Assembly: GCF_009900765.1 (NCBI RefSeq)
Contig: NZ_JAAABL010000001.1
Location: forward strand, 372,001-436,000
Source of the DNA: Rhodovarius lipocyclicus
GTDB lineage: Bacteria; Pseudomonadota; Alphaproteobacteria; Acetobacterales; Acetobacteraceae
DNA: 64,000 bases
Direction: 5' to 3'
In this document: positions 1 to 64,000 of the stretch, piece by piece
How the letters are laid out: each line of letters begins with the position of its first letter
Position numbering within the stretch: the stretch's first letter is position 1
The notes under the pieces: generated by a model
The model's database searches: none
The model's input: the letters and a program-made list of their open reading frames with translations, nothing else
What the model was told of the DNA's origin: nothing
Program-made: the position numbers and the translations under genes

Positions 1-474
1 CTGTCGGCCGAGGATTTCCGCCCTGGCTCCGTCCGCTTCATGCATATCGATGGCGACCACGGGCGCGGCGCGCTGATGAACGACCTGACCATCGCCAACC
101 AGGTGGTGGGGCCCGAGGGCATGCTGGTGCTGGACGATTTCCTGGCCCCGCAATTCCTGCCCGCCACCGCCGGTGTGTTCGAATGGCTGACCCTGCACCC
201 CAAACGCTTCGAGATCGTGCTGGCCGGCCACAACAAGGCCTATCTGGCCCGCCCCGAGGCGGCGCGGGACTATCTGTTCTTCATCCGCGACCAGCTGCCC
301 CAGGCGTTGCGCGCGCGCGGCACCACCGATTTCACCTTCTGGCGCATGTCCGAACCCGAGGATTGGCGCGGCTTCGGCGTCGCCGGCCGGCAGTGGGACC
401 GGGATTTCGTGGGCCTCAAGGAAGATGTGAACGAGCCTGAAGGCCCGCCCAGCGAGCGCTTTGTGATCTTCTGA
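1..474 (+). CDS. Class I SAM-dependent methyltransferase, C-terminal part
   Basis: The reading frame is open from base 1, so the gene begins left of the window and only its last 157 residues are seen. The segment HIDGDH followed about 25 residues later by VLDDF is typical of the Methyltransf_24-like class I SAM methyltransferases, where the acidic strand end and the later Asp pair help bind the cofactor or a metal. The substrate cannot be read from this part. The gene stands alone, with a 108-bp gap before the next gene. Family assignment rests on this one motif region, so it is only moderately sure. Confidence 0.6.
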   Translation: MSAEDFRPGSVRFMHIDGDHGRGALMNDLTIANQVVGPEGMLVLDDFLAPQFLPATAGVFEWLTLHPKRFEIVLAGHNKAYLARPEAARDYLFFIRDQLPQALRARGTTDFTFWRMSEPEDWRGFGVAGRQWDRDFVGLKEDVNEPEGPPSERFVIF

Positions 475-481
475 TCACGGT

Positions 482-525
482 TTGATATTTCTCAAGCGCA
501 ACGGCCTCGGTCTGACATTTGTCAA
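482..525. promoter_or_regulatory. Two tandem CRP/FNR-like boxes
   Basis: TTGATATTTCTCAA (482-495) and CTGACATTTGTCAA (512-525) both resemble the TTGAT/C-N4-A/GTCAA dyad bound by FNR/CRP-family regulators. They repeat each other with a 30-bp centre spacing, about three helical turns, and sit 58-101 bp upstream of the transporter start. This suggests control of the transporter-dehydrogenase pair by an FNR/FnrL or CRP-like protein. It is inferred from pattern only. Confidence 0.4.
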
Positions 526-582
526 ATCGGTCGCACGCGGCTGCGGTCATAACTGCGCTCACCATCTGAGGAATCAGAATCC

Positions 583-2070
583 GTGAGCTTCAATTTCATC
601 TCTCCGCCGGAACCGGACTCCAACCGGAAGCTGGCTTGGCTGCTGATTTCGCTGGCGCTGTATGTCGGCGTGCTGTTGCTGCCCACTCCCGCGGGCCTCA
701 CCGCCTCCGGCCAGGTTGCCCTGGGCCTGCTGGTGCTGGTCATCGTGCTGTGGATCAGCGAATGCGTCTCCCCCGCCAACAGCGCCATCGTGCTGGTGGG
801 CATGGCCGTGCTGGGGTTGATGGGCAAGCCCCTGCGCGCGGGCGGGCCGCCGATGACCTCCACCGCCGCGCTGAACTCCATGCTGACGGGCTTTTCCTCC
901 ACCGCCGTGCTGCTGGTGGCGGCCGCCCTGTTCCTGGCCGTGGCGCTGAAGCTGACAGGCCTCGACCGCCGCGTGGCGCTGCTGGTGATGAGCAAGGTCG
1001 GCATCTCCCGCTCGCGCCTCATTCTGGGTGCGATGCTGGTGGGCTTCGTGCTGGCGCTGTTCATCCCCTCGGCCACCGCGCGCGTGGGCGCCGTGATCCC
1101 GATCATGGTGGGCATCGTGACCGCGCTCGGCCTGCCGGCCGCGAGCAGCCTGGGTGCCACGCTAATGATCGTGACCGCCGCCGCCTGCTCCATCTTCAAC
1201 ATGGCGGTGAAGACGGGCGCGGCCCAGAACCTGATCAGCCTGAACTTCATGCAGCAGGCCTTCGGCCACAACATCACCTGGGGCGAGTGGTTCATCACCG
1301 CCCTGCCCTTCACCCTGGCCATGTGCGTGGTGCTGTATTTCGCCGCCCTGTTGATCCTGCGCCCGGATGTGCCCGCCAAGGAGGAAGCCGAGGCGCGCCT
1401 GCGGGAGGAACTGTCCAAGCTCGGCCCCGTCAGCGCCGCGGAATGGCGGTTGATCGCGGTGGCGGTGCTGCTGCTGCTGCTGTGGTCCACCGAGGGCATG
1501 CTGCACCCCTTCGACACCACCACCACCACGCAGCTGGGCATCGCGCTGCTGCTGATGCCGCGCATCGGCGTGATGCACTGGGCCCAGGCCGAGAAGCTGA
1601 TCCCCTGGGGCACGGTGGTGCTGTTCGCCGCCGGTATCTCGCTGGGTACGCTGATGGCCACGACGGGCGCCGCCGCCTGGCTGGCGCAGACGACGCTCGG
1701 CCAGTTGGGCCTCGGGTCGCTGCCTGTCTATCTGGTGGTGGGCGCGCTGTCCCTGTTCAGCATCGTGCTGCATCTGGGCTTCGCCTCGGCCACGGGCCTG
1801 GCCAGCACGCTGATCCCGATCATGGTCGCCTTCGCGCAGACCCTGCCCTATGGCAAGGAAACCGCCTTCGGCATCGTGCTGATCCAGAGCTTCGTCGTCT
1901 CCTTCGGCTTTATCCTGCCGACCAACGCACCGCAGAACATGCTGTGCTACGGCACGGGCGCCTTTTCCATCGCGCAGTTCGCCAAGGTGGGCGTGGTCGT
2001 GACCGTCGCCGGGCTGGGGTTGATCGTGCTGTTCTCCGCCACGATCTGGCCGATGATGGGGGTGCTGTAA
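583..2070 (+). CDS. SLC13/DASS-family anion transporter
   Basis: A 495-residue polytopic inner-membrane protein with about a dozen hydrophobic segments. It has the two-fold repeat of the divalent anion:Na+ symporter (SLC13/ArsB-NhaD) group: a motif around AVKTGAAQN in the first half and LPTNAPQN (residues 445-452) in the second, the conserved Asn-Pro hairpins that bind anion and cation. Members import dicarboxylates, sulfate or related anions. The start is a GTG with GAGGA ten bases upstream. The dehydrogenase starts three bases after its stop, so the two are almost certainly cotranscribed, and the imported anion is probably a substrate or product of that enzyme. The actual anion is unknown. 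Confidence 0.85.
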   Translation: MSFNFISPPEPDSNRKLAWLLISLALYVGVLLLPTPAGLTASGQVALGLLVLVIVLWISECVSPANSAIVLVGMAVLGLMGKPLRAGGPPMTSTAALNSMLTGFSSTAVLLVAAALFLAVALKLTGLDRRVALLVMSKVGISRSRLILGAMLVGFVLALFIPSATARVGAVIPIMVGIVTALGLPAASSLGATLMIVTAAACSIFNMAVKTGAAQNLISLNFMQQAFGHNITWGEWFITALPFTLAMCVVLYFAALLILRPDVPAKEEAEARLREELSKLGPVSAAEWRLIAVAVLLLLLWSTEGMLHPFDTTTTTQLGIALLLMPRIGVMHWAQAEKLIPWGTVVLFAAGISLGTLMATTGAAAWLAQTTLGQLGLGSLPVYLVVGALSLFSIVLHLGFASATGLASTLIPIMVAFAQTLPYGKETAFGIVLIQSFVVSFGFILPTNAPQNMLCYGTGAFSIAQFAKVGVVVTVAGLGLIVLFSATIWPMMGVL

Positions 2071-2072
2071 GC

Positions 2073-3014
2073 ATGTCCGGCAAGGTAGGCATCATCGGGG
2101 CGGGACAGGTCGGCGCTTCGGCAGGCTTCCTCCTCTCCTTCACGCCCGGCGTGCGGGAGGTGGTGCTGGTGGACCTGGACATGGCCCGCGCCACCAGCGA
2201 GGCCGCGGACATCGCCCATGCCGCCGCCTTCGCCCACAGCGGCCTGGTGCGGGGCGGCGACTATGCCGAGCTGGCGGGGGCCGATGTGGTGGTCATCACC
2301 GCCGGCGCCAACCTGAAGCCGGGCCAGACCCGGCTCGACCTGCTGGCGATCAACGCCAAGATCGTCTCCGGCATCATCGAGAAGGTGCTGAAGGCAGCCC
2401 CGGATGCGGTGCTGCTGTTCGCCACCAACCCGGTGGACGTGATGCCGGCACTGGCGGTGCGGCGCTTCGGCCTGCCGCCGGGGCGGGCCATCGGCACCGG
2501 CTGCGCGCTCGATTCCGCGCGCTTCCGGGACCGGCTGGCGCGGCAGTTCGGGCTCTCGCCCACCTCGGTCCATGCCTATGTGCTGGGCGAGCACGGGGAT
2601 TCCGAGGTGCTGCACTGGTCCGGCGCGCGGGTGGCCAGCCTGCCGCTTTCCCACTTCGCCGCGCATGTGGGCATGCCGCTGACGGCGGAATTGCAAGCCA
2701 CCATCGCGCAGGAGGTGCGGACCTCCGCCTATCGCATCAAGGAAGGCAAGGGGGTATCGAATTTCGGCATCGGCGGCTGCATCGCTCGGCTGACCCAGGC
2801 ACTGGTCAATGACGAGCGCACGATCTTCACCGTCTCCACCCTGATGGATGAGGTGCTGGGCGTGCCGGAGACCTGCATATCCCTGCCGCATGTGCTGGGG
2901 GCACGCGGTGCCTCGGCACCGCTGATGCCGGACCTGGACGCCGCCGAGACCGAGGCGCTGCGCCACAGCGCAGGGGTGCTGCGCGAGGCGATCGCGCATG
3001 CGCTGGGCAGTTAG
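2073..3014 (+). CDS. L-lactate/malate dehydrogenase-fold 2-hydroxyacid dehydrogenase
   Basis: A 313-residue cytoplasmic NAD-dependent dehydrogenase of the LDH/MDH superfamily, oxidising an L-2-hydroxyacid to the 2-oxoacid. Visible are the N-terminal GxGxxG nucleotide fold (GAGQVG), an Asp ending the second strand (NAD rather than NADP), Asp147 and Arg150 in LDSARF, and catalytic His174 in GEHGDSE. The active-site loop reads AGANLKPGQTR. Aligned to Bacillus LDH (AGANQKPGETR), Leu81 replaces the Gln that defines LDH or the Arg that defines MDH. This argues for a larger or non-polar substrate side chain rather than lactate or malate. It is coupled to the SLC13 transporter just upstream. Family is certain; substrate is open. 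Confidence 0.85.
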   Translation: MSGKVGIIGAGQVGASAGFLLSFTPGVREVVLVDLDMARATSEAADIAHAAAFAHSGLVRGGDYAELAGADVVVITAGANLKPGQTRLDLLAINAKIVSGIIEKVLKAAPDAVLLFATNPVDVMPALAVRRFGLPPGRAIGTGCALDSARFRDRLARQFGLSPTSVHAYVLGEHGDSEVLHWSGARVASLPLSHFAAHVGMPLTAELQATIAQEVRTSAYRIKEGKGVSNFGIGGCIARLTQALVNDERTIFTVSTLMDEVLGVPETCISLPHVLGARGASAPLMPDLDAAETEALRHSAGVLREAIAHALGS

Positions 3015-3018
3015 GCGG

Positions 3019-3094
3019 CGGGGGCTTCGCCCCCGGGCCCTCAGTCAGGGGCGCTGCCCCTGACCACCCCGCAAAGGGTTGTAACAACCCTTTG
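3019..3094. terminator. Three stacked hairpins between convergent genes
   Basis: Three perfect or near-perfect hairpins follow the dehydrogenase stop: 3019-3035 (7-bp stem, TTC loop), 3045-3063 (8-bp stem) and 3072-3094 (11-bp stem around one base). None has a T-run, but together they lie between genes that converge and would halt or stabilise both transcripts. Such GC hairpin strings recur in Acetobacteraceae intergenic DNA (from general knowledge, not checked here). Confidence 0.5.
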
Positions 3095-3196
3095 AACCCA
3101 TGGATTGGCGCCTTACCTTGGCAGGTGGGGCGCCATTTTCGTTATAAAAATCAATGAAAAACACCTTGGCACTGTATGGCGCCAAACTCATGGGGT

Positions 3197-3246
3197 GCAG
3201 GGGCCTTTCGGCTCCTGCCGGGGGTCCAGGGGGCGGCGCCCCCTGG
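3197..3246. terminator. Two further GC hairpins
   Basis: 3197-3218 pairs GCAGGGGCC with GGCTCCTGC around TTTC, and 3226-3246 pairs CCAGGGGGC with GCCCCCTGG around GGC. They lie just past the end of the leftward hyuB gene and probably serve as its terminator. Between this block and the first lies an AT-rich pocket (about 3135-3175) flanked by GGCGCC palindromes, with no gene. Confidence 0.4.
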
Positions 3247-3260
3247 TGGCCGCGCCCCGC

Positions 3261-4916
3261 TCAGCGCCCGTAGACAGCCTTCGCCGTCTCGGCCGAGATC
3301 AGCCCATCCTCCACATCCTGGCGCACCAGCGCCGGGTCGCGTTCCGTGGGTGCGCCCATGCCGCCGCCGCCGGGCAGGTGCAGCACCAGGTGCCGCCCCT
3401 TCGGGATCACCTGGAAGCCTTTGCTGCGCAGCGCGATGCCGTTGGCGTCATCCAGCAGCACCAGCCCGCCCGCGCCCTCGCCGCCGCCGAAGCGGCCCTT
3501 CGGCGCGTTCGCCACGCGGTCGAAGATGGCGTTCACGGCGAATTCGGCATTGCCCTTGGTGCCGATCTCCATGATCTGGCCGAAGCCGCCGCGCGTGCGG
3601 CCATGGCCCGCGCTGTCCGGCCGCAGCTCCTTGCGCCAGAAGATCACGGGGGCGACGTTCTCGGTCGCCTCCACCGGCATGGTCCGCACGCCGGAGGGGA
3701 AGGCGATGCCGTCCATGCCGTCCTTCATGGGGCGCGCGCCGGTGCCGCCGGAATTGAAGGTGATGATCTCGAAATCATCCACCTCGGCATTCTGGCCGCT
3801 GACCTGGCTGCCGCCGCGCAGGGGCGGGTTCCACAGGCAGGAGCTGCCCTCGGCGTTCACCCGGCCTGGCACGGCCTGGGCCAGGCAGCCCATCATCAGG
3901 TCCGGCAGCAGCTGGCCCACGATGTGGCGCACGCTGACCGGATAGGGGCGCGGGGCGTTCAGGATGCAGCCCTCCGGGATCTCCATCCGGAAGGGCAGCA
4001 GGCTGGCCCAGTTGTTCGGGATCTCGGGCGCCACGACGCATTTGATGCCGAAGCAGGAATAGGCACGGCAATAGGCGGGCGGCACGTTGATGCCGCGGCT
4101 GGACAGGCCGGAGGTGCCGGTGAAATCCACCACCACCTCATCCTCGCGCACCGTCAGCGCGGCATGCAGCGCCACCGGCGCCTCATAGCCGTCCGAGTGG
4201 ATCTCGGCCACATAGGTGCCCCTGGGCACGGCGTTGATCGCGGCCCGCGTGGCGGTGATGGAGGCATCGAAGATGTATTCCGCCAGATCGCCGAGGCCAT
4301 CCAGCTTGTACTCCTCCAGCATCTCCGCCAGGCGCTTGGCGCCCGCGTCGTTGCAGGCGCACAGCGAGTAGATGTCGCCTTCCAGCTCCACCGGAGTGCG
4401 GCTGCCGACGCGGATGAAGTCGAAGAAGGTCTCGTTCGGCTTGCCCTGGTCGAAGCACTTCACGATCGGGATATAGAGCCCTTCCTCGAACACCGAACGG
4501 CCGTCGGGGCCCATGCCCAGGCCGCCGATGTCGATGATGTGCGCCGTGTTGGCGAACAGGCCCACGATCTTGCCATTGTGGAAGGCGGGCGTGACCACGG
4601 TCAGGTCATGCAGGTGCCCGGTGCCAAGCCACGGGTCGTTGGTGATGTAGTGGTCGCCCGGCTTCATGCCGGCGGCGGGGAATTTCGCCAGGAAGTGGCC
4701 GACGCTCTCGGCCATGGAGTTCACATGGCCCGGCGTGCCGGTCACGGCCTGGGCCAGCATGCGGCCTTCCAGGTCGAACACGCCGGCCGAGAGGTCACCG
4801 GCCTCTCGCACCGTGGTGGAGAAGGCGGTGCGGATCATCACCTGCGCCTGTTCCTCCACCACCGCGATCAGGCGGTTCCACTGGATCTGGCGCTGGATCT
4901 GTTCGAGTGCGGACAT
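3261..4916 (-). CDS. hyuB: Hydantoinase B/oxoprolinase family protein
   Basis: A 551-residue HyuB-type subunit. With HyuA it forms an ATP-dependent enzyme that opens cyclic amides (hydantoins, 5-oxoproline) or acts on related small molecules. The family's N-terminal landmarks are clear: PGHVNSM, then NDPW at 93-96 and GTGHLHD at 98-104, the metal-site region, followed by VVDFTGTS in the middle. Length is usual for a stand-alone B subunit. It starts four bases after the hyuA stop and is the last gene of a four-gene leftward operon, followed by hairpins. Acetone/acetophenone carboxylase subunits look similar, but an amidohydrolase gene in the operon favours amide chemistry. Confidence 0.88.
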   Translation of the reverse strand: MSALEQIQRQIQWNRLIAVVEEQAQVMIRTAFSTTVREAGDLSAGVFDLEGRMLAQAVTGTPGHVNSMAESVGHFLAKFPAAGMKPGDHYITNDPWLGTGHLHDLTVVTPAFHNGKIVGLFANTAHIIDIGGLGMGPDGRSVFEEGLYIPIVKCFDQGKPNETFFDFIRVGSRTPVELEGDIYSLCACNDAGAKRLAEMLEEYKLDGLGDLAEYIFDASITATRAAINAVPRGTYVAEIHSDGYEAPVALHAALTVREDEVVVDFTGTSGLSSRGINVPPAYCRAYSCFGIKCVVAPEIPNNWASLLPFRMEIPEGCILNAPRPYPVSVRHIVGQLLPDLMMGCLAQAVPGRVNAEGSSCLWNPPLRGGSQVSGQNAEVDDFEIITFNSGGTGARPMKDGMDGIAFPSGVRTMPVEATENVAPVIFWRKELRPDSAGHGRTRGGFGQIMEIGTKGNAEFAVNAIFDRVANAPKGRFGGGEGAGGLVLLDDANGIALRSKGFQVIPKGRHLVLHLPGGGGMGAPTERDPALVRQDVEDGLISAETAKAVYGR

Positions 4917-4920
4917 GGGC

Positions 4921-7014
4921 TCAGCCCTCCTTCACCAGTTCGAGATAACCGAGGCCATCCACCGCGCAGGTCCAGCCCGGCCCCACCAGCGTGCTGGTCT
5001 CATCCTCGGCGATGATGGCGGGGCCATGCACCTTGGCCCCCGGCGCCATCTCGTCACGGGCATAGATCGCCCAGTCCCGCACCTCGCCGCTCGCGGTATC
5101 GCGCACCTGCTGGTGGCGGATGGGCTTCGGCGCCGGCGCCGCCTCGGGCTCGGCCACCGGCTCCGCCTCATCCACCAGGGTGGAGACGGTGACGGCGAAG
5201 CTCATGATCTCCACATCGCTGCCCGGCACCGGCCGGTCATAGAAGCGGGCGTATTCGGTGTCATAGGCGGCGCGCAGGTCGATCACATCCTGCTCGGACA
5301 GGTCCCGCGCCGGCATCACCACCGCGATCTCATGCCCCTGGCCGACATAGCGCATGTAGGCGATGCGGTGCTCGGTGGTCTCGGCACCGAAGCTGCCATT
5401 GGCCACCACGCGCGATGCCTCAGCGGACATGTCGCCCAGCAGGCCGTTCACCGCCGCGCGGTCGAAGCTGGCAAAGCGCTGGTACAGGCTGCGCACCACC
5501 TCATAGGCCACCGGCGCGCGCAGGAAGCCGATGGCGCTGCCCACACCGGCGCCCGAGGGCACCAGCATGCGGTTCACGCCGATCTTCTCGCACACGCGAT
5601 AGCCATGCACGGGCCCGCCGCCGCCGAAGGCCACGACCGCGCGCCCCTCATAGGTCTTGCCGCTTTCGATGGCATGGACGCGGGCCGCATTGGCCATGTT
5701 CTCGTCCACCATCTCCACCACACCGAGGGCCGCCATCGGGGCCTCCAGCTTCAGGCCGCGCCCCACATGCTCCGCCATGGCGGCGGCCGCGGGTTCGGGG
5801 TGCAGGGCCAGGTTGCCGCCCGCGAAGGTCGCGGGGTCATAGCGGCCGAGCAGCAAATTGGCGTCCGTCACGGCGGGCTTGTCGCCGCCTCGGCCATAGC
5901 AGGCGGGACCGGGGTCGGAACCCGCACTCTCGGGGCCCACCTGGATGCGGCCCATGGCGTCGATCTTGGCCAGCGAACCGCCGCCCGCGCCGATCTCCAC
6001 CATTTCGATCACGGGGATGCGCAGCGGCATGCCCGAGCCCTTCTGGAAGCGGCCGATGCGCGCCACCTCGAACACCCGGCTCGCCTGCGGAGTGAATTCG
6101 TCGATCAGGCAGACCTTGGCCGTGGTGCCGCCCATGTCGAAGGACAGCACCTTCTCCCACCCCTTCTGCCGCGCGACGAAGGCCGAGAAGATGGCCCCGC
6201 CCGCAGGCCCGCTTTCCACCAGCCGGATCGGGAAGCGCGAGGCGGTCTCGATGGTGGTCAGCCCACCGCCCGACAGCATCATGAACACCGGGGCGGTCAG
6301 CCCCATCTCGTTCAGCCCCTCACGCAGCCGCGCGAGGTAGCCGGCCATCAGCGGCTGCACATAGGCATTGGCGACGGTGGTGGAGAAACGCTCCCACTCC
6401 CGCATCTCGGGCGAGACCTCGGAGGAGATGGAGATCGGCGCCTCGGGCCACACCTCGCGCACGATCTCGGCCGCGCGCTTCTCATGGGCCGGGTTCACGA
6501 AGCCATGCAGGAAGCCGATGGCGATGGCCTGCATGCCTTCCTCGCGCAGGAAGCGCGCGGCGGCGGCCACCTGGGCCTCGTCCAGCGGGCGCAGCACCTG
6601 GCCGGTGTTGTCCAGGCGCTCAGTCACCGTCACGCGGTGGCGGCGGCGCACCAGCGGCTTCGGGATCTCGATGTTCAGGTCATACTGGTCGTAGCGGCTC
6701 TCATTGCCGAGTGCCAGCACGTCCCGGAAGCCCTCGGTGGTGATGAAGCCGGTGGGGGCACCCTTGCGCTCGATGATGGCGTTGGTCGCCAGCGTCGTGC
6801 CATGGATCATCACCGCGATGTCGGCGGGCGTGAGGCCCGCGCGGGCCAGGGCCACCTTCACCCCCTCCAGCACGCCCAGCTCCGGGGCGCGGGGGGTGGT
6901 CAGCACCTTGGCCGTCCAACGCTGGCCGCCTTTCTCCACCGCGACATCGGTGAAGGTGCCGCCGATATCGGCGGCGATGCGGGCGCGGCTGTCCGCCGCT
7001 GTAGTCTCGCTCAT
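4921..7014 (-). CDS. hyuA: Hydantoinase A/oxoprolinase family protein
   Basis: A 697-residue HyuA-type ATPase subunit. The ASKHA phosphate-binding loop ADIGGTFTDV is at residues 15-24, a second ATP-site segment SFDMGGTTAK follows mid-protein, and GPGYG-like turns are replaced by AFGGGGPVHG near residue 460. It should phosphorylate or activate the ring amide that HyuB then opens. The start is set at 7014 because its ATG overlaps the upstream TGA (ATGA); an ATG at 7035 would only add seven residues inside the neighbour. Translational coupling on both sides supports a fixed A:B ratio. Confidence 0.88.
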   Translation of the reverse strand: MSETTAADSRARIAADIGGTFTDVAVEKGGQRWTAKVLTTPRAPELGVLEGVKVALARAGLTPADIAVMIHGTTLATNAIIERKGAPTGFITTEGFRDVLALGNESRYDQYDLNIEIPKPLVRRRHRVTVTERLDNTGQVLRPLDEAQVAAAARFLREEGMQAIAIGFLHGFVNPAHEKRAAEIVREVWPEAPISISSEVSPEMREWERFSTTVANAYVQPLMAGYLARLREGLNEMGLTAPVFMMLSGGGLTTIETASRFPIRLVESGPAGGAIFSAFVARQKGWEKVLSFDMGGTTAKVCLIDEFTPQASRVFEVARIGRFQKGSGMPLRIPVIEMVEIGAGGGSLAKIDAMGRIQVGPESAGSDPGPACYGRGGDKPAVTDANLLLGRYDPATFAGGNLALHPEPAAAAMAEHVGRGLKLEAPMAALGVVEMVDENMANAARVHAIESGKTYEGRAVVAFGGGGPVHGYRVCEKIGVNRMLVPSGAGVGSAIGFLRAPVAYEVVRSLYQRFASFDRAAVNGLLGDMSAEASRVVANGSFGAETTEHRIAYMRYVGQGHEIAVVMPARDLSEQDVIDLRAAYDTEYARFYDRPVPGSDVEIMSFAVTVSTLVDEAEPVAEPEAAPAPKPIRHQQVRDTASGEVRDWAIYARDEMAPGAKVHGPAIIAEDETSTLVGPGWTCAVDGLGYLELVKEG

Positions 7015-8276
7015 TGAGTCACGTCCTGAAGCCAACGGGTGATCACCTGGCAGGCGAGCGCGAAATCCTCGAAGCGCATCGCCTCATGCGGGTTGTGGCT
7101 GCCGTTCTGGTTGCGAACGAACAGCATGGCGGCGGGCACGCCCGCCTGGGCGAAGGCGGCGGCGTCATGCCCCGCCCCCGACGCCATCGAAAGATGGGCG
7201 ATGCCCAGATCATCGGCCGCGCGCGCCAGCCCCGCGCGGATGCCCGCATCCATGATGGAGGGCACGGAACCGCTCTCGGGCCCGAGTTCGAAACGCACGC
7301 CACGCCGCGCCTCGATCTCCGCGATCAGCTGGTGCAGGCGCGCGACCACCAGGTCGCAATTCTCCATGTTCACCGAACGGATATCGAGGCTGAACCGCAC
7401 CTCGCCCGCGATCTTGGTGAAGCCGGCATCGGCGTTGGTCGCCATCTCGCAGAAGGTGACGACCATGGGCCGGCCCTGGGTGTCCAGCTCGCACCAGTAT
7501 TCGTCCAGCCGGTGCGCCAGCTCGGCGGCGGCGATCACGGCGTCATGGCGGTATTTGCGGGCGGTGGCGCCGGAGTGGTTGTACTCGCCCACCACCTTCG
7601 CGGCCCGGAAGCGGCGGCTGCCCGGAATGCCGGTGACGATACCCATCGGCACGCCCTCGCCTTCCAGCGTCGGCCCCTGCTCGATGTGCAGTTCCAGGAA
7701 ACCCGCGACATTGTGCGGGCCGATCACCTTGCGGCCAGCCTCGGCGAAGGCCGGGTCGAAGCCTTCCTCGCGCATGTGCTCGGCCAGCGTCCGGCCGGAA
7801 TCGCTGCGCTTCACCAGCAGGTCGGCGGGCTTCAGCATGCCCAGCGCCCCCCGGCTGCCGGGGTAGGAGGTGGGGAACCAGGCCCCCGCCTCCTCGGCGC
7901 GGATGCACATCACGGTCACGTCCTGCGCCGGGGTGTAGCCAGCCTGGGCCAGGCCCGCGACGGCGGCGAGGCCCGCCAGCACGCCCGCGGCGCCATCGTA
8001 GTTGCCACCCTGGGCCACGCTGTCCAGATGGCTGCCCAGCAGGATGGCGGGGCGGGAGCGGTCGGCCCCCGGCAGGGTCAGATACTGGTTGCCCACCGGG
8101 TCCACCCGGCGTTCCAGGCCCAGGCGCTCGCCCTCCTCGGCCATCAGCGCATGGGCCATGGCCTCGCCGGGGCCATAGGCGGTGCGGGTGATGCCCACGC
8201 CGTCGAAGCTGCGCTCCCGCAGGGTATCGAACAGGCGCGCGGCCAGATCGGTGTCGGGGGCGAGGTTGGTGCTCAT
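7011..8276 (-). CDS. M20-family Zn amidohydrolase (N-carbamoyl amino acid hydrolase type)
   Basis: A 421-residue M20/HyuC-AmaB type hydrolase that splits N-carbamoyl or ureido groups from amino acids or related compounds. Metal ligands are visible: His83 in GSHLDSV, Asp94 in GGNYDGAAGV, the EE pair at 128-129, a His in ELHIEQGP, and a C-terminal His in NGSHNPHE. The central HSG segment (YNHSGAT) belongs to the dimerisation domain. It overlaps the SDR gene upstream (TGATG) and hyuA downstream (ATGA). Together with HyuAB it can carry a ring-opened ureido product on to the free acid. Ureidoglycolate or beta-ureidopropionate hydrolase are alternatives. Confidence 0.85.
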   Translation of the reverse strand: MSTNLAPDTDLAARLFDTLRERSFDGVGITRTAYGPGEAMAHALMAEEGERLGLERRVDPVGNQYLTLPGADRSRPAILLGSHLDSVAQGGNYDGAAGVLAGLAAVAGLAQAGYTPAQDVTVMCIRAEEAGAWFPTSYPGSRGALGMLKPADLLVKRSDSGRTLAEHMREEGFDPAFAEAGRKVIGPHNVAGFLELHIEQGPTLEGEGVPMGIVTGIPGSRRFRAAKVVGEYNHSGATARKYRHDAVIAAAELAHRLDEYWCELDTQGRPMVVTFCEMATNADAGFTKIAGEVRFSLDIRSVNMENCDLVVARLHQLIAEIEARRGVRFELGPESGSVPSIMDAGIRAGLARAADDLGIAHLSMASGAGHDAAAFAQAGVPAAMLFVRNQNGSHNPHEAMRFEDFALACQVITRWLQDVTQ

Positions 8277-9064
8277 CAGAAGCCCCGCACCATGCCGCCA
8301 TCGATGCGGACGATCTCGCCCGTCATGTACGCCGCGACCGGCGAGGCCATGAAGGCGATGGCCGGGCCGAATTCCTCGGGCTTGCCATAGCGCTGGGCGG
8401 GGATGGTCTTGCTGCGCTCGGCGATCACCTCATCGACCGTCTTGCCGCTCTTGCTGGCCAGGCCCGCCGCGGTTTCCAGGCTGCGGTCGGTGCGGATGGC
8501 GCCAGGGGCGGCCACATTCACCGTCACGCCATCGCCCGCCACCTCGGCCGACAGGGTCTTCAGGTAACCCAGCAGCGCGGCGCGCAGCGTGTTGGACAAC
8601 ACCAGGTTCGGGATCGGCTGCTGCAGACCCGTGCTGCCGATGCTGATGATGCGGCCGAAGCCGCCCGCCCGCATGCCCGGCAGCAGCTTCTTCACGATAT
8701 GGATCGGGCCCTGGACGATGCGCTGGAACCAGGGGGCCAGGTCATCCTCCTTCATGTCCACCGCGCTGCACGGCGGCGGGCCGCCATGGTTCAGCACCAG
8801 GATGTCCACGCCGCCCAGCGCCGCCACGGCGCCATCGGCCAGCTTGTCCATATCGGCATTGCTGGCGACATCGGCGGGAATGCCCAGGGCCACGGGCGCA
8901 CCCAGGGCCACCAGCCCGGCCGCCACCTTGTCCAGGCTCTCCTGGTTGCGGCCGCTGATGACCAGCGACACGCCCTCGCGCGCCAGCGCCTCGGCGGCGG
9001 CCAGGCCCAGACCCTTGCTCGCGCCCATGACGACGGCGCGCTTCCCCTTCAGGCCGAGATCCAT
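8276..9064 (-). CDS. SDR-family oxidoreductase with atypical active site
   Basis: A 262-residue short-chain dehydrogenase fold: GASKGLG cofactor loop at residues 14-20, NHGGPPP where classical SDRs have NNAG, and a C-terminal GGMVRGF. In the position of the catalytic Tyr-x3-Lys it reads LVLSNTLRAALLGYLK, so Tyr and Lys are replaced by Ser and Arg. This is the BKR-like SDR subgroup whose reaction is unknown. The start at 9064 has GGGAGAAG six bases upstream; an upstream ATG at 9220 would add a low-complexity leader without homology. It opens the hyu operon and may oxidise or reduce the released product. Confidence 0.8.
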   Translation of the reverse strand: MDLGLKGKRAVVMGASKGLGLAAAEALAREGVSLVISGRNQESLDKVAAGLVALGAPVALGIPADVASNADMDKLADGAVAALGGVDILVLNHGGPPPCSAVDMKEDDLAPWFQRIVQGPIHIVKKLLPGMRAGGFGRIISIGSTGLQQPIPNLVLSNTLRAALLGYLKTLSAEVAGDGVTVNVAAPGAIRTDRSLETAAGLASKSGKTVDEVIAERSKTIPAQRYGKPEEFGPAIAFMASPVAAYMTGEIVRIDGGMVRGF

Positions 9065-9165
9065 GATTCTTCTCCCGTGTGTGGGCGCGGACGATCCATC
9101 AGCGGGCCCCGGGTGGCAAGCCTGGGGGGCGCGGCTATTCTCGCGCCGAAGCCAAGGAAGTGCCC

Positions 9166-10152
9166 ATGCCCAAGCCGGTTCTGTTGCTGACCCGCCAATT
9201 GCCGCCCGCGATCGAGGCACGTGCCGCCCGCGACTACGCGCTGGTGTCCAACCCCACCGACGAGCCCTGGTACAAGGACGGCGCCGAGATCGCGCGCCGG
9301 GCGGCCCAAGGGGGACATGGGGGCGCGGCCGGCATCCTGATCGCGGCGGGCGACCCGTTCAACGCGGCCACCATCGCGGCGCTGCCGGCCTCGGTGCGGA
9401 TTCTCTCGACCTTTTCCGTGGGCACCGACCATATCGACCTGAAGGCCGCGGCCGCCCGGAACATCCTGGTGGCCAACACGCCCGACGTGCTGTCCTTCGC
9501 CACCGCCGAGATCGCCTTCACCCTGCTGCTGATGGCCGCCCGCCGCGCGGGCGAGGGCGAGCGCATGGTCCGCGCCGGGAACTGGGCCGGCTGGGCCCCC
9601 ACCCAGCTGATGGGCGTGACCTTGCAGGGCAAGCGCCTCGGCATACTGGGCTATGGCCGCATCGGGCGGGAGATGGGGGCGATGGCCAAGGGCTTCGGCA
9701 TGGAGCTGCACTATCGCAACAACCGCCGCCTGGCGCCGGAACTGGAAAACGGCGCGCTGTATCACGACAGCGATGCGGGCTTCCTGGGCGCCATCGACGT
9801 GCTGTCCATGCACATCCCCGGCGGCGCCGCCACGGCGAAATGGCTGAACGCGGAGCGCATCGGCCAGATGCGGCAGGGCGCCATCGTGATCAACACCGGG
9901 CGCGGCAGTACCGTGGACGATGAGGCGCTGATCGCGGCGCTGACCACCGGGCGGATCAGGGCCGCCGGGCTCGACGTGTTCGACGGCGAACCCCGCGTGC
10001 ACCCGGGTTATCTGGGGCTGGAGAATGTGGCGCTGCTGCCGCATCTGGGCAGCGCCACCATCGAGACCCGCGACCGGATGGGCCATTTGGCCCTGGACAA
10101 TCTGGACGCGGTGCTGCTGCGGGGCGAGGCCCCGCCGGCGCTGGTGGGTTAG
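9166..10152 (+). CDS. D-isomer-specific 2-hydroxyacid dehydrogenase (glyoxylate/hydroxypyruvate reductase type)
   Basis: A 328-residue cytoplasmic dehydrogenase. The NAD(P) loop GYGRIG is at 162-167 and the catalytic Arg246 (TGRG), Glu275 (DGEP) and His293 (LPHLGSAT) triad is intact. The residues after the second strand read YRNNRR, lacking the Asp that marks NAD use, which suggests NADPH preference. ATG 9166 is preceded by AAGGAAG at 9154-9160. It diverges from the hyu operon with a 101-bp gap. Its stop overlaps the stop of the convergent chemoreceptor gene by two bases. Confidence 0.87.
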
Positions 10153-12461
10153 GCCCGGACATTCCGCAGGAAGGTGTCCGCCTTCTCGCGCAGGATCGCG
10201 GCCTGATCGGTCAGCGTGCGGGACGCGCCCAGCATGTCCCGCGCGGCGCCGCCCGTGGCGCCGGCCGCGCGCTGCACATCGCCGATGCGGCGCACCACCA
10301 CCCCTGTGCCCTCGGCCACCTGGGCGGCGCTGCGGGCGATTTCCCGCGTCGCGGCGCCCTGCTCCTCCACGGCGCCGGCGATGGCGGTCGTCACCTCGTT
10401 CATGCGCTCGATGGTGGTGCCGATATTGCGCAGGGCGGTCGCCGCTTCCTCCGTCGTGCCCTGGATGGCGTTGATCTGGGCGGCGATTTCCTCGGTGGCC
10501 CTGGCGGTCTGGCTGGCGAGCGACTTCACCTCGCTGGCGACCACCGCGAAGCCCTTGCCGGCCTCGCCGGCGCGCGCGGCCTCGATGGTGGCGTTCAGCG
10601 CCAGCAGGTTGGTCTGGCCCGCGATGTCGCTGATCAGCCGCACCACGTCGCCGATGCGCGAGGCGGCCTGCACCAGCCCCTGCACGGTGCTGTCGGTCGC
10701 CCGCGCTTCCTCGGCGGCGGCGCGCGCCACCTGGGCGCCCTCCCCCACCTGGCGGGTGATCTCGGCGACAGAAGCGGCGAGTTCCTCAGCACTCGCGGCC
10801 ACGGCCTGCACATCGCCGCCCGCGCGGTTGGAGACCTCGGCCACCGCGTCGGCCTCACGGCCGCTGACGTCGGCGGCCTCGCTGACCGTGGCCGCGCCCT
10901 GCTGCATCTGGGTGGCGGAGGCGGCGACCGATTGCACGACGGAGCCGATCTCGGCCTCGAACTGGTCGGCGAGGCGCACCTGGGCTGTCACGTTGGACCA
11001 CATCAGCATGGCGGAGGTGTAATTGCCCTTCTGGTCGCGGATGGCGCTGATGCGCAGGTCCAGCGCTTCCTCGCCCAGGCGGATGCGGGCCTGGTGCGGC
11101 AGGTTCTCGGGCTTGGCGAGCAGCGCGCGGATCCGCTCCGGGTGGCGGTGGAACACGTCGATGCTCTGCCCCATCAACCCTTCGGCCTTCACCGGCAGCA
11201 GGTGCTCCACCTGCTGCACCAGGCGGCGGCTTTCGGGGTTCATGTAGTCGATGCGGAAATCCTTGTTGGGGTCGGCGGTCATCACGCCGATCGCCATCTG
11301 CTCCAGCATCTGGCTCTGCGCGAAGGCGTGGCCCGTCACCTTGCGCAGGGTCTCCAGCGCCTTGGCGATGCGCCCGATCTCGTCACCGCGGTCCTGGTCG
11401 GGCACTTCGCGGCTGGTCTCGCCGCCGGCGATGGCGTCCATGATGGCGGCCATGGCCCGCAGCGGCGCGCCGATCGCGCGCGTCAGCAGCAGGCCGGAGA
11501 CCAGCAGCACCAGCGCCACCGCCCCGCCGGTGTACAGGGTGTTGTCGTTCATGCTGGCCACGGCGGCGGTGGAGGTCGCCACCGCCTGCTCCACGCCCTG
11601 GTTCAGGCTCTCGACGGCGCGGGTCAGATGGGCCTGCAGCTGTTCGCGTTGCGGCACCGAGCGTTCGCGGCGCATGGTCACGATGGTGGCGTTCGCCGTC
11701 ATCAGCGCATCGGCCTGGCGCACGATCTCATCGCCGATCTGGCCCATCCGGCGGGCATCGGCCTTCAGGCTGTCGGGCATGGCGCTTTCCAGCCGACGGA
11801 TATGCACCCGCTGCTGGCTGGAGGCCCGACGCACCCGCGCCGCCGCGTTCTCGGCCCCCGAGGCGAGATACAGGTTCACCCCCACCCGCACTTCCGTCAG
11901 CGCCGTCATGTAGGTGCCCAGCACGTCGCGCGCATTGTCCAGCGCGTCCCCCTGCAGGGCGAAGCCGATATTGGCCGCCAGCGCCTCATAGGCCTGGTCG
12001 AATTCGGGCATGCGCGGCAGCAGCCGCTGATCGCGGATGGTGATGATCTGCTGCCGCAGATCGGCGATGGCCTCGAAGGTTTCGGTCAGCGCGTGCAGCT
12101 GCTGGCGGGCGGCGTCCAGCGCCTGGCGGGCGGCGGGCAGGGCCGCCAGGTCACCCGCCTGGTGCGCCAGGGCGCGGGCGCGTTCCATCGCCTGGCGCAT
12201 CGTCTCGTTCTCGGCCTGCACATCGCGCACGGTCTGGGCCAGCAGCACGCCGCGCTGGGCCAGGGTGGCGGTCATCGCCTGGTCCATCGCCTGGAAGGCC
12301 GCGACGCGGGCCTGCGTCGCGCGGGTCTGTGCCAGCGCGGCCTCCCGCGCCGTGCCGGCATCCGAGCGCACCATCACCACCAGCGCGCCCAGCATCACCA
12401 TCGTGAAGCCGGAACTGACCGCAAGTTTCTTCCCGACCGACAAGTTACTGAACACGCGCAT
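10149..12461 (-). CDS. Methyl-accepting chemotaxis protein with PAS domain
   Basis: A 770-residue chemoreceptor. One membrane segment lies near residues 12-30, followed by a long mostly helical periplasmic part (to about 305), a second membrane segment, a HAMP linker ([14 protein letters not shown]), a PAS-like region (about 390-500) and the signalling coiled coil with the hairpin tip [16 protein letters not shown]. It would pass a ligand or PAS-sensed signal to CheA/CheW. No che genes are in the window. The start is placed at 12461 (MRVFSN), directly before the first membrane helix; an ATG 48 bases upstream would add a poorly supported leader. Confidence 0.88.
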
Positions 12462-12586
12462 CCCGACGCTCCGAATTGGCTTGTGACCGGGAACATGACG
12501 CCTCAGCAACTAACCGAGGGTGAACGGCCCCCTCGACAGCCGGAAATTTCCCGGGCGATATCGCGGCAAGCCCGAAAGGAACCTCC

Positions 12587-13219
12587 ATGAACTTCGATTT
12601 CGAAGCGCTGCCCCCCGTCGATCGCTACAAGCTCGTCACCTCCACCGTGGTGCCGCGCCCCATCGCCTGGATCGTCAGCCAGGATGCCCAGGGGGTGGTG
12701 AATGCCGCGCCCTATTCCTTCTTCAATGCCTTCTCCAACGATCCGGTGATCATCGGCGTGGGCTGCGGGCCGCGGCCGGAGGGCTCGGACAAGGACACGC
12801 TGGCCAATATCAAGGCCACCGGCCAGTTCACCATCTGCCTGGTGCCCTATTCGGCCATCGACGGCATGAACGTCACCGCCACCGATTTCCCGCCCGGCAC
12901 GGATGAGATCGCGGCGGCGGGGCTGACCACCGCGCCGTCGGTGAAGGTGAAGCCGCCGCGCATCGCCGAAAGCCCGGTGGCGCTGGAATGCGAGACCTTC
13001 CAGCTGATCCCGGTGGGGCACCACACCATCGTGCTGGGCAAGGTGCTGGGCATGTACGTGGCCGACGAGGCGGTGCTGAACGCCGAGAAGCGCTACATCG
13101 ACACCCCCAAGCTGGATCTGGTGGGCCGCATGCATGGCGGCGGCTGGTACGCCCGCACCACCGACCGCGTGGAGGTGCCGCGCATCCCCTATGCCAAGTG
13201 GCTGGAAAGCCAGGGCTGA
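12587..13219 (+). CDS. Flavin reductase-domain (FMN-binding) protein
   Basis: A 210-residue DIM6/NTAB-type flavin reductase-like protein. The split-barrel signature is clear: STVVPRPIAWIVS near residue 20, NAAPYSFFNAFSNDP around 40-53, and the NIKATGQF turn. Such proteins bind FMN and use NAD(P)H to supply reduced flavin, or act directly on substrates including ferric complexes. AAAGGA precedes the ATG. It diverges from the chemoreceptor and is followed 40 bases later on the same strand by a ferric-type permease. Confidence 0.85.
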   Translation: MNFDFEALPPVDRYKLVTSTVVPRPIAWIVSQDAQGVVNAAPYSFFNAFSNDPVIIGVGCGPRPEGSDKDTLANIKATGQFTICLVPYSAIDGMNVTATDFPPGTDEIAAAGLTTAPSVKVKPPRIAESPVALECETFQLIPVGHHTIVLGKVLGMYVADEAVLNAEKRYIDTPKLDLVGRMHGGGWYARTTDRVEVPRIPYAKWLESQG

Positions 13220-13259
13220 TCTGGACTTTCCCGGCCAGCCGTGTAGAGCGCGAGTGAGA

Positions 13260-14948
13260 ATGTCTCGCAATCAGCCCGTCCTGGCCGGGGTGCCCACCAG
13301 CACCCTCCCTCCCCTGCACCGCCTGCGGCGGATTCCAGCCCTGGGCTGGCTGGGGCTGGCGCTGGCGCTGCTGGTGTCCCTGCCGCTGCTGGCCGTGCTG
13401 GCCGCCGCCGCCGTACCCGCGGGCGAGGCTTGGCGCCATGTGCTGCACACCACCCTGGCGGAGATGCTGGGAAATTCCGCCCTGCTGGCCGTGGCGGTGG
13501 GGCTGATGGCCGCCAGCGCCGGGGCGATTTCCGCCTGGCTGGTCTCCACCTGTGCCTTTCCGGGCCGGCGGCTGGTCGAGGTCGCGCTGCTGCTGCCGCT
13601 GGCGATGCCGGCCTATGTCTCGGGCTATGCCTACACCTGGTTGCTGGATGTGGCGGGGCCGGTGCAGAGCGCCATCCGCGCCGCCACGGGCCTGACCTGG
13701 CGGCAGATGGGCTGGTTCCCCGAGATCCGTTCCCTGCCCGGGGCCGCGCTGGTGCTGGCCATGGTGCTATACCCTTACGTCTATATGCTGTGCCGGGCGG
13801 CCTTCCTGCAGCAATCCACCTGCCTGATCGAGGTCTCCCGCACGCTGGGGCACAGCCTGACGCGCAGCTTCCTGCGGGTGGCGCTGCCGCTGGCCCGCCC
13901 GGCGCTGGCCGCCGGCACCGCGCTGGTGCTGATGGAGGTGCTGGCCGATTTCGGCACCGTGCAGCATTTCGGCGTGCGCACCTTCACCACCGGCATCTAC
14001 GAGACCTGGTTCGGCATGCAGGATCGCGGCGCCGCCAGCCAGCTTTCCGTGGCGCTGCTGGCCTGCGTCGCCCTGCTGATGTTGGGTGAGCGCTTCGCGC
14101 GCGGCGGCCGGCGCTATCACCCCATGACCACGCGCCACCCGCCCTTCCGCCCCGTACAGCTGGCGGGGTTCAAGGCCTGGCTGGCGCTGGCGGCCTGCCT
14201 AATGCCGGTGCTGCTGGGCTTCCTGGTGCCCGCCGGCACGCTGCTGGTGCTGGCCTTGCAGGCGGGTGACCCGCTCTCGCCCCACCGCTACCTGCCCTAC
14301 GCCACGCATTCCCTGCTGCTAGCCGGGATCACGGCCGTGCTGGCGGTGGCGCTGGCCGGGGTGCTGGCCTGGGGGGTGCGGCTTTCGGGCCATTGGCTGA
14401 CGCGGGTTTCCGCCCGGGTGGCGGCACTCGGCTATGCCCTGCCGGGCAGCGTGATCGCGGTGGGCACGCTGATGCCCTTCGGCATCTTCGACAATGCGCT
14501 GAACGGCTGGACGCGGGCGCATCTGGGCGTTTCGGTCGGGCTGGTGCTGTCAGGCAGCATCGCAGCGCTGGTCTTCGCCTATCTCGTGCGGTTCATGGCG
14601 GTGGCGCTGGGGGGGCTGGAAAGCGGGCTGGCCCGACTGAAGCCCAGCCTGCGGGACGCCGCCCGCAGCCTGGGCGCCACCGCCGGCCGGGCGGTGTGGC
14701 GCGTCGAGATGCCGCTGTCGCGCGGGGCGATGCTCTCGGCGGGGTTGCTGGTCTTCGTGGACACCATGAAGGAACTGCCCGCGACCCTGATCATCCGCCC
14801 CTTCGATTTCGACACGCTGGCGGTGCGGGTGAACACGCTGGCCTCGGACGAGAGGCTCGCCGAGGCCTCCAGCGCCGCCCTGCTGATCGTGCTGGCGGGG
14901 CTGGTGCCGGTGATGATCCTGACCCGGGCGATGCGCCGGCGGGATTAG
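13260..14948 (+). CDS. ABC transporter permease, fused double domain, Fe(III) type
   Basis: A 562-residue inner-membrane protein made of two joined BPD_transp_1 modules, each with about six membrane helices, as in FbpB/SfuB ferric iron permeases. EAA-type cytoplasmic loops are seen in both halves (SRTLGHSLTRSFLRVALPLA and DAARSLGATAGRAVWRVEMP). No binding protein or ATPase gene is nearby, so the rest of the transporter must be encoded elsewhere. ATG at 13260 is chosen because the in-frame upstream codons lie inside the flavin reductase gene. The 40-bp spacing suggests the two are one operon. Confidence 0.83.
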   Translation: MSRNQPVLAGVPTSTLPPLHRLRRIPALGWLGLALALLVSLPLLAVLAAAAVPAGEAWRHVLHTTLAEMLGNSALLAVAVGLMAASAGAISAWLVSTCAFPGRRLVEVALLLPLAMPAYVSGYAYTWLLDVAGPVQSAIRAATGLTWRQMGWFPEIRSLPGAALVLAMVLYPYVYMLCRAAFLQQSTCLIEVSRTLGHSLTRSFLRVALPLARPALAAGTALVLMEVLADFGTVQHFGVRTFTTGIYETWFGMQDRGAASQLSVALLACVALLMLGERFARGGRRYHPMTTRHPPFRPVQLAGFKAWLALAACLMPVLLGFLVPAGTLLVLALQAGDPLSPHRYLPYATHSLLLAGITAVLAVALAGVLAWGVRLSGHWLTRVSARVAALGYALPGSVIAVGTLMPFGIFDNALNGWTRAHLGVSVGLVLSGSIAALVFAYLVRFMAVALGGLESGLARLKPSLRDAARSLGATAGRAVWRVEMPLSRGAMLSAGLLVFVDTMKELPATLIIRPFDFDTLAVRVNTLASDERLAEASSAALLIVLAGLVPVMILTRAMRRRD

Positions 14949-15108
14949 GGCCTGCGGACAGCTGGCTTACGGGCGCGTCAGGCGGTGCTTTTCCGCGCCG
15001 GCGGCGTCAGAACCCTCGCCAATGCCCCGGCATTGGCTTCGGCTTCTTCCTGGCCAGCACGAAAAATCCCTCGCCAGCCGCATCCCGAAGCCAACTATCC
15101 GCAGGCCC
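14948..15108. repeat. 161-bp element with imperfect terminal inverted repeats
   Basis: The left end (14949-14973) and right end (15084-15107) are inverted copies over about 24 bases with three or four differences, beginning GGCCTGCGGA. Inside is a perfect GCCAATGC/GCATTGGC hairpin. It fills the gap between two convergent genes. It may be a bidirectional terminator, a REP-like unit or a miniature mobile element; no target duplication is obvious. Confidence 0.45.
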
Positions 15109-15113
15109 GGACC

Positions 15114-16580
15114 TCACCTCAAGGTCGGCGAGATCCCCGACACGCCCGTCGCCTGCTCCAGCCCGGCCAGCGCCGTCAGATAGGCCGCCCGCGCCTGGTT
15201 CGCCGCCACCCGGGTAGTGTTCAGCGTGCGCAGCGCGTCCATCACATCCAGCAGCGAGGACCCGCCGGCCAGATAGGCCTGCTCCGCGCTGCGATAGGCG
15301 GCCTCGGCCCGGCCCAGCGCGCCACTGGTGTACAGGCGCAGCAGGGTGCGGGATTGCTCGTACTGGCTCCAGGCCGTGGCGAAATCCGCGCGCGCCTGCA
15401 ACAGGGCGCCGCGGGCCTGGGCCTCGGCGGCGGCGGCCTGGCCATTGGCCACGCCGATATTCCCTTCCGTGATCCGGCGCGTGAAGATCGGGATGCCCAG
15501 CTGCACCGTGAACTGGTTGCTGGCGGTGATCGGCACCTGGCTGGTGGGCTGGTCCTGCGACAGGCGGGTTCGGTTGGCGCCCGCGCTGACCGTCACGTCG
15601 CGCCAGCGCCCGGCCTCGGCCAGGCTGCGATTGGCGCCGGCGGCGGCGGCGAAGCGGGCGGCGGCCACCACATCGGCGCGGTCCTGCACGGCCTCGGCCA
15701 GTTGTTCGCGCGTGACCCCCAGGTCAGGGATGGCGGTGAAGCGGCCCTGCACGTCGAAGGGCAGTGCGGGCACCACGCGCGCGATGGAGGCGGTGGGCAC
15801 GCCCTGGGCGCGCCCGCGCGCGGGCGGCGGTGCCGCGGGTTCGGGCAGCGCGCGGCCATCGGCGGCATCGGCGGCCAGCGTCACCGCCACGGCGGCGACG
15901 GCCGCGGCATAGGCCTGGGCGTTGGTGGTCACATCCGCCTCGAACACCACGCGGCTGGCCTGGAAGCGCAGCAGGTCGCCCTCCGGGATCGCGCCATCGC
16001 GCAGGCGGCGGCGCAGCAGGTTCTCGGTGTTGTCCAGCGAGGCGCGGTTGGCCAGCGCCACTTCCAGATTGGCGCGCGCGGCCAGCGCCGCGATGAAGTT
16101 CTGCCGCAGGGTGAACAGCTGGGTGCGCAGCGCGTCCAGCACCTGCGCTTCGGCGGCGCCGATATTCTCCTGCGCCAGGCGGGTGCGCAGCTCACGCTTG
16201 CCGCCCAGCTCCACCAGCATGCTGATGCCGACATTGACGTTGTTGTTCGGCCCGAAGAAGCGGGCGCCGGTGATGCCGCCGCGCGCGCGTTCCTGGAAAT
16301 TGGCGAAGGTGTTGCCCACCGACACCTGCGGCGGCGGCAGGGAGGACGCGACGAGGCGCCGCGCGCGCGCCGCATCCACCCCGCGCCGGGCCGCGATCAC
16401 GGTCAGGTTGCGGTCCAGCAGCAGCTGCTCCGCCGCCTCGATGGTGATGGGCTGCGGGGCGCCGGCGGCCGGGGTGGCGGCGGGCCGGTTCTGGGCTGTG
16501 GCGGGCTGGATCAGGGGCGGCGCGGTCAGCGCCGTGCAGCCCAGCAGCAGGGCCGCCAGCAAGGTACGGGGGGTGTTCAT
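15114..16580 (-). CDS. TolC-family outer membrane factor (CzcC type)
   Basis: A 488-residue outer-membrane channel protein. A signal peptide with a hydrophobic core (LLAALLLGCTALTAPP) is followed by two Ala/Arg/Gln-rich helical repeats typical of OEP/TolC proteins. The signal sequence has a possible lipobox, LLGC. It starts with an ATGA overlap on the stop of the RND pump gene, so it is the last gene of a B-A-C efflux operon and forms the exit duct. Confidence 0.85.
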   Translation of the reverse strand: MNTPRTLLAALLLGCTALTAPPLIQPATAQNRPAATPAAGAPQPITIEAAEQLLLDRNLTVIAARRGVDAARARRLVASSLPPPQVSVGNTFANFQERARGGITGARFFGPNNNVNVGISMLVELGGKRELRTRLAQENIGAAEAQVLDALRTQLFTLRQNFIAALAARANLEVALANRASLDNTENLLRRRLRDGAIPEGDLLRFQASRVVFEADVTTNAQAYAAAVAAVAVTLAADAADGRALPEPAAPPPARGRAQGVPTASIARVVPALPFDVQGRFTAIPDLGVTREQLAEAVQDRADVVAAARFAAAAGANRSLAEAGRWRDVTVSAGANRTRLSQDQPTSQVPITASNQFTVQLGIPIFTRRITEGNIGVANGQAAAAEAQARGALLQARADFATAWSQYEQSRTLLRLYTSGALGRAEAAYRSAEQAYLAGGSSLLDVMDALRTLNTTRVAANQARAAYLTALAGLEQATGVSGISPTLR

Positions 16581-19500
16581 GCGTGCGTTCCGTCATGCAG
16601 GCCGGCGCGGGCGCGGCGCTCCCGCAACTGCTGCTCGCTGTGCTCAAGCCCCTTGGGGCGCCCCAATGCGTCGATCATGGCCGGAAACACCACCAGAATG
16701 AAAAAGGGAACAAGACCGATTCCGCCTACCACCACAAGGGCGAGCGGCTTCTGCACGTCGCTGCCGATGCCGGTGGCCAGCGACATGGGCAGCAGCCCGC
16801 AGAAGCTGGCAAAACAGGTCATCAGCACCGGGCGCAGGCGATCCCGGCCGGCCTGGTCCAGCGCCTCACGCCAGAGCAGCCCTTCGGATCGCAAATGATT
16901 GAAGTGGGACAGCATGATGATGCCCTCCATCACCGTGATGCCGAACAGCGCCAGGAAGCCGATGGCCGCCGGCACCGAGAAGTTCAGCCCCGCCAGCGCC
17001 AGCACCGCGATGCCGCCCGTGACGGACAGCGGCACGATGCCCAGCACCAGCAGCATCTCACGCACGTTGTTGAACTGGATGTAGAGCAGCAGCATCACCA
17101 GCGCGAAGGCCACGGGCACCACCCGGGTCAGCCGGCCCACCGCCTCCTGCAGGTTCTTGAACTCGCCTTCCCAGGAGAGGGAATAGCCGGGCGGCAGCTG
17201 CACCCGCCGCGCCACGGTCGCCTGTGCCTCCTGCACCGTGCTGGACGGGTCGCGCCCGCGCACGGAAAAGCGGATGGGCACGTAGCGCGTCGAATCCTCG
17301 CGGTAGATGTAGGAGGTGCCGGAGACCAGCTCGATCTCCGCCACATCGCCCAGCGTGGCCGCGCGCGGCCCGCCCACCGGGATGCGCCCGATGGCCTGGA
17401 TATTGTCGCGGAACGGCGCTGCGAGGCGCACCATGATCGGGAAGTTGCGGTCCGCCCCGCGCTCATACAGCCGCCCGGCCTCCCGCCCGCCGATCGCGGC
17501 CTGGACCACGTCGTTGATGTCCTCCACCGGCAGGCCGAAGCGCGCGGCCCGCGCCCGGTCGATGGTGATGGCCACCGTGGGCTGGCCCTGGGTGCGGAAC
17601 ACGCCCAGGTCGGCGACACCCGGCACATGCTCGATGGCGGCGCGCACCTGTTCGGCGATGCGGGCCAGCACGTCGGTATCCGGGCCGCTGACCTTCACGG
17701 CATTGGCGCCCTTCACGCCCGAGGCCGCCTCCTGCACGTTGTCGCTGATCGCCTGGGAGAAGCTGAACTCCACCCCCAGGAAACGCTCCGTCAGGCGGCG
17801 GTTGATGGCGGCGACCAGCTGTTCGCGGTTGTGGCCGGTGGTCCATTCATGCGGCGGGCGCAGCGGGATGAAGAATTCGGAGTTGAAGAAGCCCGCGCTG
17901 TCCGTGCCGTCATCCGGCCGGCCATGCTGGGAGGTGACGGTGATCGCCTCCGGGAATTCGCCCAGCGTGCGGCGGATGCCGTTCACGGTGGCGTGGCCTT
18001 CCTCCAGGCTGATGGTGGCGGGCATGATGGCGCGCACCCACAGGTTGCCTTCCTCCAGCGTCGGCAGGAATTCGGCGCCCAGCAGGGTCGCCAGCCACAC
18101 CACGGCGGCCAGCAGCACGGCCGAGAGCATCAGCACCACCTTCCGCGCGCCCATCGCCACCGCGTAGCAGCGCTCATGCACCCAGCGGGAGCCACGGACC
18201 AGCAGCGTGTCCTTCTCCTGGCTGTTCTCGCTGAGCAGCACGGCCGACAGGGCCGGGGTGATGGTGAAGGTCGCGAACAGCGCGCCCGCGATGGCATAGG
18301 CGTAGGTCTTGCTCATCGGGCCGAAGATGCGGCCCTCGATGCCGCCCAGCGTGAACAGCGGCATGAAGGCGGCCACGATGATGAGCGCGGAGAAGAAGAT
18401 CGCCTTGTCCACCTCCCCGCCAGCCCGCAGGATGATCAGCTGGATGCCCGACAGCCCCTGCCCGCTGGCGGAGGGGCGCAGATGCGGGTGTTTCCGGGCC
18501 AGGTGCAGGTGGCGGTAGATGTTCTCGACCATGATCACGGTCGCATCCACCAGCAGGCCGAAATCCAGCGCGCCGAGGGAGAGCAGGTTGGCGCTCTCAC
18601 CCCTGACCAGCATCAGCAGGATGGCGAAGAAGAAGGCGAAGGGAATGGTCGCCGCGATGACGATGGCGCCCCGCAGGTCACCCAGGAACAGGTACTGGAT
18701 GATGAGGATGAGGATCACGCCCTCGATGATGTTCTTCACCACCGTCTTGGTGGTGATCTTCACCAGGTCCTCGCGGTCGTAGATGGTCAGGATGCGCACG
18801 CCGGGGGGCAGCACGCCGCCCGCGTTGATGCGCGCCACCTCCTGCTGCACGGCGTGGATGGTGGGCAGGGTCTGCTCGCCCCGGCGCATCAGGATGGTGG
18901 CCAGCACCGCCTCGTCGTCATCCGCATGGCCCGCGATGCCCAGGCGCGGCAGGGCGCCGACCTCCACCGTCGCGATGTCGCTGAGCAGGACGGAGGTGCC
19001 GCCCTCGGCGTTGGCCAGGACGATGTTGCGCACGTCGTCGATGCTGCGGATCAGCCCGATGCCCTGCACCACGGCCGATTGCGGGCCGATGTTCACCGTG
19101 CCCGCGCCCACCGTCAGGTTGCCCGCGCGCACGCGCTGGATCACATCCGGCAGGGACAGGTTGTAGGCATTCATCCGCGGCAGATCGACCACCACGTTGT
19201 AGGCCTTGCTGCGCCCGCCGAAGGTGCTGACATCCACCACCCCCGGCACCCGGCGGAAGCGGCGCTCCAGCACCCATTCCTGCAGGGTCTTCAGGTCATC
19301 GGGCGAAAAGCCCGGCGGGCCCACCAGCCGGTAGCGCATGATCTCGCCGATGGGGCTGAGGGGCGAGATGGTGGGCGACACCCCATCCGGCAGGCCCGAC
19401 AGCGTGGCCAGCCGGTTCAGCACCTGCTGCAGGGCCTGTTCGTAATTGTAGGCGAAGGTGAACTGCACCCGCACATCCGACAGCCCGAACAGGCTGGTGG

Positions 19501-19747
19501 AGCGGATGACGTTCAGGTTGGGCAGCCCGGCCATCGCCACCTCGATGGGGATGGTGACGTAGCGCTCGATCTCCTCGGCGCTCTGGCCAGGATTCTGGGC
19601 GATGATCACCACCTGGGGCGGCACCGGGTCCGGGTAGGCCTCGATGTTCAGGCGCAGGAAGCCCGCCACCCCGGTCGCCACGAACACCGCGAAAAGCAGC
19701 AGCACCAGCGCCCTGCGCTGCAACGAGAAGGCGACGATCTGGCGCAT
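16577..19747 (-). CDS. CzcA/CusA-family heavy-metal RND efflux pump
   Basis: A 1056-residue inner-membrane proton-driven pump with the usual twelve helices and two large periplasmic loops. The N-terminal NIEAYPDPVPPQV and the fourth-helix motif ALDFGLLVDATVIMVEN, with the acidic DFG and VD residues, mark the heavy-metal (HME) branch rather than the drug (HAE) branch. It does not match the copper/silver version (GAMVDAAIVMIE), so divalent cations are more likely. Gene order is adaptor, pump, outer-membrane factor. No metal-responsive regulator adjoins it. Confidence 0.9.
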   Translation of the reverse strand: MRQIVAFSLQRRALVLLLFAVFVATGVAGFLRLNIEAYPDPVPPQVVIIAQNPGQSAEEIERYVTIPIEVAMAGLPNLNVIRSTSLFGLSDVRVQFTFAYNYEQALQQVLNRLATLSGLPDGVSPTISPLSPIGEIMRYRLVGPPGFSPDDLKTLQEWVLERRFRRVPGVVDVSTFGGRSKAYNVVVDLPRMNAYNLSLPDVIQRVRAGNLTVGAGTVNIGPQSAVVQGIGLIRSIDDVRNIVLANAEGGTSVLLSDIATVEVGALPRLGIAGHADDDEAVLATILMRRGEQTLPTIHAVQQEVARINAGGVLPPGVRILTIYDREDLVKITTKTVVKNIIEGVILILIIQYLFLGDLRGAIVIAATIPFAFFFAILLMLVRGESANLLSLGALDFGLLVDATVIMVENIYRHLHLARKHPHLRPSASGQGLSGIQLIILRAGGEVDKAIFFSALIIVAAFMPLFTLGGIEGRIFGPMSKTYAYAIAGALFATFTITPALSAVLLSENSQEKDTLLVRGSRWVHERCYAVAMGARKVVLMLSAVLLAAVVWLATLLGAEFLPTLEEGNLWVRAIMPATISLEEGHATVNGIRRTLGEFPEAITVTSQHGRPDDGTDSAGFFNSEFFIPLRPPHEWTTGHNREQLVAAINRRLTERFLGVEFSFSQAISDNVQEAASGVKGANAVKVSGPDTDVLARIAEQVRAAIEHVPGVADLGVFRTQGQPTVAITIDRARAARFGLPVEDINDVVQAAIGGREAGRLYERGADRNFPIMVRLAAPFRDNIQAIGRIPVGGPRAATLGDVAEIELVSGTSYIYREDSTRYVPIRFSVRGRDPSSTVQEAQATVARRVQLPPGYSLSWEGEFKNLQEAVGRLTRVVPVAFALVMLLLYIQFNNVREMLLVLGIVPLSVTGGIAVLALAGLNFSVPAAIGFLALFGITVMEGIIMLSHFNHLRSEGLLWREALDQAGRDRLRPVLMTCFASFCGLLPMSLATGIGSDVQKPLALVVVGGIGLVPFFILVVFPAMIDALGRPKGLEHSEQQLRERRARAGLHDGTHA

Positions 19748-19776
19748 GGACTACCCCGGGCGAATATAAGTTCTGG

Positions 19777-21087
19777 TTAATCTATGCGGGCTGCGCGGTC
19801 TATGAACAGCACGCCGCCGGTCACGATCCGGTCGCCGGCCGACAGGCCCTCGGTCACTTCCAGAAGGTCGCCGCTGCGGTTGCCGGTGGTGATGCGGCGC
19901 ATGATGAAGCGCCCGCCATCCATCGCCACCCAGACATTGGCCTCGGCACCGCGATAGACGATGGCGCTGACCGGCACGGCGGGGTTGTCCCGGGCCTCGC
20001 CCACCTCGATGCGGAAGGTGGCGAACATCTCGGGGCGCAGCAGGTTCTGCTCGTCCCGCACCTCCGCCTGCACGGTCATGCGGCGGGTGGTGGGGTCGAG
20101 GCCCGCGCCGGTGCGGGTGATCCGCGCCTCGAAGGTGCGGCCCGGCAGGGCGCCGACGGAGACTTCCAGCGGCAAGCCGTCGCGGATCAGCGGCACGTCC
20201 ATCTCGCGCACCGCGGCGACCAGCCACTTGCTGGACAGGTCGCTGATGGTCAGCACCGGGTCGCCCTGGCCCGAGGTCAGCCACATGCCGGGGGACAGGC
20301 GGCGCTGGGTGATGGTGCCGGCGAAGGGCGCCGTGACGGTGACGATACCGCTGACCTGGCGGGTGCGCTCGATCTCGGCGATGGCCTGGGCGTCCCGGCC
20401 CAGCACGCGCAGGCGGTCCCGCGCGGCGGCCTGGGCCGATTCGGCGATGTGCAGGTCGGATTCGGCGGAGCGCAGGGCGGCGCGCGCCTGCTCCACGTCG
20501 CGCTGGCTGGCGGCGCGGGCGCCGAACAGGGATTGCTGGCGCTGGTCCTCACGCCGGGCCTGGGCCAGGGCGGTCTCGGCCTTGCGCACATTGTCCAGCC
20601 CGGAGAGCAGGTCATTGGCGGCGGAGGTGACGTCGGGGGTCTCGACCTCGAACAGCGGCGCGCCGGCGGCCACGCTGTCGCCCAGCCGCACGAAGGCGCG
20701 GGTGACGCGGCCGGTGAAGGGCGCCAGCACGGGGGTGGAGCGGTCCTCGTTCACCGAGATCCGGCCCTCGGCCACGCGTTCGGCGCGGAAGCTGCGGCTG
20801 GCCACGGGCTCGATGCGCAGCGCGCGCATCTCGGCTTCGGAAAGACGGAACTCGCCGGGCGCCGAAGGCGCCGGGGCGGTGGCGAGGGAGGGCGTGTTGC
20901 GCGTGGCCTCGGCGTGTTCGTTCAGCACCATCACGCCCGCGCCCACACCGGCCAACGCGGTGCCGAGCAGCAGCAGCCACAACCAGGGGCGGCCTGCCCT
21001 GACCGGGGCCGGCGTCATCTTGTCCTGGTGTTCCGCGGCCTTGGCCTGCGGCTTGGCGGGCACGGCGGGCGGATCGATCACGTCCAT
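19777..21087 (-). CDS. RND efflux periplasmic adaptor (CzcB type)
   Basis: About 436 residues, anchored by one N-terminal helix (PWLWLLLLGTALAGVG). It has the lipoyl/hairpin/beta-barrel order of membrane fusion proteins: a barrel-sandwich half (VLAPFTGRVTRAFVRLGD), a long coiled-coil hairpin rich in Ala/Arg/Gln, the returning half (TVTAPFAGTITQR) and a C-terminal barrel. It joins pump and outer-membrane factor. The start at 21087 (MDVIDPP) has GGAAA just upstream; ATGs at 21117 and 21180 are alternatives. First gene of the efflux operon. Confidence 0.85.
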   Translation of the reverse strand: MDVIDPPAVPAKPQAKAAEHQDKMTPAPVRAGRPWLWLLLLGTALAGVGAGVMVLNEHAEATRNTPSLATAPAPSAPGEFRLSEAEMRALRIEPVASRSFRAERVAEGRISVNEDRSTPVLAPFTGRVTRAFVRLGDSVAAGAPLFEVETPDVTSAANDLLSGLDNVRKAETALAQARREDQRQQSLFGARAASQRDVEQARAALRSAESDLHIAESAQAAARDRLRVLGRDAQAIAEIERTRQVSGIVTVTAPFAGTITQRRLSPGMWLTSGQGDPVLTISDLSSKWLVAAVREMDVPLIRDGLPLEVSVGALPGRTFEARITRTGAGLDPTTRRMTVQAEVRDEQNLLRPEMFATFRIEVGEARDNPAVPVSAIVYRGAEANVWVAMDGGRFIMRRITTGNRSGDLLEVTEGLSAGDRIVTGGVLFIDRAARID

Positions 21088-21274
21088 GGTTTTTCCAGTC
21101 AGTTCCTGCCAAGGCATTCGATGCCTGCCGGAACACTGGAAGCATGCGCACCGATTGCGGCGAAGCCGCGACAGGGGCATGACATTGCTTCAGCAGCGAG
21201 GTACCGGCGAAGCTGAACCTAAGCTGAACGATCCCGGATTACCAGTGCGATTCCCTGAAATCTAGGACAGGTTC

Positions 21275-21297
21275 GCCGGGCGGGGATGCCGCCCGGC
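21275..21297 (-). terminator. Hairpin after the ThDP-enzyme gene
   Basis: A perfect 9-bp GC stem (GCCGGGCGG/CCGCCCGGC, 5-base loop) lies ten bases past the stop of the leftward gene at 21307. No T-run follows. It would separate that gene from the efflux operon. Confidence 0.45.
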
Positions 21298-21306
21298 ATC
21301 GCGCCC

Positions 21307-22848
21307 TCAGATCACCAGCTCGATCAGGAACGGCCCGGTGCTGGTCAGGCTCTGGCTCAGCAGGTCGCCCAGCTGGTCCAGCGTGGTGGCCTGGGCGGCG
21401 GGCACGCCCATGCCCTCGGCCAGCTTCACCCAGCCGATATCGGGGTTGCCCAGGTCCAGCATGTCCAGCGCCGTGGGGCCCGGGTTGGCGCCCACGCCCA
21501 GATATTCGCCCAGCAGGATCTGATACTTACGGTTGGACAGCACGATGGTGGTCACCGGCAGCTTCTCCCGCGCCTGGGTCCACAGCGCCTGCACCGTGTA
21601 CATGCCCGAGCCATCGGCCTGCAGCGCGATCACCCGCTTGCCGCCGCCGCCGATGGCGGCCCCGGTGGCCAGCGGGAAGCCGCAGCCGATGGCGCCGCCC
21701 GTGATCTGCAGCCAGTCATGCCGGGGCGCGGCGAAGGTCTGCGGGAAGAAGCCGCGCCCATAGGAGACGCTCTCATCCACGATGATCGCGTCCTCGGGCA
21801 TCAGGGCCGCCACGGTGCGGGCCAGCCCCTCCGGGGTGGGGGCGCCACGGGCCGCCTCGGGGCGGGGGCCGGGATCGGCGAAGGGGGTGTGGGTGGCGCC
21901 CAGCTCATCGGCCAGGGCCAGCAGCCCGGCCTCGGCATCCTGCTCGGGGCGGGTCAGCAGATGCAGCTGCGCGCTCTCGGGGTAATGCTTGGAGGGCATG
22001 TTGGGATAGGCGAAGAAGCCGATCGGGCCCTTGCTGCCGACCAGGATGATATGCTCGACCGCCTTCAGGTTCTCGATCGCCTGGGCCGCCGGATAGGGCA
22101 CGCGCTCCAGCTGCAAACGGCCCTGGCCGCGCGCCATGCGGGGGGTGGAGGTCTCGGCCAGGATGCGCGCGCCGGTCTTCTGCGCGATGTTCCAGGCGGC
22201 CTGCTGGGCGGCCTCGGTCTGGGCCGGGGCGCCGCCGAGCAGGATCAGCACATTCTGCTTGGTGCGCAGCACATTGGCCGCGGCGCGGACCAGATGCGGG
22301 TCGGCCTTCGGCACTTCCGGCACCGGCAGGGGGGCGGCCACCACGCCGCCCGGGTTCCAGCAGGTGTCCGAGGGCAGGATCATGGTGGCGATCTGGCCCG
22401 GATAGGTCATCGCGGCCTGCACGGCCTGCACGCCCTCGGCGCCCACATCCTCGGCCCGGGCGGCGGTGCGCACCCAGTGGGAGACGCCGCGCGCGAAGCC
22501 CTCGGTGTCGCCGGTCAGCGGCGCGTCGTATTGCCGGTGATAGGTGGCCTGGTCGCCCACGCAGTTCACGATGCCGCTGCGGGCGCGGCGCGCGTTGTGC
22601 AGGTTGGCCAGGCCGTTCGCCAGGCCCGGCGCGCAATGCAGCAGGGTGACAGCGGGCTTGCCCGCCATGCGGTAGTAGCCATCGGCCGCGCCGGTGACGA
22701 TGTTTTCCTGCAGACCCAGCACGCAGCGCATGCCGGGCACCCGGTCCAGCGCCGCGACGAAATGCATCTCACTGGTGCCGGGATTGCTGAAACACACCTC
22801 GACCCCGGCCCCCAGCAGGGAGTGGACGAGGGATTCCGCACCGTTCAT
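21307..22848 (-). CDS. Thiamine-diphosphate-dependent enzyme, acetolactate synthase-like
   Basis: A 513-residue ThDP enzyme with the three-domain POX/ALS layout. The Pyr domain has FSNPGTSE and the cofactor-activating Glu in GLQENIVTGAADGYY. The PP domain carries ADGSGMYTVQALWTQ, ending in SNRKYQI as the ThDP-Mg loop. It resembles stand-alone 'acetolactate synthase large subunit-like' proteins and benzoylformate decarboxylases. No small subunit or ilv gene is adjacent, so a 2-oxoacid decarboxylase or carboligase role outside branched-chain synthesis is likely. The start at 22848 (MNGAES) matches the family's N-terminus; an ATG 30 bases upstream is possible. Confidence 0.8.
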   Translation of the reverse strand: MNGAESLVHSLLGAGVEVCFSNPGTSEMHFVAALDRVPGMRCVLGLQENIVTGAADGYYRMAGKPAVTLLHCAPGLANGLANLHNARRARSGIVNCVGDQATYHRQYDAPLTGDTEGFARGVSHWVRTAARAEDVGAEGVQAVQAAMTYPGQIATMILPSDTCWNPGGVVAAPLPVPEVPKADPHLVRAAANVLRTKQNVLILLGGAPAQTEAAQQAAWNIAQKTGARILAETSTPRMARGQGRLQLERVPYPAAQAIENLKAVEHIILVGSKGPIGFFAYPNMPSKHYPESAQLHLLTRPEQDAEAGLLALADELGATHTPFADPGPRPEAARGAPTPEGLARTVAALMPEDAIIVDESVSYGRGFFPQTFAAPRHDWLQITGGAIGCGFPLATGAAIGGGGKRVIALQADGSGMYTVQALWTQAREKLPVTTIVLSNRKYQILLGEYLGVGANPGPTALDMLDLGNPDIGWVKLAEGMGVPAAQATTLDQLGDLLSQSLTSTGPFLIELVI

Positions 22849-22941
22849 GCCGCTCACGTTTCTTCTCCAATTCCTCAACTGGGGCGGAGCCTGCCCATCA
22901 TGGGCCGTGACGGCAAGCCGGGGGGCGGCTAGCTTCGCGCC

Positions 22942-23379
22942 ATGCTCAAGGCGGTCAAACTCGGCTTCATCGCGGGTGTGCTAGCGTTTCTGGTGTTCCA
23001 CCAGGGCACGGTGCACCTGCTGCATTATCTGGGCGATGGGCTGCGGCCCTGGATCGGGCATGTGCCGGCGCCCTTCCCGATGGGCCGGGTGGCGCCGCTG
23101 GGGGTGCCGCAATTCGTCTCGCTGGCATTCTGGAGCGGAGTCTGGGGCATCGTCCTGGCGCTGCTGCTGCGCCTGACCCGCCTGCCGGACCTGCTGACGG
23201 GCTTCCTGTTCGGGGCGGCGGTGATCACGGGCTCCGTCTTCACCTGGATCGCCACGCTGAAGGGGCTGCCGCATTTCGCGGGCGGCAACCAGCAGATCAT
23301 CCTGCGGGCGGTGCTGCTGAACGGGGTGCTGGGCTGGGGGACCGCGGTGTGGCTGCGGCCGATGTCGCTCAGGGGCTGA
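22942..23379 (+). CDS. Small four-helix membrane protein of unknown function
   Basis: 145 residues with four clear hydrophobic helices (about 5-25, 55-80, 85-108 and 118-138) and a His-rich stretch at the first periplasmic turn (FHQGTVHLLHYLG). I do not recognise the family. It diverges from the ThDP enzyme gene and ends one base before the convergent PHB depolymerase gene. Regular codon use supports a real gene. Confidence 0.7.
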   Translation: MLKAVKLGFIAGVLAFLVFHQGTVHLLHYLGDGLRPWIGHVPAPFPMGRVAPLGVPQFVSLAFWSGVWGIVLALLLRLTRLPDLLTGFLFGAAVITGSVFTWIATLKGLPHFAGGNQQIILRAVLLNGVLGWGTAVWLRPMSLRG

Positions 23380-24600
23380 CTACCCCTGGTTGATCTGGAT
23401 CATCTCCCGCACGCGGGGATAGATCATGTTGGCGAAGCGCCGGCCGCTGAACACGCCGTAATGGCCCACCCCGGTCTGCAGATGATGGCTGCGCATCGTT
23501 ACCGGCAGGCTGCGGCACAGGTCGAGCGCCGCCATGGTCTGGCCGATGCCGCAGATGTCGTCGCGCTCGCCCTCCACCGTCATGATGGCGGTGCGGCGGA
23601 TCGCCTCCGGCCGCACGGGGCGGCCACGCCAGGTCAGTTCGCCCTTGGCCAGGGCGTGGTCCTGGAACACGGTCTGCACGGTCTCCAGGAAGAATTCGGC
23701 CGGCAGATCCATCACCGCCAGGTATTCGTCGTAGAAGCGGCGGTGCTGGGCGGCCTTGGCGGCGTCACCGTCGAACAGGGACCAGAACTGCTCGTGATGC
23801 GCCTTCATGTGGCGGCCGATGTTCATGGTCATGAAGGCCGAGAGCTGCAACGCGCCCGGATAGACCTTCCGCCCGCCACCCCGGTGGCGCCACGGCACCT
23901 CCGAGATCAGGTTGGAGCGGAACCAGGCGATGTCCTTGCTCTCGGCCAGGCGGTTCACGTCGGTGGGGTTCTGGCGGGCGTCGATGGGGCCGGCCATCAG
24001 CGTCAGGCTGCGGGGGGAGTTGCGGTCCCGGTCCTCCGCCATCAGCGCCACGGCGGCGAGGGCGGCCACCACGGGCTGGCACACCGCCAGCATATGCGCG
24101 CCGGGGCCGATGGCGCGCTGGAACCGCATGATATGCTCGATGTATTCGTCCAGGCCGAAGCGGCCGGCGGCCAGCGGCACGTCGCGCGCATTGTGCCAGT
24201 CGGTGATGTAGACGTCGTGGTCCTGCAGCAGCACCTGCACCGTGCCGCGCAGCAGGGTGGCGAAATGGCCCGACATGGGCGCCACCACCAGCAGCTTGGG
24301 CAAGGGCTGGTCGATATCCTTGCGGAAGCGCAGCAGGGTGGCGAAAGGGGTGCTGGCCACCGCCTCCTCATGCACCTCCACCAGGCGGTTGCCGACGCGC
24401 ACGGGAGCGATGTCATAGGCGGGGCGGGCGGTGCCGAGGCCCGCATGGCCGAACACCTCCAGCGCCGCGCGCAGGGCGCGCAGTCCGCCGAACACCGGGT
24501 GCGGGTGGGCCCAGCCCTCCAGCAGCTGCCCCAGCCCGCGCGCCTGCAGACGCAGCGGGGAGAGGATGTCCTGGCCCGTCTGCAGCATCGGATAGATCAT
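23380..24600 (-). CDS. phaZ: Intracellular polyhydroxyalkanoate depolymerase
   Basis: A 406-residue alpha/beta hydrolase of the PhaZ type that breaks down stored PHB granules. Instead of a lipase-box Ser it has the family's Cys nucleophile, Cys174 in LAVCQPVV. Asp in GERDDICG and His in GVGHYGVFSG complete the triad, and the C-terminus keeps SGRRFANMIYP. The start at 24600 (MIYPML) is the family's normal N-terminus; the longer form starting at 24654 has no support. No synthase genes are in the window. Confidence 0.9.
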   Translation of the reverse strand: MIYPMLQTGQDILSPLRLQARGLGQLLEGWAHPHPVFGGLRALRAALEVFGHAGLGTARPAYDIAPVRVGNRLVEVHEEAVASTPFATLLRFRKDIDQPLPKLLVVAPMSGHFATLLRGTVQVLLQDHDVYITDWHNARDVPLAAGRFGLDEYIEHIMRFQRAIGPGAHMLAVCQPVVAALAAVALMAEDRDRNSPRSLTLMAGPIDARQNPTDVNRLAESKDIAWFRSNLISEVPWRHRGGGRKVYPGALQLSAFMTMNIGRHMKAHHEQFWSLFDGDAAKAAQHRRFYDEYLAVMDLPAEFFLETVQTVFQDHALAKGELTWRGRPVRPEAIRRTAIMTVEGERDDICGIGQTMAALDLCRSLPVTMRSHHLQTGVGHYGVFSGRRFANMIYPRVREMIQINQG

Positions 24601-24698
24601 GCTTGCCGCCCCATATTCAGGCGCCCATGTTGCCAGCGGCAAGGCGTTTCGCAAACGCGAATTGCTTGATAGCCTGCCTGGGCAGCGAGAGGATCGGC

Positions 24699-25412
24699 AT
24701 GTCTGGCACGAAATCCCGGAAGAAGCCTACGGTGGCTCCCGCGCCGGAAGCGCAGGCGCTGCTGCGGATCAGCACGCGCAACTATTCCTCCTGGTCCATG
24801 CGGGGCTGGCTGATCGCGCGGCTGTCCGGCCTGCCCTTCCGGGTGCAGGCGGTCTCGCCCGACGACCCGGGCACCCGGGCGGAGCTGCTGCTGAACTCCT
24901 CCTCCATCCTCATCCCCTGCCTGGAGCATGAGGGGGCCGAGGTGTGGGACACGCTGGGCATCGCCGAATACCTGAACGAGCTGCGCCCCGAGGCCGGGAT
25001 GTTCCCCGCCGACCGCGTGGCGCGGGCGCGCTGCCGGTCGATCTGCGGTGAGATGCATGCGGGGTTTCATGCCCTGCGCTCCTCTCTGCCGATGAACCTG
25101 CGCGCCTTCGTGCCCGGATTCCCGGTGTGGTCGGCGGCGCGGGCGGATATCGAGCGAATCCAGTTCCTGTGGCGCGATTGCCTGGGCCGCTGGGGCGGTC
25201 CCTGGCTGTTCGGGGCGCGATGCACGGTGGCGGATGCGATGTTCGCCCCGGTGGTCACGCGCTTCCGCAGCTATGACGTGGCGCTGGACGCGGTGTGCGA
25301 GGGCTATGCCCGCACTATCGAGGCTTGGCCCGACTTCCAGGAATGGGTGGCCGCGGCGAAGGAGGAACCGGAGGCGCGGATCACCGAGCTGGAGTTCGAC
25401 GCTGAGTTCTGA
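24699..25412 (+). CDS. Glutathione S-transferase family protein
   Basis: A 237-residue cytosolic GST-like protein. The N-terminal thioredoxin-like half starts LLRISTRNYSSWSMRGW, a form common in bacterial GSTs with Ser in the thiol-activating position, and includes SSSILIPCLE near the glutathione site. The all-helical half carries CTVADAMFAPVV, the usual N-capping motif with Asp. ATG 24699 has GAGAGGA upstream. Substrate unknown. Last chromosomal protein gene before the tRNA and prophage. Confidence 0.85.
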   Translation: MSGTKSRKKPTVAPAPEAQALLRISTRNYSSWSMRGWLIARLSGLPFRVQAVSPDDPGTRAELLLNSSSILIPCLEHEGAEVWDTLGIAEYLNELRPEAGMFPADRVARARCRSICGEMHAGFHALRSSLPMNLRAFVPGFPVWSAARADIERIQFLWRDCLGRWGGPWLFGARCTVADAMFAPVVTRFRSYDVALDAVCEGYARTIEAWPDFQEWVAAAKEEPEARITELEFDAEF

Positions 25413-25437
25413 GAGGTGGGCCCAATCTGTCCGCCAC

Positions 25438-25464
25438 GGGGGTTGCCAAGCCCATCGCAACCCC
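25438..25464 (+). terminator. Possible terminator after the GST gene
   Basis: An 8-bp perfect stem (GGGGTTGC/GCAACCCC) with a 10-base loop lies between the GST gene and the tRNA. It has no T-run, so it could instead be part of the tRNA leader. Confidence 0.35.
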
Positions 25465-25481
25465 ATAGAAGGCGCCGCATC

Positions 25482-25556
<75 letters not shown>

Positions 25557-26090
25557 TTAATTCCATGATTTTGCTTGGCCCGTAGAGATCATCCGGGCCA
25601 AGCATCGTTCACTAGGGTGCGCGGCGAATCGCAAAATCCCGCGCCCATCCGTGCAAAATCCGTGCAGCCGCACCGACGCAGAATCACGTTTCGTTCTTGC
25701 TCCCCCGCCCCGCCCCGGCTAGAATGCTGGGGCTGCGGCGGCGTGGATGGACACGCAATGCTAGAGGGCAGGTTTTTGGTTCCTGGAGCGTTGCAGCCCG
25801 AGTTGGTGGCGCGGAAGAGCCAGGGTAAAAAAGGCGGCGTAAGGGTGATCGGGCGGGCCGCGTCCAAGTAGCCGGGTATCAAGCCCCGGCCCGCAGTTTC
25901 AATTCTGGTCACTCTCTGGGGCTTACCCGGGGAGGCGGCGGCTGGGCCGAGGGGTAACTCCCCATTGCCAGCAGACTGCGGTGCGCAAGCAGGCGCCGGG
26001 TGGAAGCCCCGGACAGTTTTGGGCGCGGCCGGGCATGAGTGAGCCCTGAACCTGTAAATCCCGCTTACAAGTTCGCCCGCCGCATTAACA
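25557..26090. other. Non-coding left end of the prophage
   Basis: No convincing gene lies in this 534-bp stretch. Besides the hairpin at 25573 it holds a 74-nt structured segment at 25842-25915: ends AGGGTGA and TCACTCT pair over 7 bp (one G-T), and GCCGGG/CCCGGC or GCGGGCC/GGCCCGC can pair inside, with TTTCAATTC near the 3' side like a T loop. A normal D arm is missing, so it is not called a tRNA. The phage attachment arm sites are expected here. Confidence 0.5.
25573..25603 (+). terminator. 10-bp perfect hairpin after tRNA-Thr
   Basis: GCTTGGCCCG and CGGGCCAAGC flank an 11-base loop, 17 bases past the tRNA. It could end tRNA transcription or stop phage read-through; the T-run lies before, not after, the stem. 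Confidence 0.45.
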
Positions 26091-26270
26091 TCACCAACCG
26101 CAAATCCTGCGACCCAAGCGGTTGTGCGCCAGGATCGCGGCGGCTGTCTCGCGGGTCAGCGTGTCACCCTCTCCGACCAGGATCGGGCGCCACGCGGTAC
26201 AGTCAGCGCGCCCAATCGCGCCGCAACTCGGCAGCAGGATCAGGCACGCGAGCGACATCCATTTCCACAC
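26091..26270 (-). CDS. Rz1-like outer-membrane spanin lipoprotein
   Basis: A 59-residue frame starting with GTG at 26270, nested out of frame in the end of the Rz-like gene. A hydrophobic leader ends in the lipobox LLPSC, so the mature protein begins at Cys16. The rest (TAWRPILVGEGDTLT, AAAILAHNRLG, ending CGW) matches a small lipoprotein common at the end of lysis cassettes in alphaproteobacterial phages. It would join the inner-membrane spanin to fuse the membranes during lysis. The nested position is the classic Rz/Rz1 arrangement. The start could be a few codons off. Confidence 0.7.
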   Translation of the reverse strand: MWKWMSLACLILLPSCGAIGRADCTAWRPILVGEGDTLTRETAAAILAHNRLGRRICGW

Positions 26271-26436
26271 TGGCTCTCTCCTGGGCTTGGGCGGCGATCT
26301 GTTCGGCCTGACGGGCAGCGGCGGCCTGTGTCGCGCTACGCCGCCCGGCCAGCCACGCAGCGCCGAGGGCGGCCAGCACCGCCCCGGCCACCGCGAGCCA
26401 GCCCTGGACGCGAGCCCATAGCGCCGTGAGCATCAC
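26203..26436 (-). CDS. Rz-like inner-membrane spanin
   Basis: A 77-residue protein with one N-terminal membrane helix (about 8-30, LAVAGAVLAALGAAWLAG) followed by a charged, helical periplasmic tail rich in Ala, Gln and Glu. This is the layout of an i-spanin. It starts with an ATGA overlap on the preceding gene, and the lipoprotein partner is nested in its 3' part. Confidence 0.65.
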   Translation of the reverse strand: MMLTALWARVQGWLAVAGAVLAALGAAWLAGRRSATQAAAARQAEQIAAQAQERASVEMDVARVPDPAAELRRDWAR

Positions 26437-26690
26437 GCCGTCTTCCGCTGCGCTTTGGTCGCCAGCACCGCGCGGCGAGCCCGGAATTGAACGCGGAACA
26501 CATCTTCCGGCAATTCAGCGTAGATGAACCGCCCTGCCCGGCGATCTTTGACGGCGATAGCCTTGAACTGCATCTCATGCACAAGACCGCAGTCGCAACA
26601 CGCCATCAGATATCCGCGCATTTTCGGATGAACCCAGCGCGTGAACCCCCGAGATGTCACGGCCTTTTCTGGCTTGATCGTCGTCTTCAC
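26433..26690 (-). CDS. Small phage protein with CxxC-like cluster
   Basis: 85 residues. The centre reads GYLMACCDCGLVHEMQFK, a Cys/His cluster that may bind zinc; the rest is basic. It recurs in phage lysis regions but has no known role. It overlaps both neighbours by four bases (ATGA), placing it firmly in the lysis operon. Confidence 0.65.
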   Translation of the reverse strand: MKTTIKPEKAVTSRGFTRWVHPKMRGYLMACCDCGLVHEMQFKAIAVKDRRAGRFIYAELPEDVFRVQFRARRAVLATKAQRKTA

Positions 26691-27355
26691 GCCGTCTTCC
26701 TCTGGCTAAGCGTCCAGGCCACCACGCCGATGGCGGCGGCGACCACCAGCGCCACAGTGGCCTGCCAGGGCCATCCGCCGAGGCTGGTCAGGATTGGCGC
26801 CGCGACGCCTGCCGCGCCGGTCAGGGTGGCGACGTTGATGGAGGCCGCGCCGGTACCGGTCTGGGCGGCCTGGGCCATGGTGGCGACGCGCTGCTCGCTG
26901 TACGGCGTGATGCCGTACAGCGCCAACCCTTCGTCAATCTCCGCATCCGTGTAGGGCTGGCCAGCACATTCCATGTCGATGATGGCCGCGACCAGGGGCC
27001 GCATGACGGAATAGGAGCGCACATCCACCCGCGCCGTTGGCGTCACGCCGACAGCCGTGGCTACCCGGCGCACATAGGCGTCCGTGTTGTTGTTGTCGGA
27101 TGGAGGCGCCCAGGAACCGATCTGCGCCGCGATGGTGCTCAGGCCGCGCCGCGTCTGGTTGACCACGAGCTGTCCAGCGATGGCGCGAATGCCGTTCGCA
27201 TGCGTGTCGTATTCCCCAAACCGGCGCTTGCTGGGCTCCATCCAGCTATCCCCCATCCCGATCTGGCCGCGCCAAGCGCGCTGCGGATCAGCGATGTAGT
27301 TCAGGTTCCCGGGGTTCTTATTCCGGTATCCCCGGCTGGTCTTCGGGTCAGGCAT
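26687..27355 (-). CDS. Endolysin-like protein (P5/transglycosylase type) with C-terminal membrane segment
   Basis: 222 residues. The N-terminal domain begins SRGYRNKNPGNLNYI and continues with RFGEYDTHANGIRAIAGQL and SWAPPSDNNNTDAYV, the signature of the PRD1 P5-like/lysozyme-like fold found in many phage endolysins. The C-terminus has two hydrophobic stretches (about 165-185 and 192-215), so the enzyme may be membrane-tethered. No other endolysin is present. The start at 27355 is fixed by a TGATG overlap with the previous gene. Confidence 0.72.
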   Translation of the reverse strand: MPDPKTSRGYRNKNPGNLNYIADPQRAWRGQIGMGDSWMEPSKRRFGEYDTHANGIRAIAGQLVVNQTRRGLSTIAAQIGSWAPPSDNNNTDAYVRRVATAVGVTPTARVDVRSYSVMRPLVAAIIDMECAGQPYTDAEIDEGLALYGITPYSEQRVATMAQAAQTGTGAASINVATLTGAAGVAAPILTSLGGWPWQATVALVVAAAIGVVAWTLSQRKTA

Positions 27356-27597
27356 CAGTCCCTCCAAATTTTCACAGCAGCCCCAGCCACGAGCAGGCCC
27401 AGCAGGATTGTGGTGATGGCGGTCCCGACGCTGCGCACCGCCGCTCGCCGCATCTCGCGCCAGGCATCGAGCAGCCCGCGCAGGTCGCGGACATCCATCG
27501 CGGCGCCGTCGTCGTGCAGGCCGACACTGGCCAGGGCTTTTCGCGCCCCCGCCTCGGATGCGCGCTCCAAAAGCGTTTCCAGCTCGGAGTCAGTCAC
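27355..27597 (-). CDS. Small phage membrane protein (DUF6127-like), possible holin
   Basis: 80 residues: a helical N-terminus, VGLHDDGAAMDVRDLRGLL in the middle and one C-terminal membrane helix (TAITTILLGLLVAGAAV). The MDVRDLR and LLDAWR pattern resembles the DUF6127 phage family. Its place directly before the endolysin gene makes a holin-like role possible. It starts with GTG in a GTGA overlap with the 52-residue gene upstream. Confidence 0.65.
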   Translation of the reverse strand: MTDSELETLLERASEAGARKALASVGLHDDGAAMDVRDLRGLLDAWREMRRAAVRSVGTAITTILLGLLVAGAAVKIWRD

Positions 27598-27752
27598 GGC
27601 GCCGGGTTTTCCACGGCCGCCTGGGCAACGGGCTTACACTGGCGCAGCATCGCCAGGGGCTGCGCCACCTGGTCGTGTGGCTGGCGGCCGAGATACTCAG
27701 ACAGCCACTGTGCCAGCGCCACGGGCACCGCGAGCATGGGTTCGTCAGACAT
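27594..27752 (-). CDS. 52-residue phage protein of unknown function
   Basis: A short protein starting MSDEPMLAVPVALAQW, mostly helical, without membrane segment. Function unknown. It is supported by position: it fills the gap between the tail-side genes and the lysis genes and its TGA overlaps the GTG of the next gene. Confidence 0.55.
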   Translation of the reverse strand: MSDEPMLAVPVALAQWLSEYLGRQPHDQVAQPLAMLRQCKPVAQAAVENPAP

Positions 27753-27763
27753 CTTTCCCCCCG

Positions 27764-27961
27764 TCACCGCAGCGCTGTCTGCACTGTGGGCAGTCCCGCC
27801 GCCGCGATATCAGATTGCCCGAAGGCCACCGCGATATCGGAGACACCCAGGTTTTTCATGATCATGATGGAAGCGCCGGTTGCCGGCGGGCGCGCCCAGA
27901 CCGCGCCGCCAGTCGTGGCCGTGTACGTTTTCGGCACACCCGAAAGAAACAATGGACGCAT
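27764..27961 (-). CDS. Small phage protein, tail-associated
   Basis: 65 residues, rich in Ala, Gly, Thr and Val with a beta-strand look (YTATTGGAVWARPPATGASI). An in-frame TAA lies seven codons upstream, so the ATG is the only reasonable start. Unknown function; it sits between the tail-fibre gene and the lysis cassette and may be a small structural or accessory protein. Confidence 0.5.
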   Translation of the reverse strand: MRPLFLSGVPKTYTATTGGAVWARPPATGASIMIMKNLGVSDIAVAFGQSDIAAAGLPTVQTALR

Positions 27962-28033
27962 ATCATCGACGGCGCGTGTTAAGCGCGCCCCTCCATCACT
28001 GAATTTGTTGCTGTCAGACCCGAAGCAGTGCGC

Positions 28034-29899
28034 TCAAACCACGCCGCTCAAGGTGATCCGGGCCTGCCCGGACGATGCCGCGAACGTGGTGGCAGAGAAC
28101 CCGAACCTCACCCGAGTGGGCGCGGTCGCCGCTGCCACGGAATTGCTGAATTGAGCCGTGGCCAGGGCCGTGGCCGAATACTGCCCCGCCAGCGCCCCCG
28201 TCATGAGGACCAATCCAGGCTGGCACTTGATCGTCAGCCGGCCGCTAACGGGCGCCCCTGCATAGATCGAGTGGCTGAGGATGGCGGTGGCGCCGGAGCT
28301 ATCCGTGAGTGTACCCCTGCTATCCATGCCCCCGATCATGTACCCGCTGGTGATCCAGGTTGCGCCATTATCGAGCGATACCTGGCACGTCAGTGGGGCA
28401 GAGGCAGTCGGCACCAGGTAGGCGATATCGAGTTCCCAGGCGGTGTAGCCCGCTGGGAGAGATGCCTCGGCGGAGGCATCCCCAGCAGCCGGAGAGATAT
28501 GCCCCAGACGCACCAGAGCCGCCCCGCCGACCGTGGAGCCTGCATAGCGAAGGTATCCGAACGCATCGCGCACCACGTCCGCCGTGCGACTGTTGGCGTC
28601 GCCCTCGGGCAGCACACCCACCAGCGCTAGCGGACTTTCCCCCGCCGCACGTTGGCCCAGGATCAGGGTGGCGTTGCTGGCGCTGGCGGCCGTATCGCCC
28701 CAGCGGGACGGCGCGCCGCCCGGCGCGATCAGCACCGGGATACCCGTCTCCTCATATCCGGCTAGCGGCTGCTGCACGTACAGGCCACTGGTCGTGTAGT
28801 CGCAAATGCCGACGCCCGTGCCGAATTTGCTCCGGGCGTCGTCAGCCAGGTAGATGCTCCCGCCGCCTCCGCCGATCAGCAGGGCGAAATCAGCCGCCGA
28901 GCCAGCGCCCGGGTCCGTGCCGCTGGTGATCGTGCCGCCGTTCAGACCACTGAAACCCGACAGGCTCAGCAGTGCGTTCATCGGCTGCGTTGACCACCCG
29001 GCGCGGGAGCCGCTGCTTGTATCTGCCGTCTCGCCAGCATCGAATGGCCGGGTGGTCAGCGCCATCCCATAGCTACCGTGCTGACCGCCCGTTTTGGCGC
29101 GCAGATCGTTAAACGCGTGGACCCGCAGACTATGGCCGACGAAATAGGTGGGCGTATCGCGGGTCACACCGCCGATGACATCACCACCACGGGCATCGTA
29201 GACGATGTGATCTGCGCCCCAGATATTCCAAGCGCGCTGCGCACGATCAGCCCGGGCATAGGTGACCTGGTAGGACACGGTGCTTTCGCTGTTCGTGCCG
29301 TTGCCAGCATCCGCGATCTCACCGATCTGGCACTCCGCGCGAAACACAGTCGTCGTGCCACGGCCGGGCGCATTGATGCCGATCCCACCCAGGATATTCT
29401 GGGTCCACAGCACCTTTTCATAGCTGTTGGCGGGGCCGTCCGTGCGATCCCACCGGCAGAAATCCTGCCGCCGCCCGGCCGTGTCCCACAGCATAGGCAG
29501 AAAGCCGGTGAGCCCCTGGTAAAGGAAAAAATCCTTTGTCCCGTTGCTCGCGCTATCCTGGCCAAACTGCCAGCCGTTCCCGAACGTCAGCGTCGCGTGC
29601 TGCGCGTTGACAGGCTGGACAACAACGCCCGCATTGATCCCCAGAACCCCGGGGGCCGAGACATCAAGGGCGCCAAGGCCAAGGTTCGAGCGGGCTGCGC
29701 TTGCCGAAACTAGATCAGACAGGTTGGCCGATTTCGCCGCCCGCGAGTTGAAATCGACACCCACAGCAAAGCCCATCGCCGTCGCCAACTCGGAAACCGT
29801 GGCTTTTCTGGTCTGCCCACCCTGCACCACCGGGGCCAATGCCTGGATTTCAAGCGGATCAGTGATGGGCGGCAAGCCGCTGATCGTGGAGCCGCTCAT
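28034..29899 (-). CDS. Phage tail fibre/spike protein
   Basis: 621 residues. The N-terminus (STISGLPPITDPLEIQALAPVVQGG) is like virion-attachment ends of phage tail fibres, followed by AARSNLGLGALD, a repeat common in fibre shafts. The remainder is Gly/Ser/Thr-rich with beta-strand character, ending in a C-terminal domain that would contact the host surface. It overlaps the collar-domain gene by four bases (ATGA). Receptor unknown. Confidence 0.7.
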   Translation of the reverse strand: MSGSTISGLPPITDPLEIQALAPVVQGGQTRKATVSELATAMGFAVGVDFNSRAAKSANLSDLVSASAARSNLGLGALDVSAPGVLGINAGVVVQPVNAQHATLTFGNGWQFGQDSASNGTKDFFLYQGLTGFLPMLWDTAGRRQDFCRWDRTDGPANSYEKVLWTQNILGGIGINAPGRGTTTVFRAECQIGEIADAGNGTNSESTVSYQVTYARADRAQRAWNIWGADHIVYDARGGDVIGGVTRDTPTYFVGHSLRVHAFNDLRAKTGGQHGSYGMALTTRPFDAGETADTSSGSRAGWSTQPMNALLSLSGFSGLNGGTITSGTDPGAGSAADFALLIGGGGGSIYLADDARSKFGTGVGICDYTTSGLYVQQPLAGYEETGIPVLIAPGGAPSRWGDTAASASNATLILGQRAAGESPLALVGVLPEGDANSRTADVVRDAFGYLRYAGSTVGGAALVRLGHISPAAGDASAEASLPAGYTAWELDIAYLVPTASAPLTCQVSLDNGATWITSGYMIGGMDSRGTLTDSSGATAILSHSIYAGAPVSGRLTIKCQPGLVLMTGALAGQYSATALATAQFSNSVAAATAPTRVRFGFSATTFAASSGQARITLSGVV

Positions 29900-31002
29900 G
29901 CGAAAACTCCCGTGAAAATGATGGTATTCACGACCAGGCCCGGCGGGATATTCTGCGCGTTCCCGTCACCACTAGAGACAGTGGAAACCCCGGTCGGGCT
30001 GTTATAAGTCTGGACATTGTGGCTGTGCCCGCCCCCTACGTCCGTCGTGAATGTGTGGCTGTGCGCTCCGGCCGGATCGGTCTGGATCGATGCAGGGGCA
30101 GTGCCGCTGGGGGAACTGTTCGGCGTGCCGCCGGATGCCCCATCACTGCGGACATATCCGTGGGTATGATCGCCGACCCAGGCCGTGGTGCCGGTGTGGG
30201 CATGGATACCCTGGCTGTCCGTGTAGCCGGTGTGCGCGTGGCCTGGATCGTTGATGCCGTGCGTGTGCGCCTGAAGGGCCTGATGGCCGCCGGAAGCCCC
30301 CAGTGTCGAGCCGTCAATAGGCACCGTCAGCCGGGATGCGGCCGTACCACCCATGTTATCGCGGCCGAACAGCGTGCGCCCTCGGGCATCCGGCAGGTTG
30401 AAGGTGGTGCTGCCATCGCCGGTACCGAACGCCGTTCCGATGGCGAAGAACAGGTCTGCATAGGTTGTTCGGCTGATGGCCTGGCCCGCGCAGAACAGCC
30501 ACCCAGCGGGCGCCGAAGCTGCCGCCGTGTGCTTGAGATCGCCGATATCGGCGCCGGAGGATGAGCGGGCCGAGGGCGACAATAGCACCAGCCGGTCATC
30601 AGCCGCGCTATAGGACGCAACGACCAACTGGCGGGCTTTAATGCTGCCGGCCCGGACGGGAATAGGCCCCAAGGGGCCATTCTCATACATCACTTTGGCC
30701 GCCAACAGCGCGGGCGCCAAGGTGGCGCCGGTAGAGTTGGCGGCATGAGCCCAGAAAGCAAAAGTTAGGCCGTCAGCCCATGCATCAGGAGCCACCGTAT
30801 AGGTCAGCAAATAGGCTGCCCCTGAACCTGTGCTGGCCTGGACAGGATGGCTGCGGTTATACTCGCGCTTGATGGCCCCCATGATCTCCCGCACACCGTC
30901 GTTGACGGATGCAGCGCTCTGCCCCTCGGGCATTCCGTTGGGCGGGGTCGCGCTGTTCCCACTGGCCGTTTCCGTCCAGGTGGCAGTCTGAATGTCGGCC
31001 AA
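29896..31002 (-). CDS. Tail collar-domain protein
   Basis: 368 residues. A phage tail collar domain (PF07484 type) is clear: GDLKHTAAASAPAGWLFCAG, FGTGDGSTTFNLPDARGRTLFG. Beyond it is a His-rich array of HxH pairs (HTHG, HAHTG, HAHTG, HTHG, HSHTF, HSHN) of the kind that binds metal ions in trimeric tail-fibre tips. The N-terminus (NDGVREIMGAIKREY) resembles a baseplate-attachment segment. It probably forms a receptor-binding fibre with the 621-residue protein. Confidence 0.82.
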   Translation of the reverse strand: MADIQTATWTETASGNSATPPNGMPEGQSAASVNDGVREIMGAIKREYNRSHPVQASTGSGAAYLLTYTVAPDAWADGLTFAFWAHAANSTGATLAPALLAAKVMYENGPLGPIPVRAGSIKARQLVVASYSAADDRLVLLSPSARSSSGADIGDLKHTAAASAPAGWLFCAGQAISRTTYADLFFAIGTAFGTGDGSTTFNLPDARGRTLFGRDNMGGTAASRLTVPIDGSTLGASGGHQALQAHTHGINDPGHAHTGYTDSQGIHAHTGTTAWVGDHTHGYVRSDGASGGTPNSSPSGTAPASIQTDPAGAHSHTFTTDVGGGHSHNVQTYNSPTGVSTVSSGDGNAQNIPPGLVVNTIIFTGVFA

Positions 31003-31013
31003 GGGTGGCTCCC

Positions 31014-31253
31014 ATGGATGAGTGGATTGTCCCGGCGGTTTGCATCGCGGGGGTGGTGTTCCTGGCGTTCAGGGCGGCCGCACACGACGCCGCTCACGGG
31101 CTGCGCTATTGGCATCCCGAGCGGGTCATGGCGGTTGGGGCTGGTGTGGCTCTGGTCGCTATCTGGTTGGCATTGGCGCTGGGGGTGGCCTGGATGGAGC
31201 AGCGCGAAGTGCCATCTGAAGCTGCTCAACCTCGCGGCGTATCTGCGGATTGA
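31014..31253 (+). CDS. Small two-helix membrane protein on the opposite strand
   Basis: 79 residues with two hydrophobic helices (about 4-20 and 39-60) and a charged C-terminus. It is one of few rightward frames in the leftward late region and occupies the only gap there, with its last 95 bases overlapping the end of the convergent neighbour. The amino-acid pattern is a plausible membrane protein rather than a shadow. The ribosome site is weak. It may be a cargo gene or a holin-like protein; function unknown. Confidence 0.45.
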   Translation: MDEWIVPAVCIAGVVFLAFRAAAHDAAHGLRYWHPERVMAVGAGVALVAIWLALALGVAWMEQREVPSEAAQPRGVSAD

Positions 31254-33228
31254 GCACGCCCACGCGGGCGAGTGCTGTCACAGCACTTTCCGGAAGCGCG
31301 CCGCCTGCTGCGTCTTCAGCCGAGCGGGCTGCCCAGCGAACAAATGCCGGGCTCGTCAGCAAGCGCGCCGCGACATAGGGGGCGACTAAGGTCACGCCGA
31401 TAGTGCGCATCAAGCCGCCGGCATCCCCCTCGCCGATATCCCCCATGGCAGAGAGCGCAGCGCCGCCGGCGGTGGCGACAGCAGCGGTGTTCGACCAGTT
31501 GGTGCCACGGGAGGCATCCCGGATGCTGCCGGCTACGCGGGCCAGCCTATCCAGCCCACTGGCCAATTCGCGGTCACTTCCAAACAGCGCACGGCGTGCT
31601 TCCGGGTTGCCTTGCGTCAGCCGGTTCCAGTTCGTCAGGAACGTCGCCGGGCTGAATGTCTCGCCGGCCGCGACGCCTGGCGTGGGCATCCCCATGCGAT
31701 CCAGCACGGTAGCTGCCAATGCTCGCCGGTCAGCAGGCGTGAGGTTCCGCAGCACACGATTGAGAACCTGCGCATCTGGGCGCCTACTCGCCGGGAACAC
31801 GGCATTATAAGCCGCTTCGTCCGTTTTGGTGGCTAGGATGCGCTCAATCGCTGGCACGTTCTGCGTAGCGTTGAAGCGCGTGTATCGGTCGGCCAAAGAC
31901 AGTGCGCGCTCAGCTTCTGGGCCGGCCGCGCGTGCAGCTGCACCCATATCATCGGAGAGCGCCCCATAGAGCCGGTCCAGATATGGCATCTGGTTCGACG
32001 CTGGCGCGGACGCAGCGGTAACAGGGGCATGCAGTTCCCGCCCCAGATCAGTCCGAACAGCTCGAAGCGCCCCAAAAGGAACACCCCCTTCCCCAGCATC
32101 CGCAAGCAGCGCATCCAAGCGCCCGACAATGGGCGCCAGCGTGCGGGCACGCGAAGCCGGGGCCTGCGCCAGCTCATCAGTAACCTGCTGACGAAGTGCG
32201 GAAACGGCCGGCACAGGAACCGGTACCTCGGCCCCAATCCTATTATAGGCCTCGTCGTAGAGGCCTTCTTGGCGGGCCCGGAAGCGGGTCGCCGCCGTCT
32301 CCATCCCGCCGCGTAATTGGCCGCCCGTGCTGCCCCGAGTAGCAGGGTTCGCGCCGCCGGAAAGCTCAGTAGCCTGCCGCCTAACTGCGGCGCCGAGAGC
32401 CTCAGACTGCGCCTCATGCGCGCGCACCATCGGCTGCGCGCCACCTGGGGTCGCACCGATGCCGCGCTCGATCACCTGCACTGTGGGGTTACCGGTCGCG
32501 GTTCCAAGTGTCGGCGGCACATTCAGGGCCGCGAAGTCAGACAATGCCGCATCGCCGGTTCGGCGCCCGAAGCCGCGCGAGGCCGACCCAAGGATGCCAC
32601 GCCCCGCCGCCAGCCCGGCCTCGGCGGCGGGCCCAGCAGCCGCATTGATGCCTGCTGTAATGGCCGCATCGCCAACCCGCGCCGGCAGGGTTCGCGTATC
32701 CCGGGTGCCATTGAAGATCCGGGCCGCGCTGGTAGCTATTTCGCGTCCGGCCGCCGCCCCCAGGCCAACGCCGGCCGGAACCGCGAACACGCCCATACCA
32801 CCGGTAGGGGCGGCACTCAGCGCGGCCAATCCGCCGCCGACCATGCCGCCGCCCAGTTCGCCGATTTCGGGCGCGACAGACGCGATATCCGCCCAATCAA
32901 AGCCGGGCGGATTATAGAGCGTGCGGCGCCCGGTCTGCGGATCGGTGAAAACGAAATTGCCGTCACCATGCGGCTGGGCATCCGGGTAGGTGCCGCGCAG
33001 AGTAGCCAGCCTGTCCGCCTCGCTCGGGGCCGCGCCTACGGCTGCGCGTACCGATGCGGGGGCGCCACGCCGCCGGTCTATGTCCAGGTCCTGCGTCACA
33101 TCCTGGCGCGTGCGCGGAGCAGCCGGAAGTGGCTCCGCCGCCCGCTGCTGCATGGCCGCCCTGGCTGCGTCCAGGCGCTCTAGCGCACGCGCCAGGGGGT
33201 CATTCTGCGGAAATGCCGTTTCGCTCAT
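31159..33228 (-). CDS. Large internal virion/ejection-type protein
   Basis: 689 residues, Ala- and Arg-rich and mostly helical. A Gly/Ala-rich hydrophobic stretch lies at about residues 120-165 (LGGGMVGGGLAALSAAP, VPAGVGLGAAAG), possibly membrane-interacting, and another near 590-640. It has no enzymatic motif I recognise. Size, position after the tail-accessory genes and composition fit the DNA-ejection proteins of podoviruses. It overlaps the next gene upstream by ATGA. Confidence 0.6.
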   Translation of the reverse strand: MSETAFPQNDPLARALERLDAARAAMQQRAAEPLPAAPRTRQDVTQDLDIDRRRGAPASVRAAVGAAPSEADRLATLRGTYPDAQPHGDGNFVFTDPQTGRRTLYNPPGFDWADIASVAPEIGELGGGMVGGGLAALSAAPTGGMGVFAVPAGVGLGAAAGREIATSAARIFNGTRDTRTLPARVGDAAITAGINAAAGPAAEAGLAAGRGILGSASRGFGRRTGDAALSDFAALNVPPTLGTATGNPTVQVIERGIGATPGGAQPMVRAHEAQSEALGAAVRRQATELSGGANPATRGSTGGQLRGGMETAATRFRARQEGLYDEAYNRIGAEVPVPVPAVSALRQQVTDELAQAPASRARTLAPIVGRLDALLADAGEGGVPFGALRAVRTDLGRELHAPVTAASAPASNQMPYLDRLYGALSDDMGAAARAAGPEAERALSLADRYTRFNATQNVPAIERILATKTDEAAYNAVFPASRRPDAQVLNRVLRNLTPADRRALAATVLDRMGMPTPGVAAGETFSPATFLTNWNRLTQGNPEARRALFGSDRELASGLDRLARVAGSIRDASRGTNWSNTAAVATAGGAALSAMGDIGEGDAGGLMRTIGVTLVAPYVAARLLTSPAFVRWAARSAEDAAGGALPESAVTALARVGVLNPQIRREVEQLQMALRAAPSRPPPAPMPTR

Positions 33229-35162
33229 TCCGGGCGCCCCATTTGGATATTCCGAGCGCGGCGCTCGATGTCCGCAGCGATGGCTGCGCGCTGCTCAGGC
33301 GTGAGGCCCTCGGCCTGCGTCGCTAAACCGCGCACCTGGTCCGTCGTCATGCCGCGCAAGGAATTCCGCGTGATGGATGCCGGGCGCTGCGGCTCGGGCT
33401 GTGGCGCCTGCGGGGAGGGCACCGCAGCCCCTGGGGCGGCCGGGGCCCCCGAGGCCCCGGGAGGCGTTACCACCCCGCCCGGCATGCTCGGCGTTCCCTC
33501 GCGGCGCCCGCCCGTGATGCGGGCGATCTGATCGGCCGGGAGGCCATTTTCCTGCGCGAGAGTGCGATATGTGTTGACTAGCGCGTCATATTGGTCCGCG
33601 TAGATGCCGAAGCGGCTTTCCGCCTGGCGCAGCAGATCGCGGCGCATATCCTCAGATAGGCGGGCGCCGCCCTGGACCCGGGCAACCATGGCGTTGAGCT
33701 GATCAAACATGCCGCCCGTGCGGACGATGTTGGTTGCCTCTCCCTCACGCACGACAGAAGTTGGGTCCAACATTTTGGCGAAAGCGAACACGATATCCAG
33801 ATCAGCCGCCGCCGTGTTGATGTTCGCCGCACGGCGGATGGCCTCCACCTGCGGCTGCACCTGCATGAATTCGCGCACAGGCGGCAGCTGAAGAAATTCG
33901 GTGCGCAGCGCCCGCGTGCGTTCGAAGCCAGGATCATCCCGGGTCCCAGCGGGGGTGCGGCCAAGGGCATCCCGCTGCGGGACAAGCTCCGCCGAATTCG
34001 GAACCTCTTGGCCGTCCGGCCCCAGTCGTCTGACCGCAACGGGCGTTGTAGTATCGCCGGCGCTGCCACTGATCTCACTGATTTGCCCCGTGCGCAGATT
34101 GCGCTGAAACTGGCGTCCCGTTGGCAGCCCCGCCGCCGCCTGCTCCTGGGGCGTCAGCGTGCGATATGCTTCTTGGGGGCGCGGCGGGATAACCGGGGTG
34201 AAGCCGTTGCCCGTGGGCGCGGGGGCACCAGCAGACACGCGGCCCAGGATCGGTTGCGGTGACCCATAATCAGTGCGGGCAGCGGCCGGTGCGGCATTCC
34301 AGAAACTCTGCCCCAGCGCACGCAATTGCTGCTGCTGCTGCTCCGGAGTCAAATTAGGGTCAGCCAGAATGGATGCCCGGCGCTGCGCTATTTCGTCTCG
34401 CAGTCCGCGCAGGGCAGGAGACGCGACTGGCGCCCCGGGCCCATCAGGAACCGGCACATCGGGGGGCGACGGAGAAGCTGGTGCCACCCCGCCAGTCGGC
34501 GCGAACCCGCGCGGGATGCCACCATTCTGAGGGACGGCCGGAATAGCCACAGCGGGGGCCGGTGCCGAAGGAGCGGCTGCTGGCGGCGTCGTGCCGCCCA
34601 TACGCGGCGGAACCGCCCAGCCATAGCCGGTATTCTCGCTGCCTACCCACTGCGGGCGCTGCGGCGCTTCGGCCACAGGCACAGGCGTGCCGGAACGTAG
34701 ATCATAAATGACGCCACCTTCCGTGATGAAATTCTGCCTCGGGTCCTGGGGCGCGCGCGTCAGCAACCCGGCCAGGGCCTGTTGACCCTGCTGCGGGCCG
34801 AGTGCCCCGAGTATGCCCCGATACTGCTGCGGGATGGCCCCACGAAGCGCCCGCTGGCTCGGCGTCAGCGTGTCATCGGCCGCGCTTCCGGCGGCGGCGG
34901 TGAAATCGGCCTGCCGTTGACGATTATCGCGCTGCTCAGCCTGCTGGTAATAGGCCTGCTGGCCCTGGGCCATGCCCTGGCCGAAGCCACCAGCGGCGCG
35001 CGCGATACCCTGCCCCCAGGAAGGCGCCACGCCGCCCACGCGGGGGGCACCAGTTTCCGCGAGAGCCGCGCCCGCCTGCAACAATCCCTGCCAGATGCCG
35101 GCCGCGCGGGCTTCCTGCTCTGGCGTCTGCGGGCTCAGCAGGCCGCCCAGAAATCCTGACAT
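33225..35162 (-). CDS. Internal virion protein, Gln/Pro-rich
   Basis: 645 residues. The N-terminal third is Gly/Gln/Ala-rich (GIARAAGGFGQGMAQGQQ), the middle has low-complexity Pro/Ala segments, and the last third is helical. It is a probable ejection protein or scaffold-like internal protein, paired with the 689-residue product through an ATGA overlap. No known domain. It begins right after a terminator hairpin, so it likely has its own promoter. Confidence 0.6.
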   Translation of the reverse strand: MSGFLGGLLSPQTPEQEARAAGIWQGLLQAGAALAETGAPRVGGVAPSWGQGIARAAGGFGQGMAQGQQAYYQQAEQRDNRQRQADFTAAAGSAADDTLTPSQRALRGAIPQQYRGILGALGPQQGQQALAGLLTRAPQDPRQNFITEGGVIYDLRSGTPVPVAEAPQRPQWVGSENTGYGWAVPPRMGGTTPPAAAPSAPAPAVAIPAVPQNGGIPRGFAPTGGVAPASPSPPDVPVPDGPGAPVASPALRGLRDEIAQRRASILADPNLTPEQQQQQLRALGQSFWNAAPAAARTDYGSPQPILGRVSAGAPAPTGNGFTPVIPPRPQEAYRTLTPQEQAAAGLPTGRQFQRNLRTGQISEISGSAGDTTTPVAVRRLGPDGQEVPNSAELVPQRDALGRTPAGTRDDPGFERTRALRTEFLQLPPVREFMQVQPQVEAIRRAANINTAAADLDIVFAFAKMLDPTSVVREGEATNIVRTGGMFDQLNAMVARVQGGARLSEDMRRDLLRQAESRFGIYADQYDALVNTYRTLAQENGLPADQIARITGGRREGTPSMPGGVVTPPGASGAPAAPGAAVPSPQAPQPEPQRPASITRNSLRGMTTDQVRGLATQAEGLTPEQRAAIAADIERRARNIQMGRPE

Positions 35163-35175
35163 CGGGCCTCCCCAA

Positions 35176-35205
35176 CAAAAAAAGGCCCAGGATCGCTCCT
35201 AGGCC
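35176..35205 (-). terminator. Rho-independent terminator, leftward
   Basis: On the minus strand a stem GGCCTAGGA-GCGA-TCCTGGGCC is followed directly by seven T (35177-35183). It lies between the Gly-rich tail protein gene and the internal virion genes, and behind the opposite-strand lipoprotein gene. Confidence 0.75.
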
Positions 35206-35278
35206 GCATGGTCAATATGAGTGATGCGCCCCGTGGCGCCGTGTTACACAGTCCCGCTCACGAACGCGGGAGATAGTG

Positions 35279-35656
35279 ATGAAGCGGGTTGCTTTGGCCA
35301 TTGCAATTTTGTCATCTGCGTGCACTCAGCGCCCCGAAAATGTAGTTGCGCGCTATGTTAGCCCGAACACGTATCGACCATGGTCTTGCGAGCAGCTGAA
35401 CGATGAGAGCCTGCGCCTGCGCGCTGAAGTCGAGCGAGTTACAGATCTTCAGCGTTCTAATGCGAACGCGGATGCCGCCGTGATGACTGTTGGCGTCGTT
35501 CTGCTTGTCCCAGTGCTGGTAGGCCTGGCGGCAACTACTGACCGACGCGAAGAACTTGCTCGCCTAAAAGGCGAAAGCGACGCCGTAGAAGCTATGCGTC
35601 GTGAAAAGCAGTGCCAGCTACCAGTAGCGCAGCCGGTCACACCTCCGACTACTTGA
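35279..35656 (+). CDS. Phage lipoprotein moron on the opposite strand
   Basis: 125 residues. A short leader ends in the lipobox ILSSAC, so the mature lipoprotein starts at Cys14. Then come YVSPNTY and CEQLNDESLRLRAE, a hydrophobic helix (VMTVGVVLLVPVLVGLAA) and an Arg/Glu coil ending in Cys. The pattern is that of a small lipoprotein widespread in alphaproteobacterial phages and sometimes mislabelled an ABC protein. ATG 35279 follows GCGGGAGA. GC content is near 53% against about 65% next door (hand count). Opposite strand, own composition and a terminator beside it mark a lysogenic cargo gene. Confidence 0.72.
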   Translation: MKRVALAIAILSSACTQRPENVVARYVSPNTYRPWSCEQLNDESLRLRAEVERVTDLQRSNANADAAVMTVGVVLLVPVLVGLAATTDRREELARLKGESDAVEAMRREKQCQLPVAQPVTPPTT

Positions 35657-36689
35657 AAAGGCCGCCGATAGCACCAATGCCGCTCAGCAATCCGCCGGCG
35701 CCGCTCATCCACCCGCTTGAAGCTACGGGCTGGGTGGTGGTGCTCTGGCTGCCGTAGTTGCCGTTCACCAGGCTCATGTAGTTGGCGATCTGCTCCCGAG
35801 GCACGTTCTGGTCCCAGTTCCAGCGGTTGATGGCATCCTGCAAATAGGCCTGCGACTGCTGGTCATACGCCTGGCCCACGCCCTGCTGCGCGCTGAGGTT
35901 CTGGTACGCCAAATCCTGCCCTTGCCCGAGGCCCTGAAAGCCCAGCTGGCGGGCGCTCAAATCGCCCTGCATCGCGGCCTGATAGCCGGATAGGTCAAGC
36001 TGCCCCAGCGTGCTCGCCGCGCCCAGGCGCTGCTGTGTCGCATTCTGATCCAACCCCGCCAGCGTGCCGGCGGCGGCTTCCTGCCTGGCCCGCTCGCTCT
36101 GATAGTCCTGATACGCCAGACCAGTGACGGCCCGGTTGGCGCTGTCCGCGAAAGCCTGCGCATGGGCGCCGCTGCCGAGCCGCCCTGTGGAGGCGAACGC
36201 GGCATCCACCGAAGGCCGGGCAGCCTGCACCGCCTGGTCCGCCATCGCCTGAAATTCAGGATTGCGCCCCAGCATCCCGCCGGCCGCCGTATTCGCCAAT
36301 GTCGCGCCACCGGCCAGCGTCTCAGCGCCGCCCTGTCCCGCGATGCCGGCCAGCGTGGCGCCACCCGCGCGTCCGGTAGCACCGCTCAGCAGGCCATTAT
36401 AGCCCCCCACGCCGGATCCGCCGCTCGATGCTAGGCCGGCAGCCTGGCCGCTCAGCAGATTGGCATTCGTCCCGGCGCCGGCATAGCTGGAAATATTGCC
36501 CAGCGCGCTTGTCGTCTCCGCCCCATAGGGGGAAACGGTGCTGCCGGGATAGTAGGCGGGGCCACCGCTGGCCTGCTCCTGGTTCAGCAGGTTCTCGGCT
36601 TCACTGAACCCGCGCAACAGATAGGGCTGCTGCTCCGACCACGGCGCGCTGCTGCTGGTCGTCGTGGCCGTCTTCGGGCTGCTACTCAT
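35649..36689 (-). CDS. Gly/Ala-rich virion-associated protein
   Basis: 346 residues. The start is polar (Ser/Thr-rich, then SEQQPYLLRGFSEAENLL), followed by long Gly/Ala/Gln segments, QDYQSERARQEAAAG helices and a hydrophobic Gly-rich C-terminus (GGLLSGIGAIGGLF). Similar proteins lie among podovirus internal virion genes and may line the ejection channel. The exact role is unknown. It overlaps the next gene upstream by eight bases. Confidence 0.58.
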   Translation of the reverse strand: MSSSPKTATTTSSSAPWSEQQPYLLRGFSEAENLLNQEQASGGPAYYPGSTVSPYGAETTSALGNISSYAGAGTNANLLSGQAAGLASSGGSGVGGYNGLLSGATGRAGGATLAGIAGQGGAETLAGGATLANTAAGGMLGRNPEFQAMADQAVQAARPSVDAAFASTGRLGSGAHAQAFADSANRAVTGLAYQDYQSERARQEAAAGTLAGLDQNATQQRLGAASTLGQLDLSGYQAAMQGDLSARQLGFQGLGQGQDLAYQNLSAQQGVGQAYDQQSQAYLQDAINRWNWDQNVPREQIANYMSLVNGNYGSQSTTTQPVASSGWMSGAGGLLSGIGAIGGLFK

Positions 36690-37104
36690 CGCTACTCACC
36701 TCGCAGCTGACCACATCAGCGTTGTGTTTCCAGCCCGGAAGCGCGCCAGAGCGCAGCCAACCGCGCCTCCCCTCGAATGCGATCCGGCGGCAGCCGCCCT
36801 CACGCGCCATCTGCTTCAGCGCTGGCATCATAGCTGCCACCCCGGCCGCCGCGCCGTTCCCACCGGCGACCTGAACCCACAGCACCCTGGTGCGCGGGTA
36901 TTCGGTGACACCCACGCAGGCGACCGCACGCAGCGTTCCAGGCTCGCAGGCGATCAGCATGCGCCAGTCCCCGCGCTCACAGGCTGCAAGCACATCCTCC
37001 GGCCAATAGCCTCCATCGCCGCGCTCAAGCGCCGCCTCGATGATAGGCAACACACGCGGCCAGATGCGGGGCAGCGCCTCATGCGGCACCTCGGCCACCC
37101 GCAT
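36682..37104 (-). CDS. GNAT-like protein, internal virion protein A type
   Basis: 140 residues. The sequence (helix, EDVLAACERGDWRMLIACE, then LRAVACVGVTEYPRTRVLWVQVAGG) follows the strand order of a GNAT acetyltransferase fold, as in the T7 gp13-like protein of podoviruses. A clear acetyl-CoA loop is not obvious, so it may be structural. It sits between head-tail genes and internal virion genes, as gp13 does. Confidence 0.55.
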   Translation of the reverse strand: MRVAEVPHEALPRIWPRVLPIIEAALERGDGGYWPEDVLAACERGDWRMLIACEPGTLRAVACVGVTEYPRTRVLWVQVAGGNGAAAGVAAMMPALKQMAREGGCRRIAFEGRRGWLRSGALPGWKHNADVVSCEVSSDE

Positions 37105-37445
37105 CAGCCGATCACCAGCAGCCGGAACCGTCGCCCGGCAGGGCCGGCCGGATGCGTGATCACCCAGCGCCTATTCAGCCGGTCAGACTGGGCCACATAG
37201 ACGCCCCCTCCGGCCAGGTCCGCCGCCGCTGTCGCGTCCAGAGGGTCGAACAGGCCAGCGCCCGAGAATGTCAGCCGGTCATCTCTGACCTCGGTGCTAG
37301 TGCCGGTCCCCAACTCGACATCCAGCACCGCGTTCAAGCCGCCCTGCATCACGACACGGACGGCCGCCGCGATCTCGCGCGTGTGTGCGCGCAGAGCATC
37401 CGGCGCATGGCTCCCAGCATCGGGTTTAGGCGGCAGGAAGCTCAT
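37104..37445 (-). CDS. Small structural/accessory phage protein
   Basis: 113 residues. The N-terminal part is helical (LRAHTREIAAAVRVVMQGGLNAVLD), the second half beta-rich (FDPLDATAAADLAGGGVYVAQ). Unknown family. The start at 37445 is fixed by an ATGA overlap with the previous gene; a longer frame to 37610 lies inside that gene. Its place suggests a head-tail accessory role. Confidence 0.6.
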   Translation of the reverse strand: MSFLPPKPDAGSHAPDALRAHTREIAAAVRVVMQGGLNAVLDVELGTGTSTEVRDDRLTFSGAGLFDPLDATAAADLAGGGVYVAQSDRLNRRWVITHPAGPAGRRFRLLVIG

Positions 37446-38932
37446 CGGATGCCCACCGCGCTGGCCCGCAAATCCACGCCATGGACGTAGGACCAATCCG
37501 CGCCAGCGGGTACATCCATGCGGGCCCGGACATAACGGCCCGTTATGCGCTGGCTGGCGTACCCGTCCAATGTCGGTTGCGTCCCCTCGGTATAGGACGG
37601 CAGCTCCCACAGATGTTCTCGCACCCCGACGCTCAACCGCATGGCCGCCGCGTCGGAAAGCGGACGCAGCCCCTGCACAAACATCCGTGCCGGGCCGGGC
37701 TCGCTCTCCGCCGTCTCTAGGCGGGCGGCCATGGTAGCGCCCTCATAGAGCACCAGGCGGTTTGCGGTGTCGAAGCCAGCCATGACAGGGCGGCCACCAG
37801 AAAAAACGGAGCTGTCCAGCGAAATAGGGATACTGTCGATCCCTGCGGGATAGAGACTATCCAGATCGTCAATGCTGGTCGGAATGGTCCGCGCGGCCAA
37901 AAGCGGGCCACCCGCGATCAGGGGATCGTCGCTATAGCGCCAGCGGTTCGCGCCCCAGGAATACAGCAGCCAGCGGTCGTTGGGCCCGTCTCCGCTCGGC
38001 CAGGACCAGATCACCAGCTTGCGGGCCAGGTCGATGGTCGCCGAAACCCGGTTCAGACCGCCAGGAGACACAGTGGAGAGAAACGTGCGGTCCACCTTCC
38101 CGAAACCAATGGGCGTGCAGGTGGTCCCATCGAACATCTGGAACCCATCCTCGCCCACGAAAAAACACATGCCGCCCACCTGAGCGATGCCATCGGGGCA
38201 GGCGTTCCCGCGTGCGCGATCAACTTCCCGGAAAGCGAACACTTGCGGGGGGCCGATATACTCCACGCGGTAGATCGCCCGCTCCGTGAACACCACGCCA
38301 GCCGCCCCACCCACGGCCGGTGCCAGCCCGGTGATATAGCCGCCATTCGGAAGCTGCTGAAGATCGGATTGAACGCTGGCGGCAGCGAGTGTGCCCGGCG
38401 CTGGCCATTGTGTGGCGTCGTTCAGGGCGGACCACCACACACCATTGGGTGCGGACAGAACCCCATTGTCATAAGCCCCGATCATCAAAAACCCGGGCTC
38501 GAAGGTCGCCACGAATTTGCCCTTCGGCGCATCCGGGGATAGGTCCGCGAAATCGCCACCCGACCCGATCTGCCAGGCCTGTGGCGCGTGCATCGGGGTG
38601 ACTGCGATAATCTGGTCGCCGAACTGAGCCATCCGCCAATGGTCGCCATCAGCCAGCGCATAAGGGCTGGGCGTGCGGTCAAACCAAGTGCCGCCGGCCA
38701 GCGTATAGAGCCCCGTGGCCGTCCCCGCAGCGATGACCCCGGCAGCATCTTCCGTGCGGGATGAGATGGCACCCAGAACCTGGCTAGGCAGCGCATCGCC
38801 ATACACGCCAGGGGCCCGAAGCGGCCCGTCAGACCCATCCGAGCGCGGATAGACGCCGCTGGCCACCGTCAGGTGCGTGGCCCCGATAGGGGAAGCATCT
38901 GGCGCATACTCAGCCACCGGCAGGATCGTCAC
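37442..38932 (-). CDS. P22 gp10-like packaged DNA stabilisation protein (tail hub)
   Basis: 496 residues, beta-rich. It repeats short sheet motifs such as VVFTERAIYRVEYIGPPQVF, GMCFFVGEDGFQMFDG and KLVIWSWPSG, which fit the beta-propeller head-tail plug of P22 gp10 and its relatives. It would close the portal and carry the fibres. It lies next to the gp4-like adaptor gene and overlaps it by ATGA. Confidence 0.75.
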   Translation of the reverse strand: MTILPVAEYAPDASPIGATHLTVASGVYPRSDGSDGPLRAPGVYGDALPSQVLGAISSRTEDAAGVIAAGTATGLYTLAGGTWFDRTPSPYALADGDHWRMAQFGDQIIAVTPMHAPQAWQIGSGGDFADLSPDAPKGKFVATFEPGFLMIGAYDNGVLSAPNGVWWSALNDATQWPAPGTLAAASVQSDLQQLPNGGYITGLAPAVGGAAGVVFTERAIYRVEYIGPPQVFAFREVDRARGNACPDGIAQVGGMCFFVGEDGFQMFDGTTCTPIGFGKVDRTFLSTVSPGGLNRVSATIDLARKLVIWSWPSGDGPNDRWLLYSWGANRWRYSDDPLIAGGPLLAARTIPTSIDDLDSLYPAGIDSIPISLDSSVFSGGRPVMAGFDTANRLVLYEGATMAARLETAESEPGPARMFVQGLRPLSDAAAMRLSVGVREHLWELPSYTEGTQPTLDGYASQRITGRYVRARMDVPAGADWSYVHGVDLRASAVGIR

Positions 38933-39651
38933 AGATAGTACCCCGCCAAGCGCCCAACCGGGGCGGCAGTGCGATAGTTCGTCAGACGCTGAAAGGCGAG
39001 TTGTGCCTGAGCACTGCGGCGCGCGGCGTTGGCATCATCCTGCGTGACCGTCGCGTAAACCTCGGCCGCCGCCGTGTGACGGATCAGGTCTTCCGCCTCG
39101 TTCATCCAGGCGCCACCCTCCGCGTCCGCTGCTGGCGCCAGCGGTGCCAACGCTACCTGGGCGCGGTAGTAATAGGGCCGGAATGGCTGCGGGCTTACCC
39201 ACAACTGATTGCCGAACCACGCATAATCAGTGGGGATTTGCCCGTAAGTCATCCCGCGCCAGTTTTCGAGCAAATCCAGAGTGCGATGCCGCAACGCACG
39301 CCAGTAGCCCTTCGCGTTCGCGTAATACTCAGTCCCTTCCAGCAGGATAGGGCCGAAAATATCACCTTCGAGCAGTAGGACGGGCGCATCGGGGCTGGTG
39401 GGGATATCACCGCCATCCAGCATGCGCAGGCCATCAATGGCTAGCACCTGTTCGCCATTCGGCCCCGTCAGCGGCTGCTGGTCCACCGCCGTGGGCCACA
39501 CGCCGGCTAGTAGCGCATCGCAAAACCACCAGCGGCGCGCCTGGTGCATCTGGATCGCGGAGCGGATCGCCCGCTCGATCTGCACCAACAGGTCCGTCCG
39601 ACCTGCCATTTCGTCCGCGATACGCGCCTTCATATCGCCGAGCGTCGCCAT
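38929..39651 (-). CDS. Head-tail adaptor (P22 gp4/T7 gp11-like)
   Basis: 240 residues. It begins MATLGDMKARIADEMAGRTD with an early helix pair (IERAIRSAIQMHQARRWWF), the normal opening of podovirus adaptor proteins, which form a ring under the portal. The C-terminal helix region (EAEDLIRHTAAAEVYA) supports this. Overlaps at both ends (TGATG and ATGA). Confidence 0.72.
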   Translation of the reverse strand: MATLGDMKARIADEMAGRTDLLVQIERAIRSAIQMHQARRWWFCDALLAGVWPTAVDQQPLTGPNGEQVLAIDGLRMLDGGDIPTSPDAPVLLLEGDIFGPILLEGTEYYANAKGYWRALRHRTLDLLENWRGMTYGQIPTDYAWFGNQLWVSPQPFRPYYYRAQVALAPLAPAADAEGGAWMNEAEDLIRHTAAAEVYATVTQDDANAARRSAQAQLAFQRLTNYRTAAPVGRLAGYYL

Positions 39652-40091
39652 CAGCGCAGGAACCCCAGCAAACCGGATAGGCGGGCGAGAACACCACTAT
39701 CAATGCCAGCACCCATGCCAGCACCGGCGGCTGTCGGGTCGTATTTATCCCCGGCCGCTTTCATGCCTTCGGCGCCGCCAGCAGCTGCTTTCATCGCCGG
39801 GTCTTCCGCCGCACCGCCACGCAGGTTCAGCAGCCCATAAAGCGAATTGCTATCACCATTGAGCAGGCCACCTTGACCGCCCAGCAGTCCACGGCCGGCA
39901 GCCGCCGCACCGGAAGCCACCTGGCCAGCCTGACCCGCAGCGCCGGGCTGCTGCTGAACACTGAGAGCGGGAGTGCCCCCCCCGCCCCTGATGCCGCCCA
40001 CCATCTGCCGAGGCCCCAGAAAGGGGCCGGTCGCCGGCAGTGGAGTGGTCGCCAGAGGGCCATAAATTTGGGGATAGGAGCCCGCCAGCAT
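39651..40091 (-). CDS. Gly/Ala-rich small virion protein
   Basis: 146 residues, Gly-, Ala- and Pro-rich (TTPLPATGPFLGPRQMVGG), no domain recognised. The frame runs open much further upstream, but that part is antisense-like noise inside the capsid gene. ATG 40091 is preceded by a G-run ribosome site and its stop overlaps the adaptor start. Probably a minor capsid or head protein. Confidence 0.55.
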   Translation of the reverse strand: MLAGSYPQIYGPLATTPLPATGPFLGPRQMVGGIRGGGGTPALSVQQQPGAAGQAGQVASGAAAAGRGLLGGQGGLLNGDSNSLYGLLNLRGGAAEDPAMKAAAGGAEGMKAAGDKYDPTAAGAGMGAGIDSGVLARLSGLLGFLR

Positions 40092-40105
40092 CGTGCGCCC
40101 CCCCC

Positions 40106-40498
40106 TTACTGGTTCGGCACGTAGGCGACGCACACCGTCAGCGCGCCGGCCGTCGCAGCCGTTCCCGTGGGGATATAGCTGACATAGACAGGCTGATCGG
40201 CGGCCGGCTGCACCGCGAGGCCCGTGGTCATGCGCTTGCCGCCAGTGGTGCCCGCCGCGATGTTGGCCGCCGTGGCGATTTCCTCGCCGGTCGCGGTCGT
40301 GCCGACCGTCACCGGATTGGTGGTGCCCGCATTGAAGCCGGTCTGCACATTGACCACGCAGTCCACGATCTGCGCGCCGCCGGGGATCGTGCCGATCTGG
40401 ACGCCCGCACTGGCGCCGACCGTGTTGTAGGCGAGATTGTAGCGCAGGTAATGCACTACCTGATGCTCGATCATCCGAGCGGGAATGGTCCCAGCCAT
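40106..40498 (-). CDS. Putative capsid decoration protein
   Basis: 130 residues, beta-rich (VQIGTIPGGAQIVDCVVNVQTG, cut here, followed by VTVGTTATGEE and QPVYVSYIPTGTA). It has the look of the small cement proteins that follow the major capsid gene in many phages. It ends 21 bases after... that is, its start lies 21 bases downstream of the capsid gene stop, so both are made from one message. Confidence 0.62.
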   Translation of the reverse strand: MAGTIPARMIEHQVVHYLRYNLAYNTVGASAGVQIGTIPGGAQIVDCVVNVQTGFNAGTTNPVTVGTTATGEEIATAANIAAGTTGGKRMTTGLAVQPAADQPVYVSYIPTGTAATAGALTVCVAYVPNQ

Positions 40499-40519
40499 GG
40501 TTCTCTGTCCTTTCCTGGG

Positions 40520-41596
40520 TTACGGCTGCGGCGAGTAGGAGGACAGCACGATCGTGCCGTAATCCAGCGAGTTGAAGCGCGTCTTCTTCACGCCGAAAAT
40601 GCCGCCTGCGGCCACGCCCAGCTTGTTGTCGTAGTCGAACTTCTTCTCGACCCAGGTGTAGGGCGACGCGCTTTCCGGCGTGTCCTGGCCGAACCCCACG
40701 CAGGCGGCCTGCGCGCCGCACAGGATCGCACGGCGCACATTGGCGATGGGAACGTTGCCGGCAGTCAGGCCGTTCGGGACGCGGGCGCTCTCGTACAGGA
40801 TGACGCCGTTGTAGACGCCGATCATATCGCCACCCTGCAACAGCAGGTTGTCCTTCTGGTCCTGGCCGCCTTGCAGCAGGGCGCGCTGGATGTCGGCCCA
40901 CTGTGCATTGCTGGTCTGCGAGCGCAGCTGCGCCGTCTGGAACGGGTGGATGAAGCACACGTAGAAGGGCTTGCGGCCCTTGCGCAGCGGCCGGATCATC
41001 GGGACCATGGTCTTGGCGCGGGCCACGGCCCGGTCCAGCATCCCCAGCGTGAACTGATCCCCGGCCACTAGTGCCGCCTCGTTCGCGGCGGCGGTGTTCG
41101 CCAGCAGAACATGGTTGCTGTCCGGCGCCGTCGCGGCGTTCATACCGGTATAGGCGATGCTCGTTTCCGAGACGTTGCCCGCGATCTGGTTCATCAGGGC
41201 CGTGTCGAGACGATCCGCCCACCAGTCCGCCAGGCCATCCTTGGCCTCCGTGCGCACAGAGAAGTGCACGCGCTGTTCGGACATCTTGCCGGCGCTGCGC
41301 ACCGCGTGGCGCAGCTGGTTGATCACCAGCGCATCGGTGTAGGTTGTCAGGCCTTCCTCGTTGCCTTCCAGCACGCCATCACCGGTCACGCCGGTCCCGG
41401 TGAGCTGCATACGCAGGCCGAACGTCACCTGGTCACCGGCAGACTTCTTCGTCTCGGTCTTGACCTGGATGATGTTGTCGGAGCCCTCGCCCATGAAGTC
41501 GCCGAAGTAGCACTTCTTGAGCATTTCCGCTTCCAGGCGCTTGGCCCAGAGCTTGACCGCCAACGGATTGTTGGTGGCGTAATTCGTGTCGGCCAT
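40520..41596 (-). CDS. Major capsid protein, N4 gp56 family
   Basis: 358 residues. The opening (TNNPLAVKLWAKRLEAEMLK), FTPLxF-like replaced by GDQVTFGLRMQLTGTGVTGD, then LEGNEEGLTTYTDALVINQ and RHAVRSAGKMSEQRV, is typical of the N4 gp56 capsid family (HK97 fold). Expected as the main head protein. A 135-bp untranslated stretch lies before it, unusual in this crowded operon, and may hold its own promoter or a translation enhancer. Confidence 0.9.
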   Translation of the reverse strand: MADTNYATNNPLAVKLWAKRLEAEMLKKCYFGDFMGEGSDNIIQVKTETKKSAGDQVTFGLRMQLTGTGVTGDGVLEGNEEGLTTYTDALVINQLRHAVRSAGKMSEQRVHFSVRTEAKDGLADWWADRLDTALMNQIAGNVSETSIAYTGMNAATAPDSNHVLLANTAAANEAALVAGDQFTLGMLDRAVARAKTMVPMIRPLRKGRKPFYVCFIHPFQTAQLRSQTSNAQWADIQRALLQGGQDQKDNLLLQGGDMIGVYNGVILYESARVPNGLTAGNVPIANVRRAILCGAQAACVGFGQDTPESASPYTWVEKKFDYDNKLGVAAGGIFGVKKTRFNSLDYGTIVLSSYSPQP

Positions 41597-41731
41597 AATG
41601 GCCTCCTGTGATGGATTGTGGATCGGGAGGCGCGTGACGCTGCGCTGCGATCCGTCCGCTTGCGCCCGGACAGGAGGCGAAAGCGCGGCTTACGGGGCCG
41701 CGCGCCCGAACACTGGTTAGGCCAGTGAGCC
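41597..41731 (-). promoter_or_regulatory. Leader region of the capsid gene
   Basis: A 135-bp gap between scaffold and capsid genes. It has two short hairpins (CACTGG/CCAGTG near 41712 and GCGCGGC/GCCGCGC near 41680) and an AGGAGG-type site just before the capsid ATG (CCTCCT on the plus strand). A dedicated promoter or mRNA-stabilising leader is plausible; no clear -35/-10 pair is seen. Confidence 0.35.
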
Positions 41732-42556
41732 CTAGCGGATGGCCGCTAGCACCTTCTCGAAATCGGCATCGGACATAGCGCCGATGGTCTTCAGATCGGC
41801 ACGCAGCAGCGATTGCGCGCTTGCGTTGACCGCCCCACCCGGGGCGCCGGCCTGGCCGACAGTGCGGGTCGCGGCCTGCCCACGCTGCTGCGCCGACAGA
41901 TCGGGTTCCGCAGCTTTCGGCGCATATCCCGCTGTTTTCGCAAATTCATAGACGGCCTGGGCCGGGTTACGGCCCGAGCGCATCGCGGACAGCGCAATTT
42001 CCTGCTCCATCCGGTCAGCAGGGATGCCGGTGACCTGCTGCAAAGCCTGCATGTGCTTCACCGCATGCGCGTAGGCCTCCTGGAAGTCCGGCGCCTCTGC
42101 CGTGAACTGGCTGGCCGCTGCCTTATAGGCGGACTGGAACTGGGAGACCTGCGCCTGCGCCTGGGCGTGCCGTTCCTGCGCGGTCAGCCATTCTTCATAG
42201 CGGCGCATGCGGTGATCGAGATTGGCGGCGGGGTCCGCCTCGAACTCCGGGATCACCGGAGGCTCGGGTTTGTCCCGTGCGGCCAACTGCTCCTGGATCT
42301 TCGAAAGACGGTCATTCATCACCGCCTCGCTGCGCAGCCGCTCTTCACGTTCCTTGCGCGTTTCGGCGCGCGCTTCGTGCAGCGCCGAAAGCGGGACCAT
42401 TTTCGGAGCTGCTGGCGCCGTCTCCGCTGGCTCGCTGGGAAGCTCCGGTTCCGAGGTTCCCTCGATTTGATCCAGAGCGGCGGAGAAATCCGCATCACTC
42501 GCGGTGGTCGGGTCGATCTGGGGTGCTTCAGCCGGCGTGTTGACCGTCTCGCTCAT
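41732..42556 (-). CDS. Capsid scaffolding protein
   Basis: 274 residues, acidic and helical, without Cys-rich or membrane parts. It begins with an acidic, Pro/Glu-rich stretch, has a long charged coil (ETRKEREERLRSEAVMNDRL) and ends with a small helical domain (DADFEKVLAAIR) like those that dock onto the capsid protein. Its position immediately upstream of the capsid gene is the standard one. Confidence 0.75.
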   Translation of the reverse strand: MSETVNTPAEAPQIDPTTASDADFSAALDQIEGTSEPELPSEPAETAPAAPKMVPLSALHEARAETRKEREERLRSEAVMNDRLSKIQEQLAARDKPEPPVIPEFEADPAANLDHRMRRYEEWLTAQERHAQAQAQVSQFQSAYKAAASQFTAEAPDFQEAYAHAVKHMQALQQVTGIPADRMEQEIALSAMRSGRNPAQAVYEFAKTAGYAPKAAEPDLSAQQRGQAATRTVGQAGAPGGAVNASAQSLLRADLKTIGAMSDADFEKVLAAIR

Positions 42557-42828
42557 CAGAACTGCTCCATCAGCCGGCGGTTCTGCGCTTCGATCTGCGC
42601 CTTGATCACCGCCTCCATGAAGAAGGCCTGCGCCTCATCCGGAAGTTTCGGATCGACATCATCAACCCCACGCGGGACGCGGGTCGCCATTCGCTTCTGG
42701 CCGGCTTTTTGATGGGCCAGGATCGCCATCATAGTGCCGCCGGAGTTTTCCGTTTCGACCACCTCGATTTCACGCGGCAGCAGTTTCCGCAGCAGTCCGA
42801 GGCCTGCTTCGATATCAGCCTTATTCAT
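42556..42828 (-). CDS. Small phage head protein, unknown function
   Basis: 90 residues, charged and helical (EAGLGLLRKLLPREIEVVE; DEAQAFFMEAVIKAQIEAQN). The start at 42828 has AAGGA at the right distance; the frame extends upstream without support. It overlaps the scaffold start by one base. Perhaps a portal- or scaffold-associated factor. Confidence 0.6.
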   Translation of the reverse strand: MNKADIEAGLGLLRKLLPREIEVVETENSGGTMMAILAHQKAGQKRMATRVPRGVDDVDPKLPDEAQAFFMEAVIKAQIEAQNRRLMEQF

Positions 42829-42896
42829 CGTGTATCCTTCATGCCCATAACGCCGGGCGGTTGGCGAAGCCGGGATAACGCCCCCGGCTGGCGATC

Positions 42897-44897
42897 TCAG
42901 TTGGTCAGCGGCGAATACGGGACCGCGCGCAGCCATGCTGCCATTGCTTGGTCCGTGCGCTTCGCCTCGGCAGCGGCGCGCTTGATTTCGATATCCGCCT
43001 GCGTGGTCATGGCCTTGGCCTCGACCTCGGCCCGCGCCTTCATCTGCGTGGCCTGGATAGATGCCTGCGTTTTCGCCTGCTCGCCGGCAATCTGCGCCTG
43101 CACCTTCTGCGCCTCGGGGTCCGGACGCCCAGGCTGCTGCTCTTGCTGCTGCAACGCCGCCATGATGCGTTCCACCGCGCTAGCCGGAATGGGCGAGTAC
43201 TTCAGGATTTCTCCCCACACTGCCGTGGGCATGCCCAGCTTCATGATGGCCGGCAGCATGGGCGCCAGCGACGCCCACACCTCTTGTTTGGCATTGGGCG
43301 AGGTAGGCGCCTCATCCACGATGATGTCGTATTTCGCCGCGTCCGGCAGCATGGCCGCGCTCAGCCACTCGGGCTTCCCATCCTCGCCCAGCACGCGCAC
43401 CTGGATGTCGCGCGGCATATACTGCCGGATGAAATACAGCAGCACCTCACCGACACCCTTGCGATAGCGACGCAGACCGTCGAACAAAGGGGCTAGGATC
43501 GCCTGCGCGGCCTGTTTGCGCTGAGCTTCCAGAACGCCGGCCTGCTCTCTGTCCGCCAGACCCAGCATCTCGCGGTTGATGCCGGTGACATCGGGAATAG
43601 ATGCCACAGCGAACTGCATCATTCGCTCAAGTCCGGCGGGCACATTCGCCGCCATTTTTTCCTTGATACGGTTCAGGCCGCCCGGGTTCAGCTTCGAGAC
43701 GCCACCAGGCAGCGCATAGGTGCGCTCCAGCTCCCGCACATCCTCCACCGCGCCCTCCTCGATCAGGAGGCCGCTTTTCGCGCTGGTCGCCAGCACATGG
43801 TGGGCTTGCACGAAAAACATGTTGGCCCACCGCTGCGGGTCTTTCATCGGCCGGACGATGCCGTAGAAATGGCCGGTGTTCCGGTCCAGGATACCCGTCA
43901 TACAGCGCAGCGTCGGGCCATCAGGAAACGGGCAATCCCCGCGCTCCAACACCACATTCCCAGCCACAACAGCCTGATACCACTTCCGGCGCTTCTGCTT
44001 GACCGAGCGCGGCTCAGGCAGGCCGAGTAGCCGCAGCCTCTTGCGGACCTTATCCCATTCCTCCGGCTCAAGTTCCTGCCTGCCGCTGGCGTCGGAAACC
44101 AGCACTACATGGTGCTCCTCGCACCACTGGTAGTGCAGTATCTCCACCATCGGCACGCGGCTTTCGTTGTCATGCAACGTGAAGCCGGTCGTACCGTAGC
44201 GGTCGCGCGGCAGGGCAGATGCTTGCTCGGCCCCGTCCTCGCTTCCAAGCAGCTGGGCGGCCCGCAGTTCGGCGGCCTTTTCAGGCCATTCCTCCATAGC
44301 CACATCCAGGCGCCACTTGCGCACCCGCCCGAATTCGCGCCCATCCGCCAGGTTCTTTTTGCGCGCTGCCGGGTCCCAGAGCGCTTCGGCAGGGTCGAAC
44401 CGGTCTACGCAGATTTCTCCGTCCGGCTCGCTGGAATAGTCCATCCGCAACTCAGTCCAGCCCATGCCGCACGTCACCAGATCGGTGAATGCATGGCTTT
44501 CCTCATCCTCGGCCTGGGATTGCTGGCGTGCGAACGTGATCAGCTTCGTGGCGACATCCGCAGCCCCCGCGTCCTCGAATGAGCGCGGGATCGCCTTGAT
44601 TTCCTGGCGATTATTGACCTCGGAGCCGACAACGGCCTGCACCATGGGGCCGATGCGGTTAAATGTGATGACGGGCCGCCCATCTTCTTCCAGGCGGGCC
44701 CTTTCCTCGCGCGTCCACTGGTCCCCAGCGGGGAAAGCGTAATCTTCGGCGGCTTCCTCGCGCCACTTTTGGGCATGGTCGAGCGCCTTGCGCTTGAACT
44801 CCTGTGCGCGGCGCGCCAAAGCCTCGTCTTCGAGTTCGGAGCCCTCCTCCTCGAAATCGTCTCCCTGGCCGCCGGTGTCGTCGCTCAAGCCGCCCAC
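42897..44897 (-). CDS. Portal protein (P22-like)
   Basis: 666 residues. Hallmarks of the P22-type portal family are visible: WREEAAEDYAFPAGDQW at the start, RPVITFNRIGPMVQAVVG, NNRQEIKAIPR, DAYMGWGW-like replaced by VTCGMGWTELRMDYS, and INREMLGL later. A long Gln/Ala/Lys coiled C-terminus (about 570-665) would form the barrel. The dodecamer is the DNA gate. It overlaps the terminase gene by 13 bases. Confidence 0.88.
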   Translation of the reverse strand: MGGLSDDTGGQGDDFEEEGSELEDEALARRAQEFKRKALDHAQKWREEAAEDYAFPAGDQWTREERARLEEDGRPVITFNRIGPMVQAVVGSEVNNRQEIKAIPRSFEDAGAADVATKLITFARQQSQAEDEESHAFTDLVTCGMGWTELRMDYSSEPDGEICVDRFDPAEALWDPAARKKNLADGREFGRVRKWRLDVAMEEWPEKAAELRAAQLLGSEDGAEQASALPRDRYGTTGFTLHDNESRVPMVEILHYQWCEEHHVVLVSDASGRQELEPEEWDKVRKRLRLLGLPEPRSVKQKRRKWYQAVVAGNVVLERGDCPFPDGPTLRCMTGILDRNTGHFYGIVRPMKDPQRWANMFFVQAHHVLATSAKSGLLIEEGAVEDVRELERTYALPGGVSKLNPGGLNRIKEKMAANVPAGLERMMQFAVASIPDVTGINREMLGLADREQAGVLEAQRKQAAQAILAPLFDGLRRYRKGVGEVLLYFIRQYMPRDIQVRVLGEDGKPEWLSAAMLPDAAKYDIIVDEAPTSPNAKQEVWASLAPMLPAIMKLGMPTAVWGEILKYSPIPASAVERIMAALQQQEQQPGRPDPEAQKVQAQIAGEQAKTQASIQATQMKARAEVEAKAMTTQADIEIKRAAAEAKRTDQAMAAWLRAVPYSPLTN

Positions 44898-46303
44898 CCT
44901 CCACGGCCCGCAGGCCGCTGGGTCGCATAGCTGTCTGGCCGACGGATACCGGCGGCGGGGTCCGTGCGCGTCATCGGGCGGGACATGCAGGCATAGCGCG
45001 CTTCATCGGGCGCATGATCCTCCCCTTCCGTGTCCACATCCTCGGGCCGGCTCTCGTCGTGTTGCAGCGCAGGTAGCGTCCTGATCAAATCGCGGCAGGT
45101 GTTGAATACCACCAGCATCGGGCGTCCCTCGGCGTCGCCCTTGAGGCGCTGCCGCAGCTGATCCCAGCCGCCCATGGCGCCGCGCTGCGACACCCGGGCA
45201 TTGTCAGCGCGGTCGAAAAACACCCCGTGCAGTGCCATCCGCTCAGCGATGCTAGGGCCGTCCTGATTGGCGAAAATCGCCGGGTCAGCGACGCCAGACA
45301 TCGCTTTCCCCTTCGGCATATCGCCCACCTCACGCTCCTTGATCCCGACAGCGACCTCATCAGACGTCAGCCGCAGTCCGACATTCGGCTGCCCCGGCTG
45401 CATCCCATACCACTCGCGGTATCGCACCAGCGCACCACGCGCGATATCCGGCAATGCACCGTCACTGACCGCCCACCACCCCACGGAAAACGGCCGGGCT
45501 GAACCCCAATCCATCGACCGGAACCGATACCAGTGCGCGGGCAGCTCACGCGGTGCCATGACGTGCCGGTCCATGCTGAACTCCGGGAAAAACGCCCCGG
45601 AGATGACGGACCAATCGCCCTCTAGCCACGCCCGCACCAGCTCGGGCGAGCCCGAAGCCTTGAGACGCTGCACATACTCGGCGCCGACATGTGGGTTATC
45701 CGTCACCCTCGACGGGATATAGACCCGCTGTAGCCCCGTCTCAGGGTCAGTGATGACCTTCATCCCCTGCGGATGCGGGTCGATGTAGCGCGCTCGCACC
45801 CATTGGTGCCCAGGGCCGCCTGGGTTGCCCGTCAAGCGCATCCGGCACGGCACCCCAACACCAGAGCGCAGCGTCGCCATCAACTTCAGGATCGGCGCCG
45901 GCGAGGGGAAGTTGCCCGCCTCCTCAACGTAGACCCTTGTGTAGCTGTGGCCCTGATACCCCTGGGCGTCCGCATCGCGCTCAAGGTAGGCGAAATTGAG
46001 ACGCGCCCCATTCGGCATCACAACCCGCATAGGGGTAGCGGTGAATTGCGCTCCTATGGGCCCAAACAACACCCTAGCGCGCTCGAAAGTCTCGGTTAGC
46101 TCCACCCGCGTGCGCCGGACCATAAGGCCAATAGCATGCGAGCCATATTGCGCCGCATGCTGGGCCCATTCGCCTAGCATGCCGTCCGTCTTGCCCCCGC
46201 CGCGCGCCCCGCCGAAGAACACCTCGAACACGGGGCAGGACAGCAATGCCTTCTGGGGGCCGGAGGAGGGCCGCCAGATTACGGTCGGGACGCGCGCTCC
46301 CAC
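44885..46303 (-). CDS. terL: Terminase large subunit
   Basis: 472 residues. The ATPase motor has Walker A GGARGGGKT (31-39) and Walker B RVYVEEAGN. The coupling region TGNPGGPGHQWV follows. The nuclease half has Asp in RSMDWGSARP and a second in GVADPAIF, fitting the RNase H-like cutting domain. It packages DNA into the head through the portal. The start at 46303 overlaps the small-subunit gene by 25 bases; a slightly later start is possible. Confidence 0.9.
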   Translation of the reverse strand: MGARVPTVIWRPSSGPQKALLSCPVFEVFFGGARGGGKTDGMLGEWAQHAAQYGSHAIGLMVRRTRVELTETFERARVLFGPIGAQFTATPMRVVMPNGARLNFAYLERDADAQGYQGHSYTRVYVEEAGNFPSPAPILKLMATLRSGVGVPCRMRLTGNPGGPGHQWVRARYIDPHPQGMKVITDPETGLQRVYIPSRVTDNPHVGAEYVQRLKASGSPELVRAWLEGDWSVISGAFFPEFSMDRHVMAPRELPAHWYRFRSMDWGSARPFSVGWWAVSDGALPDIARGALVRYREWYGMQPGQPNVGLRLTSDEVAVGIKEREVGDMPKGKAMSGVADPAIFANQDGPSIAERMALHGVFFDRADNARVSQRGAMGGWDQLRQRLKGDAEGRPMLVVFNTCRDLIRTLPALQHDESRPEDVDTEGEDHAPDEARYACMSRPMTRTDPAAGIRRPDSYATQRPAGRGGWAA

Positions 46304-46686
46304 TCGTAGGCGCTCTCGGCCTCAGGCTCGCCGATCAGGACAAAGGCGGCTGTGCCTCTGTGCTCGGTGCGGGCGATGGGCGCGCCGTCCAGTCGCTGCG
46401 CCCCCTTGTCGAGCATCTGGGCGTGCATGGGGTGGTCTGGATTTTCGATGATTTTAAGCCAGTGCTGGGCGATCTTCCCGCGCGCTCCGGCTTCTTCCAG
46501 CAGATCGGCCACAGTTTTCTTCCCGTCGCCGTCCTTCACGCCACGCGGCCGTCCAGGCCCGGCCCCACGGGCGCCTGCGCCATTCGCGGGGCCTCCCCAG
46601 CCCGCACAAACCCCCTGCGCGGGGCCGCCAACACCCGCACCCCGCCCTACTCGCGTTCCCGCTGTCCGACCGCCCTTCCCAGCCAC
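46279..46686 (-). CDS. Probable terminase small subunit
   Basis: 135 residues. The first 45 residues are Gly/Arg/Ala-rich and possibly disordered, then a helical part (KTVADLLEEAGARGKIAQHWL) and a short tail. No strong domain match by eye; the call rests on its place directly before the large subunit and after a terminator, where the late operon starts. The true start could be later than 46686. Confidence 0.5.
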   Translation of the reverse strand: MAGKGGRTAGTRVGRGAGVGGPAQGVCAGWGGPANGAGARGAGPGRPRGVKDGDGKKTVADLLEEAGARGKIAQHWLKIIENPDHPMHAQMLDKGAQRLDGAPIARTEHRGTAAFVLIGEPEAESAYEWERASRP

Positions 46687-46695
46687 GCAGCCCCC

Positions 46696-46732
46696 AAAAC
46701 AAAAAGCCCGGCAGCCTTCTCAGGCTCCGGGC
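46696..46732 (-). terminator. Rho-independent terminator between early and late genes
   Basis: On the minus strand, GCCCGGAGCCT and AGGCTGCCGGGC pair around GAGA with one bulged base, and the stem is followed by TTTTTGTTTT. It stands exactly between the early genes (ending 46738) and the terminase genes, so read-through here must be regulated or a late promoter must lie within the next 10-20 bases. Confidence 0.85.
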
Positions 46733-46737
46733 GTGCG

Positions 46738-47004
46738 TCATCGCTCGGGCTTCACTGGCATAGGCGTGGGGGTGTCGTCAAGGGGTTTCTGAGCGGTGTA
46801 ATCGGCTGGCGGGAACGGGAAATACCGCTCATGCGTCCTGCGTATGATCCCATCAGGGTCGACACACCCCGCGCTGCGGTACTGTAAATCCCGGTTGAGA
46901 TCATATGCCAGCGCCGCGCTAAATGCCCCCCGCGCTCGCCAGTCCCCCGCCTTATCGGCCAACCTGCACTGGCGCCAGAGCCAATCAAAACGCTCACGGT
47001 CCAT
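46738..47004 (-). CDS. Early phage protein, unknown function
   Basis: 88 residues (MDRERFDWLWRQ...). Aromatic-rich N-terminus, then a charged segment and Pro-rich tail. The start at 47004 lies within the end of the previous gene (11-base overlap). No family recognised. Last gene before the early terminator. Confidence 0.55.
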   Translation of the reverse strand: MDRERFDWLWRQCRLADKAGDWRARGAFSAALAYDLNRDLQYRSAGCVDPDGIIRRTHERYFPFPPADYTAQKPLDDTPTPMPVKPER

Positions 47005-47506
47005 CCTCACCCTCCCACAAATCCGCCGCCCACCGCTCGGGCAGGTAGTCCAGCCGATCCAGGCATTGGCACACAACGTGGAGATGGGGGCCCGGGTGGA
47101 TGTTGTGCAGCAACATGTCGCTGATCGCCTCATACGCCACGCCTGGCAGATCCCTCAGCAGGGCGCGCCACTCATCCTCGGGGCCGTAGTCGTCAGCCGA
47201 GGACACGGCGCGCCCCTTGAGCGGGCTGTAGCGCGCCACACTGCTGCGGGTGGCCCCAGCTGCCAGCGCCAGATTGGCCAGCGCGGACATGTTTTGGGCC
47301 TGCTGAGGGCTGATGTGGCCGCGATGGGCCATCCAGTCCCACACAGTGCGGTCGGGGTGGTCAGCGGGCAGGCGCCAGGCGGCGGCGCGCTGGATGCGCC
47401 AGTCTCCGGGGGCGATCTCGACGGGGGCTAGGATGGTGACTTGCTGCTGGTGCAGCGCGAGGTTCCTCGCGCCGAGCCTCGCCGTGTCGTCGGTCAGGGC
47501 GTTCAC
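46994..47506 (-). CDS. Early phage protein, unknown function
   Basis: 170 residues, GTG start in a GTGA overlap with the preceding gene. The sequence holds a helical region (QQAQNMSALANLALAAGAT) and HNIHPGPHLHVVCQCLDRL near the end. No catalytic pattern is sure; the His/Cys cluster might bind metal. Unknown function. Confidence 0.58.
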   Translation of the reverse strand: MNALTDDTARLGARNLALHQQQVTILAPVEIAPGDWRIQRAAAWRLPADHPDRTVWDWMAHRGHISPQQAQNMSALANLALAAGATRSSVARYSPLKGRAVSSADDYGPEDEWRALLRDLPGVAYEAISDMLLHNIHPGPHLHVVCQCLDRLDYLPERWAADLWEGEDGP

Positions 47507-48288
47507 CGCCCCCCCTCCCCGCCGCGCGAGCGTATTTCGGCAAGGCGGCGCTCCCACGCCCTGATATTCGGCGTCTTGACGATGTAGGTATCGCCATCGC
47601 CAGCCCCGACAGGATGCCCCGTGCAATCCGCGATGAACTCGCGGATCAGCTTGGCCTCAGCCTTCGCGACGGCCTCGGAGACGGCTTGTGCATAGGCCAC
47701 TGGGTGGAGATGGATGCATTGGTCCCACGTCAGGCGAGCTATGGTCGCGCGCAACATGTTGATGTGCACGCCCTCAGGGGTCGAAAGCTGCTCCTTGACG
47801 ATCTCAACAGCCCTCTCCCTCACCGCCCTGATGGCAGCGACGATGGCGCCCACGTCCTCGCCGGGCGACAGGCCCAGCTCGGCGCAGATCGGGGCGAGGG
47901 AGGGCGGTGGTGTGAGGGAGGCGCCGATTTCAACAGCGCGCTCCGCAGCCCGCTCATCCGGCGTGGGCGGGAAACGGGTGGCCTTCGTTACCCATGGGCT
48001 AGCCCCCGGGCCATCGTGGTCAATGATGGTTGTGGTGGCAGGCCGCGCCGGGACTTCTTTGCACTTTTTGCACATAAGTCCGGCCTGATGATCATAATGA
48101 TGATCATGGTCATCCAGCGTGGCGCGGTCCCGGTGCGCGGCAGCGAGGGCTTCGATGAGCTGGGTCAGCGCGACATTTAGAGCAGCGAGGAACAGGCCAA
48201 GATGGTTTTCCTCCGACGCCTTGGCGCTTTCCTTTATGGCGGCGAAGTCCGCCCCGATCTGTTCCAGCTTCTCCGCGAGGTTAGGCAT
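47503..48288 (-). CDS. Early phage protein with His-rich CxxC segment
   Basis: 261 residues. An N-terminal coil is followed by DDHDHHYDHQAGLMCKKCKE, a likely zinc-binding patch, and then a long Ala/Glu helix-rich part with KAEAKLIREF near the end. Family not recognised. It overlaps neighbours on both sides. Confidence 0.58.
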   Translation of the reverse strand: MPNLAEKLEQIGADFAAIKESAKASEENHLGLFLAALNVALTQLIEALAAAHRDRATLDDHDHHYDHQAGLMCKKCKEVPARPATTTIIDHDGPGASPWVTKATRFPPTPDERAAERAVEIGASLTPPPSLAPICAELGLSPGEDVGAIVAAIRAVRERAVEIVKEQLSTPEGVHINMLRATIARLTWDQCIHLHPVAYAQAVSEAVAKAEAKLIREFIADCTGHPVGAGDGDTYIVKTPNIRAWERRLAEIRSRGGEGGR

Positions 48289-48454
48289 GGTCGCGGTCCC
48301 TCAGCCAGAGGGCGACGCACACGGGCAGCATGGCGACGTTGACGCCGAGCAGAATGGCCCAAGCGACGGTCAGGGCCTTGTCGCCCCCTTGGTAGTTTTC
48401 GATGACGCCAGCCATGCTGACGACTGCTTGCAGCAGGAACACGATGAACAGCAT
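48281..48454 (-). CDS. 57-residue two-helix membrane protein
   Basis: Begins MLFIVFLLQAVVSMAGVI, a first hydrophobic helix, then NYQGGDKALT and a second helix (AWAILLGVNVAMLPVCVALW) ending in charged residues. Starts in a TGATG overlap with the HNH-like gene and ends inside the start of the next. Unknown function. Confidence 0.6.
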   Translation of the reverse strand: MLFIVFLLQAVVSMAGVIENYQGGDKALTVAWAILLGVNVAMLPVCVALWLRDRDHA

Positions 48455-48999
48455 CACTCCCTCCCCTCCTCTGCGCGGCGGTTCCAGGCGGCGATGGCTT
48501 GGGCAAGTGCGTCAGGCCAAGCGCGGCCTTTGCCAATTTCACGGGGTGTGTTGGCACTGACGCCATAGTCGCGCGCGATTGTCGCGCTTGGCTCACCGTT
48601 CAGGCGCCGTGTCGCAATCTCGACCGCCTTCTCAAAGGTCAGCTTGGTCCGGATGGTGTTGCGGGCCTGCTCACGCGCAGTCGCCCAGCGACAGTTCCCG
48701 GGCTCGTAATTGCCGCGCATGTCGGGCCAGCGATCCAGAGACGTTCCAAGAGGGCGTTCGCCCATGTCTTCCAGGAACGCTGCAAAGCTATCCCAGCGGG
48801 GGTCTCTGGTGATCCCAGCGTCCTTGTAGCGATCACTGTTGCAGCGCCCCGCGAGCCGGCATCTGACACGCATAGCGCGCCAGGACTGATATGTGCCGGT
48901 TTCCTTTCCGGGCAGCAACTCACGGCTGGTGTGGCCATGCTTGATGCGCCCCTTGGAGCGGTTCGACTGAAACGGCTTCAGCGGCTCAGGCGGGGTCAT
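48454..48999 (-). CDS. HNH/AP2-type phage endonuclease-like protein with HTH tail
   Basis: 181 residues. The middle follows a well-known phage pattern: TYQSWRAMRVRC, a YKDAGITRDPRWDSFAAF strand-helix segment, GERPLGTSLDRW and GNYEPGNCRWATAREQ. This is the core of homing-endonuclease-like HNH proteins often fused to AP2 domains. The C-terminus has a helix-turn-helix look (PSATIARDYGVSANTPREI). It could be a free-standing homing enzyme or a DNA-binding accessory. Confidence 0.68.
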   Translation of the reverse strand: MTPPEPLKPFQSNRSKGRIKHGHTSRELLPGKETGTYQSWRAMRVRCRLAGRCNSDRYKDAGITRDPRWDSFAAFLEDMGERPLGTSLDRWPDMRGNYEPGNCRWATAREQARNTIRTKLTFEKAVEIATRRLNGEPSATIARDYGVSANTPREIGKGRAWPDALAQAIAAWNRRAEEGRE

Positions 49000-49550
49000 G
49001 GGGTGGCCTTCATTAGTTCACCATGCGGCGCATGGCCGATTGCACGGGCTCTCTCCCTCATGCCTCCGAGAAGCGTGGCCGCCTTAATAGGCATGCCATT
49101 TTCCATGAAGTGAAGAATATTATTGATGCACGACACTTCATCAGAAATGGAATATGCAATTCTGCTTCTGACAGCACTTACCTCGGAGGATGAGCCTGCA
49201 TGGGCTTTGATCTTTTCCAACATGCCGCCAACGAAATATGCCGCGCCTATATTATTCCCGCGCTTCAAGCACATGATCGCATCGTGGCATCTATCGTGAA
49301 TATAGCCGAATAGATCGTAGAGTTGCTTAGCGGTCAGCGCGACTTCGGAGGGCGGGGGGATGGGGCGGTCGACGGGGGCCAGCAAATCGCCCAGCCACCG
49401 ATACAGCGCTCGGAGCTCTGTCTCGCTCATCGTGTGCGCGGCGCCACACCGCCCGCTGATGGTGATCGGCCCTGCGGCATGCACGCCGTAGGTCAATCGT
49501 GTCCCTGGGATCGGATGCAACATAGCCGGGACGTTTACCAATCTGCCCAC
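48996..49550 (-). CDS. Early phage protein, unknown function
   Basis: 184 residues. The N-terminal part is beta-like; from residue 75 it is helical (AKQLYDLFGYIHDRCHDAI, NNILHFMENG). Its central DNA is clearly less GC-rich than its neighbours, a sign of separate acquisition. The start could also be at the internal MSETELRALYRW. It overlaps the next gene by ATGA. No family recognised. Confidence 0.55.
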   Translation of the reverse strand: MGRLVNVPAMLHPIPGTRLTYGVHAAGPITISGRCGAAHTMSETELRALYRWLGDLLAPVDRPIPPPSEVALTAKQLYDLFGYIHDRCHDAIMCLKRGNNIGAAYFVGGMLEKIKAHAGSSSEVSAVRSRIAYSISDEVSCINNILHFMENGMPIKAATLLGGMRERARAIGHAPHGELMKATP

Positions 49551-49551
49551 C

Positions 49552-49797
49552 TCACACCTCCTTCACACCGCGCAGGCGGTGCAGCTCGTCCAGATCCTCA
49601 CGGACCGGGACGAACTCGGTGGCGCCGGGCGGGATGTACAGCAGGTCCCCAGCAGGGCGCTTGACGCCATCGCCATCGTCGAACTCCACCTGCATGTCGT
49701 TGGTGATGGTGAGCGACATTTTGGCAGGCCCGAGTGCCTCAAACTCCAATTCTAAGCTGTCCACGCGGGACGGTTTGATCGCCGCTTCGGCTTCCAT
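49552..49797 (-). CDS. Small early phage protein
   Basis: 81 residues, beta-rich and acidic (SLELEFEALGPAKMSLTI; LLYIPPGATEFVPVREDL). The start at 49797 has AAAGGGA seven bases upstream; earlier in-frame ATGs are less well placed. Unknown function. Confidence 0.58.
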   Translation of the reverse strand: MEAEAAIKPSRVDSLELEFEALGPAKMSLTITNDMQVEFDDGDGVKRPAGDLLYIPPGATEFVPVREDLDELHRLRGVKEV

Positions 49798-49861
49798 GGT
49801 CATTCCCTTTCGTTGGTCGCAGAGCGGGCCGATTGACCGCGCGCGCGCGCGTGTTTTTGGG

Positions 49862-50548
49862 TCATGTGCCAACGCGCCATTGCGGATCGACGTACTCGGC
49901 GGTCCAATCGAGGGGCTCGGAAATGGTCACCACGTTTGCCCACTCGGCCTCGTAGGCTGTGGCGATCTCGGCATCGCGGATGATGACCGCATTCTCCAGG
50001 GAACGGGTGCCGTTCACCGTCGGGTTGAATGAGCCGGTCCACACTTCGGCCGGGACGAAAGTGGGATTGCATGACCGCGTATGATCGAAGGAGCCGAACA
50101 CGAAGAACTTGTGGTGCATCCGAGGCGGGATGGCGGATCGCTGTGCATGGACGCCTGCGCAGACAACGGGCGGCAGCCTGTCATCCGATGCGAACGATAG
50201 GTCGCACACACCGGCGAAATTGTACCGAGACGTACCCGGCAAGCGCTCATAGGCGGCCCGCGTCTGACCGGCCGACCAGTTTCCGGCATCTGGCCTAAGG
50301 AAGTCCTCCTTCTGCACCACGAGGCTCACGGCTTCGCGCGTCGAGAGGGCGCGCAACACGGCGGGATTTGTCAGCCACGCAACGCAGCCGATGACCACCG
50401 GCCAGCGGGATATTTGCTCGACCAGAGCGCCCTCGATGTCTCGGAAGACGCACGCCACCATTCCTCGATCGAGGTTGCTCGGCCGGTCCCGAAAGCGTTC
50501 GCCCAGCGTCCCGGGCAGCGGCGTTTCGTTAAGGTTCGGACCGGTCAT
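49862..50548 (-). CDS. Phospholipase D-like (HKD) nuclease-type protein
   Basis: 228 residues. One HKD-type motif is visible: His145-x-Lys147 in MHHKFFVFGSF, then TGSFNPTVNGTRSLENAVI, giving the GSxN turn (172-175) and a later Glu. The early part (VVIGCVAWLTNPAVLRAL) matches the first strand-helix of the PLD fold. A single motif means it would work as a dimer, as in Nuc/BfiI-type nucleases. The usual Asp after HxK4 is replaced, so activity needs testing. Overlaps the next gene by ATGA. Confidence 0.75.
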   Translation of the reverse strand: MTGPNLNETPLPGTLGERFRDRPSNLDRGMVACVFRDIEGALVEQISRWPVVIGCVAWLTNPAVLRALSTREAVSLVVQKEDFLRPDAGNWSAGQTRAAYERLPGTSRYNFAGVCDLSFASDDRLPPVVCAGVHAQRSAIPPRMHHKFFVFGSFDHTRSCNPTFVPAEVWTGSFNPTVNGTRSLENAVIIRDAEIATAYEAEWANVVTISEPLDWTAEYVDPQWRVGT

Positions 50549-51264
50549 AGCATCCCCTCCAGAGCAGCGAGACGAGCAATAGCCGCTTGGTTACCGGCGG
50601 CGGCAAGCGGCTCATAAGCCATCCGCAGCTCGTCAGGCGTTAGCACGCGGGACTTGCTCGCCCGGATTGCCGGCCGGCTGGCGCGGGCACGCTCGTCGGC
50701 CTCGGCGCGGAGCTGCGCGACCTTGGCCATGTTGGCCTCGGCCTCGCGGGCGAGCTGGGCGGCGTCGGCCTGCGCCTGGCGCTGGGGCTGAGACGCCGGC
50801 GCCGTCATGTTGCGCAGGTGACGCGCCTCGCGCTTCAGGTCGTTGTGCCCGGGCTGGACGGCGGCGAGGACGTTGGCGGCGCTGGGGAAGAAGCCATCGG
50901 CCGAGAGCAGCACTTCCTTGCGCGCCTCGGGCGTGAACAGGCAGGCTGGGATGCCGTGGCAGAACTCAGTGATGGCGGCGACGCGCGCGGCGAAGTCCTG
51001 CTGACCCTGCGGGTTGCGGACGGCGGCGTTGATCGGGCGCATCCACTCGGCCATGTCGCGAGCGGTGATGCTGGGCAGGTCAGCGATGGCACGGGCGCGG
51101 GCCTGGGCTTCATCCACCACATGCTGGGGCAACGGGCGACGCTCGCTCTGCCAGCCGGCTTCGGCGTTGCTGCGGGCGTTCTCGTCGTCCAGGGCCCGGG
51201 CGAGCGCCTGGGACGGTTGGCGGATCGCGATGGCGCCGGCCTGGCGCGGGGCGATGGCGTTCAT
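50545..51264 (-). CDS. Probable replication accessory/helicase-loader-like protein
   Basis: 239 residues. The middle reads EFCHGIPACLFTPEARKEVL then FFPSAANVLAAVQP, the strand of features seen in lambda P-like helicase loaders and related phage replication partners. A coiled tail (AQLAREAEANMAKVAQLRAE) follows. The start at 51264 forms an ATGA overlap with the replication initiator gene. The functional call is inferred from order and pattern. Confidence 0.5.
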   Translation of the reverse strand: MNAIAPRQAGAIAIRQPSQALARALDDENARSNAEAGWQSERRPLPQHVVDEAQARARAIADLPSITARDMAEWMRPINAAVRNPQGQQDFAARVAAITEFCHGIPACLFTPEARKEVLLSADGFFPSAANVLAAVQPGHNDLKREARHLRNMTAPASQPQRQAQADAAQLAREAEANMAKVAQLRAEADERARASRPAIRASKSRVLTPDELRMAYEPLAAAGNQAAIARLAALEGML

Positions 51265-52043
51265 TGCATGACCTCCTCGGCGCGGCTGTCCAGATCGAAC
51301 TGGCGGCCCAGATCGGGGAACATCCAGCCCAGCTTGCTTTCGGGCTGTGGGGCGGAACGTGCTGGCCTGGGCTGGCGCTCTGCGTCGCGCCTGCACCAGC
51401 CGCGCCAGGTGGCGGGCCAGTCGAGCTTGGCCGCGTCCTTGCCAGCCTTGGCGTGCCAGTAGTCGCGGAAATTCTCGGCCACCCTGTTCGGATCGAGCCC
51501 GAGACGGGCCGCGTATTCGGCATCCTCGTCGTTCGGCTGCCAGTCAGGAGGCAGCCGACAGCCACGGGGGGACCGAACCTCCGAAGGAGGTGAGGGGGGT
51601 TTCTGTATCTCTGCTTCTGCCTCTGCCTCTTGGAGCTTAAGGGGGGGGTTAACCCCCCTGTTATCCTCAGACTGGACTTCGGCCTTAAGGCGGGGGTTGC
51701 CGCCCTTGCGGCCATCCTCCCTCGCCTTCTCGCGGGCGGCGTTATCCCGCACCATGCGGCGGCAGAAGATCGTGCCGTCCGGCTCGCGGCTGAACACGCC
51801 AGCTTCATCCAGCTCATTCAGATACTTGGCCACGTCGCGCTCAGGAGCCGAGGTGATCGCGGCGAGTTGGCGGGCGCTGGGCTGGCGGCCATTGATCAGC
51901 AGGAAGCCGTGACGCTCGGCCTCGGCCATGACGCACAGCATGCGCATCCACAGGCCCTGAGCAGCCAAGCTGCACGAGCGCAGCGCCTTGTCGTTCTCGT
52001 GGTCCTGCCACCAGAATTTGGACCACCGAAGCCGTTCGCTCAT
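51261..52043 (-). CDS. Phage replication initiator with winged-helix domain
   Basis: 260 residues. The N-terminal region (RWSKFWWQDHENDKALRSC, GLWMRMLCVMAEAERHGFLL, QLAAITSAPERDVAKYLNELDEAGV, each cut to fit) is the winged-helix of phage O-like/DnaT-like initiators. A Glu/Pro linker precedes a C-terminal piece with LDWPATWRGWCRRD, the usual DnaT-type ending. It would bind the phage origin, perhaps within its own gene. Confidence 0.75.
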   Translation of the reverse strand: MSERLRWSKFWWQDHENDKALRSCSLAAQGLWMRMLCVMAEAERHGFLLINGRQPSARQLAAITSAPERDVAKYLNELDEAGVFSREPDGTIFCRRMVRDNAAREKAREDGRKGGNPRLKAEVQSEDNRGVNPPLKLQEAEAEAEIQKPPSPPSEVRSPRGCRLPPDWQPNDEDAEYAARLGLDPNRVAENFRDYWHAKAGKDAAKLDWPATWRGWCRRDAERQPRPARSAPQPESKLGWMFPDLGRQFDLDSRAEEVMQ

Positions 52044-52489
52044 GGCCGCCTCCTCCCTGTGCTGGCGGAGAGGCGGACGCCCTCCGCGGTCATTGCCGCC
52101 TCGGCGTCCTCGATGCTGCGAACGATGTGGACCGGGTGGCCCAGCGCGCGGATGCGCGGGTGCAGCAGCTCCTGGCTTTCGGAGACGACGCCCCTGGGCG
52201 CCTTCACCTCCAGGAACACCACCCGCTGCGGCAGCAGCACCATCAGGTCTGGGAAGCCCGCCACAACACCACTGGCCTTGCGCAGCGCGCCATACCGTAG
52301 ACGTGCACCCTCAGTTCTGCCGTCCGCTCCCCGCTCATTCTGGATGGCCGCCACGACAGCGTGCGGGAGCGCCCGGCGCAGGAAGGCAACGATGCCCTTC
52401 TGGATATCCATCTCGGGCGCGCGCCGCTTCGGCCTGGCGCCCAGCATCTCAATCTCATCCGTCAATGGCATGTCGTGCGCGACCAGCAT
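52040..52489 (-). CDS. VRR-NUC domain nuclease
   Basis: 149 residues. The VRR-NUC core is complete: IQNERG, then GFPDLMVLLPQRVVFLEVKA with Asp and the ExK pair, followed by QELLHPRIRALGHPV. Members are structure-specific nucleases of the PD-(D/E)XK type used in phage recombination or Holliday-junction processing. Overlaps both neighbours by a few bases. Confidence 0.85.
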   Translation of the reverse strand: MLVAHDMPLTDEIEMLGARPKRRAPEMDIQKGIVAFLRRALPHAVVAAIQNERGADGRTEGARLRYGALRKASGVVAGFPDLMVLLPQRVVFLEVKAPRGVVSESQELLHPRIRALGHPVHIVRSIEDAEAAMTAEGVRLSASTGRRRP

Positions 52490-52653
52490 CAGCGGCGCCC
52501 TTTCTTGGGCCTGGGCGGCGGGATCAGGCGCCGCAAGCGCGCCTCATCTATATTCAGCTCAAGCGCGGCGTAGCGATACGAGCCGCCGTGCTTCAGGATG
52601 ACCGCCTGCATGCGGTTCAGTTCATCGGTGGTGATGGGCCTGGGCTCGGTCAT
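52489..52653 (-). CDS. 54-residue HTH-like phage protein
   Basis: Reads MTEPRPITTDELNRMQAVIL, then a helix-turn-helix-like KHGGSYRYAALELNIDEARL and a basic tail. Too short for the automatic size limits but tied in by a TGATG overlap downstream and an ATGA overlap upstream. Probably a small DNA-binding factor. Confidence 0.62.
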   Translation of the reverse strand: MTEPRPITTDELNRMQAVILKHGGSYRYAALELNIDEARLRRLIPPPRPKKGRR

Positions 52654-52880
52654 GCCGGCACCTCGGGCTTACTCAATTCGACGTAGATTTCCCGCTTCCG
52701 CAGGCCGAGGGCGCGCAGCACCAGCGGGCCCGGCTCGCGCCGGCTGTTGAGCACGTCATTCAGGTGGCCAAGGCTCAGCCCGTGCTGGGCGGCAAATGCC
52801 GTTTGCGAGCCTGCCTCACGGACGGCGCGGTTCAGCCGGGCATAGACGCCGGCCAGGGTCAGGGGCTCAGTCGATGTCAT
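52650..52880 (-). CDS. Small Cro/YdaS-like HTH protein
   Basis: 76 residues with a single helix-turn-helix (SQTAFAAQHGLSLGHLNDVL). It would act as an early-operon regulator. It overlaps the end of the 40-residue membrane gene. Confidence 0.68.
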   Translation of the reverse strand: MTSTEPLTLAGVYARLNRAVREAGSQTAFAAQHGLSLGHLNDVLNSRREPGPLVLRALGLRKREIYVELSKPEVPA

Positions 52881-52989
52881 GCTCTTGGTCCGTCCAGTCC
52901 GAGAGCATCCAGATCAGCGCGCACACAGCGAGGGCGACGCCGCCGCCAATGATGATCAGCACGGCGCTTTGCAGGATCGTGGCGATCAT
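52867..52989 (-). CDS. 40-residue single-helix membrane protein
   Basis: One hydrophobic helix (ILQSAVLIIIGGGVALAVCA) followed by an acidic tail. Starts in an ATGA overlap with the regulator gene and ends inside the next. Unknown function. Confidence 0.55.
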   Translation of the reverse strand: MIATILQSAVLIIIGGGVALAVCALIWMLSDWTDQEHDID

Positions 52990-53561
52990 GCCGCCCTCCG
53001 CTGCCGGTAAAGCTCTGCTTGGCGCTTTGCGTTCTCAAGCTTTTCACCGCGCGCCAGCAGGCTCAGCACATAGCGATCAGTGATTTGACCCGCTCCCACC
53101 CTTCCCGTCTCAACACCGCTTGCGCAGCCCTCGCGCGGGTTCACCTCGGCCGGCGTGATTGAAGCGTTGGGGCACGCGGTGGCTTTGGCAGGATGGGGCG
53201 ATCCGGCAGGCGGGTCAGCAGCCGGCGGAGTAGGCGAGGCCCCAATAGGTGCGCTGGCGCGGGATAATCCGCCCTCCCGGCGCAAAATGACGATGCGCGA
53301 CCGCACCGCCTCCGGAGTGCGCCCCAGCACAGCGGCGATCTCCATGGACGTAGCGCCGTCAGCAAGCATGCGCCGCACGACTTCCAGGCGCTCATCGGTC
53401 CAGAACGTTTCGGGCGCGAGCGCGGGCAGATAGCGCCCCTGCTCCCGCAGCGTAGCGATGGCTCGCAACAGAGTGCGGTGCGACATGCCGAGCGCGGCCA
53501 TGATGGCGGAGCGGCCCTTGCCTTGGCGGGCAAGTTCGTAGACCCAATCAGCGTTGGTCAT
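52986..53561 (-). CDS. HTH regulator with GcrA-like segment
   Basis: 191 residues. The first part (GKGRSAIMAALGMSHRTLLR) is a helix-turn-helix. The second, beginning FWTDERLEVVRRMLADGATS and continuing MEIAAVLGRTPEAVRSRI, resembles the DNA-binding start of GcrA, the alphaproteobacterial cell-cycle regulator. A Pro/Ala linker leads to a short basic C-terminus. ATG 53561 has GGAGGAA upstream. It may regulate phage or host genes. Confidence 0.65.
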   Translation of the reverse strand: MTNADWVYELARQGKGRSAIMAALGMSHRTLLRAIATLREQGRYLPALAPETFWTDERLEVVRRMLADGATSMEIAAVLGRTPEAVRSRIVILRREGGLSRASAPIGASPTPPAADPPAGSPHPAKATACPNASITPAEVNPREGCASGVETGRVGAGQITDRYVLSLLARGEKLENAKRQAELYRQRRAA

Positions 53562-53725
53562 GCGTTCCTCCCGAGCGCGCGCAGGGCCTTGTGCAGGCCG
53601 TCGCGCATGGTGTCTGTGATGAGCCCCCAGGAGCAGCCGACAGCGACAATGCCGACGCGCAGCTCGGGGAGATGTCCGCCGGCGGCGCCAAATCCGACCC
53701 AGCCGAAAGCGATCCAAATCGTCAT
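53558..53725 (-). CDS. 55-residue small membrane-associated protein
   Basis: Two weak hydrophobic segments (IWIAFGWVGFGAAGG and LRVGIVAVGCSWGLI) and a basic end. Coupled by ATGA overlaps at both ends. Unknown function. Confidence 0.55.
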   Translation of the reverse strand: MTIWIAFGWVGFGAAGGHLPELRVGIVAVGCSWGLITDTMRDGLHKALRALGRNA

Positions 53726-53991
53726 CCGCCAAGCTCCTTGAGGGCGTGGCGCAAGTGGTTGGCGGCCTGGGCGATCTGCCCGGCATCGGCACGACCAGCG
53801 AGGCGGGCGATTTCGGAGAAAATGTCCGCGTCCACGGCCATCAGACGCACGAGGTCATCGGCGCCGGGCGCGCTCTCCCCAGCCTGCCAGCGGGCGGCGG
53901 TGCGAGGATGGACGCGGGCGAGACGGGCGAGTTGCTTGGGGGACTTGCCACGCAAGACGGTGGCAATGTTGTCCATCGTGATGACAGTCAT
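53722..53991 (-). CDS. Small HTH protein, early regulator
   Basis: 89 residues. A helix-turn-helix reads SPKQLARLARVHPRTAARWQ, then an Ala/Leu-rich helical end. Candidate CII- or Cro-like regulator of the leftward early operon. The frame extends upstream without support; the ATG at 53991 is favoured. Overlaps the next gene by ATGA. Confidence 0.65.
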   Translation of the reverse strand: MTVITMDNIATVLRGKSPKQLARLARVHPRTAARWQAGESAPGADDLVRLMAVDADIFSEIARLAGRADAGQIAQAANHLRHALKELGG

Positions 53992-54296
53992 GTCGCATGC
54001 TCCTGGATAGAGTTCGGGGCATGGACGACGTTTTCGGTAACGGCCCGGGCAGCGTTGGCGCGCTGCTCGGGCACCTCTCTGGAAAATGCGCAGGGCGCGC
54101 CAGCGACACCCGCAGTCAGACACCAGGAGAGAGGCCCAGTGCGGGGGTATCCGGCCCGCGCGGCTGCCCGGAGCGCCAGGCCTGTCCGGCCGCTGGCGAC
54201 GCTGCGGGAAGGATTTGCGGCAGCCGGCCTACGCTGTTGCGCAATAACCGGCCGCCGCCCCACCATGCGCCAGGGAATGAAAGCATGGAGGTTTTG
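53992..54296. other. 305-bp stretch without a clear gene
   Basis: Neither strand has a convincing start with normal coding features. It lies between the early regulator gene (leftward) and the membrane/coiled-coil gene (rightward), so promoters for both are expected here. A TTGCGCAA palindrome lies near 54236. Confidence 0.4.
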
Positions 54297-54593
54297 ATGA
54301 AACTGTCTGGTTTGCCCGGCCCCCTTATAATGACGGCGGGGCTGGGCATCTTGGTAAGCGGCTCCCCCCAGATGGCCACTGTCGGTATATGCTTGATGGT
54401 GTGCGGCTACGCGGTCATGAGCATCGCCGGGCTCGTCAACGAGCATGAGCGCGAGGTCAGCAGCCTTCAGCGGGAAATCTGGGATTTCGGCAGCAAACTG
54501 AACGCGCTGGAACGACAGGTCGAAGACAACCGGCGCGATCAATACAAGGCTGAAAGGCGCGCCTATCTGCGAGGGTCTGGCGAGAGCTCGTGA
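54297..54593 (+). CDS. Membrane/coiled-coil protein in the immunity region
   Basis: 98 residues. Two hydrophobic helices (about 9-24 and 29-47) are followed by a charged coiled coil (SLQREIWDFGSKLNALERQV) and a basic end. The start is fixed by GGAGG at 54287-54291, five bases away. It runs opposite to the early operon and in the same direction as the repressor gene, so it may be made in the lysogen. Superinfection exclusion is one option; no family recognised. Confidence 0.6.
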   Translation: MKLSGLPGPLIMTAGLGILVSGSPQMATVGICLMVCGYAVMSIAGLVNEHEREVSSLQREIWDFGSKLNALERQVEDNRRDQYKAERRAYLRGSGESS

Positions 54594-54595
54594 CA

Positions 54596-54796
54596 TCAGG
54601 CCACCTCGCGCTTTGGCACGAAATCGGCGGCAGTGATCTCCCCGGAGGTAGCGTGCTCCAGCTTGGCCACAGCATCCCATGATGGCCGGCGTGTACCCGC
54701 CTCCCAGCCGTAAAGCGTTGTCAGTGGCACCCCTACGCGCCGGGCCATCGCCAAGAGCGTTAGTCGATGCTTTTCACGGTAGGCGGCGATCTGCAT
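54596..54796 (-). CDS. Cro-like HTH repressor
   Basis: 66 residues, a single helix-turn-helix (TLLAMARRVGVPLTTLYGW). It is the first gene of the leftward early arm, and its start is nine bases from operator A, so the repressor blocks it directly. It would oppose the neighbouring repressor as Cro does. A start six codons upstream is possible but would overlap the operator. Confidence 0.72.
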   Translation of the reverse strand: MQIAAYREKHRLTLLAMARRVGVPLTTLYGWEAGTRRPSWDAVAKLEHATSGEITAADFVPKREVA

Positions 54797-54804
54797 GCAG
54801 ATGA

Positions 54805-54838
54805 TTTCGCACACAGCGAAATTTCGCGCAAGGCGAAA
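54805..54838. promoter_or_regulatory. Operator pair, left of the repressor gene
   Basis: Two abutting 17-bp palindromes, TTTCGCACACAGCGAAA (54805-54821) and TTTCGCGCAAGGCGAAA (54822-54838), lie between the Cro-like and repressor genes. The six-base arms are perfect and identical; the middle five differ. They should bind the repressor and control both diverging promoters. A weaker TTCGCG half follows at 54840. Confidence 0.85.
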
Positions 54839-54879
54839 CTTCGCGTCCAGACGCTAAAGAAGTCCTGCTTGCAGCGCAA

Positions 54880-54885
54880 TAATCT
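54880..54885 (+). promoter_or_regulatory. Possible -10 box of the repressor gene
   Basis: TAATCT ends five bases before the repressor ATG, so transcription would begin at or near the start codon and the message would be leaderless, as for lambda cI. No good -35 is seen at 16-18 bp (AAAGAA is closest), so activation by the repressor itself is possible. Confidence 0.35.
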
Positions 54886-54889
54886 AGGA

Positions 54890-55216
54890 ATGACAACGAC
54901 ATTGCATCAATTCCTAAGACCGCATCGCGAAGCCAGAGGGCTGACGCTGGAACAAGTTGCGAACATCACGGGCTTGTCATACAGTTACCTCTCTGATTTC
55001 GAGAGGGGCAAGAAAGGCGTGAAGCTAGAGCAGCTTGAAAAGCTGGCAGCGGCTTATGGCGTGCATCCAGTCGCGCTCTTCATGGCGCCCGAAGACGGCC
55101 CCAGAGCGGAACTAATTCGCAAAGCCTCGGAGATCGCGAGAACAAAATCCGTTGAGGCCGCCGAGGACTGGATCAAGCTAGGCGAGCGGATGCCGAGCGA
55201 AGAACCGAAGGGTTAA
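54890..55216 (+). CDS. Prophage repressor, short XRE type
   Basis: 108 residues. The helix-turn-helix (LTLEQVANITGLSYSYLSDF) occupies residues 18-37, followed by a helical region and a short acidic/basic end. It has no S24/LexA-type peptidase domain, so RecA-driven self-cleavage is not expected and induction needs another route. It lies between the two operator pairs and must be the immunity repressor. AGGA directly touches the ATG, fitting a leaderless or poorly initiated message. Confidence 0.8.
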   Translation: MTTTLHQFLRPHREARGLTLEQVANITGLSYSYLSDFERGKKGVKLEQLEKLAAAYGVHPVALFMAPEDGPRAELIRKASEIARTKSVEAAEDWIKLGERMPSEEPKG

Positions 55217-55221
55217 AGTTT

Positions 55222-55262
55222 TTTCGCTCTACGCGAAATTTTCTCTTTCGCACTGAGCGAAA
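55222..55262. promoter_or_regulatory. Operator pair, right of the repressor gene
   Basis: TTTCGCTCTACGCGAAA (55222-55238) and TTTCGCACTGAGCGAAA (55246-55262) repeat the same arms as the left pair, here with 24-bp centre spacing. They start five bases after the repressor stop and lie 55 bases before the first gene of the rightward arm, so they should silence that operon in the lysogen. Confidence 0.85.
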
Positions 55263-55316
55263 TTCCGGCATCTATGGCTCCACACCCGGAGCCGCTGGCT
55301 CCAAGAGGAGCCCGAG

Positions 55317-55670
55317 ATGAGCGAGACGAAAAACGCCCTTACGCCGGCTGACCAGTGGGGCGAAAAGGCGGATTGGGTCGAAGCCGAAGATGGCACGATC
55401 GTTTGCCTTTCCCCGGAAGACGCCTTCGAAGAAAGCCGGGCGCTCTGGCCCCAGCGGCGCCGCCTGATCGCGGCGGCCCCGGCGCTGCTGGAGGCGCTGG
55501 ATGATCTTCTGGCCTTCCACGACCACACCCACCCCCGCCACTCGGCGCTGCTCGAAGATTACCACGAAGCGTGCGTGGCTGCCGAGTTTCCTGCGAAGTC
55601 CTCCGATTTGTTGGATGACCTTATGCGGGCCGCCAGCACCGCCATCGCCTCTGCGCGCGGGGAGGGCTGA
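55317..55670 (+). CDS. Early rightward phage protein
   Basis: 117 residues. RRRLIAAAPALLEALDDLL is a helix found in many small phage early proteins of unknown role. It has GAGGAGCC before the ATG and is the first gene behind the right operators. Confidence 0.62.
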   Translation: MSETKNALTPADQWGEKADWVEAEDGTIVCLSPEDAFEESRALWPQRRRLIAAAPALLEALDDLLAFHDHTHPRHSALLEDYHEACVAAEFPAKSSDLLDDLMRAASTAIASARGEG

Positions 55671-55673
55671 GCC

Positions 55674-56684
55674 ATGAGCGAGACGAAGCCCCGCCGCAGC
55701 CGTGCGAAGAAGGCCGATCCTGTCCCCGCCACCGAGGTGGCCACGCCCGCCGATCCCTACCGCATCACCATCTGCCGCATCCGCGAGTGGGGCGCGTGCC
55801 AGGACGGCCGCGACTGGTTCCGCGCCAAGTTTCCGAATGGCGCCAGCTACGGTGAGACCATCGAGGCGCTGCTGTCCGATGGTCGCCGATCCGATGCCGC
55901 TTGGCTGGACTGTCACGTCATCGACGCATGGGGGGCCCAGGGCGATTTCATCGCCCAGGCTGTGGCCGATCAGATCAGGATTACGACTGCGGCGGCCGAG
56001 AAGGTGGTGGCGGGCGCCGACAGCCGCCTCGCTGCGTCGGGCGACGCCAGCCGCATCGCTGCGTCGGGCCACTACAGCCGCCTCGCTGCGGCGGGCGCCG
56101 ACAGCCGCATCGCTGCGTCGGGCGACGCCAGCCGCCTCGCTGCGGCGGGCCACTACAGCCGCCTCGCTGCGGCGGGCCACTACAGCCGCCTCGCTGCGTC
56201 GGGCGACGCCAGCCGCATCGCTGCGTCGGGCGACGCCAGCCGCCTCGCTGCGGCGGGCCACTACAGCCGCCTCGCTGCGGCGGGCCACTACAGCCGCCTC
56301 GCTGCGGCGGGCGCCGACAGCCGCCTCGCTGCGGCGGGCCACTACAGCCGCCTCGCTGCGGCGGGCCACTACAGCAGCCTCGCTGCGGCGGGCGCCGACA
56401 GCCGCCTCGCTGCGTCGGGCGACGACAGCCGCATCGCTGCGGCGGGCGCCGACAGCAGCCTCGCTGCGGCGGGCGCCGACAGCAGCCTCGCTGCGGCGGG
56501 CGCCGACAGCCGCCTGACCCTCGGCCCCAATAGCTGCGGTGCCGCGGTGTGGTGGGATGGCTGTCGCTACCGGTTTGCGACCTGCACCACGGCTGATGGC
56601 GATCTGTCGCCCGGCGAGCAGAGGGTTAAGGTAGGCGTGCGGTATCGCGTTGATGGCGCCGGCCAGTTCGTGGAGGACGTGTGA
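55674..56684 (+). CDS. Nine-residue-repeat protein, probable beta-solenoid
   Basis: 336 residues. A globular N-terminal part (about 25-112: ITICRIREWGACQDGRDWFR) precedes about 18 copies of a 9-residue repeat of type G-[ADH]-[DAY]-S-[RS]-[LI]-A-A-[AS] (residues 114-283), then a C-terminal part with Cys and Trp (SCGAAVWWDGCRYRF). Regular Ala and Ser spacing suggests a solenoid with a small-residue core; similar 9-mers occur in phage proteins with DUF7666-like repeats. Function unknown; its place in the early arm argues against a structural role. Confidence 0.7.
   Translation: MSETKPRRSRAKKADPVPATEVATPADPYRITICRIREWGACQDGRDWFRAKFPNGASYGETIEALLSDGRRSDAAWLDCHVIDAWGAQGDFIAQAVADQIRITTAAAEKVVAGADSRLAASGDASRIAASGHYSRLAAAGADSRIAASGDASRLAAAGHYSRLAAAGHYSRLAASGDASRIAASGDASRLAAAGHYSRLAAAGHYSRLAAAGADSRLAAAGHYSRLAAAGHYSSLAAAGADSRLAASGDDSRIAAAGADSSLAAAGADSSLAAAGADSRLTLGPNSCGAAVWWDGCRYRFATCTTADGDLSPGEQRVKVGVRYRVDGAGQFVEDV
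56013..56525 (+). repeat. 27-bp tandem repeats, 18 full copies plus one partial
   Basis: The repeats follow the codon frame of the gene above, with few changes, mainly in codons 2, 3 and 9 of each unit. Other frames and the antisense strand are also open here because of the repetition. Copy number could change by slippage or recombination. Confidence 0.9.
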
Positions 56685-56977
56685 TGTCCTACCCCGAAGG
56701 TATCTCCTACACCCACCCGTCGAGCCCGCTTTATGCGCCGGGGCCGGATGATCTGCCGAACTACGAGCCCGAGGCGCATGCGGTGACGGAACGCCTGTGG
56801 GCGGTGGTTCACGGCGTTGGCGGGTTCACCGATGTGGCGCTGCACGAGCTGGACGCCGGCGACATCGCGATCCGCGAGCAGATGGTGGCCGCGCTGGAGG
56901 GTGCCCTGCGCCCGTTCCGCGCTGACCTGCGCCTTTCCGGCGACCGCGACGCCCGCAAGCTGGGAGAGATGCTGTGA
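56684..56977 (+). CDS. Early phage protein
   Basis: 97 residues, TGATG-coupled to the repeat-protein gene. Helical second half (REQMVAALEGALRPFRADLR). A His-rich start (YTHPSSPLYAPGPDDLP). Unknown function. Confidence 0.58.
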   Translation: MSYPEGISYTHPSSPLYAPGPDDLPNYEPEAHAVTERLWAVVHGVGGFTDVALHELDAGDIAIREQMVAALEGALRPFRADLRLSGDRDARKLGEML

Positions 56978-57240
56978 TGCCCGACACCAGCATCAGCGCG
57001 CGGATCGCGGCCATCAGCGCCGCTCTTGTCAGCGACTACGGGGACGACCTGGGCGACGTGCCGCATGCGATCTGGCCGCACACCTGCGACCTGGGCGAGG
57101 CGTATACCGCCGCCCAGGCCCTGGAAGTTGCTCACGATGGCGGCCTGCGAGCCTTGGCTGCCGGCTGCCTGCTGCATGCCCAGCACATCGCCCACAACGC
57201 CCGCGCCGTGATGGCGCGGCAGATCAAGGAGGCCGCGTGA
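56977..57240 (+). CDS. Early phage protein
   Basis: 87 residues, TGATG-coupled, all-helical (AAQALEVAHDGGLRALAAG). No family recognised. Confidence 0.58.
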   Translation: MPDTSISARIAAISAALVSDYGDDLGDVPHAIWPHTCDLGEAYTAAQALEVAHDGGLRALAAGCLLHAQHIAHNARAVMARQIKEAA

Positions 57241-57437
57241 TGACCCCCACCAGCACCCCCGCGCCGCGTGAGATCAGCCAGGAGGCTGCTGCGCTGGCCA
57301 TGGAAGCATGCCACATCATTGTCGCCGCTGTGAGGGCGGGGCACGACAACACGCCCGACCTACTGCTGCATCTATTGGAAGCGGCGGACCCTGCGAAAGC
57401 CGCCATCGCAGCTTCCCGCGCCGAGGTACGGTCATGA
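57240..57437 (+). CDS. Short helical early protein
   Basis: 65 residues (MTPTSTPAPREISQEAAAL...), TGATG-coupled at its start and ATGA-coupled at its end. Unknown function. Confidence 0.55.
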   Translation: MTPTSTPAPREISQEAAALAMEACHIIVAAVRAGHDNTPDLLLHLLEAADPAKAAIAASRAEVRS

Positions 57438-57736
57438 GCGCCCAGTCCAATGCTCCCGCGCTCCCCGCACCGCCCGTGGTGGTGCAGTTCCCGCGCCGGC
57501 GCCCCGTGTTCCCCGCGCGCCACATCGAAGCGCGCCCGGTCACGGATGACCGACCGAACCTGCACGACGCCTGTGCCCTGCTCCGCTCGGCCGAGGTGCT
57601 GCGCGAGCTGGCGACACAGCTTCCAGGCGACCGTACCAGCGAGACGCTGACCCAGGTGGCCGCGATCATGCACGCGCACGCTTGGGGCGATGGCGCCGAG
57701 GTCGTCCGGCTCGTCAACGTGATGGGGAGGTGGTGA
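57434..57736 (+). CDS. Early phage protein
   Basis: 100 residues. Pro-rich basic beginning, helical end (LRSAEVLRELATQLPGD). Coupled by ATGA. Unknown function. Confidence 0.55.
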   Translation: MSAQSNAPALPAPPVVVQFPRRRPVFPARHIEARPVTDDRPNLHDACALLRSAEVLRELATQLPGDRTSETLTQVAAIMHAHAWGDGAEVVRLVNVMGRW

Positions 57737-58074
57737 TGGGTGAGTTCAGCTCCGTCCGCACCGTGACCGCGGCTAAGCAGCACGTCTGCGAGGAATGCCG
57801 CCAGCCCATCCTGAAGGGTGAGCGCCACCACTACCTGGCGTTCAAATACGACGGCGATTTCAACACCCTTCGCTCGCATGTCGAATGCTCGGAAGCCCGT
57901 GTCGCGTATATGAGAGACAACGATATCGACGAAGCAGGATTCCTGATCGACGAATGGGAAAGCAGCGGCGAGCCCATGGAAAATATGGGCTTCCCGCCCA
58001 TCGTCGAGGCGCGCCTTCGCCAGACGGAAGCTGACCGCGCCGCCCGCCAGGCTGCGCAGGCGGTGAAGCCGTGA
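57736..58074 (+). CDS. Zinc-ribbon-like phage protein
   Basis: 112 residues. HVCEECRQPILKGERHHYL gives a CxxC pair, and a later HVECSEA gives His and Cys, so one zinc site is likely. The rest is acidic and helical. Start fixed by a TGATG overlap. Unknown role; such proteins often regulate or bind nucleic acid. Confidence 0.65.
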   Translation: MGEFSSVRTVTAAKQHVCEECRQPILKGERHHYLAFKYDGDFNTLRSHVECSEARVAYMRDNDIDEAGFLIDEWESSGEPMENMGFPPIVEARLRQTEADRAARQAAQAVKP

Positions 58075-58292
58075 GCAAGCCGATCCCGCGCCCGCCCGGC
58101 TACGATCCCGCCGTCATCGGACCGCTGACTGTCGAGGTCTACAAGAAACGGCTAGGCCCTTACGACACGGCCCGCATGCTGGAGAAGGACGACGATGGCG
58201 GCGAGAAGCTGGCCCGTCGCGCCAAGGCATACGAGCCCATCGTCAAGGCGACGCTTGACGCGCTTTCCGACATGGCCCGGGGGCAGGCATGA
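58071..58292 (+). CDS. Small early phage protein
   Basis: 73 residues, GTG start in a GTGA overlap. Basic and helical, with PRPPGYDPAVIGPLTVEVYK at the front. It directly precedes the exonuclease gene. Unknown function. Confidence 0.55.
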   Translation: MSKPIPRPPGYDPAVIGPLTVEVYKKRLGPYDTARMLEKDDDGGEKLARRAKAYEPIVKATLDALSDMARGQA

Positions 58293-58969
58293 CCATCACC
58301 TATCACCCCGAGGTCATCCAGGGCAGCGAGGAGTGGCTGGCGCTGCGGTGCGGGCTGCTCACGGCTAGCGAAATGAAGCTGATCGTGACGCCCAGCCTCA
58401 AGCCGGCTGCCAACGACAAGCAGCGCGCGCACCTGTTCGAGCTGGTCGCCCAGCGCATCAGTGGGTTCGTGGAGCCGACCTATATCGGTGACGACATGCT
58501 GCGCGGCCAGGACGACGAGATCGAGGCCCGGCAACGGTATGCCGACGCCTATGCGCCCGTGACCGCGTGCGGCTTCGTCACTAACGACGAGTGGGGCTTT
58601 ACCCTCGGCTGCTCGCCTGATGGGCTGGTGGGCGATGATGGTCTGATCGAGATCAAAAGCCGCCGCCAGAAGTTCCAGGTGGCGACGATCTGCGCGCGCC
58701 AGATGCCGGACGATTACGTGATGCAGGTGCAAACCGCCCTGCTCGTGACCGGCCGGGCGTGGTGCGACTTCATCAGCTACAGCGGCGGCCTGCCGATGGT
58801 GACGCTTCGGGTTTACCCCGACAAGCGCATCCAGGCCTCCATTATCCATGCCGCTACCATGTTCGAGGAAGCGGCCTCCCAACTCGTTGAAACCTATCGC
58901 GCCAACCTGGAAGCCGACGACCTGCGCTGGCTGCCCACGGAGAGGCGCCCAGAGGAGATCATCCTGTGA
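58289..58969 (+). CDS. YqaJ-type viral recombinase (lambda exonuclease family)
   Basis: 226 residues. The PD-(D/E)XK nuclease is complete: Glu14-Glu15 and Trp16 in SEEWLALR, Asp111 in SPDGLV, Glu121 and Lys123 in IEIKS, then the QVQTALLV helix. It chews dsDNA ends 5'-3' for single-strand annealing recombination. ATGA overlaps tie it to the neighbours on both sides. Confidence 0.88.
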   Translation: MTITYHPEVIQGSEEWLALRCGLLTASEMKLIVTPSLKPAANDKQRAHLFELVAQRISGFVEPTYIGDDMLRGQDDEIEARQRYADAYAPVTACGFVTNDEWGFTLGCSPDGLVGDDGLIEIKSRRQKFQVATICARQMPDDYVMQVQTALLVTGRAWCDFISYSGGLPMVTLRVYPDKRIQASIIHAATMFEEAASQLVETYRANLEADDLRWLPTERRPEEIIL

Positions 58970-59628
58970 CCGTAGACATGAGCACCCTGGTTGCGCCCAA
59001 AAGTGACCAGCTGAATGCCGACGACCTGCAGGCCGGCCCGCGCACCGTGGTAATCACCGCGGTGAAGGGAAACGCCAACGCCGAGCAGCCGGTCTCCATC
59101 TACTTCGAGGGGGACAATGGACGCCCCTTCAAGCCGTGCAAGTCGATGCGCCGCGTCCTGCTGGCGGCATGGGGCGCGCAGGCTTCGGAATACCCGGGCC
59201 GCGCCATGACCCTCTACCGTGACCCGACCGTCACCTATGGCGGCTTCGAGACCGGCGGCATCCGGATCAGCCACATGTCGCACATCGAGCGCGACATGAA
59301 CGTCGTGCTGACGGCGACCAAGACGAAGCGCGTGCCCTACAAGGTGCAGGTTCTCAAGCCCGCGGCACCGAAGCAGGCCGCCGGAGTGGACCCCGCCGTC
59401 GCGGCGCAGAACACGGCCGACGACATGGTGGCCCGCGTGAAGGCCGCTGCGACCCTGGCCGACCTCAAGGCGCTGACGGCGCACCAGGGGTTCGTCGCCC
59501 GCCAGGAGAAGCTGCGCACCGGCTATCCCGAGCTCGCCGAGAAGGTGGCTGCCGCCATCAACGACGCCATCGCCTTCCTGGACGACGGCTTCCCCGCCCC
59601 CGCCACCGGAGCGCAGGGGGAGGGGTGA
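58966..59628 (+). CDS. Putative ssDNA-binding/annealing partner of YqaJ
   Basis: 220 residues. SDQLNADDLQAGPRTVVITA, CKSMRRVLLAAWG, GRAMTLYRDPTVTYGG and GGIRISHMSHIERDM form a pattern conserved in many phages next to YqaJ, with an N-terminal beta-fold core. It is not RecT, Bet or Erf by sequence. It may bind ssDNA and anneal it. The ATGA overlap makes a pair with the exonuclease. Confidence 0.7.
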   Translation: MTVDMSTLVAPKSDQLNADDLQAGPRTVVITAVKGNANAEQPVSIYFEGDNGRPFKPCKSMRRVLLAAWGAQASEYPGRAMTLYRDPTVTYGGFETGGIRISHMSHIERDMNVVLTATKTKRVPYKVQVLKPAAPKQAAGVDPAVAAQNTADDMVARVKAAATLADLKALTAHQGFVARQEKLRTGYPELAEKVAAAINDAIAFLDDGFPAPATGAQGEG

Positions 59629-59630
59629 TC

Positions 59631-59906
59631 GTGGACTGGAAAGCACGACATGCCGCCGTCGTCGCGGCCGAGGGCGATGAATGGGACCACCTGAACGACG
59701 CCTACGAGGCTGATTGGCGGGAAGCCTACTGCACTGAGTTCGTCCGCTATGCCCTATTGAGGGGCTGGACGCGGGAGAATATCGACAGCGGCTGGCTTGA
59801 AGACCTGCCGCGCGATGCACCCTTCCACCACGGCCATGACGCCGACCCTGCCGAGTGCGCACGCGAGGATGTCAAGGCCTGCGAAGACGAGGCTTACCAT
59901 GCCTGA
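59631..59906 (+). CDS. Early phage protein, acidic
   Basis: 91 residues (VDWKARHAAVVAAEGDEWDH...), a GTG start seven or so bases after an AGGGGGAGG site; a GTG at 59625 overlapping the upstream stop is the alternative. Helical, with a His-rich region near the end. Unknown function. Confidence 0.55.
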   Translation: MDWKARHAAVVAAEGDEWDHLNDAYEADWREAYCTEFVRYALLRGWTRENIDSGWLEDLPRDAPFHHGHDADPAECAREDVKACEDEAYHA

Positions 59907-60246
59907 CGCAGCGAAGCCCGCGACCGATGAGCAGATGGAGGCCCTGCGCGCGGCCTTCGCCGGGGTATCTGTTGCCTTCGGCACGCTGATCCAGGTTGAT
60001 GGAACCCCCATTACCATCGCCTCCATCCTGGCGCGCTACGACGCCGACGCCGCCGAGATCAAGGCGCTGCGGGAGGCGCTGGTTAGGGCGCGCGAGTTCA
60101 TCCAGGCCGAACATGACTGCCTGCTCGAGAGCATCACGGTAGGCGGCGACCCGTCCACGATGGATGACGTAGACGCACCACATTTTGCTGAGAGCTTGCA
60201 GGCCCTCGAAGAGATCGACCGCGCACTCCTGGAGCCCAGCCGATGA
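59899..60246 (+). CDS. Early phage protein
   Basis: 115 residues, start inside the end of the previous gene. Helical throughout (DAAEIKALREALVRAREFIQ). Unknown function. Confidence 0.55.
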   Translation: MPDAAKPATDEQMEALRAAFAGVSVAFGTLIQVDGTPITIASILARYDADAAEIKALREALVRAREFIQAEHDCLLESITVGGDPSTMDDVDAPHFAESLQALEEIDRALLEPSR

Positions 60247-60734
60247 GCGGGTGGGATGGGTATCCGCAGGACCGTGAGGTGCATGGTCTGCGCCTGCTGG
60301 CTGATGCAATCTCTGGTGAACTATTCGCCATGACGTGGTGGCCCGGGCACCAAAAGTGGCTGTTCGAGGGAGAATGGGGCACGCCCGAACAGATGGCGTG
60401 CCACATCTACCTCGGCCGCGTGATCACCCCCGCCCAGCACGCCACCGAAGTGGAGCAGGCGCGGAGGGAGGGGGCGCCGTTCGCTGACCTGACGGATGAC
60501 GAGCGCATCGTTGGCGTCATCCGCTCCACCAACCGCAACGGTCAAGATGTCCGGGTCATGGTCAAGCAGTGGGACTGCTTCGATGGCGCGCCTCCGCACA
60601 TTACTATCGCCGTTCATGTAGGCGAAGGCCGCTGGGTGGAAGCCGAGATGAAGCCCGAGGACGCACTGAAGGTAGTGCATCTCGCGCTTCTCAAGCCTGC
60701 CATCCGCGCGCGGGGAGGCTCCGATGCAGGGTGA
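60243..60734 (+). CDS. Early phage protein
   Basis: 163 residues, coupled by ATGA. Aromatic-rich N-terminus (AMTWWPGHQKWLFEGEWG), a helical middle and a beta-like end. Unknown function. Confidence 0.55.
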   Translation: MSGWDGYPQDREVHGLRLLADAISGELFAMTWWPGHQKWLFEGEWGTPEQMACHIYLGRVITPAQHATEVEQARREGAPFADLTDDERIVGVIRSTNRNGQDVRVMVKQWDCFDGAPPHITIAVHVGEGRWVEAEMKPEDALKVVHLALLKPAIRARGGSDAG

Positions 60735-61002
60735 TCAGGATCTGATTGAGGCCGCTGCCGGAGACGCGAAGGTGCTGACCTACCTGCGCTTCATGGATGA
60801 CAGCGGCTGGGGCCGCTTCATCGTCGGTAAGCGCTGCCACGACGAGCGTCGCGTCTTCGCCTTGGCGGAGATTGGGCTTGTCTCGTCAGCCACGGCGCCG
60901 ATCCAGGAGCGCGGCGACTGGAAACTCAACCTGACCCACCTTGGCATGGACCTGCGCAAGGCGCTGCTGCGCCTCGGACGGGAGGAAGATTGCGATGTCT
61001 AA
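60724..61002 (+). CDS. Early phage protein
   Basis: 92 residues; mixed alpha/beta (WGRFIVGKRCHDERRVFALA). Overlaps both neighbours by several bases. Unknown function. Confidence 0.55.
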   Translation: MQGDQDLIEAAAGDAKVLTYLRFMDDSGWGRFIVGKRCHDERRVFALAEIGLVSSATAPIQERGDWKLNLTHLGMDLRKALLRLGREEDCDV

Positions 61003-61393
61003 GGACGAGATCATCGAAGCGATGGCGCGGGCGATCCGGGAGGCGCCGTTGCGGGCGTTCCGGGCTGCTGCGGCTGCGGTGGATGAGACGGCGCCGCTGT
61101 CCGATGCTGACCTGCGCAACGCCACCGCCACCCTCTCTGCCCTCACCTCCACCATCCCCGGAGGCGAGGCCGCGCTGATGGCGCTGGTCAATGGGGAGGC
61201 GACGCTTGTTCCTGCTCGCGGTGGCATCACGCCGCAGATGGAGGTGGCGGCGGAACGCAACCTGGAGGAGCAGTTCAAGGGCTCGGATTGGGAGGACGCA
61301 AAGGAAGTGCTGGAGGGGCTGAGCCTGCGCGCCATCTATCGTGCGGCCGTGTCCGCCACCCCCTACGCAGCCAAGGAGGGGCGGGATGCCTGA
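60995..61393 (+). CDS. Early phage protein
   Basis: 132 residues. GGAGGAAGA lies before the ATG. Helical, Ala/Glu-rich (DEIIEAMARAIREAPLRAFR), with TPQMEVAAERNLEEQFKG in the middle. Unknown function. Confidence 0.55.
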   Translation: MSKDEIIEAMARAIREAPLRAFRAAAAAVDETAPLSDADLRNATATLSALTSTIPGGEAALMALVNGEATLVPARGGITPQMEVAAERNLEEQFKGSDWEDAKEVLEGLSLRAIYRAAVSATPYAAKEGRDA

Positions 61394-61604
61394 TAACAAC
61401 GGCTGGCTGCCGATTGAGAGCGCGCCCAGGGATGGAACATTCGTTCTGCTTTGGGACCGTGTTGTCGGCTTACTGCATGGGTGGTGGGACGGCAAGCATT
61501 GGGTCCATTCCTGGGATAGCGAAATCATCCCAGGGCAGCGTGATTTGACCCACTGGCGCCCCCTGCCCGCGCCGCCGGGAGGTGGGGATGCCGATCAGGG
61601 CTGA
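61386..61604 (+). CDS. DUF551-like small phage protein
   Basis: 72 residues. WLPIESAPRDGTFVLLWD, HWVHSW and LTHWRPLP are the Trp-rich landmarks of DUF551, a family of small phage proteins without known function. It ends inside the next gene. Confidence 0.68.
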   Translation: MPDNNGWLPIESAPRDGTFVLLWDRVVGLLHGWWDGKHWVHSWDSEIIPGQRDLTHWRPLPAPPGGGDADQG

Positions 61605-61938
61605 GAACCGTTCGCTATATCCAGACAACTGGCCCGACATCAGCCTCCGCATACGCCGGGATCGTGCAGGATGGCGGTGCGAGCAATTCGACCTCGAAGG
61701 TATTCGCTGCATGGCTAAGCAGGGCATGGCACACCCGATCACCGGAAGCGTAGTCGTGCTGACCGTGGCCCACCTCGATCATCAACCATGGAACTGCGCA
61801 GACGAAAACCTGAAGGCCATGTGCCAGCGATGCCATAACCGATACGACGCACCTATGCGGCGGGCAGGCATCCAGGCCAGGGCTCGGGAGAGCATGCGCA
61901 CGCCCGACCTGCTGGACCTGATCGGAGCCACCCCATGA
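61588..61938 (+). CDS. HNH endonuclease-like protein
   Basis: 116 residues. The motif region VVLTVAHLDHQPWNCADENL followed by MCQRCHNRYD gives the His-Asp-His/Asn and zinc Cys pair of phage HNH nucleases, with an early Cys pair (WRCEQFDLEGIRC). The start at 61588 has GGAGG five bases away. Possible homing or packaging-related nuclease. Confidence 0.75.
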   Translation: MPIRAENRSLYPDNWPDISLRIRRDRAGWRCEQFDLEGIRCMAKQGMAHPITGSVVVLTVAHLDHQPWNCADENLKAMCQRCHNRYDAPMRRAGIQARARESMRTPDLLDLIGATP

Positions 61939-62258
61939 CCGCCCAGCCTGATACGGGGAGAGTTCCTGTGCGCGTGCAGCTGAAGCGCCTGAAGGGTTGG
62001 CGCATGCCACCTGGGACCATTGCGGTCACGCGCCCTGGCCCGTGGGGGAATTATGCCGGCCCGACAGCGCGGCATTACCGGGAGGATGTGGCTGGGATGT
62101 CGAATGCCGATCGGGCTTTCTTCTTCGACCGCTTGAAGGAAATCCGAGGCAAGAACCTCGCCTGCTGGTGCCGCCTCGATCAGGAATGTCACGCCGACGT
62201 TTTGCTGGAACTGGCCAATGCGCCAGAGATAGGAGGCGCCGATGACCGGCCAGCCTGA
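61935..62258 (+). CDS. DUF4326-domain phage protein
   Basis: 107 residues. LKRLKGWRMPPGTIAVTRPG, GPWGNY and ACWCRLDQECHADVLLEL identify DUF4326, with its CWC/CH metal-like cluster. The function of the family is unknown. ATGA coupling at both ends. Confidence 0.8.
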   Translation: MTAQPDTGRVPVRVQLKRLKGWRMPPGTIAVTRPGPWGNYAGPTARHYREDVAGMSNADRAFFFDRLKEIRGKNLACWCRLDQECHADVLLELANAPEIGGADDRPA

Positions 62259-62643
62259 CGCTGAGAGGGTGCCGTGGTGGGGCGCCCGTCTCTACCGCCG
62301 ATGGCATGACTGGCGTGAATGGAAGCGCCGAGACCGGGAAGAAATCTTTGTGGCAAGCGCGGAGTTCTCCACGGTTTGGACCGAGAGCGGCGAAAAGACC
62401 GGGGATATCACGACCTACATCGTGTCCTTCTTCATCGACGGGAACGGAACCCGCTGGTCAACTGTGGATCGCGAAGGCACGCACAGAGGCGAATTCGGCG
62501 AAGAGCGTCATATCCACATGCGTCAGTGCCGACATGAGTGGCGTGAATTTGGCGATCTGCCGTCCTGGGCGCGGCGTCCAGCATCTACTCCAAAAGGGAA
62601 GCTTGTGTTGATCAAGGGGGGCCTTAATGACAGGCCAGTCTAA
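62242..62643 (+). CDS. Early phage protein
   Basis: 133 residues, basic and Trp-rich start (WWGARLYRRWHDWREWKRRD), beta-rich centre. Overlaps its neighbours by 17 bases each way. Unknown function. Confidence 0.55.
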   Translation: MTGQPDAERVPWWGARLYRRWHDWREWKRRDREEIFVASAEFSTVWTESGEKTGDITTYIVSFFIDGNGTRWSTVDREGTHRGEFGEERHIHMRQCRHEWREFGDLPSWARRPASTPKGKLVLIKGGLNDRPV

Positions 62644-62812
62644 CGCCGCCGCCGAACGCAGCGCCCATGTGGTGCGAGAGCGCCCGGCAAACGAGCCAGA
62701 CCCGCACGGCCCAGACGGCACGCACCCTATCGTCCTGCTGCCAGATGGCCGTTGGATATGCCGAGCCGTGTGGCGGCTGCGTCAGCGGTTGAAGGGAGGC
62801 TCCGATGGGTGA
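62627..62812 (+). CDS. Small early phage protein
   Basis: 61 residues with a polar start and a basic end (VWRLRQRLKGGSDG). PHGPDGTHPIVLLPDGRWI is a short beta-like piece. Unknown function. Confidence 0.5.
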   Translation: MTGQSNAAAERSAHVVRERPANEPDPHGPDGTHPIVLLPDGRWICRAVWRLRQRLKGGSDG

Positions 62813-63182
62813 TGCCCTGCTGACACTGGCTGATATGCAGGCCCGGCTGCATTGCGGTCGGACTTGGCTTCTCAGCCACCTCAAGGACCACCCGCACTAT
62901 GCCGGTGGCCCTACCCATCGGCGCGCCGGGCGCCGTATCGTCGCATCTGAGGCCGATTTCGCGCGGTTGGTGGAGAGCCTGGAATGCCCCTCAAGGTTGT
63001 CTCGCGCCCCGGAACTGCCATCCTCTATGTCCGTGGCACGGTCAGAGGACAAAGCATTTTCGAGAGCACGGGCACTTCTAAACCCGAAAAAGCCGAAGCC
63101 TACCGATCGAAGCGGGAAGCGGAGCTCTGGGACCGTAGCGTCTATGGCGCCCGGGCGGTCGTCACCTTTGCGCACGCCGTAG
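62805..63182 (+). CDS. Probable excisionase-type HTH protein
   Basis: 125 residues; the first 60 are a winged-helix/AlpA-like domain (TLADMQARLHCGRTWLLSHL, then RRAGRRIVASEADFARLVES). The last half overlaps the integrase gene in another frame and looks like non-conserved extension. Excisionases lie directly before integrase genes in this way. Confidence in the fold is better than in the role. Confidence 0.6.
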   Translation: MGDALLTLADMQARLHCGRTWLLSHLKDHPHYAGGPTHRRAGRRIVASEADFARLVESLECPSRLSRAPELPSSMSVARSEDKAFSRARALLNPKKPKPTDRSGKRSSGTVASMAPGRSSPLRTP

Positions 63183-64000
63183 CGTCCTATCTGGAAGACC
63201 GCGAACGGCGCCCAGCAGACAAGGCGCTGATAAGCAAGCTGCTGGATCATTACGGCACAACCCAGCTCGGCAAGATCACCCAGGAAACGCTGCCGGGCGC
63301 CTATCGTGCGTGCCTCAAGAAGGGCCTTGAGGCAGCGCCGGCCACCAAGCTGCGAAACGTGCTGGTGCCGCTCCGAGCGATCCTCGAGCATGCCGCCATC
63401 ATGGGCTGGTGCGCGCGGCCCGCCTTCAAATCGCCGGAAGTTCCGAAGCAGGTCACACCGTATCTGCGCCCCGCTGAGGCAACCGCCCTTGTACAGGCCG
63501 CAGCGCCGCACCTACGCCCGCTTCTGGTGCTCTTGATCGGCACAGGTGTGCGCCTGTCTGAGGCGCTGGAACTGGATTGGAGCAAGGTGGACCTGCGAGG
63601 CGGCAGGGCGACGGTATGGCAGAAGCAGCAAGACGAGCGAGATGTGGAATTGCCCCCCGCTGTCCTTGCGGCGCTCTCTGCGCTCCCGCACCGCAAGGGG
63701 CCCGTGTTCCGGCCTCCGGCGCGCGCAGGCCGCAAGGTGGCGAGCTATAGAGACAACGGCCGAGAGGGCGGTGGCCAAATCAAAACTGGTTGGGCTGGCG
63801 CGCGAAAGCGGGCCGGTCTGTCAGCCGAGCTCACGCCACACGACTGCCGTCATACCTGGGCGACATGGCACTATTGCATCCACAAGGATCTTCAGCGGCT
63901 GCGTGATGAGGGCGGCTGGGGCTCTGTGAAGATGGTGGAGCGGTATGCCAAGCGCATGCCGGATGCCTATCGTAAGGATGCCATGGCGTGGCTGGATGGG
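62984..64000 (+). CDS. int: Tyrosine integrase, cut by the window end
   Basis: 339 codons are seen without a stop. The N-terminal arm-binding part (PLKVVSRPGTAILYVRGTVR) precedes the catalytic domain: Arg190 in GTGVRLSE, Lys214 in WQKQQDE, His286-x-x-Arg289 in HDCRH, Trp in GGWGS and nucleophile Tyr321 in VERYAK. All five key positions are present, so it should be active. ATG 62984 matches the usual N-terminus. Its end and the attR site lie beyond base 64000. Confidence 0.92.
   Translation, partial: MPLKVVSRPGTAILYVRGTVRGQSIFESTGTSKPEKAEAYRSKREAELWDRSVYGARAVVTFAHAVASYLEDRERRPADKALISKLLDHYGTTQLGKITQETLPGAYRACLKKGLEAAPATKLRNVLVPLRAILEHAAIMGWCARPAFKSPEVPKQVTPYLRPAEATALVQAAAPHLRPLLVLLIGTGVRLSEALELDWSKVDLRGGRATVWQKQQDERDVELPPAVLAALSALPHRKGPVFRPPARAGRKVASYRDNGREGGGQIKTGWAGARKRAGLSAELTPHDCRHTWATWHYCIHKDLQRLRDEGGWGSVKMVERYAKRMPDAYRKDAMAWLDG

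Follow-up and report, generated by a model that had tools for sequence, protein, structure and literature searches.

In a 64,000-nucleotide stretch of Rhodovarius lipocyclicus DNA (the window), a small repressor gene is flanked on each side by two copies of the same 17-bp dyad, which raises the question of whether one repressor shuts the genes on both sides. The region is read here, at a probability of about 0.88, as the immunity region of a temperate prophage in which one repressor and four operators shut both arms. In the proposed switch, the 108-residue repressor, probably as a dimer, would bind all four operators. The left pair would cover the -35 and the spacer/-10 of a leftward promoter serving cro together with the replication/packaging arm, and the right pair would cover the start of a rightward operon with recombination genes, an excisionase-like gene and the integrase. 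Both arms would then be closed by the same protein blocking RNA polymerase, since the operator pairs cover both outward operon starts. A divergently encoded Cro-like protein would probably read these operators too, as in lambda.

Sites, genes and promoters in the window

Four exact 17-bp sites of the form TTTCGC-N5-GCGAAA, which share the same 6-bp arms but not their N5 centres, are present in two pairs. The outer left site L1 (54805-54821, TTTCGC-ACACA-GCGAAA) and the inner left site L2 (54822-54838, TTTCGC-GCAAG-GCGAAA) abut head to tail, 17 bp from start to start. R1 (55222-55238, TTTCGC-TCTAC-GCGAAA) lies 5 bp past the repressor stop codon, and R2 (55246-55262, TTTCGC-ACTGA-GCGAAA) starts 24 bp from R1. 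The repressor gene (54890-55216, plus strand, 327 bp with stop) lies between the two pairs, and the flanking sites described in the first-pass annotation are all in place. No further full copy had been noticed there, and a search of the whole 4.59-Mb genome agreed, returning these four exact copies and none with the arms reversed as a control. Allowing one mismatch added five copies, all single, scattered and far off (control, one). Within the window, two-mismatch matches besides the four sites were at chance level (3, with 2.1 expected). Rfam contained no matching family, and a plasmid search gave no DNA match.

The sites lie inside an intact 38.6-kb temperate prophage with the PR/PL layout of lambda. 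Its ends are marked by 49 bp from the 3' part of a tRNA-Thr gene, present twice (window 25482-25557 and 64079-64127). The att core is an exact 49-bp repeat at 25509-25557 (plus strand) within the tRNA-Thr gene, and its second copy, at window coordinates 64079-64127, directly follows the tyrosine-type integrase gene (62984-64000, continuing to window coordinate 64057, plus strand; Phage_integrase, 4.9e-19) at the far end of the prophage. The leftward arm, on the minus strand, carries the cro-like gene, replication genes, a VRR-NUC gene and, in its far part, the portal and large terminase genes (42897-46303; phrog_156, 1.7e-116, and phrog_2, 1.1e-37). The rightward arm, on the plus strand, starts with an open reading frame weakly matching phrog_1273 (55317-55670) and contains a YqaJ-type exonuclease gene (58289-58969; Pfam YqaJ, 6.5e-16), a conserved partner gene, an excisionase-like gene (62805-63182; weak phrog_1840 match, E = 0.0085) and the integrase gene. 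Within the second gene of this operon (55674-56684), a 27-bp unit is repeated in tandem 18.8 times (56009-56515) and encodes SRLAAAG-type repeats.

The repressor matched HTH families only (Pfam HTH_31, 1.5e-14), and a Peptidase_S24/LexA-type self-cleavage domain is absent. Its predicted structure is a five-helix HTH followed by two short C-terminal helices of low confidence, with no recognisable oligomerisation domain beyond these two. The model would be compatible with a dimer like that of truncated TP901-1 CI (PMC4941734). A search of solved structures returned generic HTH regulators only, and searches of viral and genome contigs with this repressor alone gave no useful relative.

The Cro-like gene (54596-54796, minus strand; HTH_31/HTH_3) diverges from the repressor gene and encodes 66 residues if it starts at ATG 54796, GTG 54814 being possible too. 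A putative -35 of the leftward promoter (TTGCGC, 54826-54831, minus strand) falls in the centre of L2, which reads TTTCGC-CTTGC-GCGAAA on that strand. The corresponding putative -10 (GAAATC, 54803-54808, minus strand), assigned from its spacing of 17 bp from the -35, would place L1 over the spacer/-10 region. A candidate -10 for the repressor's own promoter (TAATCT, 54880-54885, plus strand) is found near the ATG. A scan for consensus promoters found none of these elements, TAATCT included. The left pair had been described as covering both diverging promoters. It does overlap the region of the Cro-like promoter, but the putative repressor promoter and start, at about 54858-54890, lie to its right, so the pair would be upstream of the repressor promoter and not on it. 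The right pair stands at the head of the rightward operon, as had been proposed, although the gap between R1 and R2 has no TTG-type -35 like that of related loci and the rightward promoter was therefore not located. Pairing TTTCGC of R2 as a -35 with CATCTA (55269-55274) as a -10 is a guess.

Dyads at homologous repressors

Repressor homologues were gathered from 397 genomes of the bacterial family and 397 of the order, the two sets overlapping in part. Loci were picked by protein similarity only, and dyads thus had no part in their choice. N6-N5-N6 dyads were searched in the 220 bp before and the 260 bp after each gene and compared with 200 dinucleotide shuffles per locus. Among the 23 close loci (profile score >90), which include a few near-duplicates (L027/L028, L032/L033), 17 carried one and the same dyad family on both flanks, at a level matched by 0 of the 200 shuffles. 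At four more, both-sided dyads were equalled by 2 to 6 shuffles, and the other two (L010, L019) had no such dyads on both sides. The repressor has homologues within its own bacterial family and in Acetobacter phage phiAP1. Like the window, these related switches have a homologous repressor (about 105 residues), a divergent Cro-like gene and N6-N5-N6 dyads on both sides. The arms vary by phage (TTTCGC, TTAGCG, TGTGCA, GTTGCC, TGTGCC, CTTACC, TATACG and others, about a dozen in all). The comparison shows a switch layout that is common to many phages of this family, with DNA specificities that would change from one to another.

The geometry is also conserved. Left sites are spaced by 16-17 bp, as in the window, at L011, L015, L032, L039 and L042 and on the viral contigs L059 and L060, and in most relatives R1 lies a few bp past the repressor stop. 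Of 21 left sides, 18 (that of the window among them) have a TTG-type -35 on the minus strand at 7-8 bp past L1, so that the placement of L1 relative to the -35 is kept. On the right, relatives have their sites 33-35 bp apart, mostly with a TTG-type -35 about 10-11 bp before R2 (20 gaps compared). These fixed TTG distances would put the outer operators between the -35 and the -10 of two outward promoters. The window differs: its right sites are 24 bp apart, without the TTG. Relatives have some 10 bp more in this gap, nearly one helical turn, and the window has lost the -35; in a comparison by eye with L007 (ATTTTCTC-TTGCGTAAAT-TTCTAC), the ten bases absent from the window were those holding TTGCG.

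A third and weaker site occurs at the repressor start in some relatives (L060:3129-3145, L059:8048-8064), possibly for autoregulation; no third site is present at the repressor's own start in the window. The same R. lipocyclicus genome holds a second switch (L055:1775-2237; genome C1:158774-159236) with TGKGCG arms, in which one site precedes the repressor gene (L055:1869-2186) and two follow it, 34 bp apart. The two switches differ in their operators, and cross-repression between them is thus not expected. Repeat-coding sequence (DAAWDAAR) is found downstream of the second switch as well.

In the reverse approach, the presence of two TTTCGC sites within 30 bp was the only criterion in a scan of viral contigs. 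Seven contigs were found, and none with the reversed-arm pattern. Because the contigs were selected by their dyads, a nearby HTH gene is an independent observation; one of the repressor type was present on five of the seven, and no HTH match was found near the paired site on L056 and L058. The recognition helices of the five (GYLSD twice, SYLSD, SYLSE, GYYNE) resemble that of the window (SYLSD). Since YLS is widespread as an Xre motif, the informative part of the match is the acidic position, which is kept in all five and is K, R, G or S in other relatives. L060 and L062 are closely like the window, with an abutting left pair (17 bp) and right sites 34 bp apart. L058 carries a tandem array (L058:4720-4817) with TTTCGC-N5-GCGAAA sites about 27 bp apart. 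Between the repressor gene and the right pair, L059 and L061 carry an extra gene, which encodes 291 and 173 aa, respectively, and has a lipoprotein-like start in both.

These comparisons support the view that the four sites are operators of this type of repressor and head both outward operons. The claim of the first-pass annotation that the repressor closes both arms draws its backing from the same comparative evidence, in which the sites behave as operators of such repressors would.

Looping, readers and other explanations

Repressor dimers might instead bridge the two pairs, and the resulting loop, about 0.42 kb long and spanning the repressor gene, would set repression or autoregulation. 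Two pairs of one site stand at that distance, and there is a precedent in lambda CI, which loops between OL and OR, operator sets about 2.3 kb apart (PMC5880393). Yet the left-right distances in 21 loci have no common helical phase (Rayleigh p about 0.09-0.27), and no oligomerisation domain is recognised in the repressor apart from the two weak C-terminal helices. On L059 and L061 the right pair is far from the repressor, beyond the extra gene, so that the left-right distance is not conserved. The loop across the gene that had been suggested as an option is therefore not upheld and is considered unlikely.

Which protein reads the sites was approached through the recognition helices. Within a phage, repressor and Cro helices are much more alike than chance predicts (mean BLOSUM 8.5 vs 1.8, p 5e-5, 15 reduced loci), for example VAHTTVGRW and VSHTTVSRW at TGTGCA arms, or MSEPSVSKW and VSEPTVSRW at CTTTCA arms. 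Arm similarity tracks the helices of both proteins (Mantel r 0.67 for Cro and 0.47 for the repressor, from helix strings copied by hand and with phylogeny allowed for by the reduced locus set only). Since Cro helices track the arms at least as well, and the window Cro helix (PLTTLYGW) has its nearest match in that of phiAP1 (SVTTLHGY), whose arms are also TTTCGC, the Cro-like protein could be the main reader, with the targets of the 108-residue protein elsewhere. This is distinctly improbable: the repressor helices follow the arms too, and the repressor-like genes beside TTTCGC sites on viral contigs share the acidic position of the window repressor. Repressor and Cro-like protein probably share the operators, as in lambda. 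Repressors of the phiAP1 type reach TTTCGC arms with another helix, so any code linking helix and arm has more than one solution.

R1 could also be the terminator of the repressor gene, its dyad and the following TTTTCTCTTT scoring as terminator-like. Such scores occur in the region at chance frequency (1 found, 1.6 expected), R1 has the arms of the left pair, and relatives keep the dyad with phage-specific arms and no T-run behind it. A terminator in place of an operator is thus very hard to credit and was rejected on the chance-level score and the T-run-free dyads. A chance or host-wide motif unconnected with the repressor, for which the single one-mismatch copies elsewhere might speak, is refuted as far as sequence can tell by the confinement of exact copies to this locus (reversed-arm control, 0) and by the recurrence of both-sided dyads with other arms at homologous repressors.

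A wider generalisation is tentative, and we put it at slightly under even odds: a phage family would combine a minimal repressor without a self-cleavage domain and a Cro paralogue with a matched helix, acting on phage-private operator pairs through a helix-arm code, and would be induced other than via self-cleavage. If this is true, helix-to-arm pairs would amount to a specificity code that exists in nature, and induction of the SOS type would have to act otherwise than by self-cleavage of the repressor. The mode of induction is a testable question, because the repressor has no peptidase domain and yet the related phiAP1 is inducible by mitomycin C (PMC8566455). For a bacterial family in which genetic tools are few, the locus would offer a compact, testable lysogeny switch. 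The related switches, with their joint changes in repressor, Cro and operator, could show on what basis a recognition helix selects its DNA half-site, and might be used to predict mutual immunity of prophages.

Comparison with known switches

In lambda, CI is placed between OL and OR and two regulators share the operators; the PR arm holds cro and replication genes, and the PL arm recombination genes, xis and int. The window resembles it in the CI/Cro divergence, in operators at both putative early promoters and in the contents of the PR- and PL-type arms, its excisionase match being weak. Lambda differs in having three operators on each side and in the rex genes that separate OL from cI, and its CI, which loops, has a cleavable C-terminal domain. 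The position of the extra gene on L059 and L061 resembles that of rex.

In N15 and phiKO2 (immB; telomere phages), the prophage repressor likewise has no self-cleavage residues and there are OR and OL sets, but the operators are of 16 bp, three plus two, with OL upstream of repA, and the Cro protein of phiKO2 binds OR3 only (PMC4997575). CI of lactococcal phage TP901-1 has, like the window repressor model, an HTH followed by a helical pair, which in TP901-1 is the dimerisation part (PMC4941734). The TP901-1 protein differs in its greater length and in being a hexamer, and its system includes three operators and a Mor antirepressor.

Acetobacter phage phiAP1 has a homologous Xre repressor (48% identical) and Cro-like protein (36%), divergent genes and dyads on both sides with TTTCGC-type arms. 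It departs from the window in its recognition helix and in its spacings, which are 34 bp for the right sites, with a TTGAC -35 in between, and 60 bp for the left ones. Xre proteins are named in the phiAP1 paper but operators are not (PMC8566455), and the literature searched contained no report of these TTTCGC operators.

For Rhizobium phage 16-3, operators were taken from the annotation of record NC_011103. As in the window, an operator pair lies directly on each side of the repressor gene (OL1/OL2 after c, OR1/OR2 before it). OL1 and OL2 are 17 bp apart, as are the left sites here, and PL, with its -35 element between or within operators, is directed towards xis and int. Its C repressor is unlike that of the window, having 263 aa and a Peptidase_S24 domain; BLASTP found no similarity between the two, and a weak HTH profile match was all that linked them. 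The 16-3 operators are annotated as 12-14 bp of the AATTGT/ACAA type, as against TTTCGC/GCGAAA arms in the window. The arrangement of two pairs around a repressor is therefore already known from phage 16-3, and what is new at this locus is the repressor lineage, the operator and the right pair with 24-bp spacing.
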